From positions 5,001 to 69,000 of the forward strand of contig NZ_JABBHF010000002.1 of assembly GCF_012910715.1 (NCBI RefSeq): 64,000 bases of DNA, read 5' to 3'. A model generated the notes under the pieces. That model worked only from the letters and a program-made list of their open reading frames with translations, was not told the origin of the DNA and ran no database searches. Below are positions 1 through 64,000 of the stretch, piece after piece. A program made the position numbers and the translations under genes. The stretch comes from Flavivirga algicola (GTDB taxonomy: Bacteria > Bacteroidota > Bacteroidia > Flavobacteriales > Flavobacteriaceae). Every line of letters begins with the position of its first letter. Position 1 is the stretch's first letter.

Positions 1-234
1 GCATACTCATCTTGTACCGTAACCTTTATTGGGGCCGTGATGCCACGGTCCCAAACCATGGGGTGTTAATCTTCATTTCTAAAGGCTATCCCCCAGTACA
101 AGGCAGATTGTATACGCGTTACGCACCCGTGCGCCGGTCGTCGGCGGCAGCAAGCTACCCCGTTACCCCTCGACTTGCATGTGTTAGGCCTGCCGCTAGC
201 GTTCATCCTGAGCCAGGATCAAACTCTTCATCGT
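1..234 (-). rRNA. rrs: 16S ribosomal RNA, 5' end (partial)
   Basis: Reading the minus strand from about 234 downwards gives the universal 16S 5' region, including AGAGTTTGATCCTGGCTCAG (at 226-207) followed by AACGCTAGCGGCAGGCCTAA and ACATGCAAGTCGAGGGGTAA, which is the Bacteroidota form. About the first 230 nt of the gene are present; the rest lies beyond the left edge. The exact 5' end was set by aligning to E. coli position 6 (G at 229). Confidence 0.97.
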
Positions 235-396
235 TAAATCTTAAATATTATTCAACAACTAATTTAGGAACCTATAGTACTCAAAATGGTCTATTCTCTT
301 TGTCGACCCTAGCCGTTTCCAACTATGGTCTTACGCTGTCAATTCAATATGTCTATGAACTTTTTTCTGTCTTTCCCAATCTCGTTTCCTCGTTTG
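235..396 (-). other. rRNA operon leader
   Basis: Transcribed spacer between the most proximal rrn promoter and the 16S gene on the minus strand. Around 360-341 the minus strand reads TTCATAGACATATTGAATTG, which resembles the boxA-type antitermination stretch seen in flavobacterial rrn leaders. The translated reading frames here are not genes. The leader role is inferred from position. Confidence 0.6.
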
Positions 397-434
397 GCGG
401 GTGCAAATATAAAACCCTTTTTTTGTTCCCACAA
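397..434 (-). promoter_or_regulatory. rrn promoter copy 1 (proximal)
   Basis: Minus strand: TTG (434-432), 20-nt spacer, then the Bacteroidota -7 element TATATTTG (411-404) and the downstream block GCACCCGC ending at 397. The 15-mer TATATTTGCACCCGC (411-397) recurs exactly at 674-660 and in front of the tRNA pair at 16586-16600. TTG/TAnnTTTG is the known primary sigma signature in this phylum; the start-site block is an observation from this window. Confidence 0.75.
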
Positions 435-536
435 TACTTTTTGATCTTTTTTTTGAAAAATTTTTTGCTCTCTTTCTTTGACCAAACCAACACTGTATTT
501 ACATGAACTCTGCCAAACAGGCTACTGCCCGTTTTG

Positions 537-551
537 GCGGCTGCAAACATA
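537..551 (-). promoter_or_regulatory. rrn promoter copy 2
   Basis: Minus strand TATGTTTG (551-544) followed by CAGCCGC, a two-mismatch copy of the 15-mer at 411-397. No clear TTG lies 19-20 nt further upstream (the stretch there is TTTTCG), so it may be weaker. It sits about 140 nt upstream of copy 1, pointing toward 16S. Confidence 0.6.
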
Positions 552-659
552 CAACCTTTTTCGTTCCCGAAAAGCTTTTTCGAAACTTTTTTCGATTTAT
601 TTTTTCAGCCTTCAAGGAACGACGCCCAGCTACCGGCTTTTAACAAGCCCTGCCGCTAA

Positions 660-674
660 GCGGGTGCAAATATA
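660..674 (-). promoter_or_regulatory. rrn promoter copy 3 (distal)
   Basis: Minus strand TATATTTGCACCCGC at 674-660, identical to copy 1. It is about 123 nt upstream of copy 2. The -33 position has no strong TTG. Three copies of the same core in tandem suggest either multiple rRNA start sites or duplicated promoter units. Confidence 0.6.
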
Positions 675-938
675 CGACCCATTTTGACATATCCTAACCT
701 TTTTTTAATATTATTTCAATATTCTTTTTTATGCCCTGAACCACAACATTTTACAGACAGCCTTTTTTAAGGCTGGTAACAAAGAGCCTTTCCCTATCAA
801 CCCATACGCAGCCACCAATCGGTTCTCCTTGTTATTATACCTAACTTTTTTATCCAACAATTCTAACCTCCCATTTTTATGTTCAATACATAGGATTACA
901 AACTCGGTAATCAAACTGCTCCTATTCATTTTTATACC
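675..938. other. intergenic, no gene supported
   Basis: This stretch lies between the distal rrn promoter and the structured element at 939. It contains a short hairpin, CAGCCTT-TTTT-AAGGCTG (758-775), without a T-tract on either side. A 66-codon minus-strand frame (729-929) is open, but it has no recognisable domain and no promoter motif, so I do not call it a gene. Confidence 0.5.
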
Positions 939-1021
939 GCGTTAGGGACTGAGACATTGTTGGAGCTCCTTGCTAAGAGCGACTGTCGAAAGCCCGCCCC
1001 TGACCTTAGAAAGGGAAACGC
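939..1021 (+). ncRNA. structured element, possibly Flavo-1-type RNA
   Basis: An 83-bp block much richer in G and C than the surrounding AT-rich spacer. It starts GCGTTAGGGACTGAG and ends AGCCCGCCCC...AGGGAAACGC. Short complementary segments are visible: GGAGCTCC (962-969, self-complementary), GCTAAGAGC, CGACTGTCG, and a GCG/CGC closure at the ends. The style matches a short conserved RNA I associate with flavobacterial intergenic regions (Rfam Flavo-1), but this is from memory and no covariance search was run. Strand is chosen because the motif reads as expected on plus. Confidence 0.45.
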
Positions 1022-1122
1022 TAAAATATTTTAAAATTAAATATAAATAGGCAGCCCAACTATGCAAAATGAGGAGTAAAACCAAAACTTAACTCCATAT
1101 GAAATTATACCCATATAATAAA

Positions 1123-1153
1123 TTGTGTGGATTTGTTTATACTATTATCTTTG
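1123..1153 (+). promoter_or_regulatory. promoter of the thrS operon
   Basis: TTG (1123-1125), 20-nt spacer, TATCTTTG (1146-1153), an excellent match to the Bacteroidota TTG/TAnnTTTG promoter. Transcription would start near 1158, so the in-frame ATG at 1125 cannot be the thrS start; the ATG at 1176 is downstream of it. Confidence 0.75.
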
Positions 1154-1175
1154 CATTCTGATTTTAAATTATTTT

Positions 1176-3110
1176 ATGATAGATATAACATTACCCGATG
1201 GAAGTGTCAAGCAGTTTGAAAAAAACGCTACACCTATGGATGTTGCCAAAAACATTAGTGAAGGATTTGCAAGAAATGTCATTTCAGCAAGTTTTAATGG
1301 TACAACTGTTGAAACTGCCACTCCTTTGACCACCGATGGCTCTTTAATTTTATATACTTGGAATAACGACGAAGGCAAGACTGCTTTTTGGCACTCTTCC
1401 GCACACGTATTGGCACAGGCTATTGAGGAGTTATATTCTGGTGCAAAACTAACGATTGGTCCAGCCATTGAAAATGGGTTCTATTATGATGTAGATTTTG
1501 GAGAGCATGTTGTTTCTGAAAAAGACTTCAAGTCTATTGAAACTAAAATGCTGGAAATAGCACGTGGAAAACACGATTTTAAAATGCGCTCTGCTACAAA
1601 AGCTGAAGCTTTAGATCTTTATAAAAATAATGAGTTTAAAACCGAGCTGATTGAAAACCTTGAAGATGGTACTATTTCGTTTTGTGACCATTCTTCTTTT
1701 ACAGATTTGTGTCGTGGTGGCCATATTCCTAATACAGGGATTATTAAAGCTGTAAAAATCTTATCGGTTGCAGGGGCTTATTGGAGAGGTGATGAAAAGA
1801 ACCCTCAATTAACACGTGTTTATGGAATTTCATTTCCAAAACAAAAAGAACTTACAGCCTATTTAGAGTTGTTAGAAGAAGCCAAAAAACGTGATCACAG
1901 AAAATTAGGCAAGGAATTAGAGTTGTTCACTTTTTCAAGAAAAGTTGGTCAGGGACTACCACTATGGCTGCCAAAAGGAGCAGCTTTACGTGAACGTTTG
2001 GAAAACTTTTTAAAAGCCGCCCAAAAGAAAGCAGGTTACGAAATGGTTATTTCGCCTCACATCGGACAAAAAGAATTATATGTTACTTCTGGCCATTATG
2101 CCAAGTATGGAGAAGATAGCTTTCAACCAATACATACGCCTAAAGCCGATGAAGAGTTTTTGTTAAAACCCATGAATTGTCCACACCACTGTGAAATATA
2201 TAATAGTGCACAATGGAGTTACAAAGATTTACCCAAACGTTATGCAGAATTTGGTACCGTTTACAGATATGAACAAAGTGGTGAGCTACATGGTTTAACC
2301 CGGGTAAGAGGTTTTACGCAAGATGATGCACACCTATTTTGTACGCCAGATCAATTAGATGAGGAATTTAAAAATGTTATCGATTTAGTGCTTTATGTTT
2401 TCGGATCCTTAGGTTTTGAAAACTTTACTGCCCAGGTTTCTGTAAGGGATCCTGAAAATCCAGACAAATATATTGGAGATATTGAAAATTGGGAAAAAGC
2501 GGAGCAAGCAATTATAAGTGCAGCTACCGATAAAGGTTTAGATTATGTCGTTGAAGAAGGCGAAGCCGCCTTTTACGGACCTAAGTTAGATTTTATGGTC
2601 AAGGATGCCTTAGGAAGGCGCTGGCAACTTGGAACCATTCAAGTAGACTACAACTTGCCTGAACGTTTCGATCTTACATATAAAGGTAGTGACAATGAGC
2701 TTCATCGCCCTATTATGATACATCGGGCGCCTTTTGGAAGTATGGAGCGATTTATTGCTATTTTGTTAGAACATACAGCTGGTAATTTCCCGCTTTGGTT
2801 AATGCCAACACAAGTTGTAATATTATCAATTAGTGAGAAATATGAAAAATACTCCGAAAAAGTTTTAAATTTGCTAGAAAATCACGAAATTCGCGCCCTT
2901 GTAGACCATAGAAATGAGACTATTGGGAAGAAAATTCGGGAAGCCGAAATGCAAAAGCACCCGTATATGATGATTATTGGTGAGCAAGAAGAAAAAGAAA
3001 ACAAAATAACTGTGCGTAAGCATGGTGGAGAAGATTTAGGAATGATTTCCATTGAAGAATTCTCTAAGATTGTAAAAGAAGAAATAAATAAAACGTTAAA
3101 ATCGTTCTAA
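1176..3110 (+). CDS. thrS: threonine--tRNA ligase
   Basis: Class II aminoacyl-tRNA synthetase that charges tRNA-Thr in the cytoplasm. With the start at 1176 the protein is 644 aa, the usual length, and begins with a TGS domain (MIDITLPDGSVKQFEKNA). Next come the editing-domain region, the catalytic core with MNCPHHCEIY (zinc-binding Cys), motif 2 around RYEQSGELHGLTRVRGFTQD, motif 3 HRAPFGSMERF, and a C-terminal anticodon-binding domain. A 17-codon upstream extension is rejected because it precedes the likely transcription start. It heads the thrS-infC-rpmI-rplT operon, a widespread order, with only 29 nt to infC. Confidence 0.97.
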   Translation: MIDITLPDGSVKQFEKNATPMDVAKNISEGFARNVISASFNGTTVETATPLTTDGSLILYTWNNDEGKTAFWHSSAHVLAQAIEELYSGAKLTIGPAIENGFYYDVDFGEHVVSEKDFKSIETKMLEIARGKHDFKMRSATKAEALDLYKNNEFKTELIENLEDGTISFCDHSSFTDLCRGGHIPNTGIIKAVKILSVAGAYWRGDEKNPQLTRVYGISFPKQKELTAYLELLEEAKKRDHRKLGKELELFTFSRKVGQGLPLWLPKGAALRERLENFLKAAQKKAGYEMVISPHIGQKELYVTSGHYAKYGEDSFQPIHTPKADEEFLLKPMNCPHHCEIYNSAQWSYKDLPKRYAEFGTVYRYEQSGELHGLTRVRGFTQDDAHLFCTPDQLDEEFKNVIDLVLYVFGSLGFENFTAQVSVRDPENPDKYIGDIENWEKAEQAIISAATDKGLDYVVEEGEAAFYGPKLDFMVKDALGRRWQLGTIQVDYNLPERFDLTYKGSDNELHRPIMIHRAPFGSMERFIAILLEHTAGNFPLWLMPTQVVILSISEKYEKYSEKVLNLLENHEIRALVDHRNETIGKKIREAEMQKHPYMMIIGEQEEKENKITVRKHGGEDLGMISIEEFSKIVKEEINKTLKSF

Positions 3111-3139
3111 AATAAAGTTTAACTTAAAACTATAACGCC

Positions 3140-3688
3140 ATAGCAATTCGAAGAAGAAATCAACCCAACAGAAGGGTTATACAAGAGGATAAACATAAAA
3201 TAAACTCTAAGATTACGGTACCAAACGTACGTCTTGTAGGAGACAACGTGGATGTAGGTATTTACTCTACCAGAGATGCTTTAAAAATAGCTGACGAACA
3301 GGGGTTGGATCTTGTCGAGATTTCCCCTAAAGCTGATCCTCCTGTCTGTAAGGTTATGGATTATAAAAAGTTTCTTTATGAGCAGAAGAAACGCGATAAG
3401 GCTTTAAAATCCAAAGCCACTAAAGTTATTATTAAAGAAATTCGTTTTGGTCCTCAAACAGATGACCATGACTACGAATTTAAAAAGAAACATGCTGAGA
3501 AGTTTTTAAAAGAAGGTGCTAAGCTTAAAGCTTTCGTATTTTTTAAAGGACGATCTATTATATTTAAAGAACAAGGTCAGATTTTATTATTACGTTTAGC
3601 ACAAGATTTGGAAGAATTAGGAAAAGTAGAGCAAATGCCACGTTTAGAAGGAAAACGTATGACCATGTTCATTGCTCCCAAAAAATAA
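3140..3688 (+). CDS. infC: translation initiation factor IF-3, ATA start
   Basis: Binds the 30S subunit and checks start-codon fidelity. The obvious ATG/GTG frame would begin at GTG 3248 and lack the conserved N-terminal helix. Reading upstream in the same frame gives [20 protein letters not shown], continuing into [10 protein letters not shown], the Bacteroidota IF-3 N-terminus, which normally starts M-A-I-R. The codon in the Met place is ATA (3140-3142); the frame is closed by TAA at 3125. No ATG, GTG or TTG lies in between. From ATA the protein is 182 aa, close to the E. coli 180. E. coli infC uses AUU for autoregulation, so a near-cognate start is expected in this family. ATT at 3146 is the alternative. 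Confidence 0.93.
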
Positions 3689-3781
3689 ACAAGATATTAT
3701 AACTATATTTAAAAGATATGAAGCTGAGATAAACTTAGCTCAAAAATAATTAAGCGAGATAATTAAAACTAGGAAAAGAAA

Positions 3782-3979
3782 ATGCCTAAAATGAAAACTA
3801 AATCTAGTGCCAAGAAACGTTTTAAGTTAACGGGTACAGGAAAGATTAAAAGAAAGCACGCTTTTAAAAGTCACATCTTAACAAAGAAGTCTAAAAAGCG
3901 TAAACTTGCTCTGACTCATGATACTTTAGTACATAAGTCTGATGAAGACAATATTAAAACAATGTTGCGTTTAAAGTAA
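3782..3979 (+). CDS. rpmI: 50S ribosomal protein bL35
   Basis: 65 aa, very basic, starting [20 protein letters not shown], the family hallmark. Full length for bL35. Lies 93 nt after infC and before rplT in the conserved order; in many bacteria this part is repressed by bL20, but no bL20-binding fold is evident to me in the 3689-3781 spacer. Confidence 0.97.
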
Positions 3980-4094
3980 TATCGTTTTAATCGGTTAAAC
4001 AAATTTATAAACCCTGGAGTTAGGCTCAATTTGATTCAAAACAAATACTAAAGTGTCGATTATCGACCGCCTACTACAAAAAACAATTAAAATT

Positions 4095-4439
4095 ATGCCA
4101 AGATCAGTAAATTCTGTAGCAAAAAGAGCCAGAAGAAAAAAGGTTCTTAAACAAGCAAAAGGTTACTTTGGAAGACGTAAAAACGTTTGGACAGTAGCAA
4201 AAAATGCGGTTGACAAAGCGATGCAATACTCGTATAGAGACCGTAGAAACAAAAAGAGAACATTCCGTGCTTTATGGATTACACGTATTAATGCGGGTGC
4301 CAGAGAACATGGTTTATCTTATTCTCAATTTATGGGGAAATTAAAAGCTAACGATATCGAATTAAACCGTAAGGTTTTAGCAGATTTAGCGATGAATAAC
4401 CCTGAGGCTTTTAAAGCCGTTGTAGAGAAAGTAAAATAA
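4095..4439 (+). CDS. rplT: 50S ribosomal protein bL20
   Basis: 114 aa from the ATG at 4095 ([20 protein letters not shown]), exactly the family length; a 14-codon upstream extension from 4053 has no family counterpart and is rejected. Binds 23S rRNA early in 50S assembly. Last gene of the thrS operon, followed by a small GGCG-TTTT-CGCC hairpin and the terminator at 4480-4514. Confidence 0.97.
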
Positions 4440-4479
4440 GGCGTTTTCGCCTATTGTAAAACATATTATTCGCTTAATA

Positions 4480-4514
4480 AAAAATCCGATTCAATTTATG
4501 AATCGGATTTTTTT
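4480..4514. terminator. bidirectional intrinsic terminator
   Basis: 11-bp perfect stem AATCCGATTCA (4483-4493) / TGAATCGGATT (4499-4509) with a 5-nt loop, flanked by A-run on the left and T-run on the right, so it can stop transcripts from rplT (plus) and from the convergent gene at 4513-4935 (minus). Confidence 0.85.
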
Positions 4515-4935
4515 ATGCGCCAAAAATTGTAATAACAATATGTCTTGCCCCACCATAATCTCTATGCTCACATAAATAAATGCCTTGCCATATCCCTAGA
4601 TTTAATTCTCCATTTGTAATAGGAATATTTACTGATGCTCCCAACAATGATGCTTTGATATGTGCAGGCATATCGTCTGATCCTTCATAAGTATGCCGAT
4701 AATAAGATGCGTTTTCTGGAACCATGATGTTAAAATGGGATTCAAAATCGCTTCTCACTGTAGCATCTGCATTTTCATTTATGCTCAAGCTAGCTGATGT
4801 GTGCTTGATAAATACTTGTAGTTGTCCTATTCTTATTTCACGTATTTCTGGAATAGCATCTAAAATACTATTTGTAATTAAATGAAAACCTCTCGAATAA
4901 GGCTGTAACTTTATTTCTTTTTGAAAAAATTTCAT
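4513..4935 (-). CDS. YjbQ/UPF0047 family protein
   Basis: About 140 aa, the usual size of the YjbQ (UPF0047) family, which has been described as having weak thiamine-phosphate synthase activity. Characteristic stretches are HTSASLSINENADATVRSD and the C-terminal GIYLCEHRDYGGARHIVITI. The start is placed at the second Met (MKFFQKEI), matching family N-termini; an upstream Met adds five residues. Single gene, convergent with rplT and sharing its terminator. The physiological role is not settled by the context. Confidence 0.85.
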   Translation of the reverse strand: MKFFQKEIKLQPYSRGFHLITNSILDAIPEIREIRIGQLQVFIKHTSASLSINENADATVRSDFESHFNIMVPENASYYRHTYEGSDDMPAHIKASLLGASVNIPITNGELNLGIWQGIYLCEHRDYGGARHIVITIFGA

Positions 4936-5054
4936 ATTAGTAACTTTCACATTTACCCATAGCCAAATTATATATTATTGTACTTTTATGATAATTATAA
5001 CGCAACCTTTTTATTTTTTTTTCATCTACATATATAACCCCTTAATAAAAGGAT

Positions 5055-5492
5055 ATGAAAAAGTTTTTCCTAGCTATGCTGAGTATAATAACACTAACTG
5101 GCTGTTCTATAAAAAGCGATACGCAGCTTCCTGACCCTCAAACAGTAATCATTCACTGGAATTTGACTAAAATTACCGGAGGTGTAGCTGGTGTTAATGA
5201 AGAGTTTACTTTAAACACTATAGTCTGGACTTTTGGTGTATCAGATTTAAAACTTACCGTTGAAAACAATAATACAGACGACACTAAACAGGATGGGCTA
5301 GATTCGGGAACTTATGACTATTCTATCACAGAAACCAGTGGAAAATCCTTTTTAAATATTGGCAGTAATGAATTTGGTAGATTTACCGTTACCAATAATA
5401 CGCTTGTCATTGACCAAAACGAACTATCTCAAGGCAGTGGTACTGATGGTTTTGTATACACATTCCAAAAAACTATTGAAGTTATTGATTAA
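5055..5492 (+). CDS. small lipoprotein of unknown function
   Basis: 145 aa with a lipoprotein signal: basic start MKKFF, hydrophobic core, and lipobox LTGC with the Cys near residue 17. The mature part is rich in Asn, Asp and Thr and looks beta-stranded, of the kind seen in lipocalin-like lipoproteins of Bacteroidota, but I see no definite family motif. Its TAA stop shares the TTAA at 5489-5492 with the stop of the convergent neighbour. Confidence 0.7.
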   Translation: MKKFFLAMLSIITLTGCSIKSDTQLPDPQTVIIHWNLTKITGGVAGVNEEFTLNTIVWTFGVSDLKLTVENNNTDDTKQDGLDSGTYDYSITETSGKSFLNIGSNEFGRFTVTNNTLVIDQNELSQGSGTDGFVYTFQKTIEVID

Positions 5493-6748
5493 GTCTTCTG
5501 TTTCTTTTTCCTAGCGGCTGGGAATAATACATTGTTTAAAATAAGCCTATATCCTGGAGAGGTTGGATGCAAATCTAATTCTGTTTTGGCATCCCCTACT
5601 CTATGTTGATAATCTTCTGGATCATGACCACCATAAAAAGTAAAAAAGCCTTTGCCTTTTATACCATGAATGTATTTTGCTTCTCCATTCGATTTTGTTT
5701 CTCCCAGAACTAATACATTCGATTTTATTTCATCTCTAGTAAAAGATGTTGTCTGTCCCATAAAACCTTTTACCAAAGCGGTATGGTTTTGACATAGCAT
5801 GGTTGGAATTGGATCCCACTTCGCCGAAAACTCCATTAAAGAAAAATAATCGATTGTTTTTGGCACCCTTCTTTTACGGGTCATATCTATTGACGAAAAC
5901 TCATATACAATTGGACTTCTTTCTAATGTAAAATTAGAAAATGCAAAAGTCTTATTGTAATCTATTTTGTTTTGGTATGCAGGATCACTACCATCACCAT
6001 CAAACATTGGTTCACAAATATCTACCCCTTCTGCAGATAAAGCAATGTCAAAACTATCTGTAGCACTGCACATAGCAAACATAAAGCCACCTCCTATTAC
6101 ATAATCTCTGATTTTTAAGGCCACATCTGATTTTTCCTGTGATACTTTACTATAACCTAGTTTTGCTGCCAATGCCTCTGCATCCTTTTTTTCTTGAATA
6201 TACCAAGAAGCAGCCCTATATGCGCCATAAAACTTGCCATATTGCCCTGTAAAATCCTCATGGTGTAAGTGTAACCAATCGAATAACAACAAACCATCAT
6301 TTAACACTTCTTCATCATAAACAGTTTCGTATGGGATTTCTGCGTATTGCAGCACCATGGTTACAGCGTCATCCCAAGGTAACTTACCTTTGGGAGTATA
6401 TACTGCAATTTTAGGTGCTTTTTCTAAAATGACAGCCTCCATATTTTTACTCGGACTACTTATTTCTTCTAAAATGCTTTCCACTTTAGAATTCGAAATC
6501 ACTTCGAAAGAAATACCACGAATTTGACATTCGCGCTGGATTTCATTGGTATCTGGTAATAAAAAAGAACCACCTCTATAATTTAAAAGCCATTTTACTT
6601 TCAATTCTTTACTGAGCGTCCAATAGGTGATACCATATGCTTTTAGGTGATTTTTTTGGCTTTCTGCATCCATAGGTATAAGAATATAGGATGCATAGGT
6701 ATTAATACCTATTAATATAAATAATAATGTAAATACTATTCTTTTCAA
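5489..6748 (-). CDS. secreted conserved protein, sometimes labelled asparagine synthetase B
   Basis: 419 aa with an N-terminal signal peptide (MKRIVFTLLFILIGINTYA), so it is exported. The mature start SYILIPMDAESQKNHLKAYG recalls a flavobacterial family often auto-annotated asparagine synthetase B; I see none of the glutamine amidotransferase or ATP-pyrophosphatase motifs of real AsnB, so that name should not be trusted. A stretch GGGFMFAMCSATDSF and a later IKGKGFFTFYGGHDPED look like a glutamine-amidotransferase-like or glycosyl-hydrolase-associated fold. Single gene; convergent with the lipoprotein at 5055. Function unknown. Confidence 0.7.
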   Translation of the reverse strand: MKRIVFTLLFILIGINTYASYILIPMDAESQKNHLKAYGITYWTLSKELKVKWLLNYRGGSFLLPDTNEIQRECQIRGISFEVISNSKVESILEEISSPSKNMEAVILEKAPKIAVYTPKGKLPWDDAVTMVLQYAEIPYETVYDEEVLNDGLLLFDWLHLHHEDFTGQYGKFYGAYRAASWYIQEKKDAEALAAKLGYSKVSQEKSDVALKIRDYVIGGGFMFAMCSATDSFDIALSAEGVDICEPMFDGDGSDPAYQNKIDYNKTFAFSNFTLERSPIVYEFSSIDMTRKRRVPKTIDYFSLMEFSAKWDPIPTMLCQNHTALVKGFMGQTTSFTRDEIKSNVLVLGETKSNGEAKYIHGIKGKGFFTFYGGHDPEDYQHRVGDAKTELDLHPTSPGYRLILNNVLFPAARKKKQKT

Positions 6749-6871
6749 TTTGAAGCAAAACTTTATGAGATTTCTCAGTCGTTCCTTCTTCGAAATGACC
6801 TAAACTCTTATTGAAGTTGAAAGATACTTAAATTTTCTTCTTTTTGAATATGTTTAACAGAAGATTAATTC

Positions 6872-8413
6872 TTAAAACGGTACGTCATTATCATCATCGT
6901 CATTAAACGAACTTCCAAAAGCCTGATCTGGGCTTGCCTTAAAATCATCTGCTTTAAAAGTATCGTCATTTGCTGCTGCATTCATTTTTGAATGAAACTC
7001 AAAAGGTGAATCAAAATCGTCTAAATTGTCAAACTTACCTAAGTGTCCAAGGAATTTTAAACGTATATTTTCTAAACCACCATTTCTATGCTTGGCAATA
7101 ATAAACTCAGCTTGTCCTTCTGTTGGTGAACGCTCTTCATCATCCCACTCGTCAATTTTATAATACTCAGGTCTATAAATAAACGATACAATATCGGCAT
7201 CTTGTTCAATGGCACCAGATTCACGTAAATCTGATAGTAATGGACGCTTACTTCCTCCACGAGTCTCAACAGCACGCGATAATTGTGACAAGGCAATTAC
7301 CGGAACCATTAATTCTTTAGCCAATGCTTTTAAGTTCCTTGAAATCATGGAAATTTCTTGCTCACGATTTCCACCATGGCTATTACCTCCAGTCATTAAC
7401 TGCAAGTAATCAATCATGATTAGTTTAATGCCGTGTTGAGATGATAAACGACGTGCTTTTGCTCTTAAATCGAAGATTGAAAGTGATGGTGTATCATCAA
7501 TGAATAGAGGTGCTTTTTCTAAGCCTTTTACTTTTACATTGAGCTGTTCCCACTCATGCTTTTCCAACTTACCAGTACGTAACTTTTCGGAAGACAAGCC
7601 TGTTTCACTAGAAATTAAACGCGTGATTAGCTGCACCGATGCCATTTCTAAAGAAAAGAAAGCTACAGGTATATTTTGATCTACCGCTATATTTCTTGCC
7701 ATGGAAAGCGTTAAAGCCGTTTTACCCATACCAGGACGTGCAGCTACAATGATTAAATCCGACGGTTGCCAACCTGATGTTAGCTTATCCAATTTATTGA
7801 ACCCTGTTGGAATACCACTAAGCCCTTCTTTATTAGAAATTTCTTCAATCTTCTTTTTAGCTTGAATTACTAATTCTTGAGCCGTTTCACTCGATTTTTT
7901 AATATTTCCCTGGGTTACTTCATATAGTTTTGCCTCGGCATTATCTAATAAATCGAAAACATCTTTGGTCTCATCATAAGAATCTTCAATGATTTCGTTA
8001 GAAATTTTAATCAAGCTACGTTGAATAAATTTTTGTAAGATAATACGTGCGTGAAATTCTATATGTGCAGATGAAGATACCTTTTGCGTTAAAGAAATAA
8101 GGTAAAAATCGCCTCCAGCAAGCTCTAATTTTGAATTTTTCTTTAACTGTGTGGAAACGGTTAATAAGTCTACAGGTTCGCTATTTTCGAACAACTGAAA
8201 AATAGCTTCAAAAATATATTGGTGAGCTTCTTTATAAAAGGCTTCAGGGCTTAAAATATCAATGACTTCATCGACTCCTTTTTTATCAATCATCATTGCC
8301 CCAAGCACAACCTCTTCTAAATCAAGTGCTTGAGGAGGTATTTTACCTTTCTCAAGACTAATAATAGTACTCTTATCGACTTTATATCCTTGAATTTGGT
8401 TAGGCTGTTTCAT
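6872..8413 (-). CDS. dnaB: replicative DNA helicase DnaB
   Basis: 513 aa hexameric 5'-3' fork helicase. The N-terminal domain is at about 25-130 (PPQALDLEEVVLGAMMID), the linker follows, and the RecA-like motor has Walker A ARPGMGKT at 225-232, Walker B region LIMIDYLQLM, and the arginine-rich C-terminal motif IAKHRNGG. The last nine residues are DDDDNDVPF, very like the acidic tip of SSB (DDDIPF), an unusual ending for DnaB. The upstream sequence has only a weak TACCTTCG promoter (8426-8419). No intein or frameshift seen. Confidence 0.97.
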   Translation of the reverse strand: MKQPNQIQGYKVDKSTIISLEKGKIPPQALDLEEVVLGAMMIDKKGVDEVIDILSPEAFYKEAHQYIFEAIFQLFENSEPVDLLTVSTQLKKNSKLELAGGDFYLISLTQKVSSSAHIEFHARIILQKFIQRSLIKISNEIIEDSYDETKDVFDLLDNAEAKLYEVTQGNIKKSSETAQELVIQAKKKIEEISNKEGLSGIPTGFNKLDKLTSGWQPSDLIIVAARPGMGKTALTLSMARNIAVDQNIPVAFFSLEMASVQLITRLISSETGLSSEKLRTGKLEKHEWEQLNVKVKGLEKAPLFIDDTPSLSIFDLRAKARRLSSQHGIKLIMIDYLQLMTGGNSHGGNREQEISMISRNLKALAKELMVPVIALSQLSRAVETRGGSKRPLLSDLRESGAIEQDADIVSFIYRPEYYKIDEWDDEERSPTEGQAEFIIAKHRNGGLENIRLKFLGHLGKFDNLDDFDSPFEFHSKMNAAANDDTFKADDFKASPDQAFGSSFNDDDDNDVPF

Positions 8414-8581
8414 ATATACGAAGGTAGTTAAAAAGAAAGATTTTTAAAACAAAAAACGAATTTGCGTTGCTCACTGGTCATTAACAATTTAACTGTTAAC
8501 AACTAAAAAATATTGTTAATAAACATAAAAAAACCCAAAACTAAACGTTTCAGATTTTATTATGTTGTGGTTTTAAAAGGC

Positions 8582-9535
8582 TTACCCTTTATACACCCCC
8601 ATATTTTCATATTTTTCCATTCGCTTGGAAACCAAATCTGTTGGTGATAAGTTTTTTAATTCTTCATAAGATTTAACGATGGCATTGCTTACTGCTAAAA
8701 ATGTTTTTTCACGATCTCGATGTGCGCCACCTAATGGTTCTTTAACGACACCATCTACTACTTTTATCTTCATAGCATCTGTGGCGGTTAGTTTTAAAGC
8801 TTTGGCAGCCTGTTCTTTATATTCCCAACTACGCCATAATATTGAAGAACAGTTTTCTGGAGAGATTACCGAATACCAAGAGTTTTCCAACATCAATACA
8901 TTATCTCCAACACCAATACCTAAAGCACCTCCTGATGCACCTTCACCAATAACGATAGTGATAATAGGTACTTTTAAGCGTGTCATTTCCAGAATATTTC
9001 TAGCAATAGCTTCTCCTTGTCCGCGCTCTTCTGCTTCTAAACCTGGATAAGCACCTGGTGTATCAATTAAAGTGACTATAGGAATTCCAAATTTCTCGGC
9101 AGACTTCATTAAGCGTAAGGCTTTACGATAACCTTCGGGATTGGCCATTCCAAAATTTCTATATTGTCTGGTTTTAGTATTATAACCTTTTTGTTGACCA
9201 ATGAACATAAAACTTTGATCACCTATTTTTCCTAAGCCACCAATCATGGCTTTGTCGTCTTTTATATTACGATCTCCATGCAATTCTAAAAACGAATCGC
9301 CGCAGATAGCTTCTATATAATCTAATGTATAGGGCCTATTTGGATGACGAGACAATTGTACACGTTGCCATGGCGATAGGTTTTTATAAATATCTTTTTG
9401 TGTGTCTTTTAGCTTCTTTTCTATTTGAGAACAAGTTTCTGTAACATCTACTTCACTTTCTTCTCCGATCACTCTACACTTTTGTAATTGATCTTCTAGC
9501 TCTTTTATAGGGAGTTCAAATTCTAAATATTCCAT
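8582..9535 (-). CDS. accA: acetyl-CoA carboxylase carboxyltransferase subunit alpha
   Basis: 317 aa, the normal AccA length. With AccD it transfers CO2 from biotin to acetyl-CoA to make malonyl-CoA for fatty acid synthesis. Clear family stretches: [60 protein letters not shown] and [20 protein letters not shown] (oxyanion-hole glycines). Single gene on the minus strand with its own promoter at 9576-9583; accD is not in the window. Confidence 0.97.
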
Positions 9536-9575
9536 AAGAATTTTATTTAGCTATTTATTTTTTTAGGTTAGCGTA

Positions 9576-9583
9576 CAAATATA
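9576..9583 (-). promoter_or_regulatory. accA promoter -7 element
   Basis: Minus strand TATATTTG, a perfect TAnnTTTG match, about 40 nt upstream of the accA start. The -33 region has no obvious TTG. Confidence 0.6.
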
Positions 9584-9606
9584 AAAACTTTAATTTTCTT
9601 AAACTG

Positions 9607-10503
9607 TTAAGTATGCTTTCTTTTTAATTTTCTTGTATTTTTTAAAATACCGTTTAAGATGACTGTGGCTATAATCACCAAAGCACCATAATAAAAAGAT
9701 GTGCCCATCTGTTCTTTTTCTGGAAACCATATAATGGCCATAATAATTCCATAAACAGGTTCTAAATTATAAGTTAATACTACGGTATAAGGACTAATAA
9801 GTTTCATGACATATACAGATGCAATAAAGGCATAAGCTGTACAAATAGATGCCAGTATGAAAAGATAGCTGAAATCGGATATACTTAAATTAAAAAAGTC
9901 TGAAGAAAATCCAGTTCCAAAAAACAAGATATAAATAGAAATGAATAGCACACCGCTTAAAAATTCGTAAAATGAAATAACTGTTGCTGTATGTTGTTTT
10001 AAAAACCTTCCATTTAATACCGCGAATAGCGAAGAGAAAAATGCTGAAGAAATCCCTAAAATGATACCTTTAAGGTATTTTATCTCACTTTGGGTAATTA
10101 TAAAAACACCTATTATTACTATAATTCCAAAAAGAATTTCATACCAAATGATGGTTCGTTTATAAATTATGGGCTCTATAAAAGAAGCAAAAAAAGCACC
10201 AGTTGAAAACATAGCTAGTGTTATGGATATATTAGAAGCATCTATGGCTCCAAAAAAGGTAATCCAATGTAAAGCTATTATGATTCCTGCTATTGAAAGC
10301 CTGATAAGGGATTTTGGCTTAATTTTTAATTTAACCTTGGCTATTTTAATATAAACAAACATTAAAATAGACGCCATTACCATTCTATACCAAACTAGAG
10401 GAATCGCTTTTATTGTAATTAGTTCGCCTAAAATAGCCGTAAAACCAGCAATAAAAACTAAAAAATGAAGGTGAATATAGTTTTTAATTTTAGCGTTTGG
10501 CAT
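9607..10503 (-). CDS. EamA-type (DMT superfamily) transporter
   Basis: 298 aa inner-membrane protein with about ten hydrophobic segments arranged as two repeated five-helix halves, as in drug/metabolite exporters of the EamA family. The typical second-half end TYNLEPVYGIIMAIIWFPEK is present, including the conserved Pro-Val-Tyr. Substrate cannot be told. Its start overlaps the end of the lptG-like gene by 14 nt, so the two are translationally linked and likely co-transcribed from the tgt promoter. Confidence 0.88.
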   Translation of the reverse strand: MPNAKIKNYIHLHFLVFIAGFTAILGELITIKAIPLVWYRMVMASILMFVYIKIAKVKLKIKPKSLIRLSIAGIIIALHWITFFGAIDASNISITLAMFSTGAFFASFIEPIIYKRTIIWYEILFGIIVIIGVFIITQSEIKYLKGIILGISSAFFSSLFAVLNGRFLKQHTATVISFYEFLSGVLFISIYILFFGTGFSSDFFNLSISDFSYLFILASICTAYAFIASVYVMKLISPYTVVLTYNLEPVYGIIMAIIWFPEKEQMGTSFYYGALVIIATVILNGILKNTRKLKRKHT

Positions 10504-11566
10504 TATACAGAAGATAAACTGCTAAAATACCAAAAATGACGTTAGGAAACCACACAGCTACTATTGGTGGAAAATCGGACTGCTCTGCCATTACACCAAA
10601 AATCTTATCAAAAAATACAAAGACCATGGCGATGCATATACCAACAGCCAAATTAACTCCCATTCCCCCGCGTCTTTTAATTGAGGAGACAGCCACTGCA
10701 ATAATGGTTAAAATAAATACTGAAACTGGCAAACTCCATTTTCTATATAAAACCAATTGAAAACGACCAACATTAGAAGATCCTCGAGCTTCTTCTTTTG
10801 CTATAAATCGCTTTAAGTCGCCATACATTTTGGTTTCTGCTGCGTATATTACAGGGATAAGGTCATCTACATGAAAAGAAAACAAGGTGTCCTTTTTTTG
10901 GATTTTTTCTATAACATCATTCATTTTACCAATATCCCTTTTTAGGTAATTAGTTAATTGGTATGTAGTATCCTTCTCAATATATTTTATTTTATCGGCT
11001 GTTATTTTATAAATAAGTTCGTTTCCCTCAAAATGCTCTAAAGTAAAGTTTCTTCCCTCATTGTTCTTCCCATCAAAACTACTTACATAAATAATATCAT
11101 TGTCATTTATTTGCCTAAATACATTGGTATTATCTACAGCACTTTTATGCTTTTTTAAATACTTGTAAGTAAAATTGTTAAAACCTTCACTGGCTTTCGG
11201 TGCTAAAAACAACCCTAGAATAATGGCTAGTACAGCAACTACAGAAGCTCCTATCATGTAAGGTCTTAAAAAACGTGTAAATGAAACACCTGAACTTAAA
11301 AAAGCTACAACCTCTGTATTGTTCGCTAGTTTAGATGTGAACCAAATAACTGATAGGAATAAAAATAACGGAAAGAGTAAATGCGCAAAATAGATTGTGA
11401 AGTCCAAGAAGTAGATCATTACTTCTACAAAAGGCACCTCATTTTCTAGTATTTTTCCTATTTTTTCTGCTAAATGCACTGTAATTCCAATAGGAATAAA
11501 CAGAAGTAACATCATTAAAAATGTAAACAAATAGCGTTTTAATATGTACCAATCTAGAATTTTCAT
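10490..11566 (-). CDS. LptF/LptG family permease
   Basis: 358 aa with the YjgP/YjgQ layout: N-terminal IRDWYILKRYL-like start (MKILDWYILKRYLFTF), three transmembrane helices, a periplasmic beta-jellyroll (about 120-265), and three C-terminal helices. It would pair with LptB to extract lipopolysaccharide from the inner membrane. LptF and LptG look alike; the N-terminal ILDWYILKRYL favours LptG. It lies 5 nt after tgt and overlaps the EamA gene. Confidence 0.88.
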   Translation of the reverse strand: MKILDWYILKRYLFTFLMMLLLFIPIGITVHLAEKIGKILENEVPFVEVMIYFLDFTIYFAHLLFPLFLFLSVIWFTSKLANNTEVVAFLSSGVSFTRFLRPYMIGASVVAVLAIILGLFLAPKASEGFNNFTYKYLKKHKSAVDNTNVFRQINDNDIIYVSSFDGKNNEGRNFTLEHFEGNELIYKITADKIKYIEKDTTYQLTNYLKRDIGKMNDVIEKIQKKDTLFSFHVDDLIPVIYAAETKMYGDLKRFIAKEEARGSSNVGRFQLVLYRKWSLPVSVFILTIIAVAVSSIKRRGGMGVNLAVGICIAMVFVFFDKIFGVMAEQSDFPPIVAVWFPNVIFGILAVYLLYNAKR

Positions 11567-11571
11567 AAATA

Positions 11572-12702
11572 CTATAAACGGTTATCCATTTGTTTCACCA
11601 TCTTATCTTTCCAAGTTTTAAAATCTCCTGCTAATATATGTTTTCTTGCTTCTCGAACCAACCATAAATAAAACCCTAAATTATGGATGGTTGCTATTTG
11701 CTTGCCTAACAATTCATTAACCGTAAATAAATGCCTCAAATAAGCTTTGCTATACTCGGTATCTACAAAAGTTATTCCCATCTCATCAATTGGAGAAAAA
11801 TCATCAGCCCATTTCAAATTTTTAATATTTATGGTGCCATGTGCTGTAAATAACATACCGTTTCTGGCATTTCTTGTTGGCATAACACAATCAAACATAT
11901 CTACACCTAACGCAATATTTTCTAAAATATTGATTGGCGTACCAACTCCCATTAAATAACGTGGTTTTTCTTCTGGTAAAATAGAACAAACCACATCGGT
12001 CATGGCATACATTTCTTCTGCTGGTTCGCCTACCGATAAACCACCAATAGCATTACCTACAGCACCTGCATTTGCAATATATTCGGCAGATTGCATACGC
12101 AAATCTTTATAGGTGCTTCCTTGTACTATAGGAAAAAAGGCTTGATTGTAATCGTATTTTAAAGGTGTTTTTCCTAAATGATTGATACATCTATCTAACC
12201 AGCGATGTGTCATATGCATTGAGCGTTTGGCATAGTTATAATCGCATGGGTATGGTGTACATTCATCAAAAGCCATGATGATATCTGCTCCAATGCTTCG
12301 CTGAATCTCCATAACGTTTTCTGGTGTAAACGTATGGTAGCTTCCGTCTATATGCGATTTAAATTTAACGCCTTCTTCTTTAATTTTTCTATTAGCTGAT
12401 AAAGAATATACTTGATAGCCTCCAGAATCTGTTAAGATATTTCTATCCCAATTCATGAACTTATGGAGCCCCCCTGCTTTTTCAATGATATCTGTTTGAG
12501 GGCGTAAATACAAATGGTAGGTATTACCTAAAATAATGTCGGGATTTATATCGTCTTTTAACTCACGTTGGTGTACTCCTTTAACCGTGGCAACCGTACC
12601 AACAGGCATGAAAATGGGTGTCTCTATAATACCATGATCGGTCGTTATTTTACCCGCTCTTGCTTTACTTTGAGTATCTTTTGCTTTTAATTCGAATTTC
12701 AT
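11572..12702 (-). CDS. tgt: tRNA-guanine transglycosylase (queuosine synthesis)
   Basis: 376 aa from the Met at 12702 (MKFELKAKDTQSKARAG). It swaps G34 for preQ1 in GUN-anticodon tRNAs. Catalytic features are ILTDSGGYQVYSL (first active-site Asp), GGLSVGEP, and DCVMPTRNARNG (nucleophile Asp). The zinc-ligand region near the C-terminus, normally Cys-x-Cys-x2-Cys, reads IDEMGITFVDTEYSKAYLRH with none of the cysteines, as is seen in several Bacteroidota copies. A longer ORF from 12726 is rejected because the promoter at 12724-12731 overlaps it. First gene of a tgt-lptG-like-EamA operon. Confidence 0.95.
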   Translation of the reverse strand: MKFELKAKDTQSKARAGKITTDHGIIETPIFMPVGTVATVKGVHQRELKDDINPDIILGNTYHLYLRPQTDIIEKAGGLHKFMNWDRNILTDSGGYQVYSLSANRKIKEEGVKFKSHIDGSYHTFTPENVMEIQRSIGADIIMAFDECTPYPCDYNYAKRSMHMTHRWLDRCINHLGKTPLKYDYNQAFFPIVQGSTYKDLRMQSAEYIANAGAVGNAIGGLSVGEPAEEMYAMTDVVCSILPEEKPRYLMGVGTPINILENIALGVDMFDCVMPTRNARNGMLFTAHGTINIKNLKWADDFSPIDEMGITFVDTEYSKAYLRHLFTVNELLGKQIATIHNLGFYLWLVREARKHILAGDFKTWKDKMVKQMDNRL

Positions 12703-12723
12703 CTCTACAACATTATAAGTTGG

Positions 12724-12731
12724 CAAACCTA
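12724..12731 (-). promoter_or_regulatory. tgt operon promoter -7 element
   Basis: Minus strand TAGGTTTG fits TAnnTTTG. Transcription would begin about 12719, upstream of the Met at 12702 and after the one at 12726, which decides the tgt start. Confidence 0.6.
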
Positions 12732-12918
12732 CATATTTTTTTAATTTTAAATTAGTTTTATTCTATCAAATTATGTAAGTCTGTTGACATCTATTTATTG
12801 AAATAAAATGTGAGTCAAGCTAAATAACTAAAAATATATGGTAATCGTTATAAAAAGAAAATAATTTGCGTTTGGCAACGTTTTTGATGTTAAGAATCAA
12901 ATCTAAAAAACGAATATT

Positions 12919-13512
12919 ATGAGAAATCTATTTTTTATTTTGGCAATTGCTTTAATGATACCGTTTACCACTATGGCCCAGTCTCAAATGGTAACTGGTA
13001 TGGGGATTAAAGCAGGACTAAATTACAACGCAAATGGTAAATATTTTGAATCTATTAATACCGCTGCGGATAATCCCGACAGAAATATTGGTTACCATAT
13101 AGGCTTATTTGGTAAAATTGGAAACAGCAGGCTTTACTTTAAACCAGAATTAGTTTATACGACTACTAAAAGTGATTACACCGATCAGGACTTTAAGATG
13201 CAAAAACTTGATGCTCCTTTATTAGTAGGCACACGAATAATTGGTCCTTTTAGTGTCTTTGGAGGCCCTTCACTACAATATATTTTGGATTCTAAATTTG
13301 ATGGCCTTTCTATTAATAATATAAAGAATGATTTCTCTGTTGGGCTCAACTTTGGTATTGGATTTAATCTTAATAACATTGGTATCGATGTTCGCTATGA
13401 AAGAGGCTTTAGTAAAAATGAAGCCACCTTTTTAAATAACAACAATGTTAACACCAGTAGATTAGATACGAGACCAGATCAGTTAATTCTGGGGCTATCT
13501 GTTATATTATAA
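12919..13512 (+). CDS. outer-membrane beta-barrel protein (PorT-like family)
   Basis: 197 aa with a signal peptide (MRNLFFILAIALMIPFTTMA, cleavage after AQ) and a mature part of alternating hydrophobic strands with glycine pairs (GMGIKAGLNYN, GYHIGLFGKIG, SVGLNFGIGFNL), ending in a strand with a hydrophobic C-terminus (LILGLSVIL). This matches the porin-like outer membrane beta-barrel family common in Bacteroidota. Ligand unknown. Followed by a strong terminator at 13524-13553; a TAATTTGC stretch lies upstream near 12863 but is one base short of the consensus. Confidence 0.82.
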   Translation: MRNLFFILAIALMIPFTTMAQSQMVTGMGIKAGLNYNANGKYFESINTAADNPDRNIGYHIGLFGKIGNSRLYFKPELVYTTTKSDYTDQDFKMQKLDAPLLVGTRIIGPFSVFGGPSLQYILDSKFDGLSINNIKNDFSVGLNFGIGFNLNNIGIDVRYERGFSKNEATFLNNNNVNTSRLDTRPDQLILGLSVIL

Positions 13513-13523
13513 TTAAAACGTAA

Positions 13524-13553
13524 GAGCCTCGTTAAAACGAGGCTCCTTTTTTA
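13524..13553 (+). terminator. intrinsic terminator of the beta-barrel gene
   Basis: Perfect inverted repeat GAGCCTCGTT (13524-13533) / AACGAGGCTC (13536-13545) followed by a T-run to 13553. Also lies at the 3' end of the convergent FKBP gene. Confidence 0.88.
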
Positions 13554-13578
13554 TTTCCTATAGCTTAATATATCTTCT

Positions 13579-14619
13579 CTATTCTGAATCTAAATAATCT
13601 GGTGTACCATCACCATCTGTATCGGTAAACGTTATAATGGTTCCCGTAAACGTTCCATCTTCTTCTTCAACAATATAGTTTACAAGTTTTTGATTTGATT
13701 CTAAAGTAATTGATTTTACAGCTTCTCTAGTAGCTCTATTTTCTGTAGTTATAGTTATTTCATCTCTGGTTAAAATACCATCGCCATCATCATCTGTGTC
13801 TTGATAATTATAGATAGGAACCAAAAAGCCGTTAGCAGCAGATGTAAAATCTTCGTCTGTGTTATCAAATAAATCACCATTTCCATCTGCATCTTCTAAA
13901 TAAGAAGGAATACCATCATTGTCATGGTCATTTTGAGACGTTTGTAACAATTCAAACTTAAAAATTAACGGGGAATATGCGGGAATCCCAGTTCTTGATT
14001 CTGAAAAATATCCTAAACCTGAAGGTAAAAACATAACTCCCATACCCTGGTTTACAAAACTAACCGTGCCATCACCATTTTCATTAAAATCTTCAGCTAC
14101 ATTAAATTGAGAAAACACTTTACCCCACCCTATTATAGTTCCTGTTAAATCAAAACCTATGGGGTTAATTGCACTATCAAAAACTGCATTATCTAAAGTA
14201 AAACCTTCATAAGTAGCAACAACATTATCTCCGAATGTAGGCGAGTCAATACCATTTCCATCTTCTAGTCTAAGTATATAATACTCATAATCTGTATCTG
14301 CAAAAGAGGTCTGTACAGTTTTCAGATTCACTCCCATGGCATCTTCAAGCAGTGTGCCATCATCGGGAACATCGGTTCCTTCTACAAGTTTAGTAATTTT
14401 TAAATCTTGAATGGTTGGATTTGCAAGTGCCTCAAATTCACTAGAATTGTAATAGTGTGTTTTAAAATAATCCAACAGAGCTTCTTTATCTGCAATTTGC
14501 TGTTCGGTTCTATCCCTATCTTCAACAACTACAGGATCTGTACCGCCATCATCTTTATTACAAGACAAAAAACATGTAACCAAACATGTCGTCACTAAAG
14601 CTATTCTTCTTAATTTCAT
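13579..14619 (-). CDS. FKBP-type peptidyl-prolyl isomerase lipoprotein with calcium-type repeats
   Basis: 346 aa. The N-terminus is a lipoprotein signal ending FLSC (Cys about 20). Residues about 110-235 form an FKBP domain (FGDNVVATYEGFTLDNAVFD, IGWGKVF, MFLPSGLGYF, IPAYSPLIFKFEL), expected to help fold periplasmic or outer-membrane proteins. After it come Asp-rich blocks NDHDNDGIPSYLEDADGNGD, DTDDDGDGILTRDE and DTDGDGTPDYLD, which resemble thrombospondin type 3 calcium-binding repeats; this tail is beyond the standard FKBP. Single gene, convergent with the beta-barrel gene. Confidence 0.88.
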   Translation of the reverse strand: MKLRRIALVTTCLVTCFLSCNKDDGGTDPVVVEDRDRTEQQIADKEALLDYFKTHYYNSSEFEALANPTIQDLKITKLVEGTDVPDDGTLLEDAMGVNLKTVQTSFADTDYEYYILRLEDGNGIDSPTFGDNVVATYEGFTLDNAVFDSAINPIGFDLTGTIIGWGKVFSQFNVAEDFNENGDGTVSFVNQGMGVMFLPSGLGYFSESRTGIPAYSPLIFKFELLQTSQNDHDNDGIPSYLEDADGNGDLFDNTDEDFTSAANGFLVPIYNYQDTDDDGDGILTRDEITITTENRATREAVKSITLESNQKLVNYIVEEEDGTFTGTIITFTDTDGDGTPDYLDSE

Positions 14620-14778
14620 ATTTATTTTTTATTTTCTATTTTGAATTGACTGCCTTATACTATATCAAAATAAAATATTAATACATTCATTTTATCAATT
14701 AGCTTTTCAAATTTAAACTTTAAGCTTCTGAATGTTTCTTTATTGCTTATTTTTGATGCGCAAGATACAATTTTAAAA

Positions 14779-14786
14779 TAGTTTTG
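14779..14786 (+). promoter_or_regulatory. hslR promoter -7 element
   Basis: TAGTTTTG, fitting TAnnTTTG, with TTTTG at 14751-14755 upstream. It lies 36 nt before the hslR start. Confidence 0.55.
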
Positions 14787-14821
14787 CACAAGAACATTAA
14801 CGTAGTTTTTAGAACATTTGT

Positions 14822-15193
14822 ATGCGAATTGATAAGTATTTATGGTGTACCAGGTATTATAAAACAAGAACTCTTGCAACAACGGCTTGTAAAAAAGGGC
14901 AAGTAAGAGTAAACCAAGAAATTGTTAAACCGAGTAGGGAGGTTTATCCATTGGATACCGTTGAATTAAGAAAGAATCAAATAAATTATAAACTTACCGT
15001 AAATGATATTCCAGAAAGTAGGGTTGGTGCCAAGCTGGTTGATATATACAGAACAGATATTACTTCTAAAGAACAATTTGAAGCCCAGGAGCTCTTAAAA
15101 TATTCTAAAGATTATTACAGAAAAAGAGGGACTGGAAGACCCACAAAAAAAGATAGAAGGGATATTGATGATTTTACAGATGAAACATATTGA
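14822..15193 (+). CDS. hslR: S4-domain RNA-binding heat shock protein (Hsp15-like)
   Basis: 123 aa with an S4 domain at its very start (MRIDKYLWCTRYYKTRTLAT, then KKGQVRVNQEIVKPSREVYP). Hsp15 binds free 50S subunits carrying peptidyl-tRNA and helps recycle stalled ribosomes. A basic tail KRGTGRPTKKDRRDID fits the family. The gene's stop codon TGA (15191-15193) is also the first three bases of the repeat element at 15191-15347. Confidence 0.88.
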   Translation: MRIDKYLWCTRYYKTRTLATTACKKGQVRVNQEIVKPSREVYPLDTVELRKNQINYKLTVNDIPESRVGAKLVDIYRTDITSKEQFEAQELLKYSKDYYRKRGTGRPTKKDRRDIDDFTDETY

Positions 15194-15347
15194 ACTCATC
15201 TTAACTTTTCTATTTCCTAAAAAATGGCTGCCCGCCATATTTCGTTGCTTTTTTTGTCCGTAGCGCTGCTATGAGCTTCAAAAAGTGCCTCATCTGGTTA
15301 AATTTCAACTCATTTTCGGTTAAAAACAAAAAGTCAAGATGAGTTCA
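15191..15347. repeat. 157-bp element with imperfect terminal inverted repeats (MITE-like)
   Basis: Ends are TGAACTCATCTTAACTTTT (from 15191) and its near-inverse AAAAGTCAAGATGAGTTCA (to 15347), differing at one or two positions over about 20 bp. The interior carries no ORF but has a GC-richer part (TGGCTGCCCGCCAT, TCCGTAGCGCTGCTATGAGC). The size and ends suit a miniature inverted-repeat element, or a long hairpin RNA. No target-site duplication is clear. Confidence 0.45.
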
Positions 15348-15470
15348 TTAATAACAAAGAAGAATGATTATTTTAGGTGTTATCCCTTACCCTGTATAAA
15401 CATTAAAAAAAATAATATAAACAGACAAAAAATGAGTAATTTTATCTTTTAATTTTTTGAACTAACTTAT

Positions 15471-15974
15471 ATGGCAGTTAAGAATAATATCATCCTTAAT
15501 CATAACGAAATCAATCACAAAATAAGACGTATTGCTTTTCAAATATATGAAAGCAATGTCAAGGAAAAAGAAGTTATTCTTGCCGGTATAGATAAAAACG
15601 GTTATGTATTTGCAAAAAAACTAAAAACTGCCCTTCAAAAAATATCTGAGATCAACCCCATACTTTGTAAAGTTTCTATTGACAAAAAGAATCCATCTTC
15701 TGAGATTAAAACCTCTATAACGCCTGATGATTATAAAAATAAGTCTTTGGTTCTTGTTGATGATGTTTTAAATTCTGGTACAACACTAATTTATGGTGTT
15801 AAACATTTTTTGGATGTTCCTTTAAAACAATTTAAAACTGCCGTTTTGGTAAATAGAAATCATAAAAAATATCCTGTAAAGGCCGATTTTAAAGGGATTT
15901 CATTATCGACTTCTTTGCATGAACATGTGCATGTGGTTTTAGAGGGCAAAACTTTCGAAGCTGTTTTAGAATAG
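15471..15974 (+). CDS. phosphoribosyltransferase family protein
   Basis: 167 aa type I PRTase fold. The PRPP-binding motif is LVLVDDVLNSGTTL (residues about 90-103), matching PyrR/Hpt-type enzymes. It is similar to the flavobacterial PRTase group often listed as PyrR-like, but neither the uracil PRTase hood nor the RNA-binding residues can be assigned by eye, so the base substrate is unknown. Its 3' end overlaps convergent aroK by 9 nt. Confidence 0.82.
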   Translation: MAVKNNIILNHNEINHKIRRIAFQIYESNVKEKEVILAGIDKNGYVFAKKLKTALQKISEINPILCKVSIDKKNPSSEIKTSITPDDYKNKSLVLVDDVLNSGTTLIYGVKHFLDVPLKQFKTAVLVNRNHKKYPVKADFKGISLSTSLHEHVHVVLEGKTFEAVLE

Positions 15975-16487
15975 CTCCAAAACCAACTCTTCAATAATAT
16001 CATCTTCTGTTTTATTATCGCTAGTTATGGTAACATCGGATAAACTATAAAACTGAGAACGCTCAAAAAGATGTTTTCCAATAAATTCCGTAAGTAGCTC
16101 ATCTGTTTCAATATGAGCAATTAGCGGACGTTTGCTTTTTTCTTTTTTCAACCTCGTTACTAAAGTAGGTATGGAAGCTTTTAGGTAAATGCTCTTTATA
16201 TGAGGTAAGTTTCTTAGTAAATCCATATTATTGCTATAACATGGCGTTCCCCCTCCTAACGATAAAACCAATTTGGTTTTATGCTCTAAAAGCTCTTTTA
16301 GGTATACTGTTTCGACCTTCCTAAAATAAATTTCTCCTTTGGATTTGAAAATATCACTGATCGATAATAGTTCCTTTTCTTCAATATAATCGTCTAAGTC
16401 TATAAAATCATAGTTTAATTTTTTTGCTAAAATCCTTCCTAAAGTCGACTTTCCTGAAGCCATATACCCAATTAAAACTACAATCAT
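15966..16487 (-). CDS. aroK: shikimate kinase
   Basis: 173 aa, normal length. ATP-dependent phosphorylation of shikimate at the 3-OH in chorismate synthesis. Walker A is GYMASGKST (7-15); the shikimate-binding Asp is in FIDLDDYIEE, and GGGTPCYSNN plus RPLIAHIETD (lid) follow. The start is clear (MIVVLIGYM). Single gene, ends against the PRTase gene. Confidence 0.95.
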   Translation of the reverse strand: MIVVLIGYMASGKSTLGRILAKKLNYDFIDLDDYIEEKELLSISDIFKSKGEIYFRKVETVYLKELLEHKTKLVLSLGGGTPCYSNNMDLLRNLPHIKSIYLKASIPTLVTRLKKEKSKRPLIAHIETDELLTEFIGKHLFERSQFYSLSDVTITSDNKTEDDIIEELVLELF

Positions 16488-16563
16488 TTTCTCGCTATAA
16501 ATTGATTATTAAAAACATACGTTTAAGCGATGCAAAAAAACAAAAAAATCTTTAAAAAAAGTA

Positions 16564-16600
16564 TTGTTTAATTAATAAAACATTATATATTTGCACCCGC
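16564..16600 (+). promoter_or_regulatory. promoter of the tRNA-Lys/tRNA-Leu unit
   Basis: TTG (16564-16566), 19-nt spacer, TATATTTG (16586-16593), then GCACCCGC to 16600. The 15-mer TATATTTGCACCCGC is identical to two rrn promoter copies at the window start. Confidence 0.8.
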
Positions 16601-16636
16601 TAACAACAAACAAAGCAATGTTAGTATTGAAATAAT

Positions 16637-16709
16637 GACCTGGTAGCTCAGTTGGTAGAGCATCTCCCTTTTAAGGAGAGGGTCCTGGGTTCGAGCCCCA
16701 GCCCGGTCA
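16637..16709 (+). tRNA. tRNA-Lys (UUU)
   Basis: 73-nt cloverleaf. Acceptor GACCTGG pairs with CCCGGTC except for a U5-C68 mismatch; D arm TAGCTCAGTTGGTAGAGCA; anticodon arm TCTCC-CTTTTAA-GGAGA gives anticodon TTT; T arm CTGGG-TTCGAGC-CCCAG; discriminator A at 16709. CCA is not encoded (next bases CAA). Confidence 0.95.
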
Positions 16710-16711
16710 CA

Positions 16712-16745
16712 AGAAAAAGTTAAGCGTAATTGCTTAACTTTTTCT
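16712..16745 (+). terminator. hairpin between the two tRNAs
   Basis: Perfect 14-bp inverted repeat AGAAAAAGTTAAGC (16712-16725) / GCTTAACTTTTTCT (16732-16745) with a 6-nt loop. It could be a terminator, an attenuator or a processing signal; no separate promoter is visible before tRNA-Leu. Confidence 0.65.
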
Positions 16746-16766
16746 ATTTTTACACAACTCATTTAT

Positions 16767-16851
16767 GCGCACGTGGCGGAATTGGTAGACGCGCTGGCTT
16801 GAGGGGCCAGTATCCGTTTAGGATGTGGAAGTTCGAATCTTCTCGTGCGCA
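16767..16851 (+). tRNA. tRNA-Leu (GAG)
   Basis: 85-nt class II tRNA. Acceptor GCGCACG / CGTGCGC fully paired; D arm GTGGCGGAATTGGTAGACGC; anticodon arm CTGGC-TTGAGGG-GCCAG gives GAG; long variable arm TATCCGTTTAGGATGT; T arm with GTTCGAAT; discriminator A at 16851. Confidence 0.96.
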
Positions 16852-17065
16852 CTTCATTTTATTCTTTATTACAGAATTTTATAAAAAATACTACTTTCCC
16901 TCTATTTCATATCATCAACCTACTTTAAGCCTATTAACCTTATAGGGGCTTTTTATTTACCATAGATAGAGTAAATAGTTTAAAAAAACTTATTTATAAC
17001 ACCCCCCTGTTTTCAGGGTATTTGTTTTCATGGAATACGGTGTAAAAAAACAGTAAGCAAGACTA

Positions 17066-17073
17066 TACTTTTG
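17066..17073 (+). promoter_or_regulatory. candidate -7 element of the 17120 gene pair
   Basis: TACTTTTG fits TAnnTTTG, 47 nt before the start codon of the gene at 17120. No TTG at the ideal spacing. Confidence 0.45.
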
Positions 17074-17119
17074 GAGTATCAAAAAAAGAATTTATTATTT
17101 AACCTAAAACAAATACATT

Positions 17120-17530
17120 ATGGGATTAGCAGAAAAAAGAATTGTTAAAGCATACCAAGAAGGTACATACAAAACATTAGTAAACGAAATAAACACTTTA
17201 GGCGGATACGATCTAGACTTTGAAGTAAATTGGGAGAGTCTTTCTAACAATGATTATTCTCATATTTGGGAAAATACTTTTTCTCAAATTTACTTTACAC
17301 CAATCATTAATGCTTTTAAAGAAATAACCGCAGATGACATGGGAAAAGAAGCGCTTCAAGAATCTCTGAAGAAAATAGTTATAAAAGATGAAAAAGATAA
17401 TTTTTCTCCTGGTAGTGCTTACAGTTTTGAAGACAACACACTAATAATAGATCACTCTAGTTATTCTAATGCTGATAATGTAGAGGAGCGTTCTAAATTT
17501 CTTACGGAGTTTTTAGAATCACAATTGTAA
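17120..17530 (+). CDS. hypothetical protein
   Basis: 136 aa, no signal peptide or membrane segment. Acidic, with a clean start (MGLAEKRIVKAYQEGTYKTL) and the conserved-looking phrase GGYDLDFEVNWESL. I do not recognise a family. It probably forms an operon with the next gene, six nt downstream, and has a candidate promoter at 17066. Confidence 0.75.
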   Translation: MGLAEKRIVKAYQEGTYKTLVNEINTLGGYDLDFEVNWESLSNNDYSHIWENTFSQIYFTPIINAFKEITADDMGKEALQESLKKIVIKDEKDNFSPGSAYSFEDNTLIIDHSSYSNADNVEERSKFLTEFLESQL

Positions 17531-17536
17531 TAAACT

Positions 17537-18217
17537 ATGTTATTACATGATAAATTAAAAAAAGTTCCTGTTTATAGCAAGCAGGAACTTCTACTATATA
17601 TACACGACCAAGAAGCATCGACAACGATACAAATTGTCACTAATTCTGGACAAGTACATAAAGGAATTGTACTAAACATAAACGATGTAAAGGATGAAGG
17701 TTACGTTTTAATGTTACAATGCATCGATTATAATCAAAAAATAACCAATAGTGCTTTACATATCGCAATCCGAAAAATAGAATCTATAGAATTCTTAGAA
17801 GACCAGAATATTCTCGGCGTTTTATCAAAAGGTACTGTTTTTGAGAGTAAGGTTTACGAAGTTTCTGGAAAGTTACAGGTCAAAAAAGCATTACAAAAGT
17901 TTTCAGACATCATCTTTGAGACTTCTAATGTTCGGGTAGGCGTTCCTAATATTATATTTCCAACAGACGGAAAACAATTAAATAGAGTGCTACAGCTTAC
18001 AGAACTCTTACAAAACATTATTCTGAATATATTAAAAGAAGAAGATGCCCATATAAGTTGGAAATCTAATTATGATAGTATGGCTTTTGTTGAAAGTGAT
18101 AAGTTAAAGATTATCAAAAGTGATAACACTATGGAAATACATTTCCCGTTCACAGACTTAGAGCTTCCAGAAATACCAATAGAAGAAACAACTTCCCAGA
18201 TTTTAGCAGTTTTATAG
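17537..18217 (+). CDS. hypothetical protein
   Basis: 226 aa cytoplasmic protein with no recognised domain. The N-terminal part (TIQIVTNSGQVHKGIVLNIN, then VLMLQCID and IRKIESIEFLED) has the feel of a small Sm-like or PilZ-like beta barrel, but this is only an impression. Six nt after the gene at 17120, so the two are likely made together. Function unknown. Confidence 0.75.
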   Translation: MLLHDKLKKVPVYSKQELLLYIHDQEASTTIQIVTNSGQVHKGIVLNINDVKDEGYVLMLQCIDYNQKITNSALHIAIRKIESIEFLEDQNILGVLSKGTVFESKVYEVSGKLQVKKALQKFSDIIFETSNVRVGVPNIIFPTDGKQLNRVLQLTELLQNIILNILKEEDAHISWKSNYDSMAFVESDKLKIIKSDNTMEIHFPFTDLELPEIPIEETTSQILAVL

Positions 18218-18473
18218 TTTACTATACGCTTTAATACGTTTCAAAAATTCATTCCAGTAACAATACGAATACATATTGTAACTTCTTTGTATTTCATTTG
18301 AAAGTAAATCAACCTCGTTACAGTTACAAGCATGCCAGATAAAATTAGCTCCTAGCCTCTTGCTTTGATGCAAGCGGCTAGTATGCATTGTAATAATATT
18401 ATATCCTCTTTTTTGTATATTCGTTCTTAAAGTTAAACTATACTTTATTGTTTACTGCCACTACCACTGACTG

Positions 18474-18929
18474 ATGAATTTTAAACCAAAATTTACTGAT
18501 TTTCGAAAAAAAGTTGAAGAAAGCTTCAAAAGGCAGAAGTTTATGGAATTAATCCATGCAAATCTGATTGATGTTAAACCTGGCTATTGCGAAATTCAAA
18601 TCCCGTACAACCCAATCTTAACCCAACAACATGGTTTTTTTCATGCTGGCATTATAAGTACTATAGCAGATAATGCTGCTGGCTATGCCAGTTTTTCTCT
18701 AATGGAAGAAGACGCGTCTGTATTAACCGTCGAATTCAAATTAAACCTTATGTCTCCTGGTGATGGCGACCTATTAATTGCCAAAGCAAACGTTTTAAAA
18801 AACGGACGCACATTAACAATTTGTAGATCTGAAGTCTTTATTAGAAAAAATGGTGTGGAAAAACTCTGCGCAGCTTCTCAAACAACTTTAATAGAGTTAA
18901 AGAATAAATCGGATAAATATCTACACTAA
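18474..18929 (+). CDS. PaaI-like hotdog thioesterase
   Basis: 151 aa. The hotdog-fold signature is clear: Q-H-G-F-F-H-A-G-x-x-x-x-x-x-D-N-A-A-G-Y (about 50-70), then VLTVEFKLNLMSPG and the strand LTICRSEVFI. Cleaves acyl-CoA thioesters of unknown specificity. Stands alone before the sigma factor gene; the 256-nt spacer in front (18218-18473) shows no gene. Confidence 0.87.
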   Translation: MNFKPKFTDFRKKVEESFKRQKFMELIHANLIDVKPGYCEIQIPYNPILTQQHGFFHAGIISTIADNAAGYASFSLMEEDASVLTVEFKLNLMSPGDGDLLIAKANVLKNGRTLTICRSEVFIRKNGVEKLCAASQTTLIELKNKSDKYLH

Positions 18930-18989
18930 AAAATATAAACTGAACAAGCACACCGTTACTGCTTACCTAAATGTTATATTAAATTAAAA

Positions 18990-19016
18990 TGTCACGTTTT
19001 TATCATCCTATTTGTC
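18990..19016 (+). promoter_or_regulatory. candidate ECF41 promoter before the sigma gene
   Basis: TGTCACG (18990-18996), 16-nt spacer, TGTC (19013-19016), 28 nt upstream of the sigma factor start. Known ECF41 promoters have TGTCACA at -35 and CGTC at -10. The same element with identical spacing recurs at 19882-19908. Confidence 0.7.
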
Positions 19017-19044
19017 ACTCTTATAGAACTTAAAAAATTTCCAA

Positions 19045-19878
19045 TTGAAAAATTTCCAAAATACATTATTTCCTTACGCCTACAATATTTTAGGCTCTAT
19101 TGACGATGCAAAAGATGCTATTCAAGATGTTTTAATCAAATACCTTTCTACCAAGAAGCATCACATAAAAAATGAAATGGGGTATTTAATCAAATCGGTT
19201 ATAAACCAATCTATCAATATCAAAAAACGGAACAATAAAACTACCGTGAATAGCATATGGTTACCCGAGCCTTTATCAACAGAAAAAACTGATGATAATA
19301 TTGATCGTGATGAAATTATATCATACTCCATGTTGGTACTTCTCGAAAAATTAACCCCTCAGGAACGTGCTGTTTTTATCTTAAAAGAAGCATTTGATTA
19401 TTCCCATAAAGACATTGCTGAAACCATAGGGCTTACCGTAGAAAACTCTCGAAAATTATTAAGCAGAGGTAAAACCAAGCTAGTTAATTACAAAGCAACA
19501 AGTTATAGCAACGACTTATTTCCTTCAGCTTCTTATATGGAAAATTATATTCAGACCATTAAAAATGGAGATGTTAAACGCTTAGAGGCAATGCTTTCCA
19601 AGGACATTTCATTACATGCAGATGGTGGAGAAAATATTAAAGTAGTAAGGGAGTTAACCACAGGGAAATCTGCTTCTTTAAAACTATTATTTTATGTATT
19701 TAAAACCTATCTGGAATTATTATCGATCAAGACCACACAAATAAATCATCAACCAGCATTGTTGTTTTATAATGAAGATACACTAATTAATTGTCAGGTA
19801 TTTGACTTTGAAAACCATAAAATAAAAAGTATATTTTCTATTGTCGACCCTAATAAACTGAAATCACTTTCTTTATAA
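19045..19878 (+). CDS. ECF41-type RNA polymerase sigma factor
   Basis: 277 aa with sigma-2 (FPYAYNILGSIDDAKDAIQD), sigma-4 (LTPQERAVFILKEAFDYSH), and a C-terminal SnoaL-like extension (about 165-277). The linker has WLPEPL, and the extension has HADGGE and VDPNKL, matching the ECF41 hallmarks WLPEPL, DGGG and NPDKL; the extension replaces a separate anti-sigma factor. The frame starts at TTG 19045, the only suitable start since the sequence upstream lacks a family N-terminus. No anti-sigma gene is adjacent. The paired promoters predict that it controls itself and the azoR-cupin operon. Confidence 0.9.
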   Translation: MKNFQNTLFPYAYNILGSIDDAKDAIQDVLIKYLSTKKHHIKNEMGYLIKSVINQSINIKKRNNKTTVNSIWLPEPLSTEKTDDNIDRDEIISYSMLVLLEKLTPQERAVFILKEAFDYSHKDIAETIGLTVENSRKLLSRGKTKLVNYKATSYSNDLFPSASYMENYIQTIKNGDVKRLEAMLSKDISLHADGGENIKVVRELTTGKSASLKLLFYVFKTYLELLSIKTTQINHQPALLFYNEDTLINCQVFDFENHKIKSIFSIVDPNKLKSLSL

Positions 19879-19881
19879 ACC

Positions 19882-19908
19882 TGTCACGTTTTTTATACCT
19901 GTTTTGTC
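19882..19908 (+). promoter_or_regulatory. candidate ECF41 promoter before azoR
   Basis: TGTCACG (19882-19888), 16-nt spacer, TGTC (19905-19908), 26 nt upstream of the azoR start. Identical blocks and spacing to the element at 18990-19016. Confidence 0.72.
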
Positions 19909-19934
19909 ATACTATTGAATTAAAAAATCAATAG

Positions 19935-20546
19935 ATGAAAACATTATTAAGAATAGACTGTAGCTCCAGAACTGTAGGTTCACATTCTAGAGCTCTAGCT
20001 GATTATTTTGAACAAAACTGGAAAACAGCCAATCCAAAAGGCACTGTTCTTTACAGGGATTTAGTTAAACACCAGCTACCCCACATTGAAAACAATACGA
20101 TTGAAGGTTTTTATACGCCTATTGAGCACATATCAGCTGAAGGCAAAAAGGCTACTGCTTTATCTGACGAATTAATTGCAGAACTAAAATCTGCCAATGA
20201 CATTCTAATTAGCAGTCCATTGTACAACTTAAACATTCCATCCAATCTTAAGGCCTATTTAGATCAGGTAGTAAGGATTGGACAAACATTCAACATTAAT
20301 GAAAATGGTTATTATGGTTTATTAGAGGATAAATTAGCCTATCTGGTAACAGCCAAAGGTGGTGTCTATAAAGGGACTTTTATGGAACAATATGATTTCC
20401 AAGAACCCTATTTAAAAGCTATTCTAGGACATATGGGTATTAAAGTTCAAGAATTATTTTCACTTGAAGGGGCTGCAAATCAACAAACCTTAGAACAAAA
20501 CAAACTCTTACTGGAAAATACCATCCGGCAATCATTCAATAAATAA
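19935..20546 (+). CDS. azoR: FMN-dependent NADH-azoreductase / quinone reductase
   Basis: 203 aa flavodoxin-like enzyme. N-terminal TLLRIDCSSRTVGSHSRALA binds the FMN phosphate, and SPLYNLNIPSNLKAYLDQV is the AzoR signature. It uses NAD(P)H to reduce azo compounds or quinones, often in stress protection. It lies behind an ECF41-type promoter and 11 nt before the cupin gene, so it is the likely main target of the sigma factor next door. Confidence 0.9.
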   Translation: MKTLLRIDCSSRTVGSHSRALADYFEQNWKTANPKGTVLYRDLVKHQLPHIENNTIEGFYTPIEHISAEGKKATALSDELIAELKSANDILISSPLYNLNIPSNLKAYLDQVVRIGQTFNINENGYYGLLEDKLAYLVTAKGGVYKGTFMEQYDFQEPYLKAILGHMGIKVQELFSLEGAANQQTLEQNKLLLENTIRQSFNK

Positions 20547-20557
20547 AAATTAAGTCT

Positions 20558-21070
20558 ATGACTACAAAAGAGAGCTATTTTGAAGACGTATTAGAAAATA
20601 ATGCATCTATAATAAAAGCCAACGAAGGCGAAAAACTCGAATTAAATACCATCTCAATAACATTTAAAGTGACCAGCGAAATGTCTAACGACCAATTAGG
20701 TATTTATGAAATTTTGCTTCCGCCTATGGCTATTGGTGCAAAATTACACTACCACAGGTTTATGGACGAGACCTTTATAGTAAATGAAGGCCTGTTAACA
20801 ATACAAGTTGCAGATAAAGAATATCAAGCAGAACCTGGAGCCGTTGCCTACATACCCAGATTTACTCCTCATGGGTTTAGAAATGACACTAATGAAACGG
20901 TAAAATTAACATTGGTTTTCAATCCATCTCAAAAGCGAGAGGGCTTCTTTAAAGGCCTATATGAAACACTCAATGAAGCACCCATTGATCCTGAAAAATA
21001 TTTAAAACTATATAATAAATATGATAGTTTTCCTGTAGATACTTCCAATATGATACCTGTTAGGACATAA
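20558..21070 (+). CDS. cupin domain protein
   Basis: 170 aa with one cupin domain at about 40-130: G-A-K-L-H-Y-H-R-F-M-D-E-T-F-I-V-N-E-G (metal ligands His, His, Glu) and the second motif PGAVAYIPRFTPHGFRND. Probably binds a metal ion; reaction unknown. Second gene of the azoR operon. Confidence 0.86.
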   Translation: MTTKESYFEDVLENNASIIKANEGEKLELNTISITFKVTSEMSNDQLGIYEILLPPMAIGAKLHYHRFMDETFIVNEGLLTIQVADKEYQAEPGAVAYIPRFTPHGFRNDTNETVKLTLVFNPSQKREGFFKGLYETLNEAPIDPEKYLKLYNKYDSFPVDTSNMIPVRT

Positions 21071-21094
21071 AATCGAAAACTAATTAAGAGTCTT
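21071..21094. other. start of the 353-bp intergenic region before the regulator gene
   Basis: The whole gap 21071-21423 holds the palindromic repeat at 21095-21235 and the merR-type promoter at 21395-21408. Between 21236 and 21394 the sequence is AT-rich and I see no further gene or RNA. Confidence 0.6.
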
Positions 21095-21235
21095 AAAAGA
21101 GGGTGTTTAAAAAGTCTTTGTAATTTGATTTGTCAGGTTGAGCCTGTCGAAACCAATATTGATTAATTAGTGTTTTAAAAATATTTCGACAAGCTCAATA
21201 TGACATAGAACATACTTTTTAGGCTCCCTCTTTTT
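21095..21235. repeat. nested palindromic repeat (REP/MITE-like)
   Basis: Outer arms AAAGAGGG...AAAAAGT (21096-21115) and ACTTTTT...CCCTCTTT (21214-21233), inner arms TGTCAGGTTGAGCCTGTCGA (from 21131) and its near-inverse TCGACAAGCTCAATATGACA (to 21205). The inner pair differs at about 3 of 22 positions. The core TTGAGCYTGTCGAAA is a common dispersed repeat in flavobacterial intergenic regions. It may also fold as a terminator after the cupin gene. Confidence 0.7.
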
Positions 21236-21394
21236 ATTTTTCAATACCAACATATGCATGCCCTTTTAAACCCGTTATTACAAGGTGTTCTTAGTGTGTT
21301 TACAATCGCTAAAAAAATCCTCTAAATATACCATTTCCTACATATTGTACTGAATTAATTTAAGTTTTTTTGTTATTTATCAATTAATTTTTCT

Positions 21395-21408
21395 TAATTT
21401 TGTTTAAC
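21395..21408 (+). promoter_or_regulatory. promoter/operator of the merR-type regulator
   Basis: TAATTTTG (21395-21402) is a -7 match and is overlapped by TTGTTTAAC (21400-21408). The 14-mer TAATTTTGTTTAAC is nearly identical to TTATTTTGTTTAAC in front of crtI (22330-22343), suggesting a common regulator, most simply the MerR protein itself. Confidence 0.6.
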
Positions 21409-21423
21409 CAAAACTAAATTTCG

Positions 21424-22323
21424 ATGAACAATATTAGAGTCAATTTTAGTATTAAAGATTTAGAAAACCTTACAGGTATCAAAGCGCATACGATACGTAT
21501 ATGGGAAAAGCGCTACAATCTACTAAGCCCAAATCGATCGGATACAAACATTAGAAATTATAGCTTAGCGAGCCTGCAAAAGCTATTAAATATATCGTAT
21601 TTAAATAATAATGGGTTAAAAATCTCGAAAGTTGCTAATCTTAAAGAAGAAGAAATTCCTATAAAAGTTAGGGAAATAGCTTCGAGAGCAAAGGTTGAAG
21701 ACCATGCCATGAATGCCTTAAAAATGGCCATGATAAACTTTGACCAGGTATTATTTTATAGTACTTATAATAATTTACTCGAAACCAAAACCTTCAGTGA
21801 AATTTTCTACACTGTTTTTTTACCCTTATTAAATGAAATCGGCCTCTTATGGCAAACCAATACTATTACGCCTGCTCATGAACATTTTTTGTCCATTCAT
21901 ATTAAACAAAAGATACTTTTAAATACGGAACGGCTACAAATTTTAGAGCCTAAACCTGTTTCTAAAACCTTTGTTTTGTTTTTACCTGACAATGAAATTC
22001 ATGATATTGGGCTTTTGTTCATTAATTATCAATTAAGAAGCAAGGGGTATCATACAATTTTCCTTGGGGAAAGTGTTCCTATGGAAAGTCTCACAGATTT
22101 GCTAGAGTTTTTTGAAGAAATAACTTTTATATCTTACTTTACAGTATATCCTCCAGAACAAGAGATTCCTGACTACATTAATAAATTTAGTGAAGTATTG
22201 CTGGACAAAGAAAATACGAACCTTTTATTATTAGGTAAAAAGCTCTCTGACTTAAATATCACAAACCTTCCTCAAAAAGTAAGTATCTTTAATTCTATCG
22301 AAAATTTAGTTAAAGATTTATAA
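21424..22323 (+). CDS. MerR-family B12-binding light-sensing regulator, CarH/LitR-like
   Basis: 299 aa. N-terminal MerR helix-turn-helix (FSIKDLENLTGIKAHTIRIW, then EKRYNLLSPNR), a four-helix bundle, and a C-terminal cobalamin-binding domain. Bundle motif Trp143-x9-Glu153-His154 (in WQTNTITPAHEH) and EIHDIG (Glu191, His193, Gly196) reproduce W-x9-EH and E-x-H-x2-G of CarH, where these residues bind adenosylcobalamin and allow light-triggered release from DNA. LGESVP follows as in CarH. It directly precedes the crt operon. Predicted: a repressor of carotenoid genes in the dark, released by light. Known CarH proteins act this way; for this one it is inference. Confidence 0.85.
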   Translation: MNNIRVNFSIKDLENLTGIKAHTIRIWEKRYNLLSPNRSDTNIRNYSLASLQKLLNISYLNNNGLKISKVANLKEEEIPIKVREIASRAKVEDHAMNALKMAMINFDQVLFYSTYNNLLETKTFSEIFYTVFLPLLNEIGLLWQTNTITPAHEHFLSIHIKQKILLNTERLQILEPKPVSKTFVLFLPDNEIHDIGLLFINYQLRSKGYHTIFLGESVPMESLTDLLEFFEEITFISYFTVYPPEQEIPDYINKFSEVLLDKENTNLLLLGKKLSDLNITNLPQKVSIFNSIENLVKDL

Positions 22324-22329
22324 ATATTT

Positions 22330-22366
22330 TTATTTTGTTTAACTTTTAACTATATTCGTTAAACAA
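22330..22366 (+). promoter_or_regulatory. crt operon promoter with inverted-repeat operator
   Basis: TTGTTTAAC (22335-22343) and GTTAAACAA (22358-22366) form a perfect 9-bp inverted repeat with a 14-nt centre, ending one base before the crtI ATG. Possible -7 elements are TTATTTTG (22330-22337) and TATATTCG (22351-22358). The left half matches the merR promoter's TTGTTTAAC (21400-21408). Confidence 0.6.
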
Positions 22367-22367
22367 T

Positions 22368-23831
22368 ATGAAATTAACTGCAAATATAATTGGTTCTGGG
22401 TTTTCATCTTTGGCAGCTTCGTGCTACTTAGCCAAGGCTGGCTACGAAGTCACTATTTTTGAAAAGAATGATACCATTGGAGGTAGAGCACGACAACTTG
22501 TAAAAGAAGGGTTTACCTTTGATATAGGTCCTACATGGTATTGGATGCCAGATGTATTTGAGCGTTTTTTTTCAGATTTTAACAAATCTCCTCAAGACTA
22601 TTATACTTTAGAAAAACTTAATCCAGCATATAGCGTGTATTTTGGAAAGGATGATTTTATAAAGATAGAAGATACCTTAGAAAAAATAGCCGTAGCTTTT
22701 GAAAAGGAAGAAACCGGAAGCTCTAAGAAGCTAAAAAAATTCATTAAACAAGCAGAAAGCAATTATGATATAGCCATTAAAGATTTGGTTTATAATCCAG
22801 GTGTTTCTCCTTTAGAATTAGTTACTCCAGCTACAGTTAAAAAGTTAAATCAATTTTTTAGTAACATAAAAAAAGATGTTAGAAGAGAATTTAAGAACCA
22901 AAGACTTGTCAAGATTCTCGAGTTTCCCGTTTTGTTTTTAGGAGCTAAACCTAGTGACACACCTTCTTTTTATAGTTTTATGAATTATGCCGATTTTGGT
23001 TTGGGGACATTTCACCCAAAAAACGGCATGTACCAAGTAATTTTAGCTATCGAAAATTTAGCAAAAGAATTGGGGGTAACTATTAAAACCAATACACCCA
23101 TAGAAAAAATTATTGTAAAAAACGGAAAATATAAAGGTATTGTTTCGCGTGGAGAGACCTACGCATCTGATATTATTGTTAGTGGTGCCGACTATCATCA
23201 CACAGAATCACTTTTAGAAAAACCACATAGGCAATACTCTGAAAATTATTGGAACAAAAAAACGTTTGCGCCGTCCTCACTCCTATTTTATGTAGGGTTT
23301 GACAAAAAATTAAAAAATGTAGATCACCACACTTTATTTTTTGATGTTGACTTCGATATGCATGCCGAAGCCATATATGATACTCCTCAGTGGCCTGAAA
23401 ATCCATTGTTCTATGCTAGCTTTCCAAGTAAAACAGACACCAATTCTGCTCCTGAAGGAAAAGAAGCTGGCATATTTCTAATTCCATTGGCTCCAGGATT
23501 AAATGATACTCCAGAATTAAGAGAAATCTATTTTAATAAAATCATGCATCGATTTGAAAGTTTAACCTCACAGAATATAAAAAAACATATTATCTTTAAA
23601 GAAAGTTTTTGTGTCAACGATTTTATTAATGATTATAATTCGTATAAAGGAAATGCTTATGGAATGGCGAATACCTTAACACAAACTGCTTTTTTAAGAC
23701 CAAAATTAAAAAGCAAAAAAGTAAAAAACTTGTTTTTTACCGGTCAATTAACAGTCCCTGGTCCAGGAGTCCCTCCTTCATTGATATCAGGCAAACTAGC
23801 AGCAGATTTAGTAACAAAATACCATCACTAA
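22368..23831 (+). CDS. crtI: phytoene desaturase
   Basis: 487 aa. FAD-binding N-terminus NIIGSGFSSLAASCYLAKAG followed by IFEKNDTIGGRARQL, and the C-terminal CrtI signature TGQLTVPGPGVPPSLISGKL. Introduces the double bonds that turn phytoene into lycopene. First gene of crtI-B-Z-Y, with only two nt to crtB. Confidence 0.95.
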   Translation: MKLTANIIGSGFSSLAASCYLAKAGYEVTIFEKNDTIGGRARQLVKEGFTFDIGPTWYWMPDVFERFFSDFNKSPQDYYTLEKLNPAYSVYFGKDDFIKIEDTLEKIAVAFEKEETGSSKKLKKFIKQAESNYDIAIKDLVYNPGVSPLELVTPATVKKLNQFFSNIKKDVRREFKNQRLVKILEFPVLFLGAKPSDTPSFYSFMNYADFGLGTFHPKNGMYQVILAIENLAKELGVTIKTNTPIEKIIVKNGKYKGIVSRGETYASDIIVSGADYHHTESLLEKPHRQYSENYWNKKTFAPSSLLFYVGFDKKLKNVDHHTLFFDVDFDMHAEAIYDTPQWPENPLFYASFPSKTDTNSAPEGKEAGIFLIPLAPGLNDTPELREIYFNKIMHRFESLTSQNIKKHIIFKESFCVNDFINDYNSYKGNAYGMANTLTQTAFLRPKLKSKKVKNLFFTGQLTVPGPGVPPSLISGKLAADLVTKYHH

Positions 23832-23833
23832 TT

Positions 23834-24673
23834 ATGAAATTATTATTCGATACGGTCTCTTATAATTGCAGTAAGCTCGTTACGAAGACTTACAGTACAT
23901 CATTTTCATTAGCGACAAAAATGCTTTCCAAATCAATTAGAATGGATATTTATAATATTTATGGGTTTGTCCGTTTTGCTGATGAGATTGTTGATTCCTT
24001 TCATGATTATAACAAGGAACAACTTTTTAACAAGTTTTCTGATGATTTAGAACTTGCTTTAAAGGATAAAATTAGTCTAAACCCAATTCTCAATTCATTT
24101 CAGCATACATTTCATAAATATAATTTAGACAAAAGCTTGGTAGATGCTTTTATGAAAAGTATGCGTTTGGACTTACACAAAACCCAATATCTTACCGAAG
24201 AAGAATACAAAGCCTACATTTATGGATCTGCAGATGTTGTTGGGCTTATGTGTCTAAAGGTTTTTGTAAAAGGAGACCAAACTAAATATGAAGCACTTAA
24301 AGATACTGCTATGTCTTTAGGCTCGGCATTTCAAAAAGTGAACTTTCTTAGAGATTTGAAAACCGATTTTGATGACTTGAACAGAACTTATTTTCCTAAA
24401 ACTGACCTGAATAATTTAAACGAAGCATCAAAACAAGATATTATAAATGATATTGAGGCAGATTTTGCTAAAGGTTTAAGTGGTATAAAAAAATTGCCTA
24501 TTGAAGCTAAATTTGGGGTATTCATTGCTTACAGATATTATCGTCAACTGTTAAAAAAGCTAAAAAACACACCAGCTCTTCAAATTAAAAACACTCGGAT
24601 ACGGGTTTCTAATCCTAAAAAAATAGAACTTTTAATGCGCAGTTATGTAAAATATCAATTAAATTTAATGTAA
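23834..24673 (+). CDS. crtB: phytoene synthase
   Basis: 279 aa. Trans-isoprenyl diphosphate synthase fold with both Asp-rich motifs: FADEIVDSFHD (first, about 53-63) and FLRDLKTDFDDLNR (second, about 172-185). Joins two geranylgeranyl diphosphates to give phytoene. Second gene of the crt operon. Confidence 0.94.
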   Translation: MKLLFDTVSYNCSKLVTKTYSTSFSLATKMLSKSIRMDIYNIYGFVRFADEIVDSFHDYNKEQLFNKFSDDLELALKDKISLNPILNSFQHTFHKYNLDKSLVDAFMKSMRLDLHKTQYLTEEEYKAYIYGSADVVGLMCLKVFVKGDQTKYEALKDTAMSLGSAFQKVNFLRDLKTDFDDLNRTYFPKTDLNNLNEASKQDIINDIEADFAKGLSGIKKLPIEAKFGVFIAYRYYRQLLKKLKNTPALQIKNTRIRVSNPKKIELLMRSYVKYQLNLM

Positions 24674-24683
24674 TTTTATAGGT

Positions 24684-25133
24684 ATGCATACGGTGTTTTG
24701 GATATTGATTTTTTTGGGAACCTATTGCTTTATGGAGTTTATGGCATGGTTTACACATAAATATGTTATGCATGGTTTTTTATGGACTCTACATAAGGAT
24801 CATCACAAAAAAGATCATGATAGTTGGTTTGAGCGCAATGATGCTTTCTTTATTTTTTATGCTGTTGTTAGCATTGCTTTTTTTCTATTATGGAAATACA
24901 CGAGTTTTTGGGCTGGTTTACCAATAGGTATAGGGATATTTGCTTATGGCCTATCTTATTTTATCGTTCATGATATCTTTATACACCAGCGTTTTAAATT
25001 GTTTAGAAATGCCAATAATTGGTATGCGAAAGGCGTAAGGCGTGCCCATAAAATGCATCATAAACACCTTGATAAAGAGGATGGTGAGTGCTTTGGAATG
25101 TTAATCGTTCCCTTTAAATACTTCAAAAAGTAG
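24684..25133 (+). CDS. crtZ: beta-carotene hydroxylase
   Basis: 149 aa membrane protein of the fatty acid hydroxylase fold with three to four hydrophobic segments and the His clusters HKYVMHG, HKDHHKKDHD, HDIFIHQRF and HKMHHKHLDKED that hold the di-iron centre. Converts beta-carotene to zeaxanthin at the 3 and 3' positions. Third gene of the operon, 10 nt after crtB and three nt before crtY. Confidence 0.93.
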   Translation: MHTVFWILIFLGTYCFMEFMAWFTHKYVMHGFLWTLHKDHHKKDHDSWFERNDAFFIFYAVVSIAFFLLWKYTSFWAGLPIGIGIFAYGLSYFIVHDIFIHQRFKLFRNANNWYAKGVRRAHKMHHKHLDKEDGECFGMLIVPFKYFKK

Positions 25134-25136
25134 CAG

Positions 25137-25847
25137 ATGAATTATTTATACCTGTTATTAAACTTGGGATCTATATCGATTCCCTTTTTATTCAGTTTTC
25201 ATCCTAAGTTAAATTTTTTTAAGCGCTGGAAACCTTTATTTGTGGGAATTTCAATAAGTATGCTCTTATTTATTCCCTGGGATATTATTTTTACCATGAA
25301 TGGTATTTGGGGGTTCAATAATGATTATTTTCTCGGCTTCAAATTATTTTCTTTGCCTATTGAAGAATGGCTTTTTTTTATATGTATTCCTTATGCCTGT
25401 ACCTTTACGCACTATGCGTTATTGTATTATTTCCCCAATTTGAAATTATCACAACCAAGAACTAAAACAATTAGTTACTTACTTGTATTACTATTATTAG
25501 TTTTTTCAATTTATAATAGCTCGAAATGGTATACGCTTATAAATTTTCTATTGGCAGCAATTCTAATTAGCATCGTCATTAAAAAGAGCCCCAATTTATT
25601 GAGCAGTTTCTATTTAACATTTTTAGTTATGCTTATTCCTTTTTTTATAGTAAATGGGGTATTAACGGGTAGTTTTATTAGAAATGAGGTTGTTTGGTAT
25701 AACAATTTAGAAAATTTAAATATTAGATTATTCACGATTCCTATTGAAGATGCTGTATATGCATTTTCTCTTATTCTTTTAAATCTGTTCATAATGCATT
25801 ATTTGGAATCTAAAAGAAATTCTACTGCTCCAATAAGTCCTCGATAG
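25137..25847 (+). CDS. crtY: lycopene beta-cyclase, fused CrtYcd type
   Basis: 236 aa with about six membrane segments and two copies of the cyclase motif: LPIEEWLFF (about 77-85) and IPIEDAVYAF (about 201-210). This is the single-chain form of the heterodimeric CrtYc/CrtYd cyclase that forms both beta rings of lycopene. Last gene of the crt operon. Its 3' end overlaps the convergent tlpA-like gene by 26 nt. No crtE (geranylgeranyl diphosphate synthase) is in the cluster. Confidence 0.92.
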   Translation: MNYLYLLLNLGSISIPFLFSFHPKLNFFKRWKPLFVGISISMLLFIPWDIIFTMNGIWGFNNDYFLGFKLFSLPIEEWLFFICIPYACTFTHYALLYYFPNLKLSQPRTKTISYLLVLLLLVFSIYNSSKWYTLINFLLAAILISIVIKKSPNLLSSFYLTFLVMLIPFFIVNGVLTGSFIRNEVVWYNNLENLNIRLFTIPIEDAVYAFSLILLNLFIMHYLESKRNSTAPISPR

Positions 25848-26382
25848 TTTTTCTAACCGTATCACTATTCCAATTTGCCGCACCATTTTTATCAATGACA
25901 ATTCGCCCTTGCTTATCTATTAAAAAAGTTCTAGGAATACTTGTAATATCAAAAGGTTCTGGATATTTAGTCAAGGGGTTATACACTTTAAAAGTATAGT
26001 TATTTTTATTTAGAAACTGATTAATTGTCTCATGGTCTTCATTAGACACGAAAATAAATTCTACAGTATCCTTATAATCAACATAAAGCGCTTGCATACT
26101 AGGCATTTCAGCAATGCATGGGGGGCACCATGTAGCCCAAAAATTCACTAAAGTAACTTTACCTTTAACGCCTTCAAAATTAAAAACATCTTGCTCAGCC
26201 TTAAGTTTCCAATTATAATTTGTCAAACTAGCCTGTTTAGTATCCTTAATTACTGAGGGGCCAAAAAGCACAAATCCTTTATGTAATAACACTTGTATGG
26301 GCTGTCGTGTTTGCGGAATAATTAAAACTGTTATTACAATTAAAAATATAACATTCTTTAAACTGATTTTTTTTCTAAACAT
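25822..26382 (-). CDS. TlpA/ResA-like thiol-disulfide oxidoreductase
   Basis: 186 aa from the Met at 26382 (MFRKKISLKNVIFL). One N-terminal membrane anchor, then a thioredoxin fold with the active site VNFWATWCPPC (CPPC) and cis-Pro ITSIPRTFLID. Acts in the periplasm, probably to reduce disulfides in apocytochrome c or secreted proteins. The longer frame from 26439 adds 19 residues with no signal character. Overlaps crtY at the 3' end. The only gene partner is the lipoprotein upstream at 26455, 73 nt before. Confidence 0.85.
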   Translation of the reverse strand: MFRKKISLKNVIFLIVITVLIIPQTRQPIQVLLHKGFVLFGPSVIKDTKQASLTNYNWKLKAEQDVFNFEGVKGKVTLVNFWATWCPPCIAEMPSMQALYVDYKDTVEFIFVSNEDHETINQFLNKNNYTFKVYNPLTKYPEPFDITSIPRTFLIDKQGRIVIDKNGAANWNSDTVRKTIEDLLEQ

Positions 26383-26454
26383 GTATAATAAATTAAAAGG
26401 CACAGTTTCTATGTCGAAACCATGCCTTAAATCTAACAAAAACTAAATTTATTT

Positions 26455-27348
26455 TTATCTAATAGCCCAACCCGTAGGAAAAGAATCTGAACTGTATGTT
26501 AGATCATGCGTTGTGGGAGCTGTTTCTTGCCCCATAGCACCAACTAATGGTTTTAAAGTAAAAGGTGCTGGTGAGTTATCTGGGTCTGGCTCTATAGAGA
26601 TTACTGCTGTACGTCCTCTTACATCTAATGGAAATGTAAATCCTGCTGGGGCATTGTTAAAGAAATCTTCACCTGGTACTGGAGGTCCAGCATTATTTTC
26701 TGTTCCACTAAAAATATTGGAATCATCTACAGCTGTAAAACTGGTAAATGTCCCTGTTGTTAATGGGCCAACACCATCTACTACAACCCAACCTTCATAT
26801 TTCCATCCTGCTGGCAATACAGGTAATCCCAAACCTGCTGTTGGAGGCCCTGATGCTTGTGGCGTTCCAAACCAAATACCATTTTCATCATTACCATTAT
26901 TGCCACTTCCAGATGCTTCGTCTGTTGGAGTTCTTAAAAAAGCCAATCCCCAAGATCCACTAAAATCACCTACTATTGCCGTATTAACAGGTGCTCTATC
27001 TCCTGAAAAATCGCCTACTAAAATTTTTGTATCTGCAGGGGTTGCCGCCGCAGTCCCTGTTTCTCCTGCTGGTTCAATGGATAATACAAATGTTGTGGCA
27101 TTTTCTAATTGTGCAGCATCTACTGTGAAAGATTGTGGAAATGTAACCGAAGTAAACGTTCCCGTTGAAATTGGTGCACCATTTACTATAATCCAGCCTT
27201 CATATACATAATCGTCACCTAAAGCCTCTAAACCATCTAATTCTAAGGTTAAACTGGCTGTTGATGGCGTATTGTCGTCATCATTGCTACAAGAACTAGC
27301 TAATAATCCTATTACTAATACTGTAACTATAAACATTCTTTTAATCAT
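26455..27348 (-). CDS. lipoprotein with two YEGW repeats (anti-sigma-like)
   Basis: 297 aa. Lipoprotein signal ending LASSC (Cys about 20). The mature protein holds two copies of a domain: DDYVYEGWIIVNGAPISTGT (first) and GWKYEGWVVVDGVGPLTTGT (second), each followed by a Ser/Asn-rich section and an AVISIEP or VLSIEP strand. This phrase occurs in flavobacterial proteins listed as anti-sigma or CHRD-like, but I see no binding partner. The extracellular or outer-membrane location is inferred from the lipobox. Has its own promoter (27377-27384, minus strand TAATTTTG). Confidence 0.75.
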   Translation of the reverse strand: MIKRMFIVTVLVIGLLASSCSNDDDNTPSTASLTLELDGLEALGDDYVYEGWIIVNGAPISTGTFTSVTFPQSFTVDAAQLENATTFVLSIEPAGETGTAAATPADTKILVGDFSGDRAPVNTAIVGDFSGSWGLAFLRTPTDEASGSGNNGNDENGIWFGTPQASGPPTAGLGLPVLPAGWKYEGWVVVDGVGPLTTGTFTSFTAVDDSNIFSGTENNAGPPVPGEDFFNNAPAGFTFPLDVRGRTAVISIEPDPDNSPAPFTLKPLVGAMGQETAPTTHDLTYSSDSFPTGWAIR

Positions 27349-27376
27349 TGTATTTTTTTTAAAGTTTCTAATACTT

Positions 27377-27384
27377 CAAAATTA
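27377..27384 (-). promoter_or_regulatory. lipoprotein gene promoter -7 element
   Basis: Minus strand TAATTTTG matches TAnnTTTG, about 30 nt before the start of the gene ending at 26455. Confidence 0.5.
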
Positions 27385-27421
27385 AAGTACACTGATTTTA
27401 TAAAATGTTAGCCACCTAACA

Positions 27422-28093
27422 TTAAGCAATATTTTTATGAATTCTTATTTCTTTTCTGGAAAATTGAAGTACTTTTTCCTCCTTTAATTCGTTTAAAAGT
27501 ATATTTAGAGTAGGTCTGGAAGTTCCTATTAAACAGGCAATGTCCTTTTGGGTATAGGGATGGTGAATCACTTTATCACCAGTTTTTTCACAATCATATC
27601 CATAATCTGAACATAACTCATCTAAAAATTCTACAAGACGCGTTTTGGTATCTTTAAATAACAGTAATTGCAATCGCCTTTCTAACCTTTTTAACTTGAA
27701 ACCAATGACTTTATATATTTTAAAACTAAAAGTTTGGTTATTTCGCATTAAATCATGCATGGTGTCTACACCTATAGGACATATACTTGTCGTATTATCA
27801 ATAGATTGAGCAAATTCTTCACGCTTAGATTCTCCAAGGATAGCCGTTTCACCAAATAACTCTCCACGGGTCAAAATAGCCTTAACCACTTCGTCTCCAT
27901 CTTCACTGTAGTAGCCAATTTTAACTTTTCCTCTTTCTATAAGGTATACCTTGTTAGCAGAGTCTTCTTCAAAATAGATATAGTCTTTCTTTTTGTAGGC
28001 ATCAAAGTCGTGATTTGCTTTATAAGCTTTAAATTTGTGGGGGCAAAGCACCTTGAAAAGATTGACATCATCAAAAAACCAAAGTGATTTCAT
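27422..28093 (-). CDS. Crp/Fnr family transcriptional regulator
   Basis: 223 aa. Cyclic-nucleotide-binding-like beta roll at about 25-120 (GKVKIGYYSEDGDEVVKAIL, LFGETAILGESKRE) and a winged helix at about 150-215 (HHPYTQKDIACLIGTSRPTL). The cAMP-contacting residues of E. coli CRP are not all there, so the ligand is unknown. No iron-sulfur Cys cluster of Fnr. Its targets cannot be told. Confidence 0.87.
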   Translation of the reverse strand: MKSLWFFDDVNLFKVLCPHKFKAYKANHDFDAYKKKDYIYFEEDSANKVYLIERGKVKIGYYSEDGDEVVKAILTRGELFGETAILGESKREEFAQSIDNTTSICPIGVDTMHDLMRNNQTFSFKIYKVIGFKLKRLERRLQLLLFKDTKTRLVEFLDELCSDYGYDCEKTGDKVIHHPYTQKDIACLIGTSRPTLNILLNELKEEKVLQFSRKEIRIHKNIA

Positions 28094-28165
28094 TAATTTG
28101 TTCTTTTTGTGTTAACTCACTTAAAAGTCGATAAATAGTAAATAAGCTTACAAAAAAGACATAAA

Positions 28166-28190
28166 AAAAACCTCCAATATGGAGGTTTAT
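28166..28190 (-). terminator. intrinsic terminator of the DUF5606 gene
   Basis: Stem AAACCTCCA / TGGAGGTTT with a short loop, followed on the minus strand by a run of eight T. It is directly downstream of the stop at 28194. Confidence 0.75.
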
Positions 28191-28193
28191 ATT

Positions 28194-28628
28194 TTATTCT
28201 TCTTCGTCTGTAACTGTATCGTTACTTTTTTCTTCAGGATCTGAAAAATCCAACATATTATGTTTTTGCAATAAATTATACCATTGTATTACTTTTTTGA
28301 TATCACTAGCATATACCCTATCTTCATCATAATCTGGTAATACATCAAAGAAATATTCTTCTAATTTATCTTTGCTGTCTTTAGGTTTTACAGAGGCTTG
28401 TTCTCCTTTTTCCTTTTTCTTAATATTGTCAAGAACTTGTTTTAAGGGTACTTCCTCAGTTAAAGTATAAATTGCAATTTCGCTCAAAACGCTAATATTG
28501 TTTTGTACGCTTACAGATATACGCTTGTTATCTATTAACGATTCTGCTACAAACCCACCTCGTGTTTGTGCTATTAATTTATACAAACCTGGTTTTCCTC
28601 CTATTGACAGTACTTTATCTAAACTCAT
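28194..28628 (-). CDS. DUF5606 family protein
   Basis: 144 aa, widely conserved in Bacteroidota. The N-terminus MSLDKVLSIGGKPGLYKLIA is typical, followed by RGGFVAESLIDNKRI. A second region has VPLKQVLDNIKK and a C-terminal YFFDVLPDYDEDRVYASDIK, with an acidic end. Cytoplasmic, unknown role. The conserved neighbour order with def-ruvX hints at a housekeeping function but does not show one. Confidence 0.85.
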   Translation of the reverse strand: MSLDKVLSIGGKPGLYKLIAQTRGGFVAESLIDNKRISVSVQNNISVLSEIAIYTLTEEVPLKQVLDNIKKKEKGEQASVKPKDSKDKLEEYFFDVLPDYDEDRVYASDIKKVIQWYNLLQKHNMLDFSDPEEKSNDTVTDEEE

Positions 28629-28681
28629 AATTATTTTTTGAAAGGCGCAAATATCAACTGTTTATTGATTGCTTGCAAATA

Positions 28682-29272
28682 TTATCGCTTCTTTTTTTGA
28701 TCGGGAAAACGCATTCTATAATCGACATTAATCTTGCCTTTAGATATATTGGTTAGCTTTCCTTTTATTAAACGTTTTTTTAAGCTAGAAAGTTTATCTG
28801 TGAACAAAACACCTTCTATATGATCGTATTCATGTTGAATAACTCTTGCTATCAACCCATCAAAAGTTTCTGTATGTCGTGTAAAGCTTTCATCAACATA
28901 CTCTACGGTTATTTTTGGTTGCCTAAAAACATCTTCCCTAACATCTGGAATACTTAAACACCCTTCATTAAAGGCCCACTCATCCCCTTCTTCTTTGATT
29001 ATTTTAGCATTAATAAAAATACGCTTAAAGTCTTTCAATGCTTTTTGGTCTTCTGCCGTTAAATCTTCGTCTTCGGCAAAAGGTGACGTATCAACCAAAA
29101 ACAACCTAATCGGTAATCCTATTTGTGGTGCTGCTAAACCAACACCGCAAGCGTTGTGCATGGTTTCAAACATATTTTCTAAAAGAGCATCAAGATTTGG
29201 ATATTCTTGAGTTATATCTTTTCCTTTCTTTTTTAAGACTGGGTCGCCATAGGCTACTATTGGTAAAATCAT
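28682..29272 (-). CDS. def: peptide deformylase
   Basis: 196 aa metalloprotein that removes the N-formyl group from new proteins. All three motifs are present: GVGLAAPQIG (about 43-52), EGCLSIP, and QHEYDHIEG (HExxH metal ligands), the Cys and both His binding Fe2+. Separate promoter at 29298-29305. Lies between ruvX and DUF5606, a common order in Bacteroidota. Confidence 0.96.
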   Translation of the reverse strand: MILPIVAYGDPVLKKKGKDITQEYPNLDALLENMFETMHNACGVGLAAPQIGLPIRLFLVDTSPFAEDEDLTAEDQKALKDFKRIFINAKIIKEEGDEWAFNEGCLSIPDVREDVFRQPKITVEYVDESFTRHTETFDGLIARVIQHEYDHIEGVLFTDKLSSLKKRLIKGKLTNISKGKINVDYRMRFPDQKKKR

Positions 29273-29297
29273 CTATTTACATTGGTATTAATATTTG

Positions 29298-29305
29298 CAA
29301 AAGTA
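29298..29305 (-). promoter_or_regulatory. def promoter -7 element
   Basis: Minus strand TACTTTTG fits TAnnTTTG, 25 nt upstream of the def start. Confidence 0.5.
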
Positions 29306-29365
29306 ATAATACTATAATTTACTAGTCCTATTCTTTATACGAAATTTATGGTTAACGAGTTCTAC

Positions 29366-29776
29366 TTATTTGGAATATAAGTAGCTCTGTAAAATGAGCG
29401 TCGCACTAATCTCATCTATTAGCGCTTTATTTTTTCGTTGTTGTTTTTTTAACCCACTATCAATCATCGTTTGAAAAGCCATTTTTGAAGTAAACCGCTC
29501 ATCTACTCTTTCTATTGGAATATTGGGAAATTCTTTTTTTAAATTATCTATAAAAGGGAGGATATGAACTTCACTTTCTGAGGCCATATTGTTCATTTGT
29601 TTTGGCTCTCCAACTAAAAATAATTCAACCTGCTCTTTATTAGTATAATCTTTTAAAAACTTTAAAAGTTCTTTGGTATTAACAGTAGTAAGCCCCGAGG
29701 CTATTATCTGCAACGCATCGGTTACGGCTATACCCGTTCTTTTAGTACCATAATCTATTGCTAAAATGCGCCCCAT
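29366..29776 (-). CDS. ruvX: putative pre-16S rRNA nuclease / Holliday junction resolvase YqgF
   Basis: 136 aa RNase H-like fold. The start MGRILAIDYGTKRTGIAVTD holds the first active-site Asp, VGEPKQMNNMAS the second region, and DERFTSKMAF the third; the last acidic region is LIDEISATLILQSYL. E. coli YqgF matures the 16S rRNA 5' end. Promoter at 29791-29798. Confidence 0.93.
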   Translation of the reverse strand: MGRILAIDYGTKRTGIAVTDALQIIASGLTTVNTKELLKFLKDYTNKEQVELFLVGEPKQMNNMASESEVHILPFIDNLKKEFPNIPIERVDERFTSKMAFQTMIDSGLKKQQRKNKALIDEISATLILQSYLYSK

Positions 29777-29790
29777 ATATCTGTTTTGTG

Positions 29791-29798
29791 CAAAAATA
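29791..29798 (-). promoter_or_regulatory. ruvX promoter -7 element
   Basis: Minus strand TATTTTTG fits TAnnTTTG, 15 nt upstream of the ruvX start codon. Confidence 0.5.
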
Positions 29799-29881
29799 GT
29801 TTAATTATACCATTTCTAGTTTGGAATTACTACAAAATAAAAGGGCGATTATGGTTATTTTAAATGAGAAAGATATTTAAT

Positions 29882-29907
29882 AAAAAAGACTGCCTTTTCA
29901 GACAGCC
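29882..29907 (-). terminator. intrinsic terminator of the gene at 29956
   Basis: Minus strand GGCTGTCT-GAAA-AGGCAGTC (8-bp stem with two G-U pairs and a GAAA tetraloop), then TTTTTT. Follows the stop codon of the small secreted protein gene. Confidence 0.75.
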
Positions 29908-29955
29908 TTTCTTAACTTTAACAGTTTAACCTTATTAATATTTAAAATCTTTAAA

Positions 29956-30270
29956 TTAAACCTTTACAGGCTTATTTATTTTTGGAAAAATCACTTTAAT
30001 ATTTTCAACATTTCTTACTCGATTAAGATAAAGTCTAATATCGCTTGTACGTGAAATAGACTCTTTTAATTCGGTAGGGTCAATTAACAATGCTTCATTT
30101 TCTTTTACTGTTTCAACAGCAGGCGCTGTTTCAGTTTTTACGTCCTCAGTATTAACAGAAACTAAAATAACTTTATTAGATTCGATCTTGTTCTTTTTGG
30201 AAGTGTTTTGTGCAACTCCTAAAGAAAAAGAAAGTAATAAAATTAATAGTATGTAAATATTTTTTTTCAT
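29956..30270 (-). CDS. small secreted protein of unknown function
   Basis: 104 aa from the Met at 30270. Signal peptide MKKNIYILLILLLSFSLGVA, cleaved after AQ, then a lysine- and valine-rich body without recognised domain. The promoter at 30296-30303 implies transcription begins near 30290, so the earlier Met codons at 30291 and just after are unlikely starts. No partner genes. Confidence 0.65.
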   Translation of the reverse strand: MKKNIYILLILLLSFSLGVAQNTSKKNKIESNKVILVSVNTEDVKTETAPAVETVKENEALLIDPTELKESISRTSDIRLYLNRVRNVENIKVIFPKINKPVKV

Positions 30271-30295
30271 TCTGTTTATCATCATTTGCATACTC

Positions 30296-30303
30296 CAAAT
30301 ATA
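30296..30303 (-). promoter_or_regulatory. promoter -7 element of the secreted protein gene
   Basis: Minus strand TATATTTG, perfect match to TAnnTTTG; it decides the start choice of the gene ending at 29956. Confidence 0.6.
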
Positions 30304-30574
30304 TACCCATACCTAAGCTCAAACACAATAAATTAGTTATAAGCCTGTGAATTTTCGATTAGTAGTGGAGCTACAAATTTTCATCGACGAACAGATTAAA
30401 GGCATGATTAACAAGATGAAATACACTGAAAATGTATTTCATCGATTATTTTTTTCTTTCAAAGAAAAAACAAGTCTTAATTTTTATAAAACTTAGCAGT
30501 AATCGACAAAAAGTTTGAAGTATTTTATAGTAGATATTATAACCTTTTCGTTCTATTTTTTAAATGATACCTAT
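30304..30574. other. intergenic region with two hairpins
   Basis: The gap before dapD contains GATGAAATACA-CTGAAAA-TGTATTTCATC (30415-30443, 11-bp perfect stem) and then TTTTTTCTTT-C-AAAGAAAAAA (30450-30470). No ORF of note. These could be a small RNA, an attenuator or a remnant; strand cannot be fixed. Confidence 0.35.
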
Positions 30575-30582
30575 TATATTTG
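30575..30582 (+). promoter_or_regulatory. dapD promoter -7 element
   Basis: TATATTTG followed by CCC, 18 nt before the dapD start codon; perfect TAnnTTTG. The -33 region has TTTTCG in place of TTG. Confidence 0.6.
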
Positions 30583-30600
30583 CCCAAAACTTAAATATCA

Positions 30601-31416
30601 ATGACAGAATTACAACAAATCATAGAAAATACTTGGGAGAATCGAGATCTTTTAAAGGAAGAAACAACAACTTCGGCTATAAGTAAGGTTATAGATTTAT
30701 TAGATAAGGGTGAATTGAGAGTAGCCGAACCAATTACTGGTGGCTGGCAAGTTAACGAATGGGTAAAAAAGGCTGTTGTATTATATTTTCCAATTCAGAA
30801 AATGGAAACTATTGAAGCTGGTCCCTTAGAGTTTCATGATAAAATTCCATTAAAACGTGGTTATGCTGAAAAAGGAATTCGTGTAGTTCCTCATGCAGTT
30901 GCAAGACATGGTGCATATATTTCTAGTGGTACGATATTAATGCCCAGTTATGTCAATATTGGAGCTTATGTCGATGAAGGAACTATGGTTGATACCTGGG
31001 CAACCGTTGGTAGTTGTGCTCAAATAGGTAAAAATGTACATTTGTCTGGTGGTGTAGGTATTGGAGGTGTATTAGAGCCTTTACAAGCTGCTCCAGTAAT
31101 TATAGAGGACAATGCCTTTATAGGGTCTAGATGTATCGTAGTTGAAGGGGTTCGTGTGGAAACTGAAGCGGTTTTAGGTGCAGGAGTTGTTTTAACAATG
31201 AGCACAAAGATTATCGATGTCACTGGTGATGAACCTGTAGAGTATAAAGGTAGAGTGCCTGCTCGTTCTGTAGTTATTCCTGGTAGCTATGCCAAAGAAT
31301 TCCCTTCTGGAAGTTATAATGTACCTTGCGCTTTAATTATTGGTAAACGTAAAGAGAGCACTAACAAAAAAACATCACTTAATGATGCTCTAAGAGAGCA
31401 TGATGTAGCTGTTTAA
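30601..31416 (+). CDS. dapD: 2,3,4,5-tetrahydropyridine-2,6-dicarboxylate N-succinyltransferase
   Basis: 271 aa, usual length. Left-handed parallel beta-helix made of hexapeptide repeats (PSYVNIGAYVDEGTMVDTWA, GSCAQIGKNVHLSGGVGIGG). Succinylates tetrahydrodipicolinate in lysine and diaminopimelate synthesis. Single gene; 67 nt before the glycan locus. Confidence 0.96.
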   Translation: MTELQQIIENTWENRDLLKEETTTSAISKVIDLLDKGELRVAEPITGGWQVNEWVKKAVVLYFPIQKMETIEAGPLEFHDKIPLKRGYAEKGIRVVPHAVARHGAYISSGTILMPSYVNIGAYVDEGTMVDTWATVGSCAQIGKNVHLSGGVGIGGVLEPLQAAPVIIEDNAFIGSRCIVVEGVRVETEAVLGAGVVLTMSTKIIDVTGDEPVEYKGRVPARSVVIPGSYAKEFPSGSYNVPCALIIGKRKESTNKKTSLNDALREHDVAV

Positions 31417-31483
31417 TACAATTGGCAGTTTACAGTCGCAGTATGCAGTGCTTACTCATATGTGAAAATTGAAGTTGTAAATT

Positions 31484-32527
31484 TTGAAAATCTTAATCAT
31501 ACAACAAAAAATGATAGGCGATGTGCTTACAAGCAGTATTCTGTTTGAAGCACTTCGCTTAAAATATCCAAAAGCTCAATTGGATTATTTAATAAATGAG
31601 CACACCTTTCCTGTTGTTGAAAACAATCCGTTTATAGACAATTTCATCTTTTTCACAAAAGAAGTCGAATCCAGTAAAAAAGCACTTTATAAGCTAACTA
31701 AAGTTGTTAAACATAAAAAGTACGATGTCGTTGTTGATGTTTATTCTAAATTATCCAGTAATTTAATAAGTTTTTTATCTGGAGCGAAAACTAGAATTTC
31801 ATATCATAAATATTATACAACCTTTTTTTATCATCACAACATAAACAGAATAAAAGACAACAATAGCAAAGCCGGGCTAGCCATTGTGAACAGAATGGCA
31901 TTATTAGCGCCTCTGGATATAGAAACAACATTTATAAAACCAAAAATATATTTAACTGAGGAAGAAACTGCTAACAGTAAGCATTTTTTAAAAAATCATC
32001 GAATAGATTTTAACAGCCCTTTATTCATGATAAGCGTCTTAGGAAGTGGTGTAAAAAAAACCTATCCCTTTAGCTATATGGCTCAAGTAATTGATACTGT
32101 AGTTGCAGAAACCTCTGGTCAAATATTATTTAATTACATACCCAAACAGGAAGCGGAAGCCAAATCTATATTTAATTTGTGTAAACCAAAAACTCAAAAA
32201 AACATTTTCTTTCATGTCTTTGGAAAAAGTTTAAGAGCATTTTTGGCAATAACACAGCATTGCGATGCCGTAATTGGAAATGAAGGCGGCGCCATTAATA
32301 TGGCCAAGGCATTAGATGTTAAAACCTTTGCTATTTTCTCTCCATGGATAGATAAAGCAAGCTGGAGTCTCTTTGAAAATGATAACAACGTTAGCGTTCA
32401 TTTAAAGGATTTTAAACCTGAATTGTATACCAAGGCAGAAAAGCAATATAAAAACGAAGCTGTTGCATTATATGAAACGTTTAAACCTGAGTTTTTCACA
32501 GATAAACTAAAAGCTTTTTTAAAGTAA
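31484..32527 (+). CDS. glycosyltransferase family 9 (heptosyltransferase-like)
   Basis: 347 aa GT-B enzyme. Start at TTG 31484, giving MKILIIQQKMIGDVLTSSIL, the GT9 N-terminus. The second domain has SVLGSGVKKTYPF and IGNEGGAINMAKALD (donor-binding). Transfers heptose or a related sugar to the lipid A core in typical members. Its stop abuts the stop of the convergent gene at 32528. First gene of the locus. Confidence 0.87.
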   Translation: MKILIIQQKMIGDVLTSSILFEALRLKYPKAQLDYLINEHTFPVVENNPFIDNFIFFTKEVESSKKALYKLTKVVKHKKYDVVVDVYSKLSSNLISFLSGAKTRISYHKYYTTFFYHHNINRIKDNNSKAGLAIVNRMALLAPLDIETTFIKPKIYLTEEETANSKHFLKNHRIDFNSPLFMISVLGSGVKKTYPFSYMAQVIDTVVAETSGQILFNYIPKQEAEAKSIFNLCKPKTQKNIFFHVFGKSLRAFLAITQHCDAVIGNEGGAINMAKALDVKTFAIFSPWIDKASWSLFENDNNVSVHLKDFKPELYTKAEKQYKNEAVALYETFKPEFFTDKLKAFLK

Positions 32528-33571
32528 TCATCCTTCCAACTTTTCCATAGCTTTTTTTACCGCAACTTCTACAAACTTTCCATGCATTACTTTTTCCTGA
32601 ACGTTTTGAACATTATTTTTCATTGATTTATAATCTTCCTCAGATAAATTCTCCAACACAGTATTCAGGTCTTTTAAGTTGGAAACACCTATTCCTAAAT
32701 TATTCTCTACAATAAAAGAAGCTATAGCCGCTTGATCCCAAACTATTACAGGAAGTCCACACAAAAGATATAATGATGTTTTGTGAGGATTATTATACTT
32801 TAAGTACTCCCCAAGGTCTCCACTACAAGACTCAGTCGATACACCATCCCATACCAATCCGAAATCAGCTTCAATTTTATAAGCTATTTGATCGGAAGGA
32901 AAAGCACCTTGATAATGAATAATAGATGTTTCTTCACTTACTTTTCGTTTACTGGCATCAAAACCAATACCATATAACTTTAAATGGTATTTCCTATGCT
33001 CTAATATATCAAAATCAAAAATATAAGAATTTTTACCTGCTCCAAACCCGCCCGCATAGGCTACACTGTAAACGTCATTTTCTTTGGTGGTTTTATTTTG
33101 AAGTGGTTTTTCGTTAGAAACATAGTCGAATATCCCTAAAACTACAATAGGTATGGTTGTATTTTGTTCTAAAAACCATGCTTTCATAGACTCGTTATGT
33201 ACAATGATAACATCAGAACATACAATTTTTGATAATTCCGCTTGAACATCTTTAGTTCTTCCTTTTAAACATCTTACATCATGGACTATGGTTATAACTT
33301 TACAACGTTTCAGCTTTGCAAAAAACAATATCAGTTTTCTAAATTTATTATTAGGATATTGTGTACATAAAACAGACTTAAAAGGCAGCCGTAATAAAGC
33401 CATTGTAATACCAAAAAAATTCTTAATAGTCCCTAGTGCAGAGTTCGGTATAGATGATTGTTTAAATCCAAGATTTTTAAACCCCAATGCTTCTAATGTA
33501 AATTCACAATCTGTTTTTGCTTTTCCCGCAGCATTGAATAATGATTTATAGTTTCTGGAAATGTAATACAT
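32528..33571 (-). CDS. glycosyltransferase, galactofuranosyltransferase-like
   Basis: 347 aa. Middle and end resemble WbbI/Gtf3-type transferases: TIVHDVRCLKG, then VWDGVSTESCSGDLGEYLKY, NNPHKTSLYLLCGLPVIVWD and ENNLGIGVSNLKDL. Diverges from glf across a short promoter region; because glf makes UDP-galactofuranose, this transferase probably uses it. This is inference from sequence style and location. Confidence 0.78.
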   Translation of the reverse strand: MYYISRNYKSLFNAAGKAKTDCEFTLEALGFKNLGFKQSSIPNSALGTIKNFFGITMALLRLPFKSVLCTQYPNNKFRKLILFFAKLKRCKVITIVHDVRCLKGRTKDVQAELSKIVCSDVIIVHNESMKAWFLEQNTTIPIVVLGIFDYVSNEKPLQNKTTKENDVYSVAYAGGFGAGKNSYIFDFDILEHRKYHLKLYGIGFDASKRKVSEETSIIHYQGAFPSDQIAYKIEADFGLVWDGVSTESCSGDLGEYLKYNNPHKTSLYLLCGLPVIVWDQAAIASFIVENNLGIGVSNLKDLNTVLENLSEEDYKSMKNNVQNVQEKVMHGKFVEVAVKKAMEKLEG

Positions 33572-33607
33572 TATATTGAAAAGTTTTTTTGTAGGTTATT
33601 TATATCC

Positions 33608-33615
33608 TAGTTTTG
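33608..33615 (+). promoter_or_regulatory. glf promoter -7 element
   Basis: TAGTTTTG, fits TAnnTTTG. Transcription would begin at about 33620, after the TTG of a longer frame (33613) and before the ATG at 33640. Confidence 0.5.
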
Positions 33616-33639
33616 CTAAAAAATTATAAAAGTATACAA

Positions 33640-34737
33640 ATGTATGATTATTTAATTGTTGGCGCTGGATTATTTGGCTGTGTATTTGCCCATGAGGCAA
33701 CTAAAGCAGGAAAAAAATGTCTTGTTATTGACAAAAGAGCACATGTTGGTGGCAACGTGTATTGTGAAAATGTTGACGGTATCCATGTACATAAATACGG
33801 CGCTCATATATTTCATACTAATGATAAGGATATTTGGGATTATGTAAATCAATTTACAGAGTTTAATAATTATGTGAATTCACCTATTTCAATATCTAAG
33901 GGAAAACTCTATAATTTACCCTTTAATATGAATACTTTTTATCAGTTATGGGGTACAAAAACACCTGAAGAGGCTAAAACAATTATAGAAAATCAAATTA
34001 AAGAATTTGGTTGTAAAAACCCCGAAAATTTAGAAGAACAGGCCTTATCTTTAATTGGGAAAGATGTTTATGAAGCCCTCATTAAAGAATATACCGAAAA
34101 GCAATGGGGCAAAAAAGCTACCGAGCTTCCTGCTTTTATTATCAAGCGCTTACCTGTTCGATATACTTTTAATAATAATTATTTTAATGACAAATACCAG
34201 GGTATTCCCATTGGAGGCTATAACAAAATAATTGACGGCCTGTTAAAAGGTATCGATATAAAAACCAATGTCGATTTTTTTAAAGATAAAGATGCGCTGA
34301 GTGGTCTTGCTAAAAAAATAGTATTTACCGGAAAAATAGACGAATTCTATAATTATAAATATGGAAATCTGGAGTATCGTTCATTACGATTTGAAAATAC
34401 GAAACTGAACACGGAAAATTTTCAAGGAAATGCCGTTGTAAATTATAACGATTCTAATGTTCCTTATACACGAATTATAGAACACAAACATTTTGAGTTT
34501 GGCAAGCAAAAGCATACCGTTATAACCAAAGAGTTCCCAGAGCAATGGACCTCTGAAAAAGAAGCCTATTACCCTATTAATAATGATGAGAACCAAAAAA
34601 AGTACCAAGCATACAAGGCACTTTCTTTACAAGAGGTTCATGTTATATTTGGAGGGAGACTTGCAGAATATAAATATTATGATATGCACCAAATAATAGC
34701 TTCTGCGCTACAAAAGGCAAAAAAAGAACTTAATTAA
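33640..34737 (+). CDS. glf: UDP-galactopyranose mutase
   Basis: 365 aa from the ATG at 33640 (MYDYLIVGAGLFGCVFAHEA, FAD dinucleotide fold). Further family hallmarks: VGGNVYCENVDGIHVHKYGAHIF (in parts), EKQWGKKATELPAFIIKRLP, NNYFNDKYQGIPIGGYNKI, and RIIEHKHFEF near the end. Interconverts UDP-galactopyranose and UDP-galactofuranose. The upstream TTG start at 33613 is rejected because of the promoter. Confidence 0.96.
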   Translation: MYDYLIVGAGLFGCVFAHEATKAGKKCLVIDKRAHVGGNVYCENVDGIHVHKYGAHIFHTNDKDIWDYVNQFTEFNNYVNSPISISKGKLYNLPFNMNTFYQLWGTKTPEEAKTIIENQIKEFGCKNPENLEEQALSLIGKDVYEALIKEYTEKQWGKKATELPAFIIKRLPVRYTFNNNYFNDKYQGIPIGGYNKIIDGLLKGIDIKTNVDFFKDKDALSGLAKKIVFTGKIDEFYNYKYGNLEYRSLRFENTKLNTENFQGNAVVNYNDSNVPYTRIIEHKHFEFGKQKHTVITKEFPEQWTSEKEAYYPINNDENQKKYQAYKALSLQEVHVIFGGRLAEYKYYDMHQIIASALQKAKKELN

Positions 34738-34768
34738 CTTATTTTTCAAACTATTTTCAAAATATCAA

Positions 34769-35524
34769 ATGATTAAATTATCTGGAGTCATAATTACCTT
34801 TAATGAAGAAGAACATTTAGAAAAATGTTTAAAGTCTTTAGTAGATGTTGTAGATGAAATTGTTGTTGTAGACTCCTTTTCTTCCGATAGAACTCCCGAA
34901 ATATGTGCTGCTTATCATGTTCGATTCATTCAAAATAAATTTGAGGGTTATATTGAGCAAAAAAATTATGCATTATCTCATGCCAAATACGATTATATCT
35001 TATCACTGGATGGTGACGAGGCCTTATCTGATACGCTTAAAAAGTCTATTTTAAAAACAAAAAAAAACTGGAGCTTCGATGGCTATTATTGTAATCGATT
35101 GAATAATTACTGTGGACAATGGATTAAGCACTCTGATTGGTATCCTGACAAAAAACTAAGATTGTTTAAAAAAGGAAATGGTGAATGGAAGGGTATAAAC
35201 CCTCATGACAGATATACCCTTAAAAAAGGTTTGAAAGCAGGAAAACTTAAAGGCGATTTATTACACTGGATTTATAGGGATTATCATGAACATAATCAAA
35301 AGGTTGAGAACTTTTCTAGTATTGCGGCTCAAGCATATTTTGATTTAGGCAAGAAATCTTCTATTTGGAAAATAGTTTTTAACCCAAGTTGGGCTTTTTT
35401 TAAAGCTTACTTTTTAAGATTGGGTTTTTTAGATGGTTTAAATGGCTTTATCATTTGTGTACAGACTTTTAACGTTACTTTTTTAAAGTATATTAAACTT
35501 TATAGACTCCATAAAAACAAATAG
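34769..35524 (+). CDS. glycosyltransferase family 2, WaaE/KdtX-like
   Basis: 251 aa. SGVIITFNEEEHLEKCLKSL, VVVDSFSSDRTPEIC and YILSLDGDEALSD (GT-A fold, DGD in place of DxD) with the typical W-x3-NPHDRY (EWKGINPHDRYTL) of LPS inner-core glucosyltransferases such as WaaE. Follows glf by 31 nt in the same direction, likely co-transcribed. Confidence 0.85.
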   Translation: MIKLSGVIITFNEEEHLEKCLKSLVDVVDEIVVVDSFSSDRTPEICAAYHVRFIQNKFEGYIEQKNYALSHAKYDYILSLDGDEALSDTLKKSILKTKKNWSFDGYYCNRLNNYCGQWIKHSDWYPDKKLRLFKKGNGEWKGINPHDRYTLKKGLKAGKLKGDLLHWIYRDYHEHNQKVENFSSIAAQAYFDLGKKSSIWKIVFNPSWAFFKAYFLRLGFLDGLNGFIICVQTFNVTFLKYIKLYRLHKNK

Positions 35525-35574
35525 GTATTCTTATTTTCTAATTATATTTATTATGAAAATAATTTGATTATGTA

Positions 35575-36432
35575 CTATAATAAATCAAAAAACTTCATTT
35601 CTCTGAAAACCCTATTATCATCTCTCTCTACTAAATACTTATCAATACCGTTTTCACACCATGACAGTTTATTTTTTAAAGTACTCTCTTGAATGTTGTT
35701 GTTAACACTTAAATTTTCCTTTGATTTTTCTTTGTGCCAAATATGGTAAACGATGGCTTTATACTTTAGTCGTTTACCTTGTACACCATTATTTAACATT
35801 CTTATTATAAACTCGGAATCCTCTCTCCCCCAACCTGTCATATCCTCATTATAACCATTCACCTTTAAAAAATCTACTTTCCAATACGACAAATTACAAC
35901 CTCGCAGTTTTCCAGATAATTTATTATTTCTTTTATATAGCATGCTTCCTAAAAGAGGCAAATGTATATTTCTATTACGCTTTTTTATTCCCTTGGCCAA
36001 ATAAGAAAATGTGATGATTTTCTTTTTGAAGAGGTGATTTAAATATGGTTCTTGAAGATTGACTCTAGACCCAAATAAGTAAGTTCCTTTTTCAATTGAA
36101 TTTAAATGATCCCTCACAAAGTTTTTATGAATAATACAATCACCATCTAACTGAATTATATAATCTGAATCTGTTTTAGAAATTGCCAAGTTTAATATTG
36201 CAGATCTTCTAAACCCTTTATCGTTATGCCATATATGTTTTAATGGTACCGGGAAACTATTTTGAAAGCTTTCAATTAATTGTCTGGTTTCATTTGTAGA
36301 CCCATCATCTGCAATTATAACTTCTGTAGGAAGTTCCGCTTGATTTTTAACACTTTCTAAAACCAACTCTAAAGCTTCTGGCCAATTATAAGTTGTTATA
36401 ATTAAAGTTGATTCAATACAATCTTTTTTCAA
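35575..36432 (-). CDS. glycosyltransferase family 2 (paralogue 1)
   Basis: 285 aa. N-terminal GT-A domain STLIITTYNWPEALELVLES, EVIIADDGSTNETR and YIIQLDGDCIIHKNFVRDHL, then the galactosyltransferase-C-type part GWGREDSEFIIRMLNNGVQG with a His-x-W end (YHIWHKEKS). Highly similar, about 60% by eye, to the gene at 41805-42611. Sugar unknown. Its upstream region carries direct repeat A. Confidence 0.86.
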   Translation of the reverse strand: MKKDCIESTLIITTYNWPEALELVLESVKNQAELPTEVIIADDGSTNETRQLIESFQNSFPVPLKHIWHNDKGFRRSAILNLAISKTDSDYIIQLDGDCIIHKNFVRDHLNSIEKGTYLFGSRVNLQEPYLNHLFKKKIITFSYLAKGIKKRNRNIHLPLLGSMLYKRNNKLSGKLRGCNLSYWKVDFLKVNGYNEDMTGWGREDSEFIIRMLNNGVQGKRLKYKAIVYHIWHKEKSKENLSVNNNIQESTLKNKLSWCENGIDKYLVERDDNRVFREMKFFDLL

Positions 36433-36449
36433 TTTTTTATAGTTTAGTT

Positions 36450-36508
36450 ATTAAAACAAATAGCTTTTAAGTAACTAAACAGTTATCTCTAAAAATACCC
36501 TAAAAAAA
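36450..36508. repeat. direct repeat A flanking the five-gene block
   Basis: About 60 bp. It starts TTATTAAAACAAATAGC and ends CAGTTATCTCTAAAAATACC-CTA plus an A-run; it matches repeat B (40923-40987) with about three substitutions and two one-base indels. Same orientation; the two copies enclose exactly the genes from 36566 to 40921. Confidence 0.75.
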
Positions 36509-36565
36509 ACTGAATGTTTTTTGGTTTTAAATTATTCGAAGAATTTTGGCTATAAACAATAAATA

Positions 36566-37984
36566 TCAATGCTTCTTTTTTTCCAAAAGAAGTATCCTTT
36601 TTTGCTTGACTCCATCCATTACAGTAAACTCTTTTTTAGTTATATAAGAATCAAATATTGCTGGCTTAAAAAACTTTGGTTCTATTAAAATACAATCTCC
36701 TTCCGAAATTTCAGTACATATTTTGTTCAATGTTAACTCAATTGGGAATTTATAGCCTAAAACACCGTAATTTGGTGAATTATACTTGCTCAAAAAATAG
36801 TAGGCTGGAGACATCCCATGTAAATAAACATTTTTATTGGCAACATTAGATTCCAAAACCGGTACATTAGCCAATTGTTCATTATAATGTTCTTTTTTCT
36901 CTAAGAATTTATTTTTCAATTTAAGTGAAGCTCCAACTAAAAATATGATGCTAAAAAAAAAGATTATTATAGAATTTTTTTCTAAAAAGCTTTTATAAAA
37001 TATGACTATTGTAATTATTATATAAGGTATTATCAATTGAAAATAATGGGAATAGTAAGCAAAATATAACGTACAAAATGCTCCAATTAAAAGTAATAGA
37101 ACAAACTTACTACTTTGACTTATTGATTTTGTTTTTACACCAAAAAACAAAAATACTATCAATATAAAAAAAGGAAAGTCTATAATAAATTGTCCAACTT
37201 TTTTAAATGCTCCAATTACAGAATAATCGATACCTGTTACTATTTCAGTCCCTTTAATAGCTGAAACTCCAAAAAGCCTTAGTAGAAAAAACTTTATAGC
37301 AACGTTTTCGTATACATAAAAATAGCTCATTAAAATTAATATTGGAACAAAAAAGCCTAGCACAAAAAAAGACAAACTTGAAGTAAACAATCGAATGTTT
37401 TTTGCTTCTCTATATAACCAAAATACTAAGGCTGGCATAATAAAAAGTCCATATTGTTTGGCATAAAATGCTAAAAAAGCAAACACCCCTGCCAAGAACA
37501 GAGTACTCTTTTTTAACTTCCATGTTAACACTAGCCAAATAGTCATTAACTGGAATAACAAAACATAGGGTTCTAATAAAATATGGAACCCTTCAAAAAC
37601 AAAATTTGCAGTAATTAATAAAACAGTAAAAAAAAGGCAAATTTTATTATCACTATTAAAGTATTTCAGTATCTGAAAAAACAATGCTCCTATGAAAGGA
37701 AATACCATAAAATAATAGGTAAATAAAAATATCAATCCAACTTCATCATTAAAATAAAATGGTATGGAAAATATATACATTACCAATGGGGAATAACTAC
37801 AATTTAATTCTTTAAAAAAAGACAGTCCATGTGCTAAATCATAAGCTATTTTTAAATAATACCCTGTATCATTAGAAATCGATGGGTACAAATAGACTAT
37901 TAAAAAATAACTTCCTATTATCACTATAAAAAAATATAGCAAAGCATAGTAAATGGCATTGTTATTAAATACTTCAACTTTCAT
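36566..37984 (-). CDS. multi-pass membrane protein, GT-C-like glycosyltransferase
   Basis: About 472 aa from the Met at 37984. Ten or more membrane helices and a first loop with SNDTGYYLKIAYDLAHGLSF, where the Asp-x-Gly-Tyr-Tyr resembles the catalytic acidic motif of GT-C enzymes (PMT/ArnT class) that use polyprenyl-phosphate sugars. A soluble C-terminal part follows (about 375-472). It overlaps the methyltransferase gene by about 11 nt. Likely partner of the GtrB-like enzyme at 38724. I cannot name the sugar. Confidence 0.7.
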   Translation of the reverse strand: MKVEVFNNNAIYYALLYFFIVIIGSYFLIVYLYPSISNDTGYYLKIAYDLAHGLSFFKELNCSYSPLVMYIFSIPFYFNDEVGLIFLFTYYFMVFPFIGALFFQILKYFNSDNKICLFFTVLLITANFVFEGFHILLEPYVLLFQLMTIWLVLTWKLKKSTLFLAGVFAFLAFYAKQYGLFIMPALVFWLYREAKNIRLFTSSLSFFVLGFFVPILILMSYFYVYENVAIKFFLLRLFGVSAIKGTEIVTGIDYSVIGAFKKVGQFIIDFPFFILIVFLFFGVKTKSISQSSKFVLLLLIGAFCTLYFAYYSHYFQLIIPYIIITIVIFYKSFLEKNSIIIFFFSIIFLVGASLKLKNKFLEKKEHYNEQLANVPVLESNVANKNVYLHGMSPAYYFLSKYNSPNYGVLGYKFPIELTLNKICTEISEGDCILIEPKFFKPAIFDSYITKKEFTVMDGVKQKRILLLEKKKH

Positions 37985-38717
37985 TATTACATTTTTTAGC
38001 AACTATAAACAACGAACTTCCAAATGGGATACCTCCAATTTTTAATATGAAGCTATTTTCAATTTTTCCTAAAAGCCAGAACATCGTGTTCATCCATTTT
38101 GGAGGTTCTTGCACATCTGATTGAATATTTTTAGATGGGAAAACTTCATACACTAATTTTTGCACAACAATAATTAAAAATAAAAGAGGCATTCGGTACG
38201 TTGCTTTTTCTATACAAAATCCAATAGTCTCCAGTTTCTTTACAAATGCTTTTTTCCTATAACGCCGTTTAGTATGTACAATAATATCATGGTCTCTTTT
38301 TAAAATATTAAAAGCAGCTAAATTTAAAATTAAAGTCCCTCCGTTAGATAATGCACCATAAAATTTCTGAAGTACTGCATAGTCATCTGTTATTGCGGAA
38401 TGGTACAACACATCAATTGAAGTTATTATGTCATAGCTTTCTGTTGGAATCCAATTATTCAAATCGCACTTAGTTATACGTTTCAAGCCTCTTTTTTCAG
38501 AAAATGCTACCGCTTCTTCAGAATAATCAATACCAGATACAGTTCCAAAATCATCTAACAACTCCATTAACCTTCCAGTGCCACAACCTGCATCAAAAAT
38601 AGACAGGTTCATGTCTTTTTTCTTTTTTACTACATCAATAATTAAACTATGTAATGTTTTATACCACCAGAAATTATTTTCTTGATGATACATATTTTTA
38701 TACTCGTTTTTCTCCAT
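37974..38717 (-). CDS. class I SAM-dependent methyltransferase
   Basis: 247 aa. SAM-binding motif IFDAGCGTGRLMELLDDFG (about 41-59), then VSGIDYSEEAVAF, and SYDIITSIDVLYH. The C-terminal hydrophobic stretch PLLFLIIVVQKLV suggests membrane association. Probably modifies a sugar or lipid carrier intermediate of the block. Follows the GtrB-like gene by six nt. Confidence 0.85.
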   Translation of the reverse strand: MEKNEYKNMYHQENNFWWYKTLHSLIIDVVKKKKDMNLSIFDAGCGTGRLMELLDDFGTVSGIDYSEEAVAFSEKRGLKRITKCDLNNWIPTESYDIITSIDVLYHSAITDDYAVLQKFYGALSNGGTLILNLAAFNILKRDHDIIVHTKRRYRKKAFVKKLETIGFCIEKATYRMPLLFLIIVVQKLVYEVFPSKNIQSDVQEPPKWMNTMFWLLGKIENSFILKIGGIPFGSSLFIVAKKCNNES

Positions 38718-38723
38718 TCAATG

Positions 38724-39665
38724 CTAAATTGTATATAATTTCCTTATCGAATATTGAGGCTTCTTATTTTGAGACATAAACATTCTGCCTAGATACTCCC
38801 CTACCATTCCTAAGGCCATCAATTGAATGCCTGAAAAAACAGAAACCAAAACAATTAAAGCTGTATAACCAATAGGCAAATGAGGATTAAATAATTTCTC
38901 GATAACGGCAAATAAACCATACCCAAAGCCAAACAATGAAAAAACAAACCCTACGATCATTGAAAAGCGCAACGGTAAAATGGAGAAGTTAGTAAACATA
39001 TTCATCCAAAGGGACACCAGCTTTTTTAATGTATAATTTGATGCTCCATTTATTCTTTTGTCATGCCTTACTTCAAGTTTTCCTATGCTATTAGTCGTTC
39101 TTAAAATCAACCCGTCTATGTAAGGAAAAGGCAGATCGTATTTAATAATTTCTTTAACTAAAAATTTATTCATAATCTTAAAACTGGACAAATAAAGATC
39201 TTTGGGTTTTTTAAGCAAAATAGTTGCCACTTTATCATTAAATCGGCTTCCTAAGTTTCTGAAAAAAGAATGCTCTTTCTTATCATAATAAGTATAAATA
39301 ACATCATGTTTACTCACTATTGCAAACTCTATTAGTTTGACAACCTCCATTACTGGGTTTTGAAAGTCATCATCCATAATAACCGTAAAATTACCTGTAA
39401 CTTGATTTAACCCAGCCATAACAGCATTATGCTCTCCTACGTTTTTTGAAAGACTTAAAAACTTAACGATACTTTTATGTTTTTCAAAAATAGAGAGACA
39501 AACAGCCTCTGAATTATCAGGCGAACAGTCATTAACCAATACAATTTCTAAACTATATGATATTGATAATCTATCAATAAGATCCGTAACTAAATTTGCA
39601 ATAGAATTTTCTCCATTATAAACAGGAATAACTATAGATATGGCTTCTTTATAACTCATATTCAT
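38724..39665 (-). CDS. GtrB/ArnC-like polyprenyl-phosphate glycosyltransferase
   Basis: 313 aa. GT2 domain (ISIVIPVYNGENSIANLVTD, LVNDCSPDNSE, NVGEHNAVMAGLNQ, VIMDDDFQNP) and two C-terminal membrane helices (about 230-285), the DPM1/GtrB pattern, ending GMVGEYLGRMF. It moves a sugar from a nucleotide onto undecaprenyl phosphate on the cytoplasmic side. Overlaps the truncated aminotransferase by 17 nt. Confidence 0.88.
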   Translation of the reverse strand: MNMSYKEAISIVIPVYNGENSIANLVTDLIDRLSISYSLEIVLVNDCSPDNSEAVCLSIFEKHKSIVKFLSLSKNVGEHNAVMAGLNQVTGNFTVIMDDDFQNPVMEVVKLIEFAIVSKHDVIYTYYDKKEHSFFRNLGSRFNDKVATILLKKPKDLYLSSFKIMNKFLVKEIIKYDLPFPYIDGLILRTTNSIGKLEVRHDKRINGASNYTLKKLVSLWMNMFTNFSILPLRFSMIVGFVFSLFGFGYGLFAVIEKLFNPHLPIGYTALIVLVSVFSGIQLMALGMVGEYLGRMFMSQNKKPQYSIRKLYTI

Positions 39666-39939
39666 TTATTATTGTAACAATTTTTTGAAGATCTTTCTCT
39701 GATAATTCTGGATATATGGGTAAACTTAAAATATTGCTCGTAAATATTTCGGACGCTGCTAATTTTTCATCTTTTTGATATAAAAAAGCTTTTTGCTTAT
39801 GAATAAGAATAGGATAGTGTATTAATGCCACTACACCATTATTATTCAAATAAGTCGAAAAACGAGCTCTATCTAAGGCCTTATCTAAACCTGGTTTAAG
39901 ATCCTGATAGTGTAATTTAAAATTATTGAAAGGAATCAT
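39649..39939 (-). pseudogene. sugar aminotransferase (DegT/DnrJ/EryC1) with internal deletion
   Basis: 96 aa, still in frame. Residues 1-25 (MIPFNNFKLHYQDLKPGLDK) match the N-terminus of DegT-type PLP enzymes, and residues about 36-96 (GVVALIHYPILIHKQKAFLY then LSLPIYPELSEKDLQKIV) match their extreme C-terminus. The roughly 270 residues in between, including the PLP-binding lysine region, are missing. The junction is around STYLNNNG. It has a start, no internal stop and one base spacing to the epimerase gene, so deletion is recent or tolerated. Loss of an amino sugar is implied. Confidence 0.8.
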
Positions 39940-39940
39940 A

Positions 39941-40921
39941 TTAAATATAACTTGCTATGTTTTGTTTATAATAAATTAAAGTCTCACTAATACCCTCTCT
40001 AAAAGAGGTTTTTGGATACCATCCCAAATCCTGATTAATCTTATTAAAATTGGCATAAAAATCTCCTATATCAATACTTTTTCTGTCTTCGGGAAACGGA
40101 ATAACATTGTAGGTGCCCTTTTTATTTTCTTCAATTAATAAGGATGCCGTTTCTTTAAGCGTTATAGGATCTGGAGATCCTAAATTATATATGTTCCCAT
40201 TGGTCTTATTGGACAGTGCTGTTAAAATAAAGGCATCCACAACATCATCAACATAATTGTAATCTCTAACTTGTGAGCCATCCCCAAAAATTAGAAAAGG
40301 CTTTTCTTCTATAATATTTCTAATCCAAATTCCTAAAAAAGTTTGTCTGGCATCCTTTATTCTTAATCTAGGACCATATGTGTTTGTTAATCGTAAAACG
40401 CAGGTTTTTATTCCGTAAATACTATTATAAAGTAAATGATAATTTTCCCCAGACATTTTATTTATGCCATTAACATCCACAGGAATTATTGGATGGTTTT
40501 CATCTACGGGTAAGTACTGGGGTTTGCCATATAATTGGCGCGTACTTGCAAAAACAATTTTAATGTTTGGGTTATTCTTTCTACAAGCTTCTAAAATGGA
40601 TAATTGGGACTTGGCATTTATTTCTAAATCCTGAAATGGGTTGGTCATGGAATCAATATGACTTGTTTGTCCCGCCAAATTGAACAAAAAATCTTGATCC
40701 TTAATTAAATGTTTTATCGAAAACTCATCCCTAACATCAGAATAATTAATTTTGATTCTGTCTTTTATGGACTCTATGTTTTTTAAATTCCCTCCATATT
40801 CTGGAATTACACTATCAATAATTGTAATATTAGCTCCTAATTCTACAAGTTTAATTGCTAAATTAGAACCAATAAACCCCAATCCTCCAGTAATTAGGAC
40901 GTTCTTATTTTTAAATTTCAT
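39941..40921 (-). CDS. NAD-dependent nucleotide-sugar epimerase/dehydratase
   Basis: 326 aa short-chain dehydrogenase. NAD-binding NVLITGGLGFIGSNLAIKLV, LAGQTSHIDSM, catalytic Ser-Thr region with Y-x3-K not in the usual form (NGINKMSGENYHLLYNSIYG: Tyr and Lys order altered), and RLTNTYGPR. Closest in style to UDP-glucose 4-epimerase or GDP-mannose 4,6-dehydratase relatives. First gene of the block, directly after repeat B. Confidence 0.82.
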   Translation of the reverse strand: MKFKNKNVLITGGLGFIGSNLAIKLVELGANITIIDSVIPEYGGNLKNIESIKDRIKINYSDVRDEFSIKHLIKDQDFLFNLAGQTSHIDSMTNPFQDLEINAKSQLSILEACRKNNPNIKIVFASTRQLYGKPQYLPVDENHPIIPVDVNGINKMSGENYHLLYNSIYGIKTCVLRLTNTYGPRLRIKDARQTFLGIWIRNIIEEKPFLIFGDGSQVRDYNYVDDVVDAFILTALSNKTNGNIYNLGSPDPITLKETASLLIEENKKGTYNVIPFPEDRKSIDIGDFYANFNKINQDLGWYPKTSFREGISETLIYYKQNIASYI

Positions 40922-40922
40922 T

Positions 40923-40987
40923 TATTAAAATAAATCGCTGTTTAAGTAACTTAAACAGTTATCTATAAAAATACCCTAAAAAAAAAT
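40923..40987. repeat. direct repeat B flanking the five-gene block
   Basis: About 62 bp matching repeat A (36450-36508): TTATTAAAATAAATCGCTG, then TAACTTAAACAGTTATCT and ATAAAAATACCCTA with A-run. It ends against the start codon of the epimerase gene on the minus strand; the copy at A lies upstream of a GT2 start codon. It may be a shared leader or the scar of insertion. Confidence 0.75.
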
Positions 40988-41050
40988 CGATTTTTTTTAA
41001 AATTGGAGATATCTAAAAAGAACTTTTCTACTATAAAAACCAACCTAACA

Positions 41051-41815
41051 CTATCTTTTCCAAAACTTTAACCTCTTTTTAAGACGTCTTTTTCGATGAT
41101 ACTTATTTTGAAAGGCTTCAGTTTCTTTCCACATCAAATTGAATATTCTATTATAATCTTCTCCTGTAGATTTTGCATATTCGTCACTCATAACTTCTAT
41201 CATAGATTTATGAATCGTTAACTTGGAAAAGTTTTTAATTCTCGTTTCAAAATCAAGTAGTTTAAATTCCATTCGGTTTAAATCAACCAAAAAGAAATCA
41301 TAACCAACATCCGTTTTTTTTATGAGTGTATTTCCTGGAGAATGGTCTAAAAAATGAATGCCTTTTTCATGTAAATCGAAAGTGAACCTAGTAAAAGCCC
41401 TGAGTATATTTTCATGATCAGGATAGTTAAAGTCGGTTGTTAATTCCCTATAAGTTAAATCGCAATCCAAATGCTCACTTATATAATAACTTTTCTTAAA
41501 CAAGAAAAGCGTTTTGTATTCATAATAAGCTATGGGTTGTGGAGTTCCAATATGCAGCTCTTTGAGTTTATTAGCATATTTATAAGAACGTTGTGCCTTA
41601 CTTTTTCTAAAAAAACGATAGGCAATTTGATTTACTATATTGGGGATTCTAAAAGACTTTACATTAACAGTCTTACCCTTTAGTTGAAATAATTTTAAAG
41701 AATTTCTTTCCTGATTACCAAAGTCTTCGCCTTTTGTGTCAAAATTATCAATAATGTCATCAAAAAAAGCACTGTTAGCTTTAAAGCCCTTATGTATTTC
41801 CTTATTACGCTTCAC
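41051..41815 (-). CDS. lipopolysaccharide kinase InaA/Kdo kinase-like protein
   Basis: 254 aa eukaryotic-like kinase fold. The catalytic loop HFLDHSPGNTLI (His-x-x-Asp-x4-Asn) and YDFFLVDLNRME (metal-binding Asp) are clear; KSKAQRSYKYANKLKELHIG holds the N-terminal lobe. Family members phosphorylate Kdo or heptose of the LPS inner core. Overlaps the GT2 gene at 41805 by 11 nt, so coupled. Confidence 0.84.
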   Translation of the reverse strand: MKRNKEIHKGFKANSAFFDDIIDNFDTKGEDFGNQERNSLKLFQLKGKTVNVKSFRIPNIVNQIAYRFFRKSKAQRSYKYANKLKELHIGTPQPIAYYEYKTLFLFKKSYYISEHLDCDLTYRELTTDFNYPDHENILRAFTRFTFDLHEKGIHFLDHSPGNTLIKKTDVGYDFFLVDLNRMEFKLLDFETRIKNFSKLTIHKSMIEVMSDEYAKSTGEDYNRIFNLMWKETEAFQNKYHRKRRLKKRLKFWKR

Positions 41816-42611
41816 TTAAATATTTATCAATACCGTTTTTACACCAAACAACTTTATTATCGATTGTTGTTTTTTCAATATCGTTGTTGATCTCTAATCT
41901 ATCTTTTGATTTTTCATTATGAAAAATATGAAATACAATACCACAATATCTTAATCGCCTTCCTTTTAACCCGTAGTTATGAAAACGATAAGCCAATTCT
42001 GAATCTTCTCTACCCCAGCCTCTAAAATCTTCATTATAACCATTAACAGCTAAAAAGTCACTTTTAAAATATGATGTGTTACAGCCTCTAAATTTTTTTG
42101 AAAATACATTTCTAATTTTATACAGATTGGTTAATACAGGAATATGTATAGCCCGAGTTCTCTTTTTTATTCCTTTTGAAAAAGCGTGAAGTTTCACTTG
42201 TTTCTTAGAAAACAAATCCTTTAAGTAAAACGCTTGTATGTTAACCCTACTTCCAAATAAATAATGGCCTTTTTTAATAAACCTTAAATGGTCTTTAACA
42301 AACGAAGGATGCAATATACAATCACCATCAGACTGAATGATATACTCACCCTGAGCCTTTGCAATAGCCTTATTTAAAATCATAGATTTATTAAAACCAT
42401 GATCCTCATGCCATACATGAATTAAAGGAACAGGAAAATTATTCTGAAACCTTTGTATTAAATCTCGCGTGTCTTTTTTAGACCCATCATCAGCAATAAT
42501 CACTTCATTTGGAAGTGTTATTTGATTTTTAATACTCATTAAAACCAATTCTAAAGCATCAGACCAATTATAGGTAGATATTATTAAAGTTGATTTTATA
42601 TGGTATCCCAT
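41805..42611 (-). CDS. glycosyltransferase family 2 (paralogue 2)
   Basis: 268 aa. STLIISTYNWSDALELVLMS, EVIIADDGSKKDTR, YIIQSDGDCILHPSFVKDHL and GWGREDSELAYRFHNYGLKG correspond to the same stretches of the protein at 35575-36432. Upstream of the kinase. The two copies sit on either side of the cassette and probably arose by duplication. Confidence 0.86.
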   Translation of the reverse strand: MGYHIKSTLIISTYNWSDALELVLMSIKNQITLPNEVIIADDGSKKDTRDLIQRFQNNFPVPLIHVWHEDHGFNKSMILNKAIAKAQGEYIIQSDGDCILHPSFVKDHLRFIKKGHYLFGSRVNIQAFYLKDLFSKKQVKLHAFSKGIKKRTRAIHIPVLTNLYKIRNVFSKKFRGCNTSYFKSDFLAVNGYNEDFRGWGREDSELAYRFHNYGLKGRRLRYCGIVFHIFHNEKSKDRLEINNDIEKTTIDNKVVWCKNGIDKYLSEA

Positions 42612-42626
42612 TTTAATGTTGCTTTT

Positions 42627-43559
42627 TTAGTTTTTAAAAATATGATATGCCTCTAATTCTAATTTTTCTATAGGTATCAAGAAAACATTGTCTAACGTAG
42701 CACATTCATTTAAAGATTCGATACGTTTCCATCTTGCGCCATGCTCTTTATAAATATTATAATTTTCTGGAATCAGTGGAAAAAATAGTTCGTCTAACTT
42801 CACGTTACGTGCTTCATAGTATGGTTTATTAACTTCCATTAATACAGTTGGACGATGCTTATTAATGGTTTCCTTACCGCCCTTTAAACAAAAATCTTCA
42901 TGCCCTTCAATATCCATTTTTATGATATCTATACTATTGTAATTACCATAATTTTTATCCCAAATATCGTCTAATTTTTCAAGCTTAATAGGTGATAATT
43001 TAAATCCTTCGTCCATAGCCTCACTTGTTCGAATAGCTGCGTTCCCCGTATTGGATCCGTGTTTAAAATCTTCTCTTAATGTAATTTCTGTTTCTGCGGG
43101 TTTGTCGGATAATCCAAATTGATTGACTTCACATATTTCATTTAAATCATTCGCCTTTAAATTATTAGTAAGCCTTAAATAATTTCCTTCAAAAGGTTCA
43201 AAGGCGACGACATTTCCTGAAGCGTTTTTCGATCTGATAAAGTTACCCATTGAAACAGAATAATATCCAATATTACCGCCAATATCCAAAAAACATAAAT
43301 TCGGATCAAATAATGAATGAATAATAGCTATCAAATCTGGATCATACTTACCTGTATAAAAGGATATTCTTTCCGTTTTGGTACTCAAATCCACGAACAT
43401 GGTAGTGCCATCTTGCATGGTAGCCTTTACAACAGGCTCGGCGCCCAAAGCCAATAATAGCCTATTAAAGTGCTTATAAATCTGGTTTAGTTTACGATGG
43501 TAAGGCAACTTTCTTGTTACCCTGGATAAAACTTTTAAAATCCTGTTAGCGAATCCCAT
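42627..43559 (-). CDS. FkbM family methyltransferase
   Basis: 310 aa. SAM domain with FLDIGGNIGYYSVSMG (motif I), FEPFEGNYLRLTNNL, and IDIIKMDIEGHEDFCLKGG (FkbM signature), followed by LMEVNKPYY. Probably O-methylates a sugar. First gene of the minus-strand run; its -7 element TATTTTTG is at 43588-43581. Confidence 0.88.
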   Translation of the reverse strand: MGFANRILKVLSRVTRKLPYHRKLNQIYKHFNRLLLALGAEPVVKATMQDGTTMFVDLSTKTERISFYTGKYDPDLIAIIHSLFDPNLCFLDIGGNIGYYSVSMGNFIRSKNASGNVVAFEPFEGNYLRLTNNLKANDLNEICEVNQFGLSDKPAETEITLREDFKHGSNTGNAAIRTSEAMDEGFKLSPIKLEKLDDIWDKNYGNYNSIDIIKMDIEGHEDFCLKGGKETINKHRPTVLMEVNKPYYEARNVKLDELFFPLIPENYNIYKEHGARWKRIESLNECATLDNVFLIPIEKLELEAYHIFKN

Positions 43560-43580
43560 TTGTTAATATTTTAATCTTGG

Positions 43581-43588
43581 CAAAAATA
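43581..43588 (-). promoter_or_regulatory. -7 element before the FkbM gene
   Basis: Minus strand TATTTTTG fits TAnnTTTG, 22 nt before the start codon; probably starts the run 42627-41051. Confidence 0.5.
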
Positions 43589-43680
43589 AACAAGTTAAGC
43601 TTAGTTCTATTTGCAAATTATAGTTTTAATTTTACACTTAATTAATTGAGACAGGTTTATTATTAAAAATTGAAGTATTT

Positions 43681-44247
43681 ATGGGATTGAACCATGAAAT
43701 AAATAAGACGTTACAAATTTTAAAAGAAGGTGGGCTTATACTCTATCCAACAGACACCGTTTGGGGTATTGGCTGTGATGCAACAAATGAAGCTGCTGTT
43801 AAAAAGATCTACGAATTAAAACAACGTGAAGACAGCAAAGCCCTCATTTGCTTAGTAGCAGATGACCGAATGCTAAAAAAATATGTAAACAAAGTACCTG
43901 AAGCTGCTTTGGATATTATTGATATTTCCGAAAAACCAACAACCATTATTTATGATGAGGCGCAAAACCTAGCCTCTAATCTAATTGCCAACGACGGTAC
44001 TATAGCCATTAGAATACCAGATGATGACTTTTGTTATCAACTCTCAAGAAAACTAAATGCTGCTATTGTTTCGACATCGGCAAACATAAGCGGACAACCA
44101 ACGCCAAAATCGTATAAAGAAATAACTCCAGAGGTTTTAAAAGGTGTAGACTATGTTGTAAATTTGCAGCGCGAAAAAATCTGCGACAAACCATCTTCTA
44201 TTATTAAATTGAGTAATAGCGGTATTGTTAAGATAATAAGAACATAA
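43681..44247 (+). CDS. tsaC: threonylcarbamoyl-AMP synthase
   Basis: 188 aa YrdC/Sua5 domain. GGLILYPTDTVWGIGCDATN and YELKQREDSKALICLVADDR are the substrate-binding signatures, and VSTSANISGQPTP is the late one. Makes threonylcarbamoyl-AMP for the t6A37 modification of ANN-decoding tRNAs. Followed by cca, another tRNA gene, 56 nt on; the pair may share one transcript. Confidence 0.93.
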   Translation: MGLNHEINKTLQILKEGGLILYPTDTVWGIGCDATNEAAVKKIYELKQREDSKALICLVADDRMLKKYVNKVPEAALDIIDISEKPTTIIYDEAQNLASNLIANDGTIAIRIPDDDFCYQLSRKLNAAIVSTSANISGQPTPKSYKEITPEVLKGVDYVVNLQREKICDKPSSIIKLSNSGIVKIIRT

Positions 44248-44321
44248 AACTCAAATTTTAAGTATTAAAATCTAACCGAAACTGGTTTGGGATTTGAAAC
44301 TTAATGATTGAAACTTACTTG

Positions 44322-45749
44322 ATGAATTACGAAAAGGCACTACAACATAATATCTTCAAAATTATATCTCAATCTGCCAAAGAAATACGTGTAGACTGCT
44401 ATGTTATCGGTGGCTTTGTACGTGATTTTATACTAAAACGTGGTGATGCTAAAGATATTGATGTTGTTGCCATCGGAGATGGTATAAAGCTAGCCAAACA
44501 AGTTGCTAAAAACCTTCCAACCAAACCTAAAGTGCAGGTTTTTAAAACCTATGGTACTGCCATGTTGAGATACGACGACATTGAAATTGAGTTTGTTGGT
44601 GCCCGTAAAGAATCCTACAGTGAAGATAGCAGAAACCCTAAAGTAGAAAATGGGACTCTGGAAGATGACCAAAATCGTAGAGATTTTACCATAAATGCCT
44701 TGGCCTTAAATTTAAATGTATCAAGCTATGGTGATCTACTAGATCCTTTTAATGGTGTTGAAGATTTAGAAAAACAAATTATCCGTACACCTTTAACTCC
44801 AGATATTACCTATAGCGATGATCCCTTACGAATGATGCGCGCTATACGCTTTGCTACGCAATTAAATTTTACCATAGAAAGAGAATCGCTGCATGCCATA
44901 ACCAAAAATAGTCACCGCATTAAAATTATAACCAAAGAACGTATTGTCACAGAATTAAATAAAATTCTTGAAAGCAAAAAACCATCTATTGGGTTTCTCT
45001 TACTGGAAAAAACGGGGTTATTAGATTATATAATGCCAGAACTTACAGCTTTGAAAGGCATCGATGAAGTTGACGGTCAAAGACACAAAGACAATTTTTA
45101 TCATACTTTAGAAGTCGTTGATAATATCTCCAAAAACACTAATAACCTTTGGTTGCGTTGGGCTGCTTTATTACACGATATTGGCAAAGCCCCCACAAAG
45201 AGGTTTAGTAAAAAAGTGGGGTGGACATTTCATGGACATGAGTTTGAAGGCTCCAAAATGGTCTACCATTTATTTAAAAGACTTAAAATGCCATTGAATG
45301 ACAAAATGAAATTTGTACAAAAAATGGTATTTATGAGCTCACGTCCTATCGTACTAGCTCAAGATATTGTAACAGATTCTGCAGTGCGCCGCCTGGTTTT
45401 TGATGCTGGTGATTATGTTGATGATTTAATGACGCTTTGTGAAGCAGACATTACAACCAAAAACCCTAAAAAATTCCATAAATACCACAACAACTTTAAA
45501 ATAGTTCGTGAAAAAATTATTGAAGTTGAAGCCCGCGATCATATTAGAAACTTTCAACCTCCAATTACTGGAGAAGAAATTATGACAACATTTAACATAA
45601 AGCCATCACGCGAAATAGGCTTGATTAAAGATGTTATAAAAGAAGCCATTTTAGAGGGAGATATTCCAAACGAATATGAAGCTGCTTATAGACTAATGAT
45701 AAAAGAGGGTAAACGATTAGGATTAAAAGCCATTAATAAAAATGATTAA
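44322..45749 (+). CDS. cca: CCA tRNA nucleotidyltransferase
   Basis: 475 aa from the second Met at 44322 ([14 protein letters not shown]); a Met at 44304 adds six residues. Head domain [20 protein letters not shown] (GxxRD and the DxD), [12 protein letters not shown], and a C-terminal HD domain with HTLEVVDN and [10 protein letters not shown]. Adds or repairs the 3' CCA, needed here because the tRNA genes at 16637 and 16767 do not encode it. Overlaps the GNAT gene by eight nt. Confidence 0.94.
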
Positions 45750-46194
45750 ATTAATTAGAACCAATTCTGATAATAATGATTTTGTTAAGTTAGTTAACTT
45801 ATTAAATGACTATTTAAAAATAATAGATGGTGATGATCATGAATTTTATAATCAATATAATGGGATTGATACATTAAAAAATGTTATAGTCTCTTATATA
45901 GATGATAAGCCTGTTGGTTGTGGTGCTTTTAAAAAATATACCGAAAATGAAGTTGAGATTAAACGTATGTTCACGCTTCCAGAAACAAGAGGTCAAGGCG
46001 TTGCATCTAAAATCTTAAAAGAATTGGAAGACTGGTCTAAAGAGCTAAATTTTGAAGCCTGTGTATTAGAAACCGGTAAACGACAAATAGAAGCTGTTCA
46101 GTTCTATAAGAAAAACAACTATACGATTATCCCTAATTACGGACAGTATGAAGGGATAAGCAATAGTCTTTGTTTAAAAAAAATGTTAGACTAA
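45742..46194 (+). CDS. GNAT family N-acetyltransferase
   Basis: 150 aa. CoA-binding R-G-Q-G-V-A-S motif in [19 protein letters not shown], with [15 protein letters not shown] in the C-terminus. Its start lies inside the end of cca, so it is translated from the same message. Substrate unknown. Confidence 0.87.
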
Positions 46195-46248
46195 ATAGTT
46201 GTCTCGAGTACAGTCAAGAGGCTTATAAATAATTCGACCTGACAAAAA

Positions 46249-47265
46249 ATGAATAAAGACAACAAAAAAGTTATATACTGGTTACTTACAGGCTGCCTGC
46301 TTATTTTTATTATGGTAGTCGTTGGCGGCATTACAAGATTAACCCACTCTGGGTTATCAATATCTAACTATAAACTGATATCTGGTACTATCCCACCTGT
46401 GAATGAGACTGAATGGCAAGAAGCTTTCAACTTATATAAACAGTATCCAGAATACCAAAAATTAAACAACCAATTCACACTTCAGGATTTTAAAGATATT
46501 TATTTTTGGGAATGGCTACACCGTGTTATTGGTAGGTTTATCGGACTCGTATTTTTTATTCCTTTTTTATACTTTTTAATAAAAAAACAGCTATCAAAAG
46601 CGACTATAAAAAAATCTATCGTCCTCCTATGTCTAGGTGCATTTCAAGGCTTTTTAGGGTGGTATATGGTTAAAAGTGGTCTCGTCGATAATCCAGATGT
46701 AAGCCATTATCGTTTAGCAGCACATTTAACAACTGCTTTTATAACATTCGCATATACCTTTTGGGTTGCTCTTGATTTAATATTCCCTCATAAAAAACAA
46801 ACAGATAAGGCTTTTAGAAACCTAATACGAATAGGCCTTGCCGTTCTATTATTACAAATTATATACGGTGCGTTTGTCGCTGGTTTAGATGCTGGTTTTA
46901 TTCATAACCATTGGCCCATGATGAGTGAAGGCAAATTTATGCACCAAACGGTTTATATTGAACAAAACCCATTGTATAAAAACTTTATTGAAGGAAAAAG
47001 TGGTGTTCAGTTTGTTCACAGAATATTGGCATATATTGTCGTTTTATTTATCCTATTAATTTGGAAAAAATCAAAAAAACTAAGTCTAACCATCTATCAG
47101 TCAAAAGGAATAAAAATATTGCTCATTATAGTCTGTATCCAGTTTTTATTAGGAGTATTTACTATATTGCTACAAGTACCTGTATGGTTAGGCGTAGCGC
47201 ATCAAATAGGTGCCTTCTTCTTACTAAGCGCTATGACTTTTACAATGCATCGTTTTTCCAAATAA
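46249..47265 (+). CDS. ctaA: heme A synthase (COX15/CtaA family)
   Basis: 338 aa with eight predicted membrane helices. Conserved heme ligands in WEWLHRVIGRFIGL, HYRLAAHLT, VHRILAYIVV and GVAHQIGAFFLL, and the early GGITRLTHSGLS. Turns heme O into heme A for cytochrome oxidase. Single gene; the cytochrome oxidase genes are not in the window. Confidence 0.94.
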   Translation: MNKDNKKVIYWLLTGCLLIFIMVVVGGITRLTHSGLSISNYKLISGTIPPVNETEWQEAFNLYKQYPEYQKLNNQFTLQDFKDIYFWEWLHRVIGRFIGLVFFIPFLYFLIKKQLSKATIKKSIVLLCLGAFQGFLGWYMVKSGLVDNPDVSHYRLAAHLTTAFITFAYTFWVALDLIFPHKKQTDKAFRNLIRIGLAVLLLQIIYGAFVAGLDAGFIHNHWPMMSEGKFMHQTVYIEQNPLYKNFIEGKSGVQFVHRILAYIVVLFILLIWKKSKKLSLTIYQSKGIKILLIIVCIQFLLGVFTILLQVPVWLGVAHQIGAFFLLSAMTFTMHRFSK

Positions 47266-47277
47266 TTTTAAAAAACA

Positions 47278-47285
47278 TACCTTTG
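47278..47285 (+). promoter_or_regulatory. -7 element before the gene at 47304
   Basis: TACCTTTG matches TAnnTTTG, 18 nt before the start codon. Confidence 0.55.
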
Positions 47286-47303
47286 TAGTATAACTTTTTT
47301 AGC

Positions 47304-47816
47304 ATGATTTACAGATTTAGAGTTATTTTAGATAATGATACCGAAGATGATATTTTTCGTGATTTAGAAATTCGTGAAACAGATACTCTTGAAGACTTAC
47401 ATAATGTCATTACGCAATCCTTTGGATTCGATGGTACCGAAATGGCATCTTTTTACATAAGTGATGAACAATGGAACCAAGGGGAAGAAATTTCATTGTT
47501 TGATTTAAGTGACGATAATTCTGCTCGTTTAATGAACGAAACAGAAATTAGTAGTGTGGTGCATGAAGTACAGCCAAAGCTGATCTATGTATATGATTTT
47601 TTAAGTATGTGGACCTTTTATGTTGAATTAGCTGAAATTGTAGAAGAAGCTAAAGGAACAGACTACCCTAATTTAATGTTTGTTCAGGGTCAAGTCCCAG
47701 ACCAAGCCCCAGATAAGTTATTTGAAGCAGATCCTACTGACGATTTTGATGAATTTGAAGATGGTATGGATGTTGACGATTATAATAATTTAGATTTTGA
47801 TGAAAACTGGAATTAA
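47304..47816 (+). CDS. plasmid pRiA4b ORF-3 family protein
   Basis: 170 aa. MIYRFRVILDNDTEDDIFRD, LEDLHNVITQSFGFDGTEMA and YDFLSMWTFYVELAEI fit the pRiA4b ORF-3/IS1096-type passenger domain of unknown function, common in Bacteroidota chromosomes. The last 40 residues are very acidic. Not evidence of a plasmid. Its TAA stop overlaps TTAA with the convergent neighbour. Confidence 0.82.
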   Translation: MIYRFRVILDNDTEDDIFRDLEIRETDTLEDLHNVITQSFGFDGTEMASFYISDEQWNQGEEISLFDLSDDNSARLMNETEISSVVHEVQPKLIYVYDFLSMWTFYVELAEIVEEAKGTDYPNLMFVQGQVPDQAPDKLFEADPTDDFDEFEDGMDVDDYNNLDFDENWN

Positions 47817-48889
47817 TCTTCTTTAGACCATCTTAAATTCTCAAGTTTTACATTTTCATAATTACGGGTTAAAAACTCTAAGGCATATTTAAGTATTTCG
47901 CCCATGTTTTTACTACGCTTAAAATTTACATCGTGTGTATAATCAAAGATTGTAGTCTTTAACAAATTAATATTTTCTTCATTGGAAATATCATCATCCA
48001 TCATACAATCCAATAACTTTTCTATTCTTCCTGCAAAACTTTTTAATCGTTTTACTAAAATAGAACGCTCTTCTGTTTTATACTGATCAATAGAAAGCTT
48101 TTGTATACTCTTAGAAACCAATTCCACCATTTCTAAATTTTCTTTAAAGAACTGAGGTCTGTAAATATTAAACTTCCCTTCATAACACTGCTGGTCAAAA
48201 TCAATAGCCCTGATCTTATACACCACATGGTCGAAATCATGAGTAGGTACAATAACGTAGTTATACGATCGCATATCTCCCAATAGCCTGATCATACAAC
48301 GCTCATTAAATTTCACAAACTCTTTAGCAATTTGTGCTTTTTCAGACTTACTGCACTTAGGCAGCATATTTTTTATAAACTCATCTCCAGGAATACCAGC
48401 AATATGCTCTTCAATTAGGGTGTTTTTATAAACCAAAAAATTAAGATTATACGGCGATAGCATATGTTCTAATTCCAAGCCATAAATACGGGAAGCATCA
48501 GTCGTTTTTATATAAAAATAAGTAAAGTTGTCGTTTAAAATATTTCTTATTTTAACCCTAAAAGGTTTAGAGTTTCCAAATGTACAGTAATCAATCGCAT
48601 CAACATTTAAAAACGGAAGAATATTTTCATTACCATCAGAATGCAAAATAGTATACACCTTTTTTAATGACGAATCAATTTCTTCTCTTTCAAATTCGTT
48701 ATAATAAACCCGAATCCAAAGCGTGTCGTTATCCTCTTTATCATATACAACAACAGAACCTTGAAAGCGTAATAAATCATCATAAAAAATTGGAATTTTT
48801 GTATTTCTATCATAGATAGTTAGATAATCGTGTAATTTAGCAGTTACAGGATATGATGGCTTTCTTTTAGATATCTTTAAATCTTGCAT
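47813..48889 (-). CDS. hypothetical protein
   Basis: 358 aa from the second Met (48889); a TTG at 48907 is a poorer start. Cytoplasmic, no membrane segment. Phrases such as IPIFYDDLLRFQGSVVVYDK, FYIKTTDASRIYGLELEHML and RDMRSYNY-like RLLGDMRSYNYVIVPTHDFD with IRAIDFDQQCYEG recall a kinase-like ligand-binding fold (HipA/Kdo-kinase type loop) but the catalytic residues cannot be assigned. Single gene, convergent with 47304. Confidence 0.68.
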   Translation of the reverse strand: MQDLKISKRKPSYPVTAKLHDYLTIYDRNTKIPIFYDDLLRFQGSVVVYDKEDNDTLWIRVYYNEFEREEIDSSLKKVYTILHSDGNENILPFLNVDAIDYCTFGNSKPFRVKIRNILNDNFTYFYIKTTDASRIYGLELEHMLSPYNLNFLVYKNTLIEEHIAGIPGDEFIKNMLPKCSKSEKAQIAKEFVKFNERCMIRLLGDMRSYNYVIVPTHDFDHVVYKIRAIDFDQQCYEGKFNIYRPQFFKENLEMVELVSKSIQKLSIDQYKTEERSILVKRLKSFAGRIEKLLDCMMDDDISNEENINLLKTTIFDYTHDVNFKRSKNMGEILKYALEFLTRNYENVKLENLRWSKED

Positions 48890-49006
48890 AATCGTATAAT
48901 TATTCAAATTTAAAACTTTTATTTAACACACCTGTAACAAAATAGTCGAACCGTCGTCGTATTTAAAAATAATCAATACCACTTATGGTATTAAAAATCT
49001 AAAAAT

Positions 49007-49903
49007 TTGGAGTCTATACTAACAATTAACAACCTCACTAAAAAATTTGGGTATTTAACAGCGGTAAAAGATCTTTCTTTTACTATAAACAAAGGCAATG
49101 TTTATGGTATTTTAGGACCAAATGGAAGTGGAAAATCTACAACTTTAGGAATTGTCTTAAACGTGGTAAACAAAACACAGGGAGATTTTCATTGGTTTGA
49201 TGGAAATACCTCTACCCATGATGCTTTAAAAAAAGTTGGGGCCATTATTGAGCGTCCAAATTTTTATCCTTATATGACAGCTACTCAAAATTTAAGGCTG
49301 GTTTGTAAAATAAAAGGTGTTGATTATAGTAAAGTAGAAGAGAAATTAGAAGTTGTAGGGCTTTTAGATCGAAAAGACAGTAAATTCAAGACCTATTCGT
49401 TGGGTATGAAACAGCGCTTAGCCATTGCATCTGCACTTTTAAATGATCCTGAGATTCTCATTTTAGACGAACCAACAAACGGATTGGATCCTCAAGGGAT
49501 ACATCAAATTAGAGAAATTATAAAACAAATAGCAGCAAAAGGAACCACAATTCTCCTAGCATCACATTTATTAGATGAAGTTGAAAAAGTCTGTTCTCAT
49601 GTCGTAGTACTTCGTAAAGGTGTTAAACTATATTCTGGTCGTGTGGATGAAATGATTTCCAGCCATGGTTTTTTTGAATTAAAAACAAATAAACAAGAAG
49701 AACTAATAACACTCTTGGAAAACAATACCGCATTTAAAAGTATCAAGGTTGAAGGTGATTTGATAACTGCCTTTTTAGATACTCCAATGGCATCTGAAGA
49801 CTTCAATAAATACACATTCGAACAAGGTATAATACTCACACATCTTGTACAGCGTAAAGAAAGTTTAGAAGAACAGTTTTTACAATTAACAGACAATAAC
49901 TAA
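49007..49903 (+). CDS. ABC transporter ATP-binding protein
   Basis: 298 aa. Walker A GPNGSGKST (about 39-47), the signature YSLGMKQRLAIASAL in the ABC-2 type form, and Walker B EILILDEPTNGLDPQG. TTG at 49007 is required as start: upstream the frame has a stop at 48992 and the next ATG falls inside the Walker A strand. Powers the permease encoded 20 nt downstream. Substrate unknown. Confidence 0.9.
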   Translation: MESILTINNLTKKFGYLTAVKDLSFTINKGNVYGILGPNGSGKSTTLGIVLNVVNKTQGDFHWFDGNTSTHDALKKVGAIIERPNFYPYMTATQNLRLVCKIKGVDYSKVEEKLEVVGLLDRKDSKFKTYSLGMKQRLAIASALLNDPEILILDEPTNGLDPQGIHQIREIIKQIAAKGTTILLASHLLDEVEKVCSHVVVLRKGVKLYSGRVDEMISSHGFFELKTNKQEELITLLENNTAFKSIKVEGDLITAFLDTPMASEDFNKYTFEQGIILTHLVQRKESLEEQFLQLTDNN

Positions 49904-49922
49904 TACAATCAAAAAACAACAT

Positions 49923-50747
49923 ATGTTACGACTTTTAAATTTAGAATTACAAAAGCTACTCCTTAACAGAACTAGTAAAATACTTATATTCGTTTCGTTT
50001 ATCCTTCCCTTTTTTGTTATTCTGCTATCATCATTAAAAATTAATGTATTTGGTTTTTTTACTTTAGAGTTAGGTGAATTGGGTATTTTTAATTTTCCGA
50101 TAATCTGGCATTTAACCACTTTTTTCGCTTCTCAATTTAAATTCTTTTTTGCTATTGTGGTAGTGAGCATGATAGGTAATGAGTACAGCAATAAAACTAT
50201 AAAACAAAATCTTATTGATGGCTTGAGTAAAAAAGAATTTATTCTTTCAAAATTTTATACTATTGTTTTCTTTTCCTTGGTTTCTACCATATTAATAAGT
50301 TTAATTTCTTTTTGTATTGGACTTTATTATTCTAGTTATACAGAAGCTTCTATAATTTTTAGAGAAACCGAATTCTTATTGGCATATTTTGTAAAGCTAA
50401 TCGGCTTCTTTAGTTTATGTTTATTTTTTGGAATGCTTGTAAAGCGTTCAGCTTTTGCCTTAGCTTTTTTATTTATACTTTACATATTAGAGTGGATTCT
50501 ATTTGGCTTAATGGCCTGGAAAACAGATACTGGCATGGCCGAAAAAATACAGAACTTTTTTCCACTAAAATCCATGTATAAATTAATTGATCAACCTTTT
50601 CAAAGAATTGCCATGACGAAATTCCCAGACAAGGCCAATTTATCATACGACTATGTTGCACACTGGTATGAAATGGCTATTGTTTTAGGTTGGACTGCCC
50701 TATTTGTCTTTTTATCGTATAGATTATTAAAAAAGCGGGATTTATGA
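49923..50747 (+). CDS. ABC-2 type transporter permease
   Basis: 274 aa with six membrane helices and the ABC-2 pattern, including EYSNKTIKQNLIDGLSKKEF, the short cytoplasmic coupling region. Partner of the ATPase at 49007. No specific substrate motif seen. Confidence 0.86.
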   Translation: MLRLLNLELQKLLLNRTSKILIFVSFILPFFVILLSSLKINVFGFFTLELGELGIFNFPIIWHLTTFFASQFKFFFAIVVVSMIGNEYSNKTIKQNLIDGLSKKEFILSKFYTIVFFSLVSTILISLISFCIGLYYSSYTEASIIFRETEFLLAYFVKLIGFFSLCLFFGMLVKRSAFALAFLFILYILEWILFGLMAWKTDTGMAEKIQNFFPLKSMYKLIDQPFQRIAMTKFPDKANLSYDYVAHWYEMAIVLGWTALFVFLSYRLLKKRDL

Positions 50748-50775
50748 TATCTTTGGTAGCTGTTGCTACCAAAAG
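50748..50775 (+). promoter_or_regulatory. candidate promoter with hairpin before the first large protein
   Basis: TATCTTTG (50748-50755) fits TAnnTTTG. It overlaps the left arm of the 9-bp inverted repeat TTTGGTAGC-TGTT-GCTACCAAA (50752-50773), which ends two nt before the start codon at 50776. Whether the hairpin matters in the transcript is unknown. Confidence 0.45.
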
Positions 50776-53700
50776 ATGAAAAAAATTGCATTATTCATAA
50801 TTCTAAACCTGATAAGTTTTAATTTATCTGCTCAAAGAGAGGCTTCTAACTGGTTTTTCGGGTTTGGATCTGGTATAAAATTTAATCAACAACTTGGCAT
50901 AGTTGAACCAGAAATTGGTAGCGTAAATACCTTTGAAGGATGCTCTGCTATATCTGATAATGATGGCAATTTACTCTTTTCTACTGATGGAACTTATGTT
51001 TATTCAAGAAACAATGCCGTAATGCCCAATGGTTTCGGTTTGCTTGGTAACCCTTCAAGTTCTCAATCGGCTATAATTGTACCCAAGCCAAAAGATCCCA
51101 ATATCTATTATATTTTTACTGTAAGTACACATTTTACAGGTATTGAAGGAAGCGTTAATGAAGGTTTAAACTATTCTGAGGTCGATATGAGATTGAATAA
51201 TGGTCTTGGAGATGTAACAACAAAGAATGTAAACTTATTGAGATATTCCTCAGAAAAAGTTAGTGCAGTATTAAAGGACTGTAAAACAGAAGCTATTTGG
51301 GTAGTAACACTAGGAACTAACTCGCGAAGGGGAGGTATGACTAATGGTGATTATAATACATTTCATGCATTTGAAGTGACTGATCAAGGTGTCGATCCAA
51401 ATGGTGCAATTAGATCTGTTTTTTTGAAAGAAGACCTCATATTAGACCCTAGAGGATATTTAAAAATATCCCCAGACGGTAGTAAAATAGCTGTTGCAAA
51501 TGTTTCTAATGGATTGTATTTATACAATTTTGATAAAGAGACTGGAATTGTAACAGATGAGGCTTTAGTCGGTATTCATTCAGATAATAGGGCTCCATAT
51601 GGGATCGAATTTTCTCCAAACAGTAAATTTTTATATGCATCTACTTATAATAATGCTACTGACAATATTGATCTCCCAGAAACCCATTCATCATCCCTAA
51701 TACAATTCGATGTTACTTTTCCTTCAATAGTTGTTAGCGAAACCCAGGTTCTTCTCGATGAACGTCAACTTTATAGAGGAGCACTACAACTAGGACCAGA
51801 TGGAAGAATATACAGAGCTTTAAGTGAAACTTACAATTTAGGGCTTCCGCACCTAGGGGTTATTAATTTTCCAAACAGAAAAGGAAAAGCAAGTGATTAT
51901 AGACATAATGCCATAGCACTTTCTGCTAATTCAACTCAAGGCCTTCCCCCTTTTATACAGTCATTCTTTAGTGAACAAATAGATATTATTCAAAATGGTC
52001 AAAGCTCAACAAATTTGGCTTTATGTGGAAATGAAACCTATTTTCTTAAGGGGACTAATATTCCTGGAGCAAGCTATACATGGACCCATGATGGCGTTAT
52101 ATTACCCGACAATGACTTTGATCTAGAAGTGAACGATACTGGTCACTACCAACTGCTCATTGAGCCTAATAATGGTGAATGTGATATAGAAGGTGAAGCT
52201 TTTGTAGCTCGCTTCGCTAGACCAATTGCAAATACACCAAGTAATCAAAATATTTGTGACAGTAATAATGATGGTTCTCATGTATTCGATTTCACTTTAA
52301 TGGACAGTGAAATTATGGGCACGCAAGACCCAAACATATATAGAACACATTATTACCCTACTCAAGAAGATGCCGTTAATAATACAAATGAAATTTTTGG
52401 ATTATATAGTAATATTTCCAATCCTCAAGAGATTTTTGTAAGATTATCGGTGGACAGAAATTCAGATTGTTACGATATGACTTCGTTTGTTGTAGAAGTT
52501 TTCAATACCCCTACAGCTTTCCCTGTAAGTCCGCTAGAAATTTGTGATATGGAAATTGCCTCTGATTTAAATGTTCTCAATGGGCAAACCGAAATTAATT
52601 TGCATCAATTCGATGATGGTATTTTAGGGGCACAAGATCCTTTAGCCTATTCCATTAGCTATTATAAGTCAATAAATGATGCTGAAACAAAAAATGCGCC
52701 ACTAAATTTTTCCTATTATAATGAAACAGCATTTTCAGAAACTATTTATGCAAGAATAGAGAATAATTTAAATATTGACTGTTTTGATATTACCCCTCCA
52801 ATTAACATAACAATAAATCCATTACCTGAATTTGCAAACACAGCCTTAATTCAATGTGATGAAGATGGTATTGCAGATGGAATAACTGTTTTCAATCTTA
52901 ATGAAGCCAGAGAAGTTTTAACCCAAAATATTTCGAATCGGTCAGCCAAATTTTATACTGATTCTGCCCGATCCAATGAAATTAACGGAGATCGTTTTAT
53001 AAATACCAGTAATCCACAAACAATTTATGTTGATATTATTGATGATCAAACTTTATGTGTTTCTTATGCCGAATTATCTTTGGAAGTTTCATCTACCCAA
53101 ACTGATGACTATGCCCTACCTGCCGTTTGTGATGAAATAGGTTCTGAAGATGGCATTAATACTTTTAATCTAGATGATATAACTACTAATATACAATCTT
53201 TAAATGGCATAACGTTTCCAATTTTTTATTACGAAACATATGAAGATGCCCTATTAGAACAAAACGAACTTAGTTCTCCTTATAGTAATACAACCCCCTA
53301 CTCTCAAACTATTTATGCAAGAGTAGAAAACAACAACGCTTGTTATGGTATTAGTGAAGTATCACTAACTATTAATGAATTACCCAATGTTGACACAGAA
53401 GGAGCCGATTATTATTGTTTAAATAGGTCTCCAGACACTATTACACTCGATGCCGCCGTTTTAAACGATGTCCCCTCTAATTATACCTATAATTGGTCTA
53501 CTGGTGATAATACCTATGAAGTTGAAATAAATCAACCCGGAGTATATACAGTAGAAATTACAAATGTAAACGGTTGTTCTAAACAAAGAATTATTACAGT
53601 AGAAGCTTCTAATACCGCTACTTTTAATTCTATTGATGTCGTAGACGCTTCCTCTAATAATATCGTTACCGTAATGGTATCTGGAGAAGGCACTTATCAA

Positions 53701-54111
53701 TATGGCCTATACGATGAGAATAATCTTGAAATATATCGAGATTTCCAAGACAGTCATATTTTTGAGAATGTATTCCCTGGAATTTATACAGTCCAAGTTA
53801 AAGATATAAAAAATGATTGTGGAACTGTAAATGCTCCCGTTTCTGTTATTGGTTTTCCTAAATTCTTCACTCCCAATAACGATGGTTTTCATGATACCTG
53901 GCAGGTATACGGTGTTACTGGCCTATTTCGAAATGGCACACAAATTTCAATTTTTGACCGTTTTGGAAAACTCCTTAAACAATTAAACCCTCTTGGACAT
54001 GGTTGGGACGGCACATTTAATGGAGAAGAATTACCAACAGATGATTATTGGTTTGTTGTCACGCTACATGATGGTAGAATATTTAAAAACCATTTCACAC
54101 TCAAACGTTGA
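50776..54111 (+). CDS. T9SS type B surface protein with beta-propeller and four repeats
   Basis: 1111 aa. Signal peptide MKKIALFIILNLISFNLSAQ; then a propeller-like region (about 22-415) with the typical WFFGFGSGIKFN, EGCSAISDNDGNLLFSTDGT and SSSQSAIIVPKPKDPNIYYIF; an Ig-like piece (about 420-480); four ~96-residue repeats (about 487-870), each opening with a Cys-Asp (ICDSNNDG, EICDMEIA, IQCDEDGIADG, AVCDEIGSEDG); another Ig/PKD part; and a C-terminal sorting domain PKFFTPNNDGFHDTWQVYG... HFTLKR. Exported by T9SS and attached to the cell surface. Similar repeats fill the protein at 55925. Confidence 0.9.
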   Translation: MKKIALFIILNLISFNLSAQREASNWFFGFGSGIKFNQQLGIVEPEIGSVNTFEGCSAISDNDGNLLFSTDGTYVYSRNNAVMPNGFGLLGNPSSSQSAIIVPKPKDPNIYYIFTVSTHFTGIEGSVNEGLNYSEVDMRLNNGLGDVTTKNVNLLRYSSEKVSAVLKDCKTEAIWVVTLGTNSRRGGMTNGDYNTFHAFEVTDQGVDPNGAIRSVFLKEDLILDPRGYLKISPDGSKIAVANVSNGLYLYNFDKETGIVTDEALVGIHSDNRAPYGIEFSPNSKFLYASTYNNATDNIDLPETHSSSLIQFDVTFPSIVVSETQVLLDERQLYRGALQLGPDGRIYRALSETYNLGLPHLGVINFPNRKGKASDYRHNAIALSANSTQGLPPFIQSFFSEQIDIIQNGQSSTNLALCGNETYFLKGTNIPGASYTWTHDGVILPDNDFDLEVNDTGHYQLLIEPNNGECDIEGEAFVARFARPIANTPSNQNICDSNNDGSHVFDFTLMDSEIMGTQDPNIYRTHYYPTQEDAVNNTNEIFGLYSNISNPQEIFVRLSVDRNSDCYDMTSFVVEVFNTPTAFPVSPLEICDMEIASDLNVLNGQTEINLHQFDDGILGAQDPLAYSISYYKSINDAETKNAPLNFSYYNETAFSETIYARIENNLNIDCFDITPPINITINPLPEFANTALIQCDEDGIADGITVFNLNEAREVLTQNISNRSAKFYTDSARSNEINGDRFINTSNPQTIYVDIIDDQTLCVSYAELSLEVSSTQTDDYALPAVCDEIGSEDGINTFNLDDITTNIQSLNGITFPIFYYETYEDALLEQNELSSPYSNTTPYSQTIYARVENNNACYGISEVSLTINELPNVDTEGADYYCLNRSPDTITLDAAVLNDVPSNYTYNWSTGDNTYEVEINQPGVYTVEITNVNGCSKQRIITVEASNTATFNSIDVVDASSNNIVTVMVSGEGTYQYGLYDENNLEIYRDFQDSHIFENVFPGIYTVQVKDIKNDCGTVNAPVSVIGFPKFFTPNNDGFHDTWQVYGVTGLFRNGTQISIFDRFGKLLKQLNPLGHGWDGTFNGEELPTDDYWFVVTLHDGRIFKNHFTLKR

Positions 54112-54126
54112 GATAAAATAGGTTTA

Positions 54127-55563
54127 TTATTCAGTAAAAGCTGGTAAGATATAATCTTCCATGATTTCATAAGGGATGGTCATATTGGAATCAAAATTTC
54201 CTCCTGTAAAAACGGCAACTAAACCTAACTCTTTAATAACAAAAATATATTGTCCGCCAAAACCAGCTGCATAAAAACAATTATATGAATTAGCTCCTGT
54301 GTTAAAGTCTCTTATCCACCATTGATATCCATAAGAACTATTAGGTGATACATTAAACTTTACTTTTGTAGATTCGTCCACCCAAGCCTTGGAAATTACT
54401 TGTGTATCTTTCCATTTGCCATCATTTAAATACACCTGTCCTAATTTTAACATATCTCGGGGCGTATTCCTAAAATCCAAAGGTTCTCCTGTTCCTGGCA
54501 GTGCCTTACTTTCAATTAAATCAGAATAATTAGCCTTAGCAAAGACACTATAATCTGTATTGATTGAATTCATTATTATTCTGTTTAACACAAAAGAAGT
54601 TCCTGTATTATACTCAAAAGTAGTACCTGGCGAACTCTCTAAAGGTTTAGATAAAACATAGGTATGTGCCGTTTCAAAGGGCGTCCCATAAAACCCAGAC
54701 AAATCTGTTCCTTCATCCCATTCTAATCCCGAAGACATGCTTAAAAAATTTTCCAAAAGTATATTTTCTTTTCCTCCTTCAGATAGATAGGTTAGTTCGG
54801 GAAATAAATCTTTCAGAGGTACCTGATCATTGGCAATAACCCCTTTATCTATAGCTATTCCAATCATTGCACCTCTAAAGGACTTATTAACAGATTGCAA
54901 TTCATGAGATACATTTTTGTTATATTTTATAAACTCTCCAAAAGAATTTGTACCAGAAAAATATTCTTCAAAAACCAAACTACCATGTATTGATAAGAGT
55001 ACAGCATGTATTTCTTTATAATTTCCTTTTCTAATCTCATCTAAACCATCGTATATTTTACTTTTATTTGGTAAAAGAGTAGTAATGTCGGATGTATCCC
55101 ATCCATCATTATCACTAGTAGGAACCATATATTTATACTTAGCTATAGCATTGACTGTAACCGATGAAGACTGGTTTGAGCTTGGAAATATTTTTAATAC
55201 ATTATTATAGTTCAACCCAAGTTTCCAAGAAATATTAGCAAGTCCCTCGTCATTGGTTGTTACTGTAGTCGTATTATCTATTTCACCTCCTTCAGAAATA
55301 ACCTGAATACTTAATGTTACTCCTGAAACATTATCTCCAGACGCATCTTCAACCCTAACCACAATATCCTCCGCAAGAGTCGTATTTTGAAATCCAATTT
55401 GATTATTTCCTGATATTAAAGTTATTTCATAATTAAATACCTCCTCAAATTCAATATTTTCATTACACCCTGCTAAGATTATTAATACAAAAAACAACTT
55501 GAATTTCAAGCCAGATATTTTAAAACTCGCTTCAAAAGCACATTTGATATTAGATAAAAACAT
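54127..55563 (-). CDS. lipoprotein serine hydrolase (beta-lactamase-like) with Ig-like domain
   Basis: 478 aa. Lipobox FVLIILAGC (Cys about 33), an invasin-type Ig domain (about 40-140, GNNQIGFQNTTLAEDIVVRV), then a class C beta-lactamase-like domain with S-V-N-K as Ser-x-x-Lys (in LQSVNKSFRG), Y-N-T (FEYNTGTSFV) in place of Tyr-x-Asn, and AGFGGQ where the third motif (HTG or KTG) would be. Probably a peptidase or esterase. Lies between two T9SS genes on the opposite strand. Confidence 0.84.
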   Translation of the reverse strand: MFLSNIKCAFEASFKISGLKFKLFFVLIILAGCNENIEFEEVFNYEITLISGNNQIGFQNTTLAEDIVVRVEDASGDNVSGVTLSIQVISEGGEIDNTTTVTTNDEGLANISWKLGLNYNNVLKIFPSSNQSSSVTVNAIAKYKYMVPTSDNDGWDTSDITTLLPNKSKIYDGLDEIRKGNYKEIHAVLLSIHGSLVFEEYFSGTNSFGEFIKYNKNVSHELQSVNKSFRGAMIGIAIDKGVIANDQVPLKDLFPELTYLSEGGKENILLENFLSMSSGLEWDEGTDLSGFYGTPFETAHTYVLSKPLESSPGTTFEYNTGTSFVLNRIIMNSINTDYSVFAKANYSDLIESKALPGTGEPLDFRNTPRDMLKLGQVYLNDGKWKDTQVISKAWVDESTKVKFNVSPNSSYGYQWWIRDFNTGANSYNCFYAAGFGGQYIFVIKELGLVAVFTGGNFDSNMTIPYEIMEDYILPAFTE

Positions 55564-55924
55564 AAGTAATTCTTTCCTTAAATTTAATTAAATAACTATT
55601 AAATACCCCTAAATTTTAATATTATTTACATTTTTTTCAATAAATATGGAGGATCATTGATATAATTAAATGTCTTTATTTGATTATACATAAGTTCAAA
55701 AACATTATAAACTAACTAATAAATAATGGTTTCATTTATGATGATACCTCTAAATATTAAAGCTTATAAAACACCAAAAACAAACCCTAAAACTAATAAA
55801 AATGCGTTTCGTTGTGTTTTTTTGTGTTTCAACTAAAAAACTTCTACTTTCCGACCATAATATTGACCCTCTACACTATTTAAGTAAATATTTAGTCTAA
55901 AAGAATAAAAAGAGCCTACGAACC
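55564..55924. other. intergenic region before the 1641-aa protein
   Basis: 361 bp between divergent genes at 54127 and 55925. AT-rich, with a run TTCGTTGTGTTTTTTTGTGT (55808-55827) and AAACACCAAAAACAAACCC (55770-55788), but no TAnnTTTG element on either strand at a useful distance. No gene seen. Confidence 0.5.
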
Positions 55925-58900
55925 ATGAGATTTATTCACTATTTCTTACTTGTATTTATATTTATTTGCAGCAATACTTTGGTATTCTCGCAGCAAATAT
56001 CTGTAGATAGTAGTGTTGGCTTACAACAGCTCATAGAAGACAATCTGGTAGATGGTTGTGTCGATATTTCAAATATTACCTCCTCGGTTAACGGTAATGC
56101 ACACGGGCTACCTAGTTATGGTTATTTTGAACGTGCCAGCTCAAATTTCCCTTTTGAGAACGGTATCATGCTTTCAACGGGAAGTGCTGCCTCTGGAGGT
56201 AATGGTTTAATTACACCAACACTTAGCGAGAGCTCTACAACCTGGGGAACAGATCCAGATTTGGAAACAGCTTTAGGCATTACCAATACCCTTAATGCGA
56301 CTTCTATAGAATTTGACATTGTCTCTATATCCAATCAGGTTCAATTCAACTATTTATTTGCTTCAGAAGACTACGATGGTATTAACCCCTGCCTCGTTTC
56401 TGATGGGTTTGTTTTTCTTATCAGGGAAGCTTCCAGTACAGGGCCTTACCAAAATATTGCTGTAGTGCCTGGAACATCAGCCCCTGTAAACACCAATAAT
56501 ATCCGACCTAATTTACTGCCTGCCTGTACGCCTCAAAACGAACAATATTTTGATGGCTACAATATTGGTGACACCAATTATGTGGGACGTACCAACGTAT
56601 TAACAGCAACAACAACCATTACACCTAATGTGCCATATCATGTTAAAATAATTATTGCCGACCAAAACGATGGTACATTTGATTCTGCCGTATTTATTGA
56701 AGGAGACAGTTTTAGAATTTTGGATCTAGGTGAAGATATAGAAACCTGTGCCAGTGCGACCCTTTTAGATGCAGATATACAAAACCCACAGGCTACCTAT
56801 GCCTGGTATTTAGACAATAACTTAATAAATGGGGCCATAAACCCTACTTATAACGCCATACAAAGTGGTACGTATAGGGTTGTTGTTACTGTAGATTTAA
56901 ATGGTACGAGTTGTCCCGAAGAAGATGAAATAAATGTTATATTAAATTCAGAAGAACCCATTACTCCAATCAGTGATTATGAATTGTGTGACGATGCAAG
57001 TGAAGATGGTATTGAAATATTTGATCTTTCCACTAAAAATGCGGACTTAATAGCCAATATTCCTTTTACGAATTATACCTTTTCTTATCATTATTCAGAT
57101 GCTGAAGCTAGAAGCAATGCTAATGAAATTACTACACCGATTCCTAACACAACAAGTCCGCGTCAAACTATTTATGTAAGAATAGACGATTTAGACAGTA
57201 ACTGTTTTGCCTATACCACTTTTGATTTAGTTGTAAATCCGGTTCCAAGCATAACACCTCCGTCTAATTTAGAAGTCTGTGATGAAGATGACTCCCCGGA
57301 TGGTTTTGCAATTATCGATTTAACGCAGAAGGATGACGAAATAACCAATGGCCAAAACAACCTGATCGTATCCTATCACCGTAATCCCGCTGATGCCAGT
57401 AATGGCAACAATCCAATACCATCACCATATGTCAATAATAATGCCCCTCCAAATGCAGAAGTCGTTTACATTCGTGTAATAAATTCATTAACGGGTTGTG
57501 TTAATAGCTCTGAAACATTAACGGTCGATGTTACGATAAGCCCCATTGTGGATAGAAGCACACTATACTTAGATGCCTGTGATAGAGACTTAGATGGCAC
57601 TGCTAGTTTTAATTTAAACGATGCTATAAACAACATTGCTGGTGGATTACCTCCAAATGTCACCTCGACATTTCATGAAAGTTTTGATGATGCCAATGCT
57701 GGTACCAACCCCATTGCCGATACGACCAATTATCAAAATGTAAACTTTGAAGAACAAACAGTTTACATACGTATAGAAGACAATACAACGCTATGTGCTT
57801 CCATTATCCCCCTTGAAATTCATGCTAACTTGCTATTAACAGGAACAAACTTGGGAGATTTCGCATTATGTGATGATGATGCCGAAAACGACACCTTAGA
57901 TTTTAATCTAACCACCGTTGAATCTTTTATATCTGACGACTTACCCAATCCTGTTACCGTAACCTTTTATGAAACAGAATCTGACAGAGATAATAATGTT
58001 AATATCATTCCTAAAGGGGTTCTGTATTCAGCTACAAGTCCCAAAGTACTCTATGTGCGTCTAGACGATGGCAATTGTTCAGAAGTTGGAGATATAACTC
58101 TTTTTGTAAACCCTATTTTGCAATTTAACCCTGCTAACCCCATTCCTTATTGTGATACGGATGATGATGGTATCGTTAGCATTGATTTGCACTCGCTTGA
58201 TGATATGGTAACAAATGGTAACACTAATTTTTCTGTTACTTATTTTCCTACTGCTGCAGATGCGGACAACAACATCACATCCAATCAATTACCTGATTTT
58301 TATACCAATACAAACTCAATAGAACCTATTTATGCTAGAATTGTAAATATTGATACAGGGTGTGCAACAACTAATTTTTTCGAAATCCAAGTCGATTTAG
58401 CACCAGCCGCATCTCAACCAGCCCCATTTATTATCTGTGATACGGATGATGATGGTCAATCTGTAATAAATCTTGAAGATAAAATTTCTGAAGTGGTCGC
58501 TGATCCAACTGGATTGAATATAGACTTTTTCACCTCTTTTGATAATGCCAATACCTTTACAGATGTTATTAGTGACCCGACTACATTCAATGCCATGACT
58601 CAGACCATATACATACGAGTAGAAAGCATAACTGATCCCTCTGACTGCTATAATATTGTTGAGCTTGAAGTTATTGTGAATACCCTACCAAATATTCCAG
58701 CTAATATTGATAACTTTCAAATTTGCCAAACAATTGGTGGCAGTACAGCCGATTTCTTATTAGTTGATAAAGATGCAGAAATTTTAAATGGGCAAACGGG
58801 CAAAGAAGTTTTTTACTTCGAAGATGAAATAGATGCCACATCTGGTAATATTGCAAATGCTATAGACAAAAACGCAATATATCAAAACACATCTAGTCCT

Positions 58901-60850
58901 CAAACCATTTATGTTCGTGTGGAAAACATAACGGATGCAACCTGTTACGATACAGCATCATTCTTATTACAAGTATCTCCAGATCCTGTTTATAATGCTC
59001 CTACACCTTTTATACGATGTGACGATATTAGTAATGATGGTATCGACACCTTCGATTTAAATGAAAAAATCCTGGAAATAGAAGGTCCTACCCCACCAGA
59101 ACCTTTAAATATTACATTCCACCTTACCAGGGCCGATGCGGAAAATAATGAAAATGCTTTACCACTCAATTATCAGAATACAAGAAATCCACAAACTATA
59201 TATGCCAGAATTGAGAGTGAAGATTCGTTGTGCTATGTTGTTGAAACTATAGGCATTACTATCATTGCATCTCCAGATATTACTACACCAACTGCATTAA
59301 CACGCTGTGATGAAGACTATAATGGCTCTACTACCTTTGATTTAACAACAGCAGATTTTGAAATTTTAGATAGAATCCAGACCAGTCTTATAACAAACTA
59401 TTTTGAAAATTTTGAAGATATCAATCAAGATGATGGCTTAGACAATACGAATGAAATATCAGATCCAGCAAATTTTAATTCTAGTGCTAAAACGGTTTAC
59501 ATAAAAGTGGCAAATACTTTATCCAGTTGCTTTAGTGTTGTTCCACTTGAATTAAGAGTAAACCTCCCACCACCAACCAATCCCATTACATCGATTCCTA
59601 TATGTGATAATGACACCGATACATTTGATTTATCTACTGTTGATACTATGATTTCAGATGCCCCTAGCACTGTTAATATATCATATCATAGTACTCAAGA
59701 CGATGCCAACAATAATGTAGCTCCTTTAAACAATATATTTAACTATACGGCAAGTAGCCATACCATATTTATAAGGGTTACAAACCCTACAACGGGCTGT
59801 TTTATTGCTCCTTCATTTGAATTACAAATAAATCCGAACCCTGTTGCGAATACAGTACCTGATTTAGTGACTTGTGATGATGGAGATGAATTTATTGGCT
59901 TAGTTGAGTTTGATTTACCAACTTTAACGGCCAATACAATTTTAGGGACTCAAAACGCCTCAGATTATACTATTACCTACTACAATGACCTTGCTAACGC
60001 AGAAGCTGGTATTAGTGCTATAGACAATAATTATATCGCTTTCGACAGTGAAATCATTTATGCACGTATTGAAAATAACAACACAGGTTGCTATGATACA
60101 ACACGGTTCTCAACACGCATAAACCCTTTACCTGTTATTCCTATAGCCGACATAGTTCCGTTATGTATTGATAATTTGCCTTTGGTTATTAGTGCAGAAA
60201 CCAGATATCCAGACGATATCTATTTATGGTCTACTGGAGCTACAACACCAGAAATATTACTGGATGATATTAGTGATGTAGGAGATTATTGGGTAGAAGT
60301 TACGCGACCATACACCATAGGGGGTGACTGTCCTTATAGACATTCTTTTTCCGTTATAGAATCTGAAGCAGCCACCATAAACTTTACGACTACGGTTGAT
60401 TTTGCAGATCCAAATAGCATAACGGTCGATATCGATACCAGTAATATTGGTGATTATGTCTTTATTTTAGATGATGATGAACCTCAAACCTCCAATGTAT
60501 TCGAAAATGTAACATTTGGTAGACATACCGTCACTGTTAGAGATTTAAACGGTTGTATGGATATTACTGAAGATGTTGTTGTTATAGACATCCCAAAATT
60601 TGTCACACCTAATAGTGATGGTTATTATGACACCTGGCATATTGTGGGTATTGAGTTATTACCAGGCACCATTGTATATATTTACAACAGGCATGGTAAA
60701 CTCCTTAAAACCTTAGCGCATACATCTGTGGGTTGGGACGGAACCTACAACGGCGAAAACATGCCTTCTGATGATTATTGGTTCTCTGCCGACGTCATTC
60801 AAGATGGCAATGCTTTTAATCTTAAAGGGCACTTTGCATTAAAACGATAA
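55925..60850 (+). CDS. T9SS type B adhesin-like protein with choice-of-anchor L domain and eleven repeats
   Basis: 1641 aa. Signal peptide MRFIHYFLLVFIFICSNTLV; N-terminal choice-of-anchor L domain (about 27-285: NLVDGCVDISNITSSVNGNA, FENGIMLSTGSAASGG, FNYLFASEDYDGINPC, DGFVFLI); an Ig-like link (about 285-345); eleven ~95-residue repeats (about 350-1400), each with Cys-Asp near the start (LCDDASEDG, VCDEDDSPDG, ICDTDDDGQS and so on), a FDL strand and PQTIYVR-like centre; then an Ig part and C-terminal sorting domain PKFVTPNSDGYYDTWHIVG... HFALKR. Repeat 7 has Gln in place of Asp (ICQTIGG). T9SS exports it to the surface; a role in adhesion or gliding is inferred. Confidence 0.92.
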   Translation: MRFIHYFLLVFIFICSNTLVFSQQISVDSSVGLQQLIEDNLVDGCVDISNITSSVNGNAHGLPSYGYFERASSNFPFENGIMLSTGSAASGGNGLITPTLSESSTTWGTDPDLETALGITNTLNATSIEFDIVSISNQVQFNYLFASEDYDGINPCLVSDGFVFLIREASSTGPYQNIAVVPGTSAPVNTNNIRPNLLPACTPQNEQYFDGYNIGDTNYVGRTNVLTATTTITPNVPYHVKIIIADQNDGTFDSAVFIEGDSFRILDLGEDIETCASATLLDADIQNPQATYAWYLDNNLINGAINPTYNAIQSGTYRVVVTVDLNGTSCPEEDEINVILNSEEPITPISDYELCDDASEDGIEIFDLSTKNADLIANIPFTNYTFSYHYSDAEARSNANEITTPIPNTTSPRQTIYVRIDDLDSNCFAYTTFDLVVNPVPSITPPSNLEVCDEDDSPDGFAIIDLTQKDDEITNGQNNLIVSYHRNPADASNGNNPIPSPYVNNNAPPNAEVVYIRVINSLTGCVNSSETLTVDVTISPIVDRSTLYLDACDRDLDGTASFNLNDAINNIAGGLPPNVTSTFHESFDDANAGTNPIADTTNYQNVNFEEQTVYIRIEDNTTLCASIIPLEIHANLLLTGTNLGDFALCDDDAENDTLDFNLTTVESFISDDLPNPVTVTFYETESDRDNNVNIIPKGVLYSATSPKVLYVRLDDGNCSEVGDITLFVNPILQFNPANPIPYCDTDDDGIVSIDLHSLDDMVTNGNTNFSVTYFPTAADADNNITSNQLPDFYTNTNSIEPIYARIVNIDTGCATTNFFEIQVDLAPAASQPAPFIICDTDDDGQSVINLEDKISEVVADPTGLNIDFFTSFDNANTFTDVISDPTTFNAMTQTIYIRVESITDPSDCYNIVELEVIVNTLPNIPANIDNFQICQTIGGSTADFLLVDKDAEILNGQTGKEVFYFEDEIDATSGNIANAIDKNAIYQNTSSPQTIYVRVENITDATCYDTASFLLQVSPDPVYNAPTPFIRCDDISNDGIDTFDLNEKILEIEGPTPPEPLNITFHLTRADAENNENALPLNYQNTRNPQTIYARIESEDSLCYVVETIGITIIASPDITTPTALTRCDEDYNGSTTFDLTTADFEILDRIQTSLITNYFENFEDINQDDGLDNTNEISDPANFNSSAKTVYIKVANTLSSCFSVVPLELRVNLPPPTNPITSIPICDNDTDTFDLSTVDTMISDAPSTVNISYHSTQDDANNNVAPLNNIFNYTASSHTIFIRVTNPTTGCFIAPSFELQINPNPVANTVPDLVTCDDGDEFIGLVEFDLPTLTANTILGTQNASDYTITYYNDLANAEAGISAIDNNYIAFDSEIIYARIENNNTGCYDTTRFSTRINPLPVIPIADIVPLCIDNLPLVISAETRYPDDIYLWSTGATTPEILLDDISDVGDYWVEVTRPYTIGGDCPYRHSFSVIESEAATINFTTTVDFADPNSITVDIDTSNIGDYVFILDDDEPQTSNVFENVTFGRHTVTVRDLNGCMDITEDVVVIDIPKFVTPNSDGYYDTWHIVGIELLPGTIVYIYNRHGKLLKTLAHTSVGWDGTYNGENMPSDDYWFSADVIQDGNAFNLKGHFALKR

Positions 60851-60895
60851 TATCATTATAATTCAATGTTGTTATTATTAAAGTAAGATTATTTT

Positions 60896-60932
60896 AACGA
60901 TTATTTTATGAAATAACCGTCTTTTTTATTCT
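60896..60932 (+). terminator. probable terminator of the 1641-aa protein gene
   Basis: Stem ACGATTATTT / AAATAACCGT with one mismatch and a short loop, followed by TCTTTTTT. About 50 nt downstream of the stop at 60850. Confidence 0.5.
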
Positions 60933-60967
60933 TTTTATCTAAAAAAATTAAACCTTCCTATTTTTAT

Positions 60968-61014
60968 AAAGTCTAAATGAACTAAATACTATATATTTAG
61001 TTCATTTAGACTTT
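60968..61014 (+). terminator. 20-bp perfect hairpin upstream of the last gene
   Basis: Perfect inverted repeat: left arm 60968-60987 begins AAAGTCTAAATGAAC and right arm 60995-61014 ends TTCATTTAGACTTT, loop 7 nt, then TTTTAC. It looks like a strong intrinsic terminator but sits only 18 nt before the next start codon (61033), so it could act as an attenuator in that gene's leader. Confidence 0.75.
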
Positions 61015-61032
61015 TTTACTCGTACTAAACCT

Positions 61033-64000
61033 ATGCAACCATCAGCTTTTCACAAAAAAGTATTGTTAATATTTATCATAGCCATTACAACACAAGGCTA
61101 TTCACAATTAAGCAGAACACATTATATCCCACCATTAACCAGTGCTGAATTTGGTAATGCCAATCCAGGGGATCAATACATATATGTATCAACGCCTAGT
61201 GCGACCGATATCCCGTATACTATTAAACCTGTAGGCCAACCAGTAACCAGTCATATAACTGGTAATGTTTCGAATGCAAATCCGCAACAAATCCCACTGG
61301 GATCAGGAAACGGACAACTATTTATTCCTTCTCCACAAACCAGTGTCGTAGTTAATGACAAAGGCTATATTATTGAAGCAGAAGGCACCATTTATGTATC
61401 TGTAAGAATGAATGCAGGTGGCGGTGCGCAAGCTGGAGCTTTAGTTAGCAAAGGACTCCCTGCTTTAGGGACTACTTTTAGAGTGGGAAGCTACACCAAT
61501 GAAAACCCTCAAGATAATTATTTGAATTTCGCTTCAGTTATGGCAACCGAAGATAATACGCAAGTCACATTCAGTGACCTTCCAGCTGGCATTATTATTA
61601 AAAATTATAGTGGTACAATTCCTATAAATGCTACTTTAGATAAAGGAGAAAGCTATACCATAGCGACAAATAGTAGTTCCTCTGTTACTAATCGGGATGG
61701 GTTAATAGGATGCTTAATAAGTTCGGATAAGCCCATAGTCGTAAATTGTGGATCTGCCAATGGTAGTTTTTCTAATGGAGGTGGTAGAGATTATGGTATA
61801 GACCAAATTGTCGATGTCTCAAAAGTTGGCACAGAATACATTTTTGTTAAAGGAGATGGTGAGAATGCATGGGAAAATATTTTAATTGTAGCACATACAG
61901 ATAATACGACGATAAGCATTAATGGTAATACACCAGTAGCAACTATTAATGCAGGAGATTATTATTTAATCGAGGGTAACAATTATAATGGCAGTGGTAA
62001 TATGTATGTTGAAACTTCCCTACCTGTCTTTGCGTATCAGGGTGTAGGAGCTACCAACAGCGAAGCCAACCAAGGGCTATTTTTTGTACCACCTTTAAGT
62101 TGTGAAGCCAGAGGAAAACTGGACAATATTGCTCATATTGAAAACATTGGAAGTACAAATTACAATGGCGGTATTACTGTTGTTACAAAATCTGGAGCGA
62201 CCGTAACCATTAACAACACACCAATAAGCAGCTTTTCGACAAGTGGACCTAATGCTGTTGACGGAAAACCTGATTATGTCACTTACAAGGTTACTGGGCT
62301 TTCAGGAGATATCTCAGTAGAAAGTAGCGACGAATTATACTGCGCCTATTTTAATTTTAATGGGGCAGCAACATCTGGAAGTTTTTATTCTGGTTTTCCC
62401 TCTGCACCAGAAATTAATTTCGATGCGCAATTTGCTACGTTGGGAAACTGTATTCCCAATATTACTTTAGAAGCTGCCAATACTCAAAATTTTGACAGCT
62501 TTGAATGGTGGTTCGATGACGGAACAGGATTTCAGAACTTGTTTATAAGCTCACCTACTTTAACACCAACAGTACCTGGTAAATATAAACTCATTGGAGT
62601 AATTACCTGTACACTTGAAAGATTGGAATCGGCCGAAGTCCCGGTAAGTATCTGTCCCGATGATATTGATAACGATGGTATTATTGACAATATTGATATC
62701 GATAATGATAATGATGGGATACTTAATTGTACAGAGTCAAGAGGTGATGTTACCATAAACATTGCCAATACAAATCAACCACAACTCATTTTTCAAGATA
62801 GTTCTATTGATACGGTCATAACATCATCGACATTTAGCCAAAACAATAGCTCTGGAAATGCAACTAATACAATAACGGGTAACAATACAGGCCGTTTTAC
62901 AAGTATTGTTCAACCTGCAGCTAATGCAGAAAGCACCTATTCATTAGTTTATACAGAACCTGTGAATGTAAAATTTATGGAAGATACAGCGATCACCCAT
63001 GTGGAAACCTCTGGTGAATTTTTTATTGCAAAAATTTCACCAGTCAACAAAAATATCACGTTGGTAGATCCTGATAATCGTTTGTTGGTTGATTCCAATT
63101 TTGATGGTGTTTTTGAAACTGGTGTCACTCAAATTTCAGGATCCGAAATTCATTTCAAAATAAACCCTGCTCCTTTAGGTAACACCCATTATCAATTTTT
63201 TGCCAATCAGGTTGATGGATTTTCTTTTATTCATAGATTAACAAACACAACTACAGCCTCTACATTTAACGGTATACTGTCACTCACCTGCTTCAAAAAA
63301 GATACCGATATGGATGGTGTTAAAGATGAATTGGACCTGGATAGTGATAATGACGGACTCCCTGATATTATTGAAAACAGTGGTACGCTAATCACATTAT
63401 CAAATACAGATATAGATACCAATGGATTGGATGATGTTTTTAGTATTAACGACACACCATTGGATTCCGATACTGATGGCATTTACGATTTTTATGATTT
63501 AGATAGTGATAATGATGGAATATACGATTTAATAGAATCTGGACAACTGGGTATTACCCTATCCGATACTAATTTAGATGGAATAGAAGACGGACCAACC
63601 TTTGGAACAAATGGCTGGGCTGATGCTGCCGAAACGGCCCCAGACAGCAACATGGTTGGTTATACGCCTAATGATTCGGATAGTGATTCTGTGCTATCTT
63701 ATATCGATTTAGATAGCGATGGTGATACGTGTAGCGATGTCATCGAAGCTGGGTTTTCGGATGCCAATGGAGACGATTTATTAAGTGATAACCCTATTAC
63801 AACAGGCAATACTGGATTAGTTACCAATGCCAGCGACGGTTATACCATTCCCAATAGTGATTATTTAAATTATGCGCCCATAACCATAACAACACAACCA
63901 TCTGATACCGAAGTTTGCCAATCTGCAAACACCACCATATCTATAGCTACATCTGCCATTGATACGATTCAATGGGAAGTTAGTAGTGACAGTGTCAACT
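61033..64000 (+). CDS. very large secreted protein, IgGFc-binding-like and calcium-repeat domains (partial)
   Basis: Starts at ATG 61033 and stays open to the window end (989 codons seen). Signal peptide MQPSAFHKKVLLIFIIAITT; an IgGFc-binding-like N-terminal domain (about 30-480: TPSATDIPYTIKPVGQP, GCLISSDKPIVVNCGSANGS, DQIVDVSKVGTEYIFVKGDG, SLPVFAYQGVGATNSEANQG); then an Ig-like part; then thrombospondin type 3-like calcium blocks DDIDNDGIIDNIDIDNDNDG, DTDMDGVKDELDLDSDNDG, DTDTDGIYDFYDLDSDNDG. It ends in another Ig-like stretch with Cys. A T9SS type B sorting domain is expected beyond the window. No stop was seen in the codons I read through. Confidence 0.88.
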   Translation, partial: MQPSAFHKKVLLIFIIAITTQGYSQLSRTHYIPPLTSAEFGNANPGDQYIYVSTPSATDIPYTIKPVGQPVTSHITGNVSNANPQQIPLGSGNGQLFIPSPQTSVVVNDKGYIIEAEGTIYVSVRMNAGGGAQAGALVSKGLPALGTTFRVGSYTNENPQDNYLNFASVMATEDNTQVTFSDLPAGIIIKNYSGTIPINATLDKGESYTIATNSSSSVTNRDGLIGCLISSDKPIVVNCGSANGSFSNGGGRDYGIDQIVDVSKVGTEYIFVKGDGENAWENILIVAHTDNTTISINGNTPVATINAGDYYLIEGNNYNGSGNMYVETSLPVFAYQGVGATNSEANQGLFFVPPLSCEARGKLDNIAHIENIGSTNYNGGITVVTKSGATVTINNTPISSFSTSGPNAVDGKPDYVTYKVTGLSGDISVESSDELYCAYFNFNGAATSGSFYSGFPSAPEINFDAQFATLGNCIPNITLEAANTQNFDSFEWWFDDGTGFQNLFISSPTLTPTVPGKYKLIGVITCTLERLESAEVPVSICPDDIDNDGIIDNIDIDNDNDGILNCTESRGDVTINIANTNQPQLIFQDSSIDTVITSSTFSQNNSSGNATNTITGNNTGRFTSIVQPAANAESTYSLVYTEPVNVKFMEDTAITHVETSGEFFIAKISPVNKNITLVDPDNRLLVDSNFDGVFETGVTQISGSEIHFKINPAPLGNTHYQFFANQVDGFSFIHRLTNTTTASTFNGILSLTCFKKDTDMDGVKDELDLDSDNDGLPDIIENSGTLITLSNTDIDTNGLDDVFSINDTPLDSDTDGIYDFYDLDSDNDGIYDLIESGQLGITLSDTNLDGIEDGPTFGTNGWADAAETAPDSNMVGYTPNDSDSDSVLSYIDLDSDGDTCSDVIEAGFSDANGDDLLSDNPITTGNTGLVTNASDGYTIPNSDYLNYAPITITTQPSDTEVCQSANTTISIATSAIDTIQWEVSSDSVN

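Follow-up and report, generated by a model that had tools for sequence, protein, structure and literature searches.

A CarH-like regulator ahead of the carotenoid genes

The crtI-B-Z-Y carotenoid genes of the marine flavobacterium Flavivirga algicola are preceded by a gene for a MerR-type protein, and the best explanation for this protein and the DNA around it is that it is probably a CarH-like repressor with a conserved regulon. We analyzed a 64,000-nucleotide stretch of contig NZ_JABBHF010000002.1 (the window), whose relevant features are listed below.

21395..21402, + strand: carH −7 box TAATTTTG, an exact TAnnTTTG that overlaps the left operator half
21399..21408, + strand: predicted carH operator left half TTTGTTTAAC, with TnnACA on the − strand
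21424..21432, + strand: predicted carH operator right half ATGAACAAT, with TnnACA as TGAACA at 21425-21430; overlaps the start codon
21424..22323, + strand: carH-like gene, 299 aa; MerR DNA-binding domain plus four-helix and Rossmann B12-binding-type domains
22334..22343, + strand: predicted crtI operator left half TTTGTTTAAC, with the 9-mer TTGTTTAAC at 22335-22343
22351..22358, + strand: crtI −7 box TATATTCG, one change from TAnnTTTG; overlaps the right operator half
22358..22366, + strand: predicted crtI operator right half GTTAAACAA, with TnnACA as TAAACA at 22360-22365
22368-23831, + strand: crtI, phytoene desaturase family; above the cut-off of NCBIfam CrtID
23834-24673, + strand: crtB, phytoene synthase family; PF00494
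24684-25133, + strand: crtZ, beta-carotene-hydroxylase-like (FA_hydroxylase); PF04116
25137-25847, + strand: crtY, two-repeat lycopene-cyclase-domain type; PF18916 and TIGR03462, two stretches each

That the regulator lies directly ahead of crtI-B-Z-Y, as a sequence-only reading of this DNA had proposed, was confirmed by family matches in all four pigment genes. NCBIfam gave no match for crtZ, whose name we infer from the position and size of the gene. The same reading called the locus a zeaxanthin cluster; zeaxanthin is a likely rather than a firm product, as CrtI scores above the threshold that NCBIfam sets for a bifunctional phytoene/3,4-desaturase. A MerR gene ahead of crtI is also described in the available text on Sediminicola YIK13 (PMC4732338).

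The N terminus of the regulator matched the MerR domain PF13411 at 52.6 bits, with a recognition helix (RIWEKRY) one K/R exchange from RxWERRY, and the predicted fold includes a four-helix bundle and a Rossmann B12-binding domain. The protein is about 24% identical to Thermus CarH, and when the two were compared by phmmer (E = 3.2e-14), W143-x9-E153-H154 and E191-I-H193-D-I-G196 aligned as the sequence-only reading had anticipated. Our orthologue set comprised 81 loci (the F. algicola locus and 80 kept of 100 relatives) that came from one scan, and distant members are therefore under-sampled. The Wx9EH motif, which caps the adenosyl group, was invariant at W143 and E153/H154 in all 81, so that the hallmark of CarA, a missing Trp in this motif, was not found among them; ER replaced EH in 2 of 20 further relatives (L192 and L198). 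The D/ExHx2G lower-ligand motif was likewise present (E191 and H193 in 81/81, G196 in 80/81), counts that are biased in that one of the six stretches used to find the relatives spans this motif.

The regulator had been credited with the complete set of adenosylcobalamin (AdoCbl)-binding residues, which held only for the cap over the adenosyl group and for the lower ligand. His132, the upper ligand of the light state in Thermus thermophilus CarH (TtCarH) and a residue that many but not all CarH/class I LitR proteins have, is absent, with Gln144 in its place in 81/81 orthologues, and the x41-SxT/V-x22-27-GG remainder of the classic B12 motif is degenerate in the orthologue set: S237 (71/81) lies one residue closer than x41, T240 is present in all 81, and G271, at the GG position, is present in all 81 but followed by K or R (G-K/G-R) in 58. 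The best-scoring NCBIfam family was the CarH equivalog NF052513, at 70.3 bits versus a cut-off of 400. A resemblance of the modeled regulator to CarH in fold and key residues is supported. Nine divergent relatives (L182 to L190, 32 to 39% identity) are of a different type, mostly with WG..MPAQEH or a close version of it, and their upstream DNA differs; the pair of half-sites described below was found in only one of their nine genomes (G035).

One type of predicted operator at carH and crtI

A nearly identical 14-mer occurs at both promoters, as had been noted, with TAATTTTGTTTAAC at 21395-21408 and TTATTTTGTTTAAC at 22330-22343. It had been taken for a shared operator half, a view that we abandoned on finding that the TAnnTTTG inside the 14-mer is the carH −7 box; the flavobacterial sigma-A −7 box has the consensus TAnnTTTG and is expected at −12 to −5, according to the available part of PMC9723704. 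The 9-bp inverted repeat at crtI was as described (TTGTTTAAC/GTTAAACAA, ending one base before the ATG), but the crtI copy is not the only complete one, as carH also has a right half and hence a full pair. One operator type at both genes supports the proposal of self-regulation together with control of crt. The crtI −7 box has the version TATATTTG in many relatives, and its position would give crtI a leader of about 5 nt.

Single 9-mers with at most one mismatch were found in the window at chance level (46 observed versus 49.9 expected), which leaves the pair and its geometry as the sole evidence of weight. In exact form, with a spacer of 2 to 30 bases, the inverted pair has a single occurrence in the 5.02-Mb genome, and the reversed-pattern control gave none. 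With at most three mismatches, the pair gave four hits in the window against a mean expectation of 0.28; two of these are the carH site, hit once on each strand, and the others are the crtI site and a further place at 42271.

No operator built from tandem TnnACA-containing 11-bp direct repeats was found at the carH, crtI, or fasciclin gene sites. In a comparison of 74 carH loci chosen for having the pair, 58 crtI sites, and 14 of 17 fasciclin gene sites, TnnACA was common to carH and crtI as the inverted pair only. An extra − strand copy lies 21 bp from the first at 50/58 crtI and 14/14 fasciclin sites; beyond it there are only scattered copies (+2 in 13/74 carH sites, −20 in 4/14 fasciclin sites), and we rejected tandem repeats as the operator.

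Conservation of the pair across the Flavobacteriaceae

The pair was found at carH in 76 of the 81 loci; counted from the left G, TnnACA stands at +23 in 74 of them and at +24 in 2. The TA of the −7 box was in place at 74 of these 76. The right half was kept even where the start codon lies 40 to 43 bases after the left G (L041, L063, and L080) or where no ATG stands at +22 (L043, L054, L055, and L058). Among the carH-crtI gaps of at least 35 bp, 56/70 scored at least 16/18 against the pair, compared with 0/3,500 shuffles. Of the 70 crtI loci, 12 fell below the threshold; by eye, two of these (L053 and L074) have the halves at another spacing, but in L017, L022, and L027, which are close relatives, the pair at crtI has been lost.

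In the family sample, which was searched with an exact pattern containing TTYG before the right half, TAnnTTYG was present in 61/80 pair sites and in place at 33/34 crtI sites. Of the sites at genes other than crtI and fasciclin genes, only 9/21 had the −7 box in place, as did 2/8 sites without a gene. The close-orthologue group comprises 87 genomes (96 matches less nine with E values of 1e-39 to 1e-48), and the exact pair site was absent from 39 of them. For three of the 80 sites (L112, L152, and L161), which fall within long open frames, no gene was found downstream.

Predicted regulon and cobalamin supply

The predicted targets in F. algicola are carH, crtI-B-Z-Y, and a gene for a five-domain fasciclin lipoprotein, together with an SDR-TspO-SRPBCC-photolyase operon that is preceded by a degenerate site. 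Relatives add GLPGLI, Blh, CrtW-like, mevalonate-kinase-like, and GTP-cyclohydrolase operons, and pairs were found ahead of both crt and photolyase genes. Genes behind the sites were clustered by single linkage on blastp matches, with scanning limited to representatives; the fasciclin labels of other members come from similarity to the scanned one and, in the genus and order draws, from the N terminus by eye. Conservation of the predicted operator across the family ahead of pigment, DNA-repair, and surface-protein genes suggests, at the level of sequence, a candidate light-controlled gene set. Chance may explain the sites ahead of some single genes, namely a KAS-III-like one, an HtpG-like one, and at most three others (L116, L141, and L146; gene names by eye).

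This genome encodes an adenosyltransferase, CobU, DBI_PRT/CobT, and CobS and has riboswitches, which we count in support of the CarH-like reading. Co-occurrence of the adenosyltransferase is a weak test because 109/120 genomes have one.

Proposed mechanism and alternatives

In the dark, the AdoCbl-loaded regulator would bind two inverted half-sites (TGTTTA ... TnnACA, 21 bp apart), and the bound operator would cover the −7 box of the target promoters and block RNA polymerase. Exposure to light or cofactor loss would end binding and allow the genes to be read. One operator would dock in two ways: at carH its left half overlaps the −7 box and its right half the start codon, and at crtI and the fasciclin genes its right half overlaps the −7 box. 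Binding of the pair, repression, cobalamin binding, and the light response are each predicted from sequence. More tentatively, we suggest that much of the Flavobacteriaceae may have a B12-dependent light regulon that uses this two-docking operator and a sensor that switches without a bis-His state and holds the cobalamin tail differently. Fasciclin lipoproteins would then be one of its main targets, alongside pigment and DNA repair.

An unlikely alternative is a corrinoid-binding regulator that senses cofactor supply, redox state, or oxygen and that light switches weakly or not at all. The invariant Gln144 and the unkept GG would fit such a sensor, as would the finding that H132A TtCarH is mostly tetrameric after light (PMC10442372, which in its available part also cites an earlier report of dissociation). 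However, the cap residues W143 and E153/H154 are invariant, photolyase, cryptochrome-like (by eye), carotenoid, and retinal gene targets fit light, and SasPcob has Gln at the His132 place (PMC11796333, available text). An inherited B12 pocket with B12-independent DNA binding, relieved by an antirepressor or another signal as in CarA, seems quite unlikely: Myxococcus CarA keeps the B12 motif and EH and works without B12, and 4/87 orthologue-bearing genomes (two of them 99% complete) lack the PF01923 adenosyltransferase, but CarA lacks the Trp that all 81 proteins have here (PMC9304148, as far as its available text goes).

Most MerR proteins are activators, and exact sites occur in 3/33 genomes without a close orthologue (G015, G035, and G089). 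We nevertheless consider it very unlikely that another transcription factor binds the pair or that the MerR protein activates at these promoters, given the pair at carH itself, half-sites that match the CarH element TnnACA, and operators that cover the −7 box or start, where repressors act. As for the three genomes, no gene was found after the G015 site (L152), which falls within a long open frame, G035 encodes a homologue, albeit a divergent one, and the completeness of G089 is 81%. That the repeat between carH and crtI works as an RNA hairpin or attenuator, as its 9-bp arms and short loop might suggest, is scarcely credible and was rejected: the −7 box lies inside the pair and the left half would therefore fall outside the crtI transcript, the carH half-sites straddle a −7 box and start codon, and the identical pair also precedes unlinked genes.

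Comparison with known systems

The CarH-like reading places the regulator beside CarH/class I LitR of T. thermophilus (PDB 5c8d, 5c8e, and 3whp), with which it shares the MerR, four-helix, and Rossmann B12 domains, Wx9EH, the ExHxxG lower ligand, a location at crt genes, and the TnnACA half-site. A photolyase gene lies close by in Thermus, and photolyase operons have sites in flavobacteria. The two differ in overall sequence, in the Gln at the His132 place, in the degenerate S/GG tail, and in the operator, which in Thermus has three 11-bp direct repeats in tandem, with the −35 element in one of them, and here is an inverted pair on the −7 box. Myxococcales CarH/CarA and Bacillus CarH are likewise CarH/LitR homologues at carotenoid genes with operators over promoter elements. 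The Myxococcus xanthus site contains inverted repeats, common to some relatives; binding in the Myxococcales and Bacillus is nonetheless assigned to direct repeats in the available part of PMC9304148 (also the source for the Thermus operator), whereas here the inverted pair alone is common to carH and crtI.

Class II LitR of Pseudomonas putida (PhrB, FolE, and CryB) shares photolyase and GTP cyclohydrolase I targets (PMC9758184, available part) but has the four-helix part only, and that of Pseudomonas mendocina acts in the service of a LOV protein; the regulator described here has both B12-type domains. Photocobilins and CtMerR (PDB 8jbs and 8j2w) are also related cases, with photocobilins of another architecture and no carotenoid regulon stated for them in the available text. 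MliR of Bizionia was set aside as a different protein, being MerR-like without an effector domain in the accessible part of PMC9478572. The literature on CarH/LitR and flavobacterial carotenoid control, with subscription journals largely outside it, yielded nothing that describes this operator or regulon.

Sunlit surface waters are rich in flavobacteria. A short exact operator marks the predicted regulon and thereby names targets, promoter geometry, and residues to change. If the proposal is true, the sensor switch differs from that of Thermus CarH, surface adhesion-type fasciclin lipoproteins are among the main targets, and, given the cobamide salvage genes in this genome, an external supply of vitamin B12 would be tied to light protection. 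The nearest parallel for light switching of flavobacterial pigment genes comes from another flavobacterial lineage, Chryseobacterium lacus, whose light-induced zeaxanthin cluster shares crtI, crtB, crtZ, and a CarR-domain cyclase and has a regulator that the available text of PMC7064467 reports as unknown.

The regulator gene and its predicted operators

The sequence-only reading had put a CarH-like regulator in front of a crt cluster, and we found both in place: a 299-residue MerR protein with crtI, crtB, crtZ and crtY, in that order, behind it. A search of the genome (G000; 5.02 Mb, 37 contigs, Flavobacteriaceae) with the regulator gave a single match at an E value of 0.001 or below; the regulator was present in 12 of 12 genomes searched within the genus, and its nearest genus-named orthologues, at 92%, come from Flavivirga, which makes a host near that genus probable. 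Only one of the 81 loci compared lacked crtI near carH.

21395-21402, carH -7 box TAATTTTG, on the left half of the predicted operator
21425-21430, TGAACA, in the carH right half ATGAACAAT, start codon region
21424-22323, carH, CarH-like MerR protein, 299 residues
22334-22343, crtI predicted operator, left half TTTGTTTAAC
22358-22366, crtI predicted operator, right half GTTAAACAA; its TAAACA is a TnnACA element

At crtI, the G bases of TTTGTTTAAC and GTTAAACAA are 21 bp apart. We scored this pair in the 70 of 81 loci in which crtI lies at least 35 bp behind carH: 58 scored 14 of 18 or better, and 56 scored 16 or better, a level reached by 0 of 3,500 shuffles. Among the 12 loci below threshold, inspection by eye finds both halves in L053 and L074, differently spaced. 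Three more of the 12, the close relatives L017, L022 and L027, have lost the crtI operator, with the carH pair still there. No second operator was found in ten further loci with a carH-crtI gap of 15 to 28 bp, which look like single operons, and none was seen in the ~28-bp gap of L197 (genome G066).

The flavobacterial sigma-A -7 box is reported as TAnnTTTG, spanning -12 to -5 (PMC9723704). At crtI this box (TATATTCG; TATATTTG in many relatives) and the right half have bases in common, and its position would put the crtI transcription start at ~22363, with a leader of ~5 nt.

For carH, the sequence-only reading had proposed a single operator half. Its left half stands; the right half, in the start codon region, had been missed, and the full pair is there. 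TnnACA, which known CarH sites have as their core (PMC9304148), starts 23 bases after the left G at carH, the same offset as TAAACA at crtI, so carH and crtI have the whole operator in common. Defined as a left half with at least 7 of 8 matches and a right TnnACA, the full carH pair occurs in 76 of 81 loci (at +23 in 74 and +24 in 2), compared with 17 of 8,100 shuffled regions. The left half is weaker and the right half unchanged in L020, L021 and L048; the pair is absent in L065; and L072, where the region ends at the contig end, is counted among the five loci without it. The two operators would then differ in which half bears the -7 box, the left at carH and the right at crtI.

We considered whether the start codon by itself could account for the carH right half. 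In the 68 loci where the first scan placed the start at +22, AAC at +25 to +27 is invariant, whereas the Asn codons of these carH genes as a whole are AAT 1,168 times and AAC 657 times. The pair is kept in L043, L054, L055 and L058, which have no ATG at +22, and in L041, L063 and L080, where the ATG lies 40 to 43 bases after the left G, past the right half. The start codon alone is therefore an insufficient explanation.

Known CarH sites are described as tandem 11-bp direct repeats (PMC9304148). In contrast, the TnnACA elements common to the carH and crtI sites number only one per strand and so form an inverted pair, TnnACA being present in both systems. The palindromic right half yields a second minus-strand TnnACA, 21 bp from the first, at 50 of 58 crtI and 14 of 14 fasciclin sites; at carH this copy occurs in under 15% of 74 loci, a set selected by presence of the pair. 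Extra TnnACA elements are scattered (+2 in 13 of 74 carH sites, -20 in 4 of 14 fasciclin sites).

The predicted regulon

The exact pattern occurs at two places in the genome, before crtI and 19 bases upstream of where the gene for a lipoprotein of five fasciclin domains starts. A genus scan of 12 genomes gave 21 sites and no matches to the reversed-pattern control; crtI follows 10 of these sites and a fasciclin-type lipoprotein gene (by eye) the other 11. Genome G000 also has a degenerate pair, with 2 mismatches and an expectation of 0.04 in the stretch. It lies upstream of an operon for an SDR/DUF2867 protein, TspO, an SRPBCC-like protein (labelled by eye; no Pfam match) and a DNA photolyase. 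This site is less certain because the pair lies upstream of the TATATTTG box rather than on it.

In 120 genomes of the family we found 80 sites over 51 genomes and 2 control matches. The sequence-only reading had suggested a scan of related genomes for pairs before crt and photolyase genes, and both appeared.

Genes behind the 80 family sites
crtI, 34
Fasciclin lipoproteins, 17
GLPGLI proteins, 6
Unknown ~140-residue protein, 3 (in L135 alongside DUF2805 and GTP cyclohydrolase I; L139 looks similar by eye)
SRPBCC-like-SDR-photolyase operon, 3 (photolyase scanned in L169, others by eye)
Mevalonate-kinase-like GHMP kinase, 2
Single cases, seven (one a Blh gene, another CrtW-like, scoring below its cut-off)
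No frame found, 8 (one of them, L132, before carH itself)

The TA of the -7 box, which lies outside the search pattern, was in place at 33 of 34 crtI and 17 of 17 fasciclin sites, at 9 of 21 other sites and at 2 of 8 sites without a gene. In a second draw of 148 genomes across the order, sites occurred in 12 of 21 family members versus 1 of 127 others, with no control matches.

Genes at the 16 loci new in the order draw (named by eye)
crtI, 6
Fasciclin-type lipoproteins, 3
Two-gene unit, second gene resembling ABC1 kinases, 2
SRPBCC-SDR pair, 1
Photolyase/cryptochrome-like gene, 204 bases away, 1
DUF2805 operon, 1
Exonuclease-like gene, 1
Unknown gene, then GTP-cyclohydrolase-like gene, 1

The co-occurrence of sites and regulator bears on whether this protein binds them: of the 120 family genomes, 48 of 87 with a close orthologue have one, versus 3 of 33 without (Fisher p 2.8e-6). 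Of these three, the G015 site looks spurious, G035 has a divergent regulator homologue and G089 is 81% complete. That 39 of 87 orthologue-bearing genomes have no exact site is a caveat on this link; the exact pattern is strict and does not match the carH pair, the sole pair of operon-type loci.

Proposed mechanism

The evidence in hand consists of sequence, conservation, predicted fold and gene sets. Most likely, the AdoCbl form of the protein would repress in the dark by occluding the -7 box, light would release this repression, and carH would be autoregulated through its own operator. That a flavobacterial crt cluster of this kind can be under light control is supported independently by Chryseobacterium lacus, which has a light-induced zeaxanthin cluster and in which its authors report finding no car or lit genes (PMC7064467). 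CarH, LitR and their sites are already known, and an earlier paper mentions a flavobacterial MerR gene that precedes crtI (PMC4732338). A literature search, with most subscription journals outside its coverage, found no description of the regulon or of the inverted operator with its two dockings.

Neighborhood of carH and further CarH-like genes

Just before carH, at 19045-21070, lie consecutive genes for a SigJ/SigX4-type sigma factor (under family cut-offs), an azoreductase-like protein and a cupin. Between the cupin gene and carH, nested inverted repeats at 21095-21234 look like an intergenic repeat element.

21131-21152 and 21184-21205, inner arms, 86% complementary
21095-21115 and 21214-21234, outer arms, 86% complementary

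One metagenome-assembled genome, CAIJFC, has two CarH-like genes on separate contigs (L073, L079), with crtI 21 bp behind one and 57 bp behind the other; the sequence before crtI differs at the latter. A further CarH-like type, more divergent at 33-38% identity and reading WG..MPAQEH or close to it, occurs in L183, L186 and L190. Its upstream DNA is different, and crtI is matched nearby on the opposite strand.

Cobalamin supply

The genome has a PF01923 adenosyltransferase and two cobalamin riboswitches, one of them in front of a TonB receptor gene that adjoins a CobU, DBI_PRT/CobT, CobS and CobC-like group (CobC by eye). PF01923 was found in 83 of 87 orthologue-bearing family genomes versus 26 of 33 others. 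On contig C1, at locus L104, a cobalamin riboswitch (39.5 bits; 5238-5371, minus strand) lies ~79 bp upstream of a small PAS-domain gene (4629-5159, minus strand). Its product resembles a LOV domain, with GRKPNFLQ in place of the cysteine motif of LOV proteins; this is a candidate case of a possible light-related protein under B12 control.
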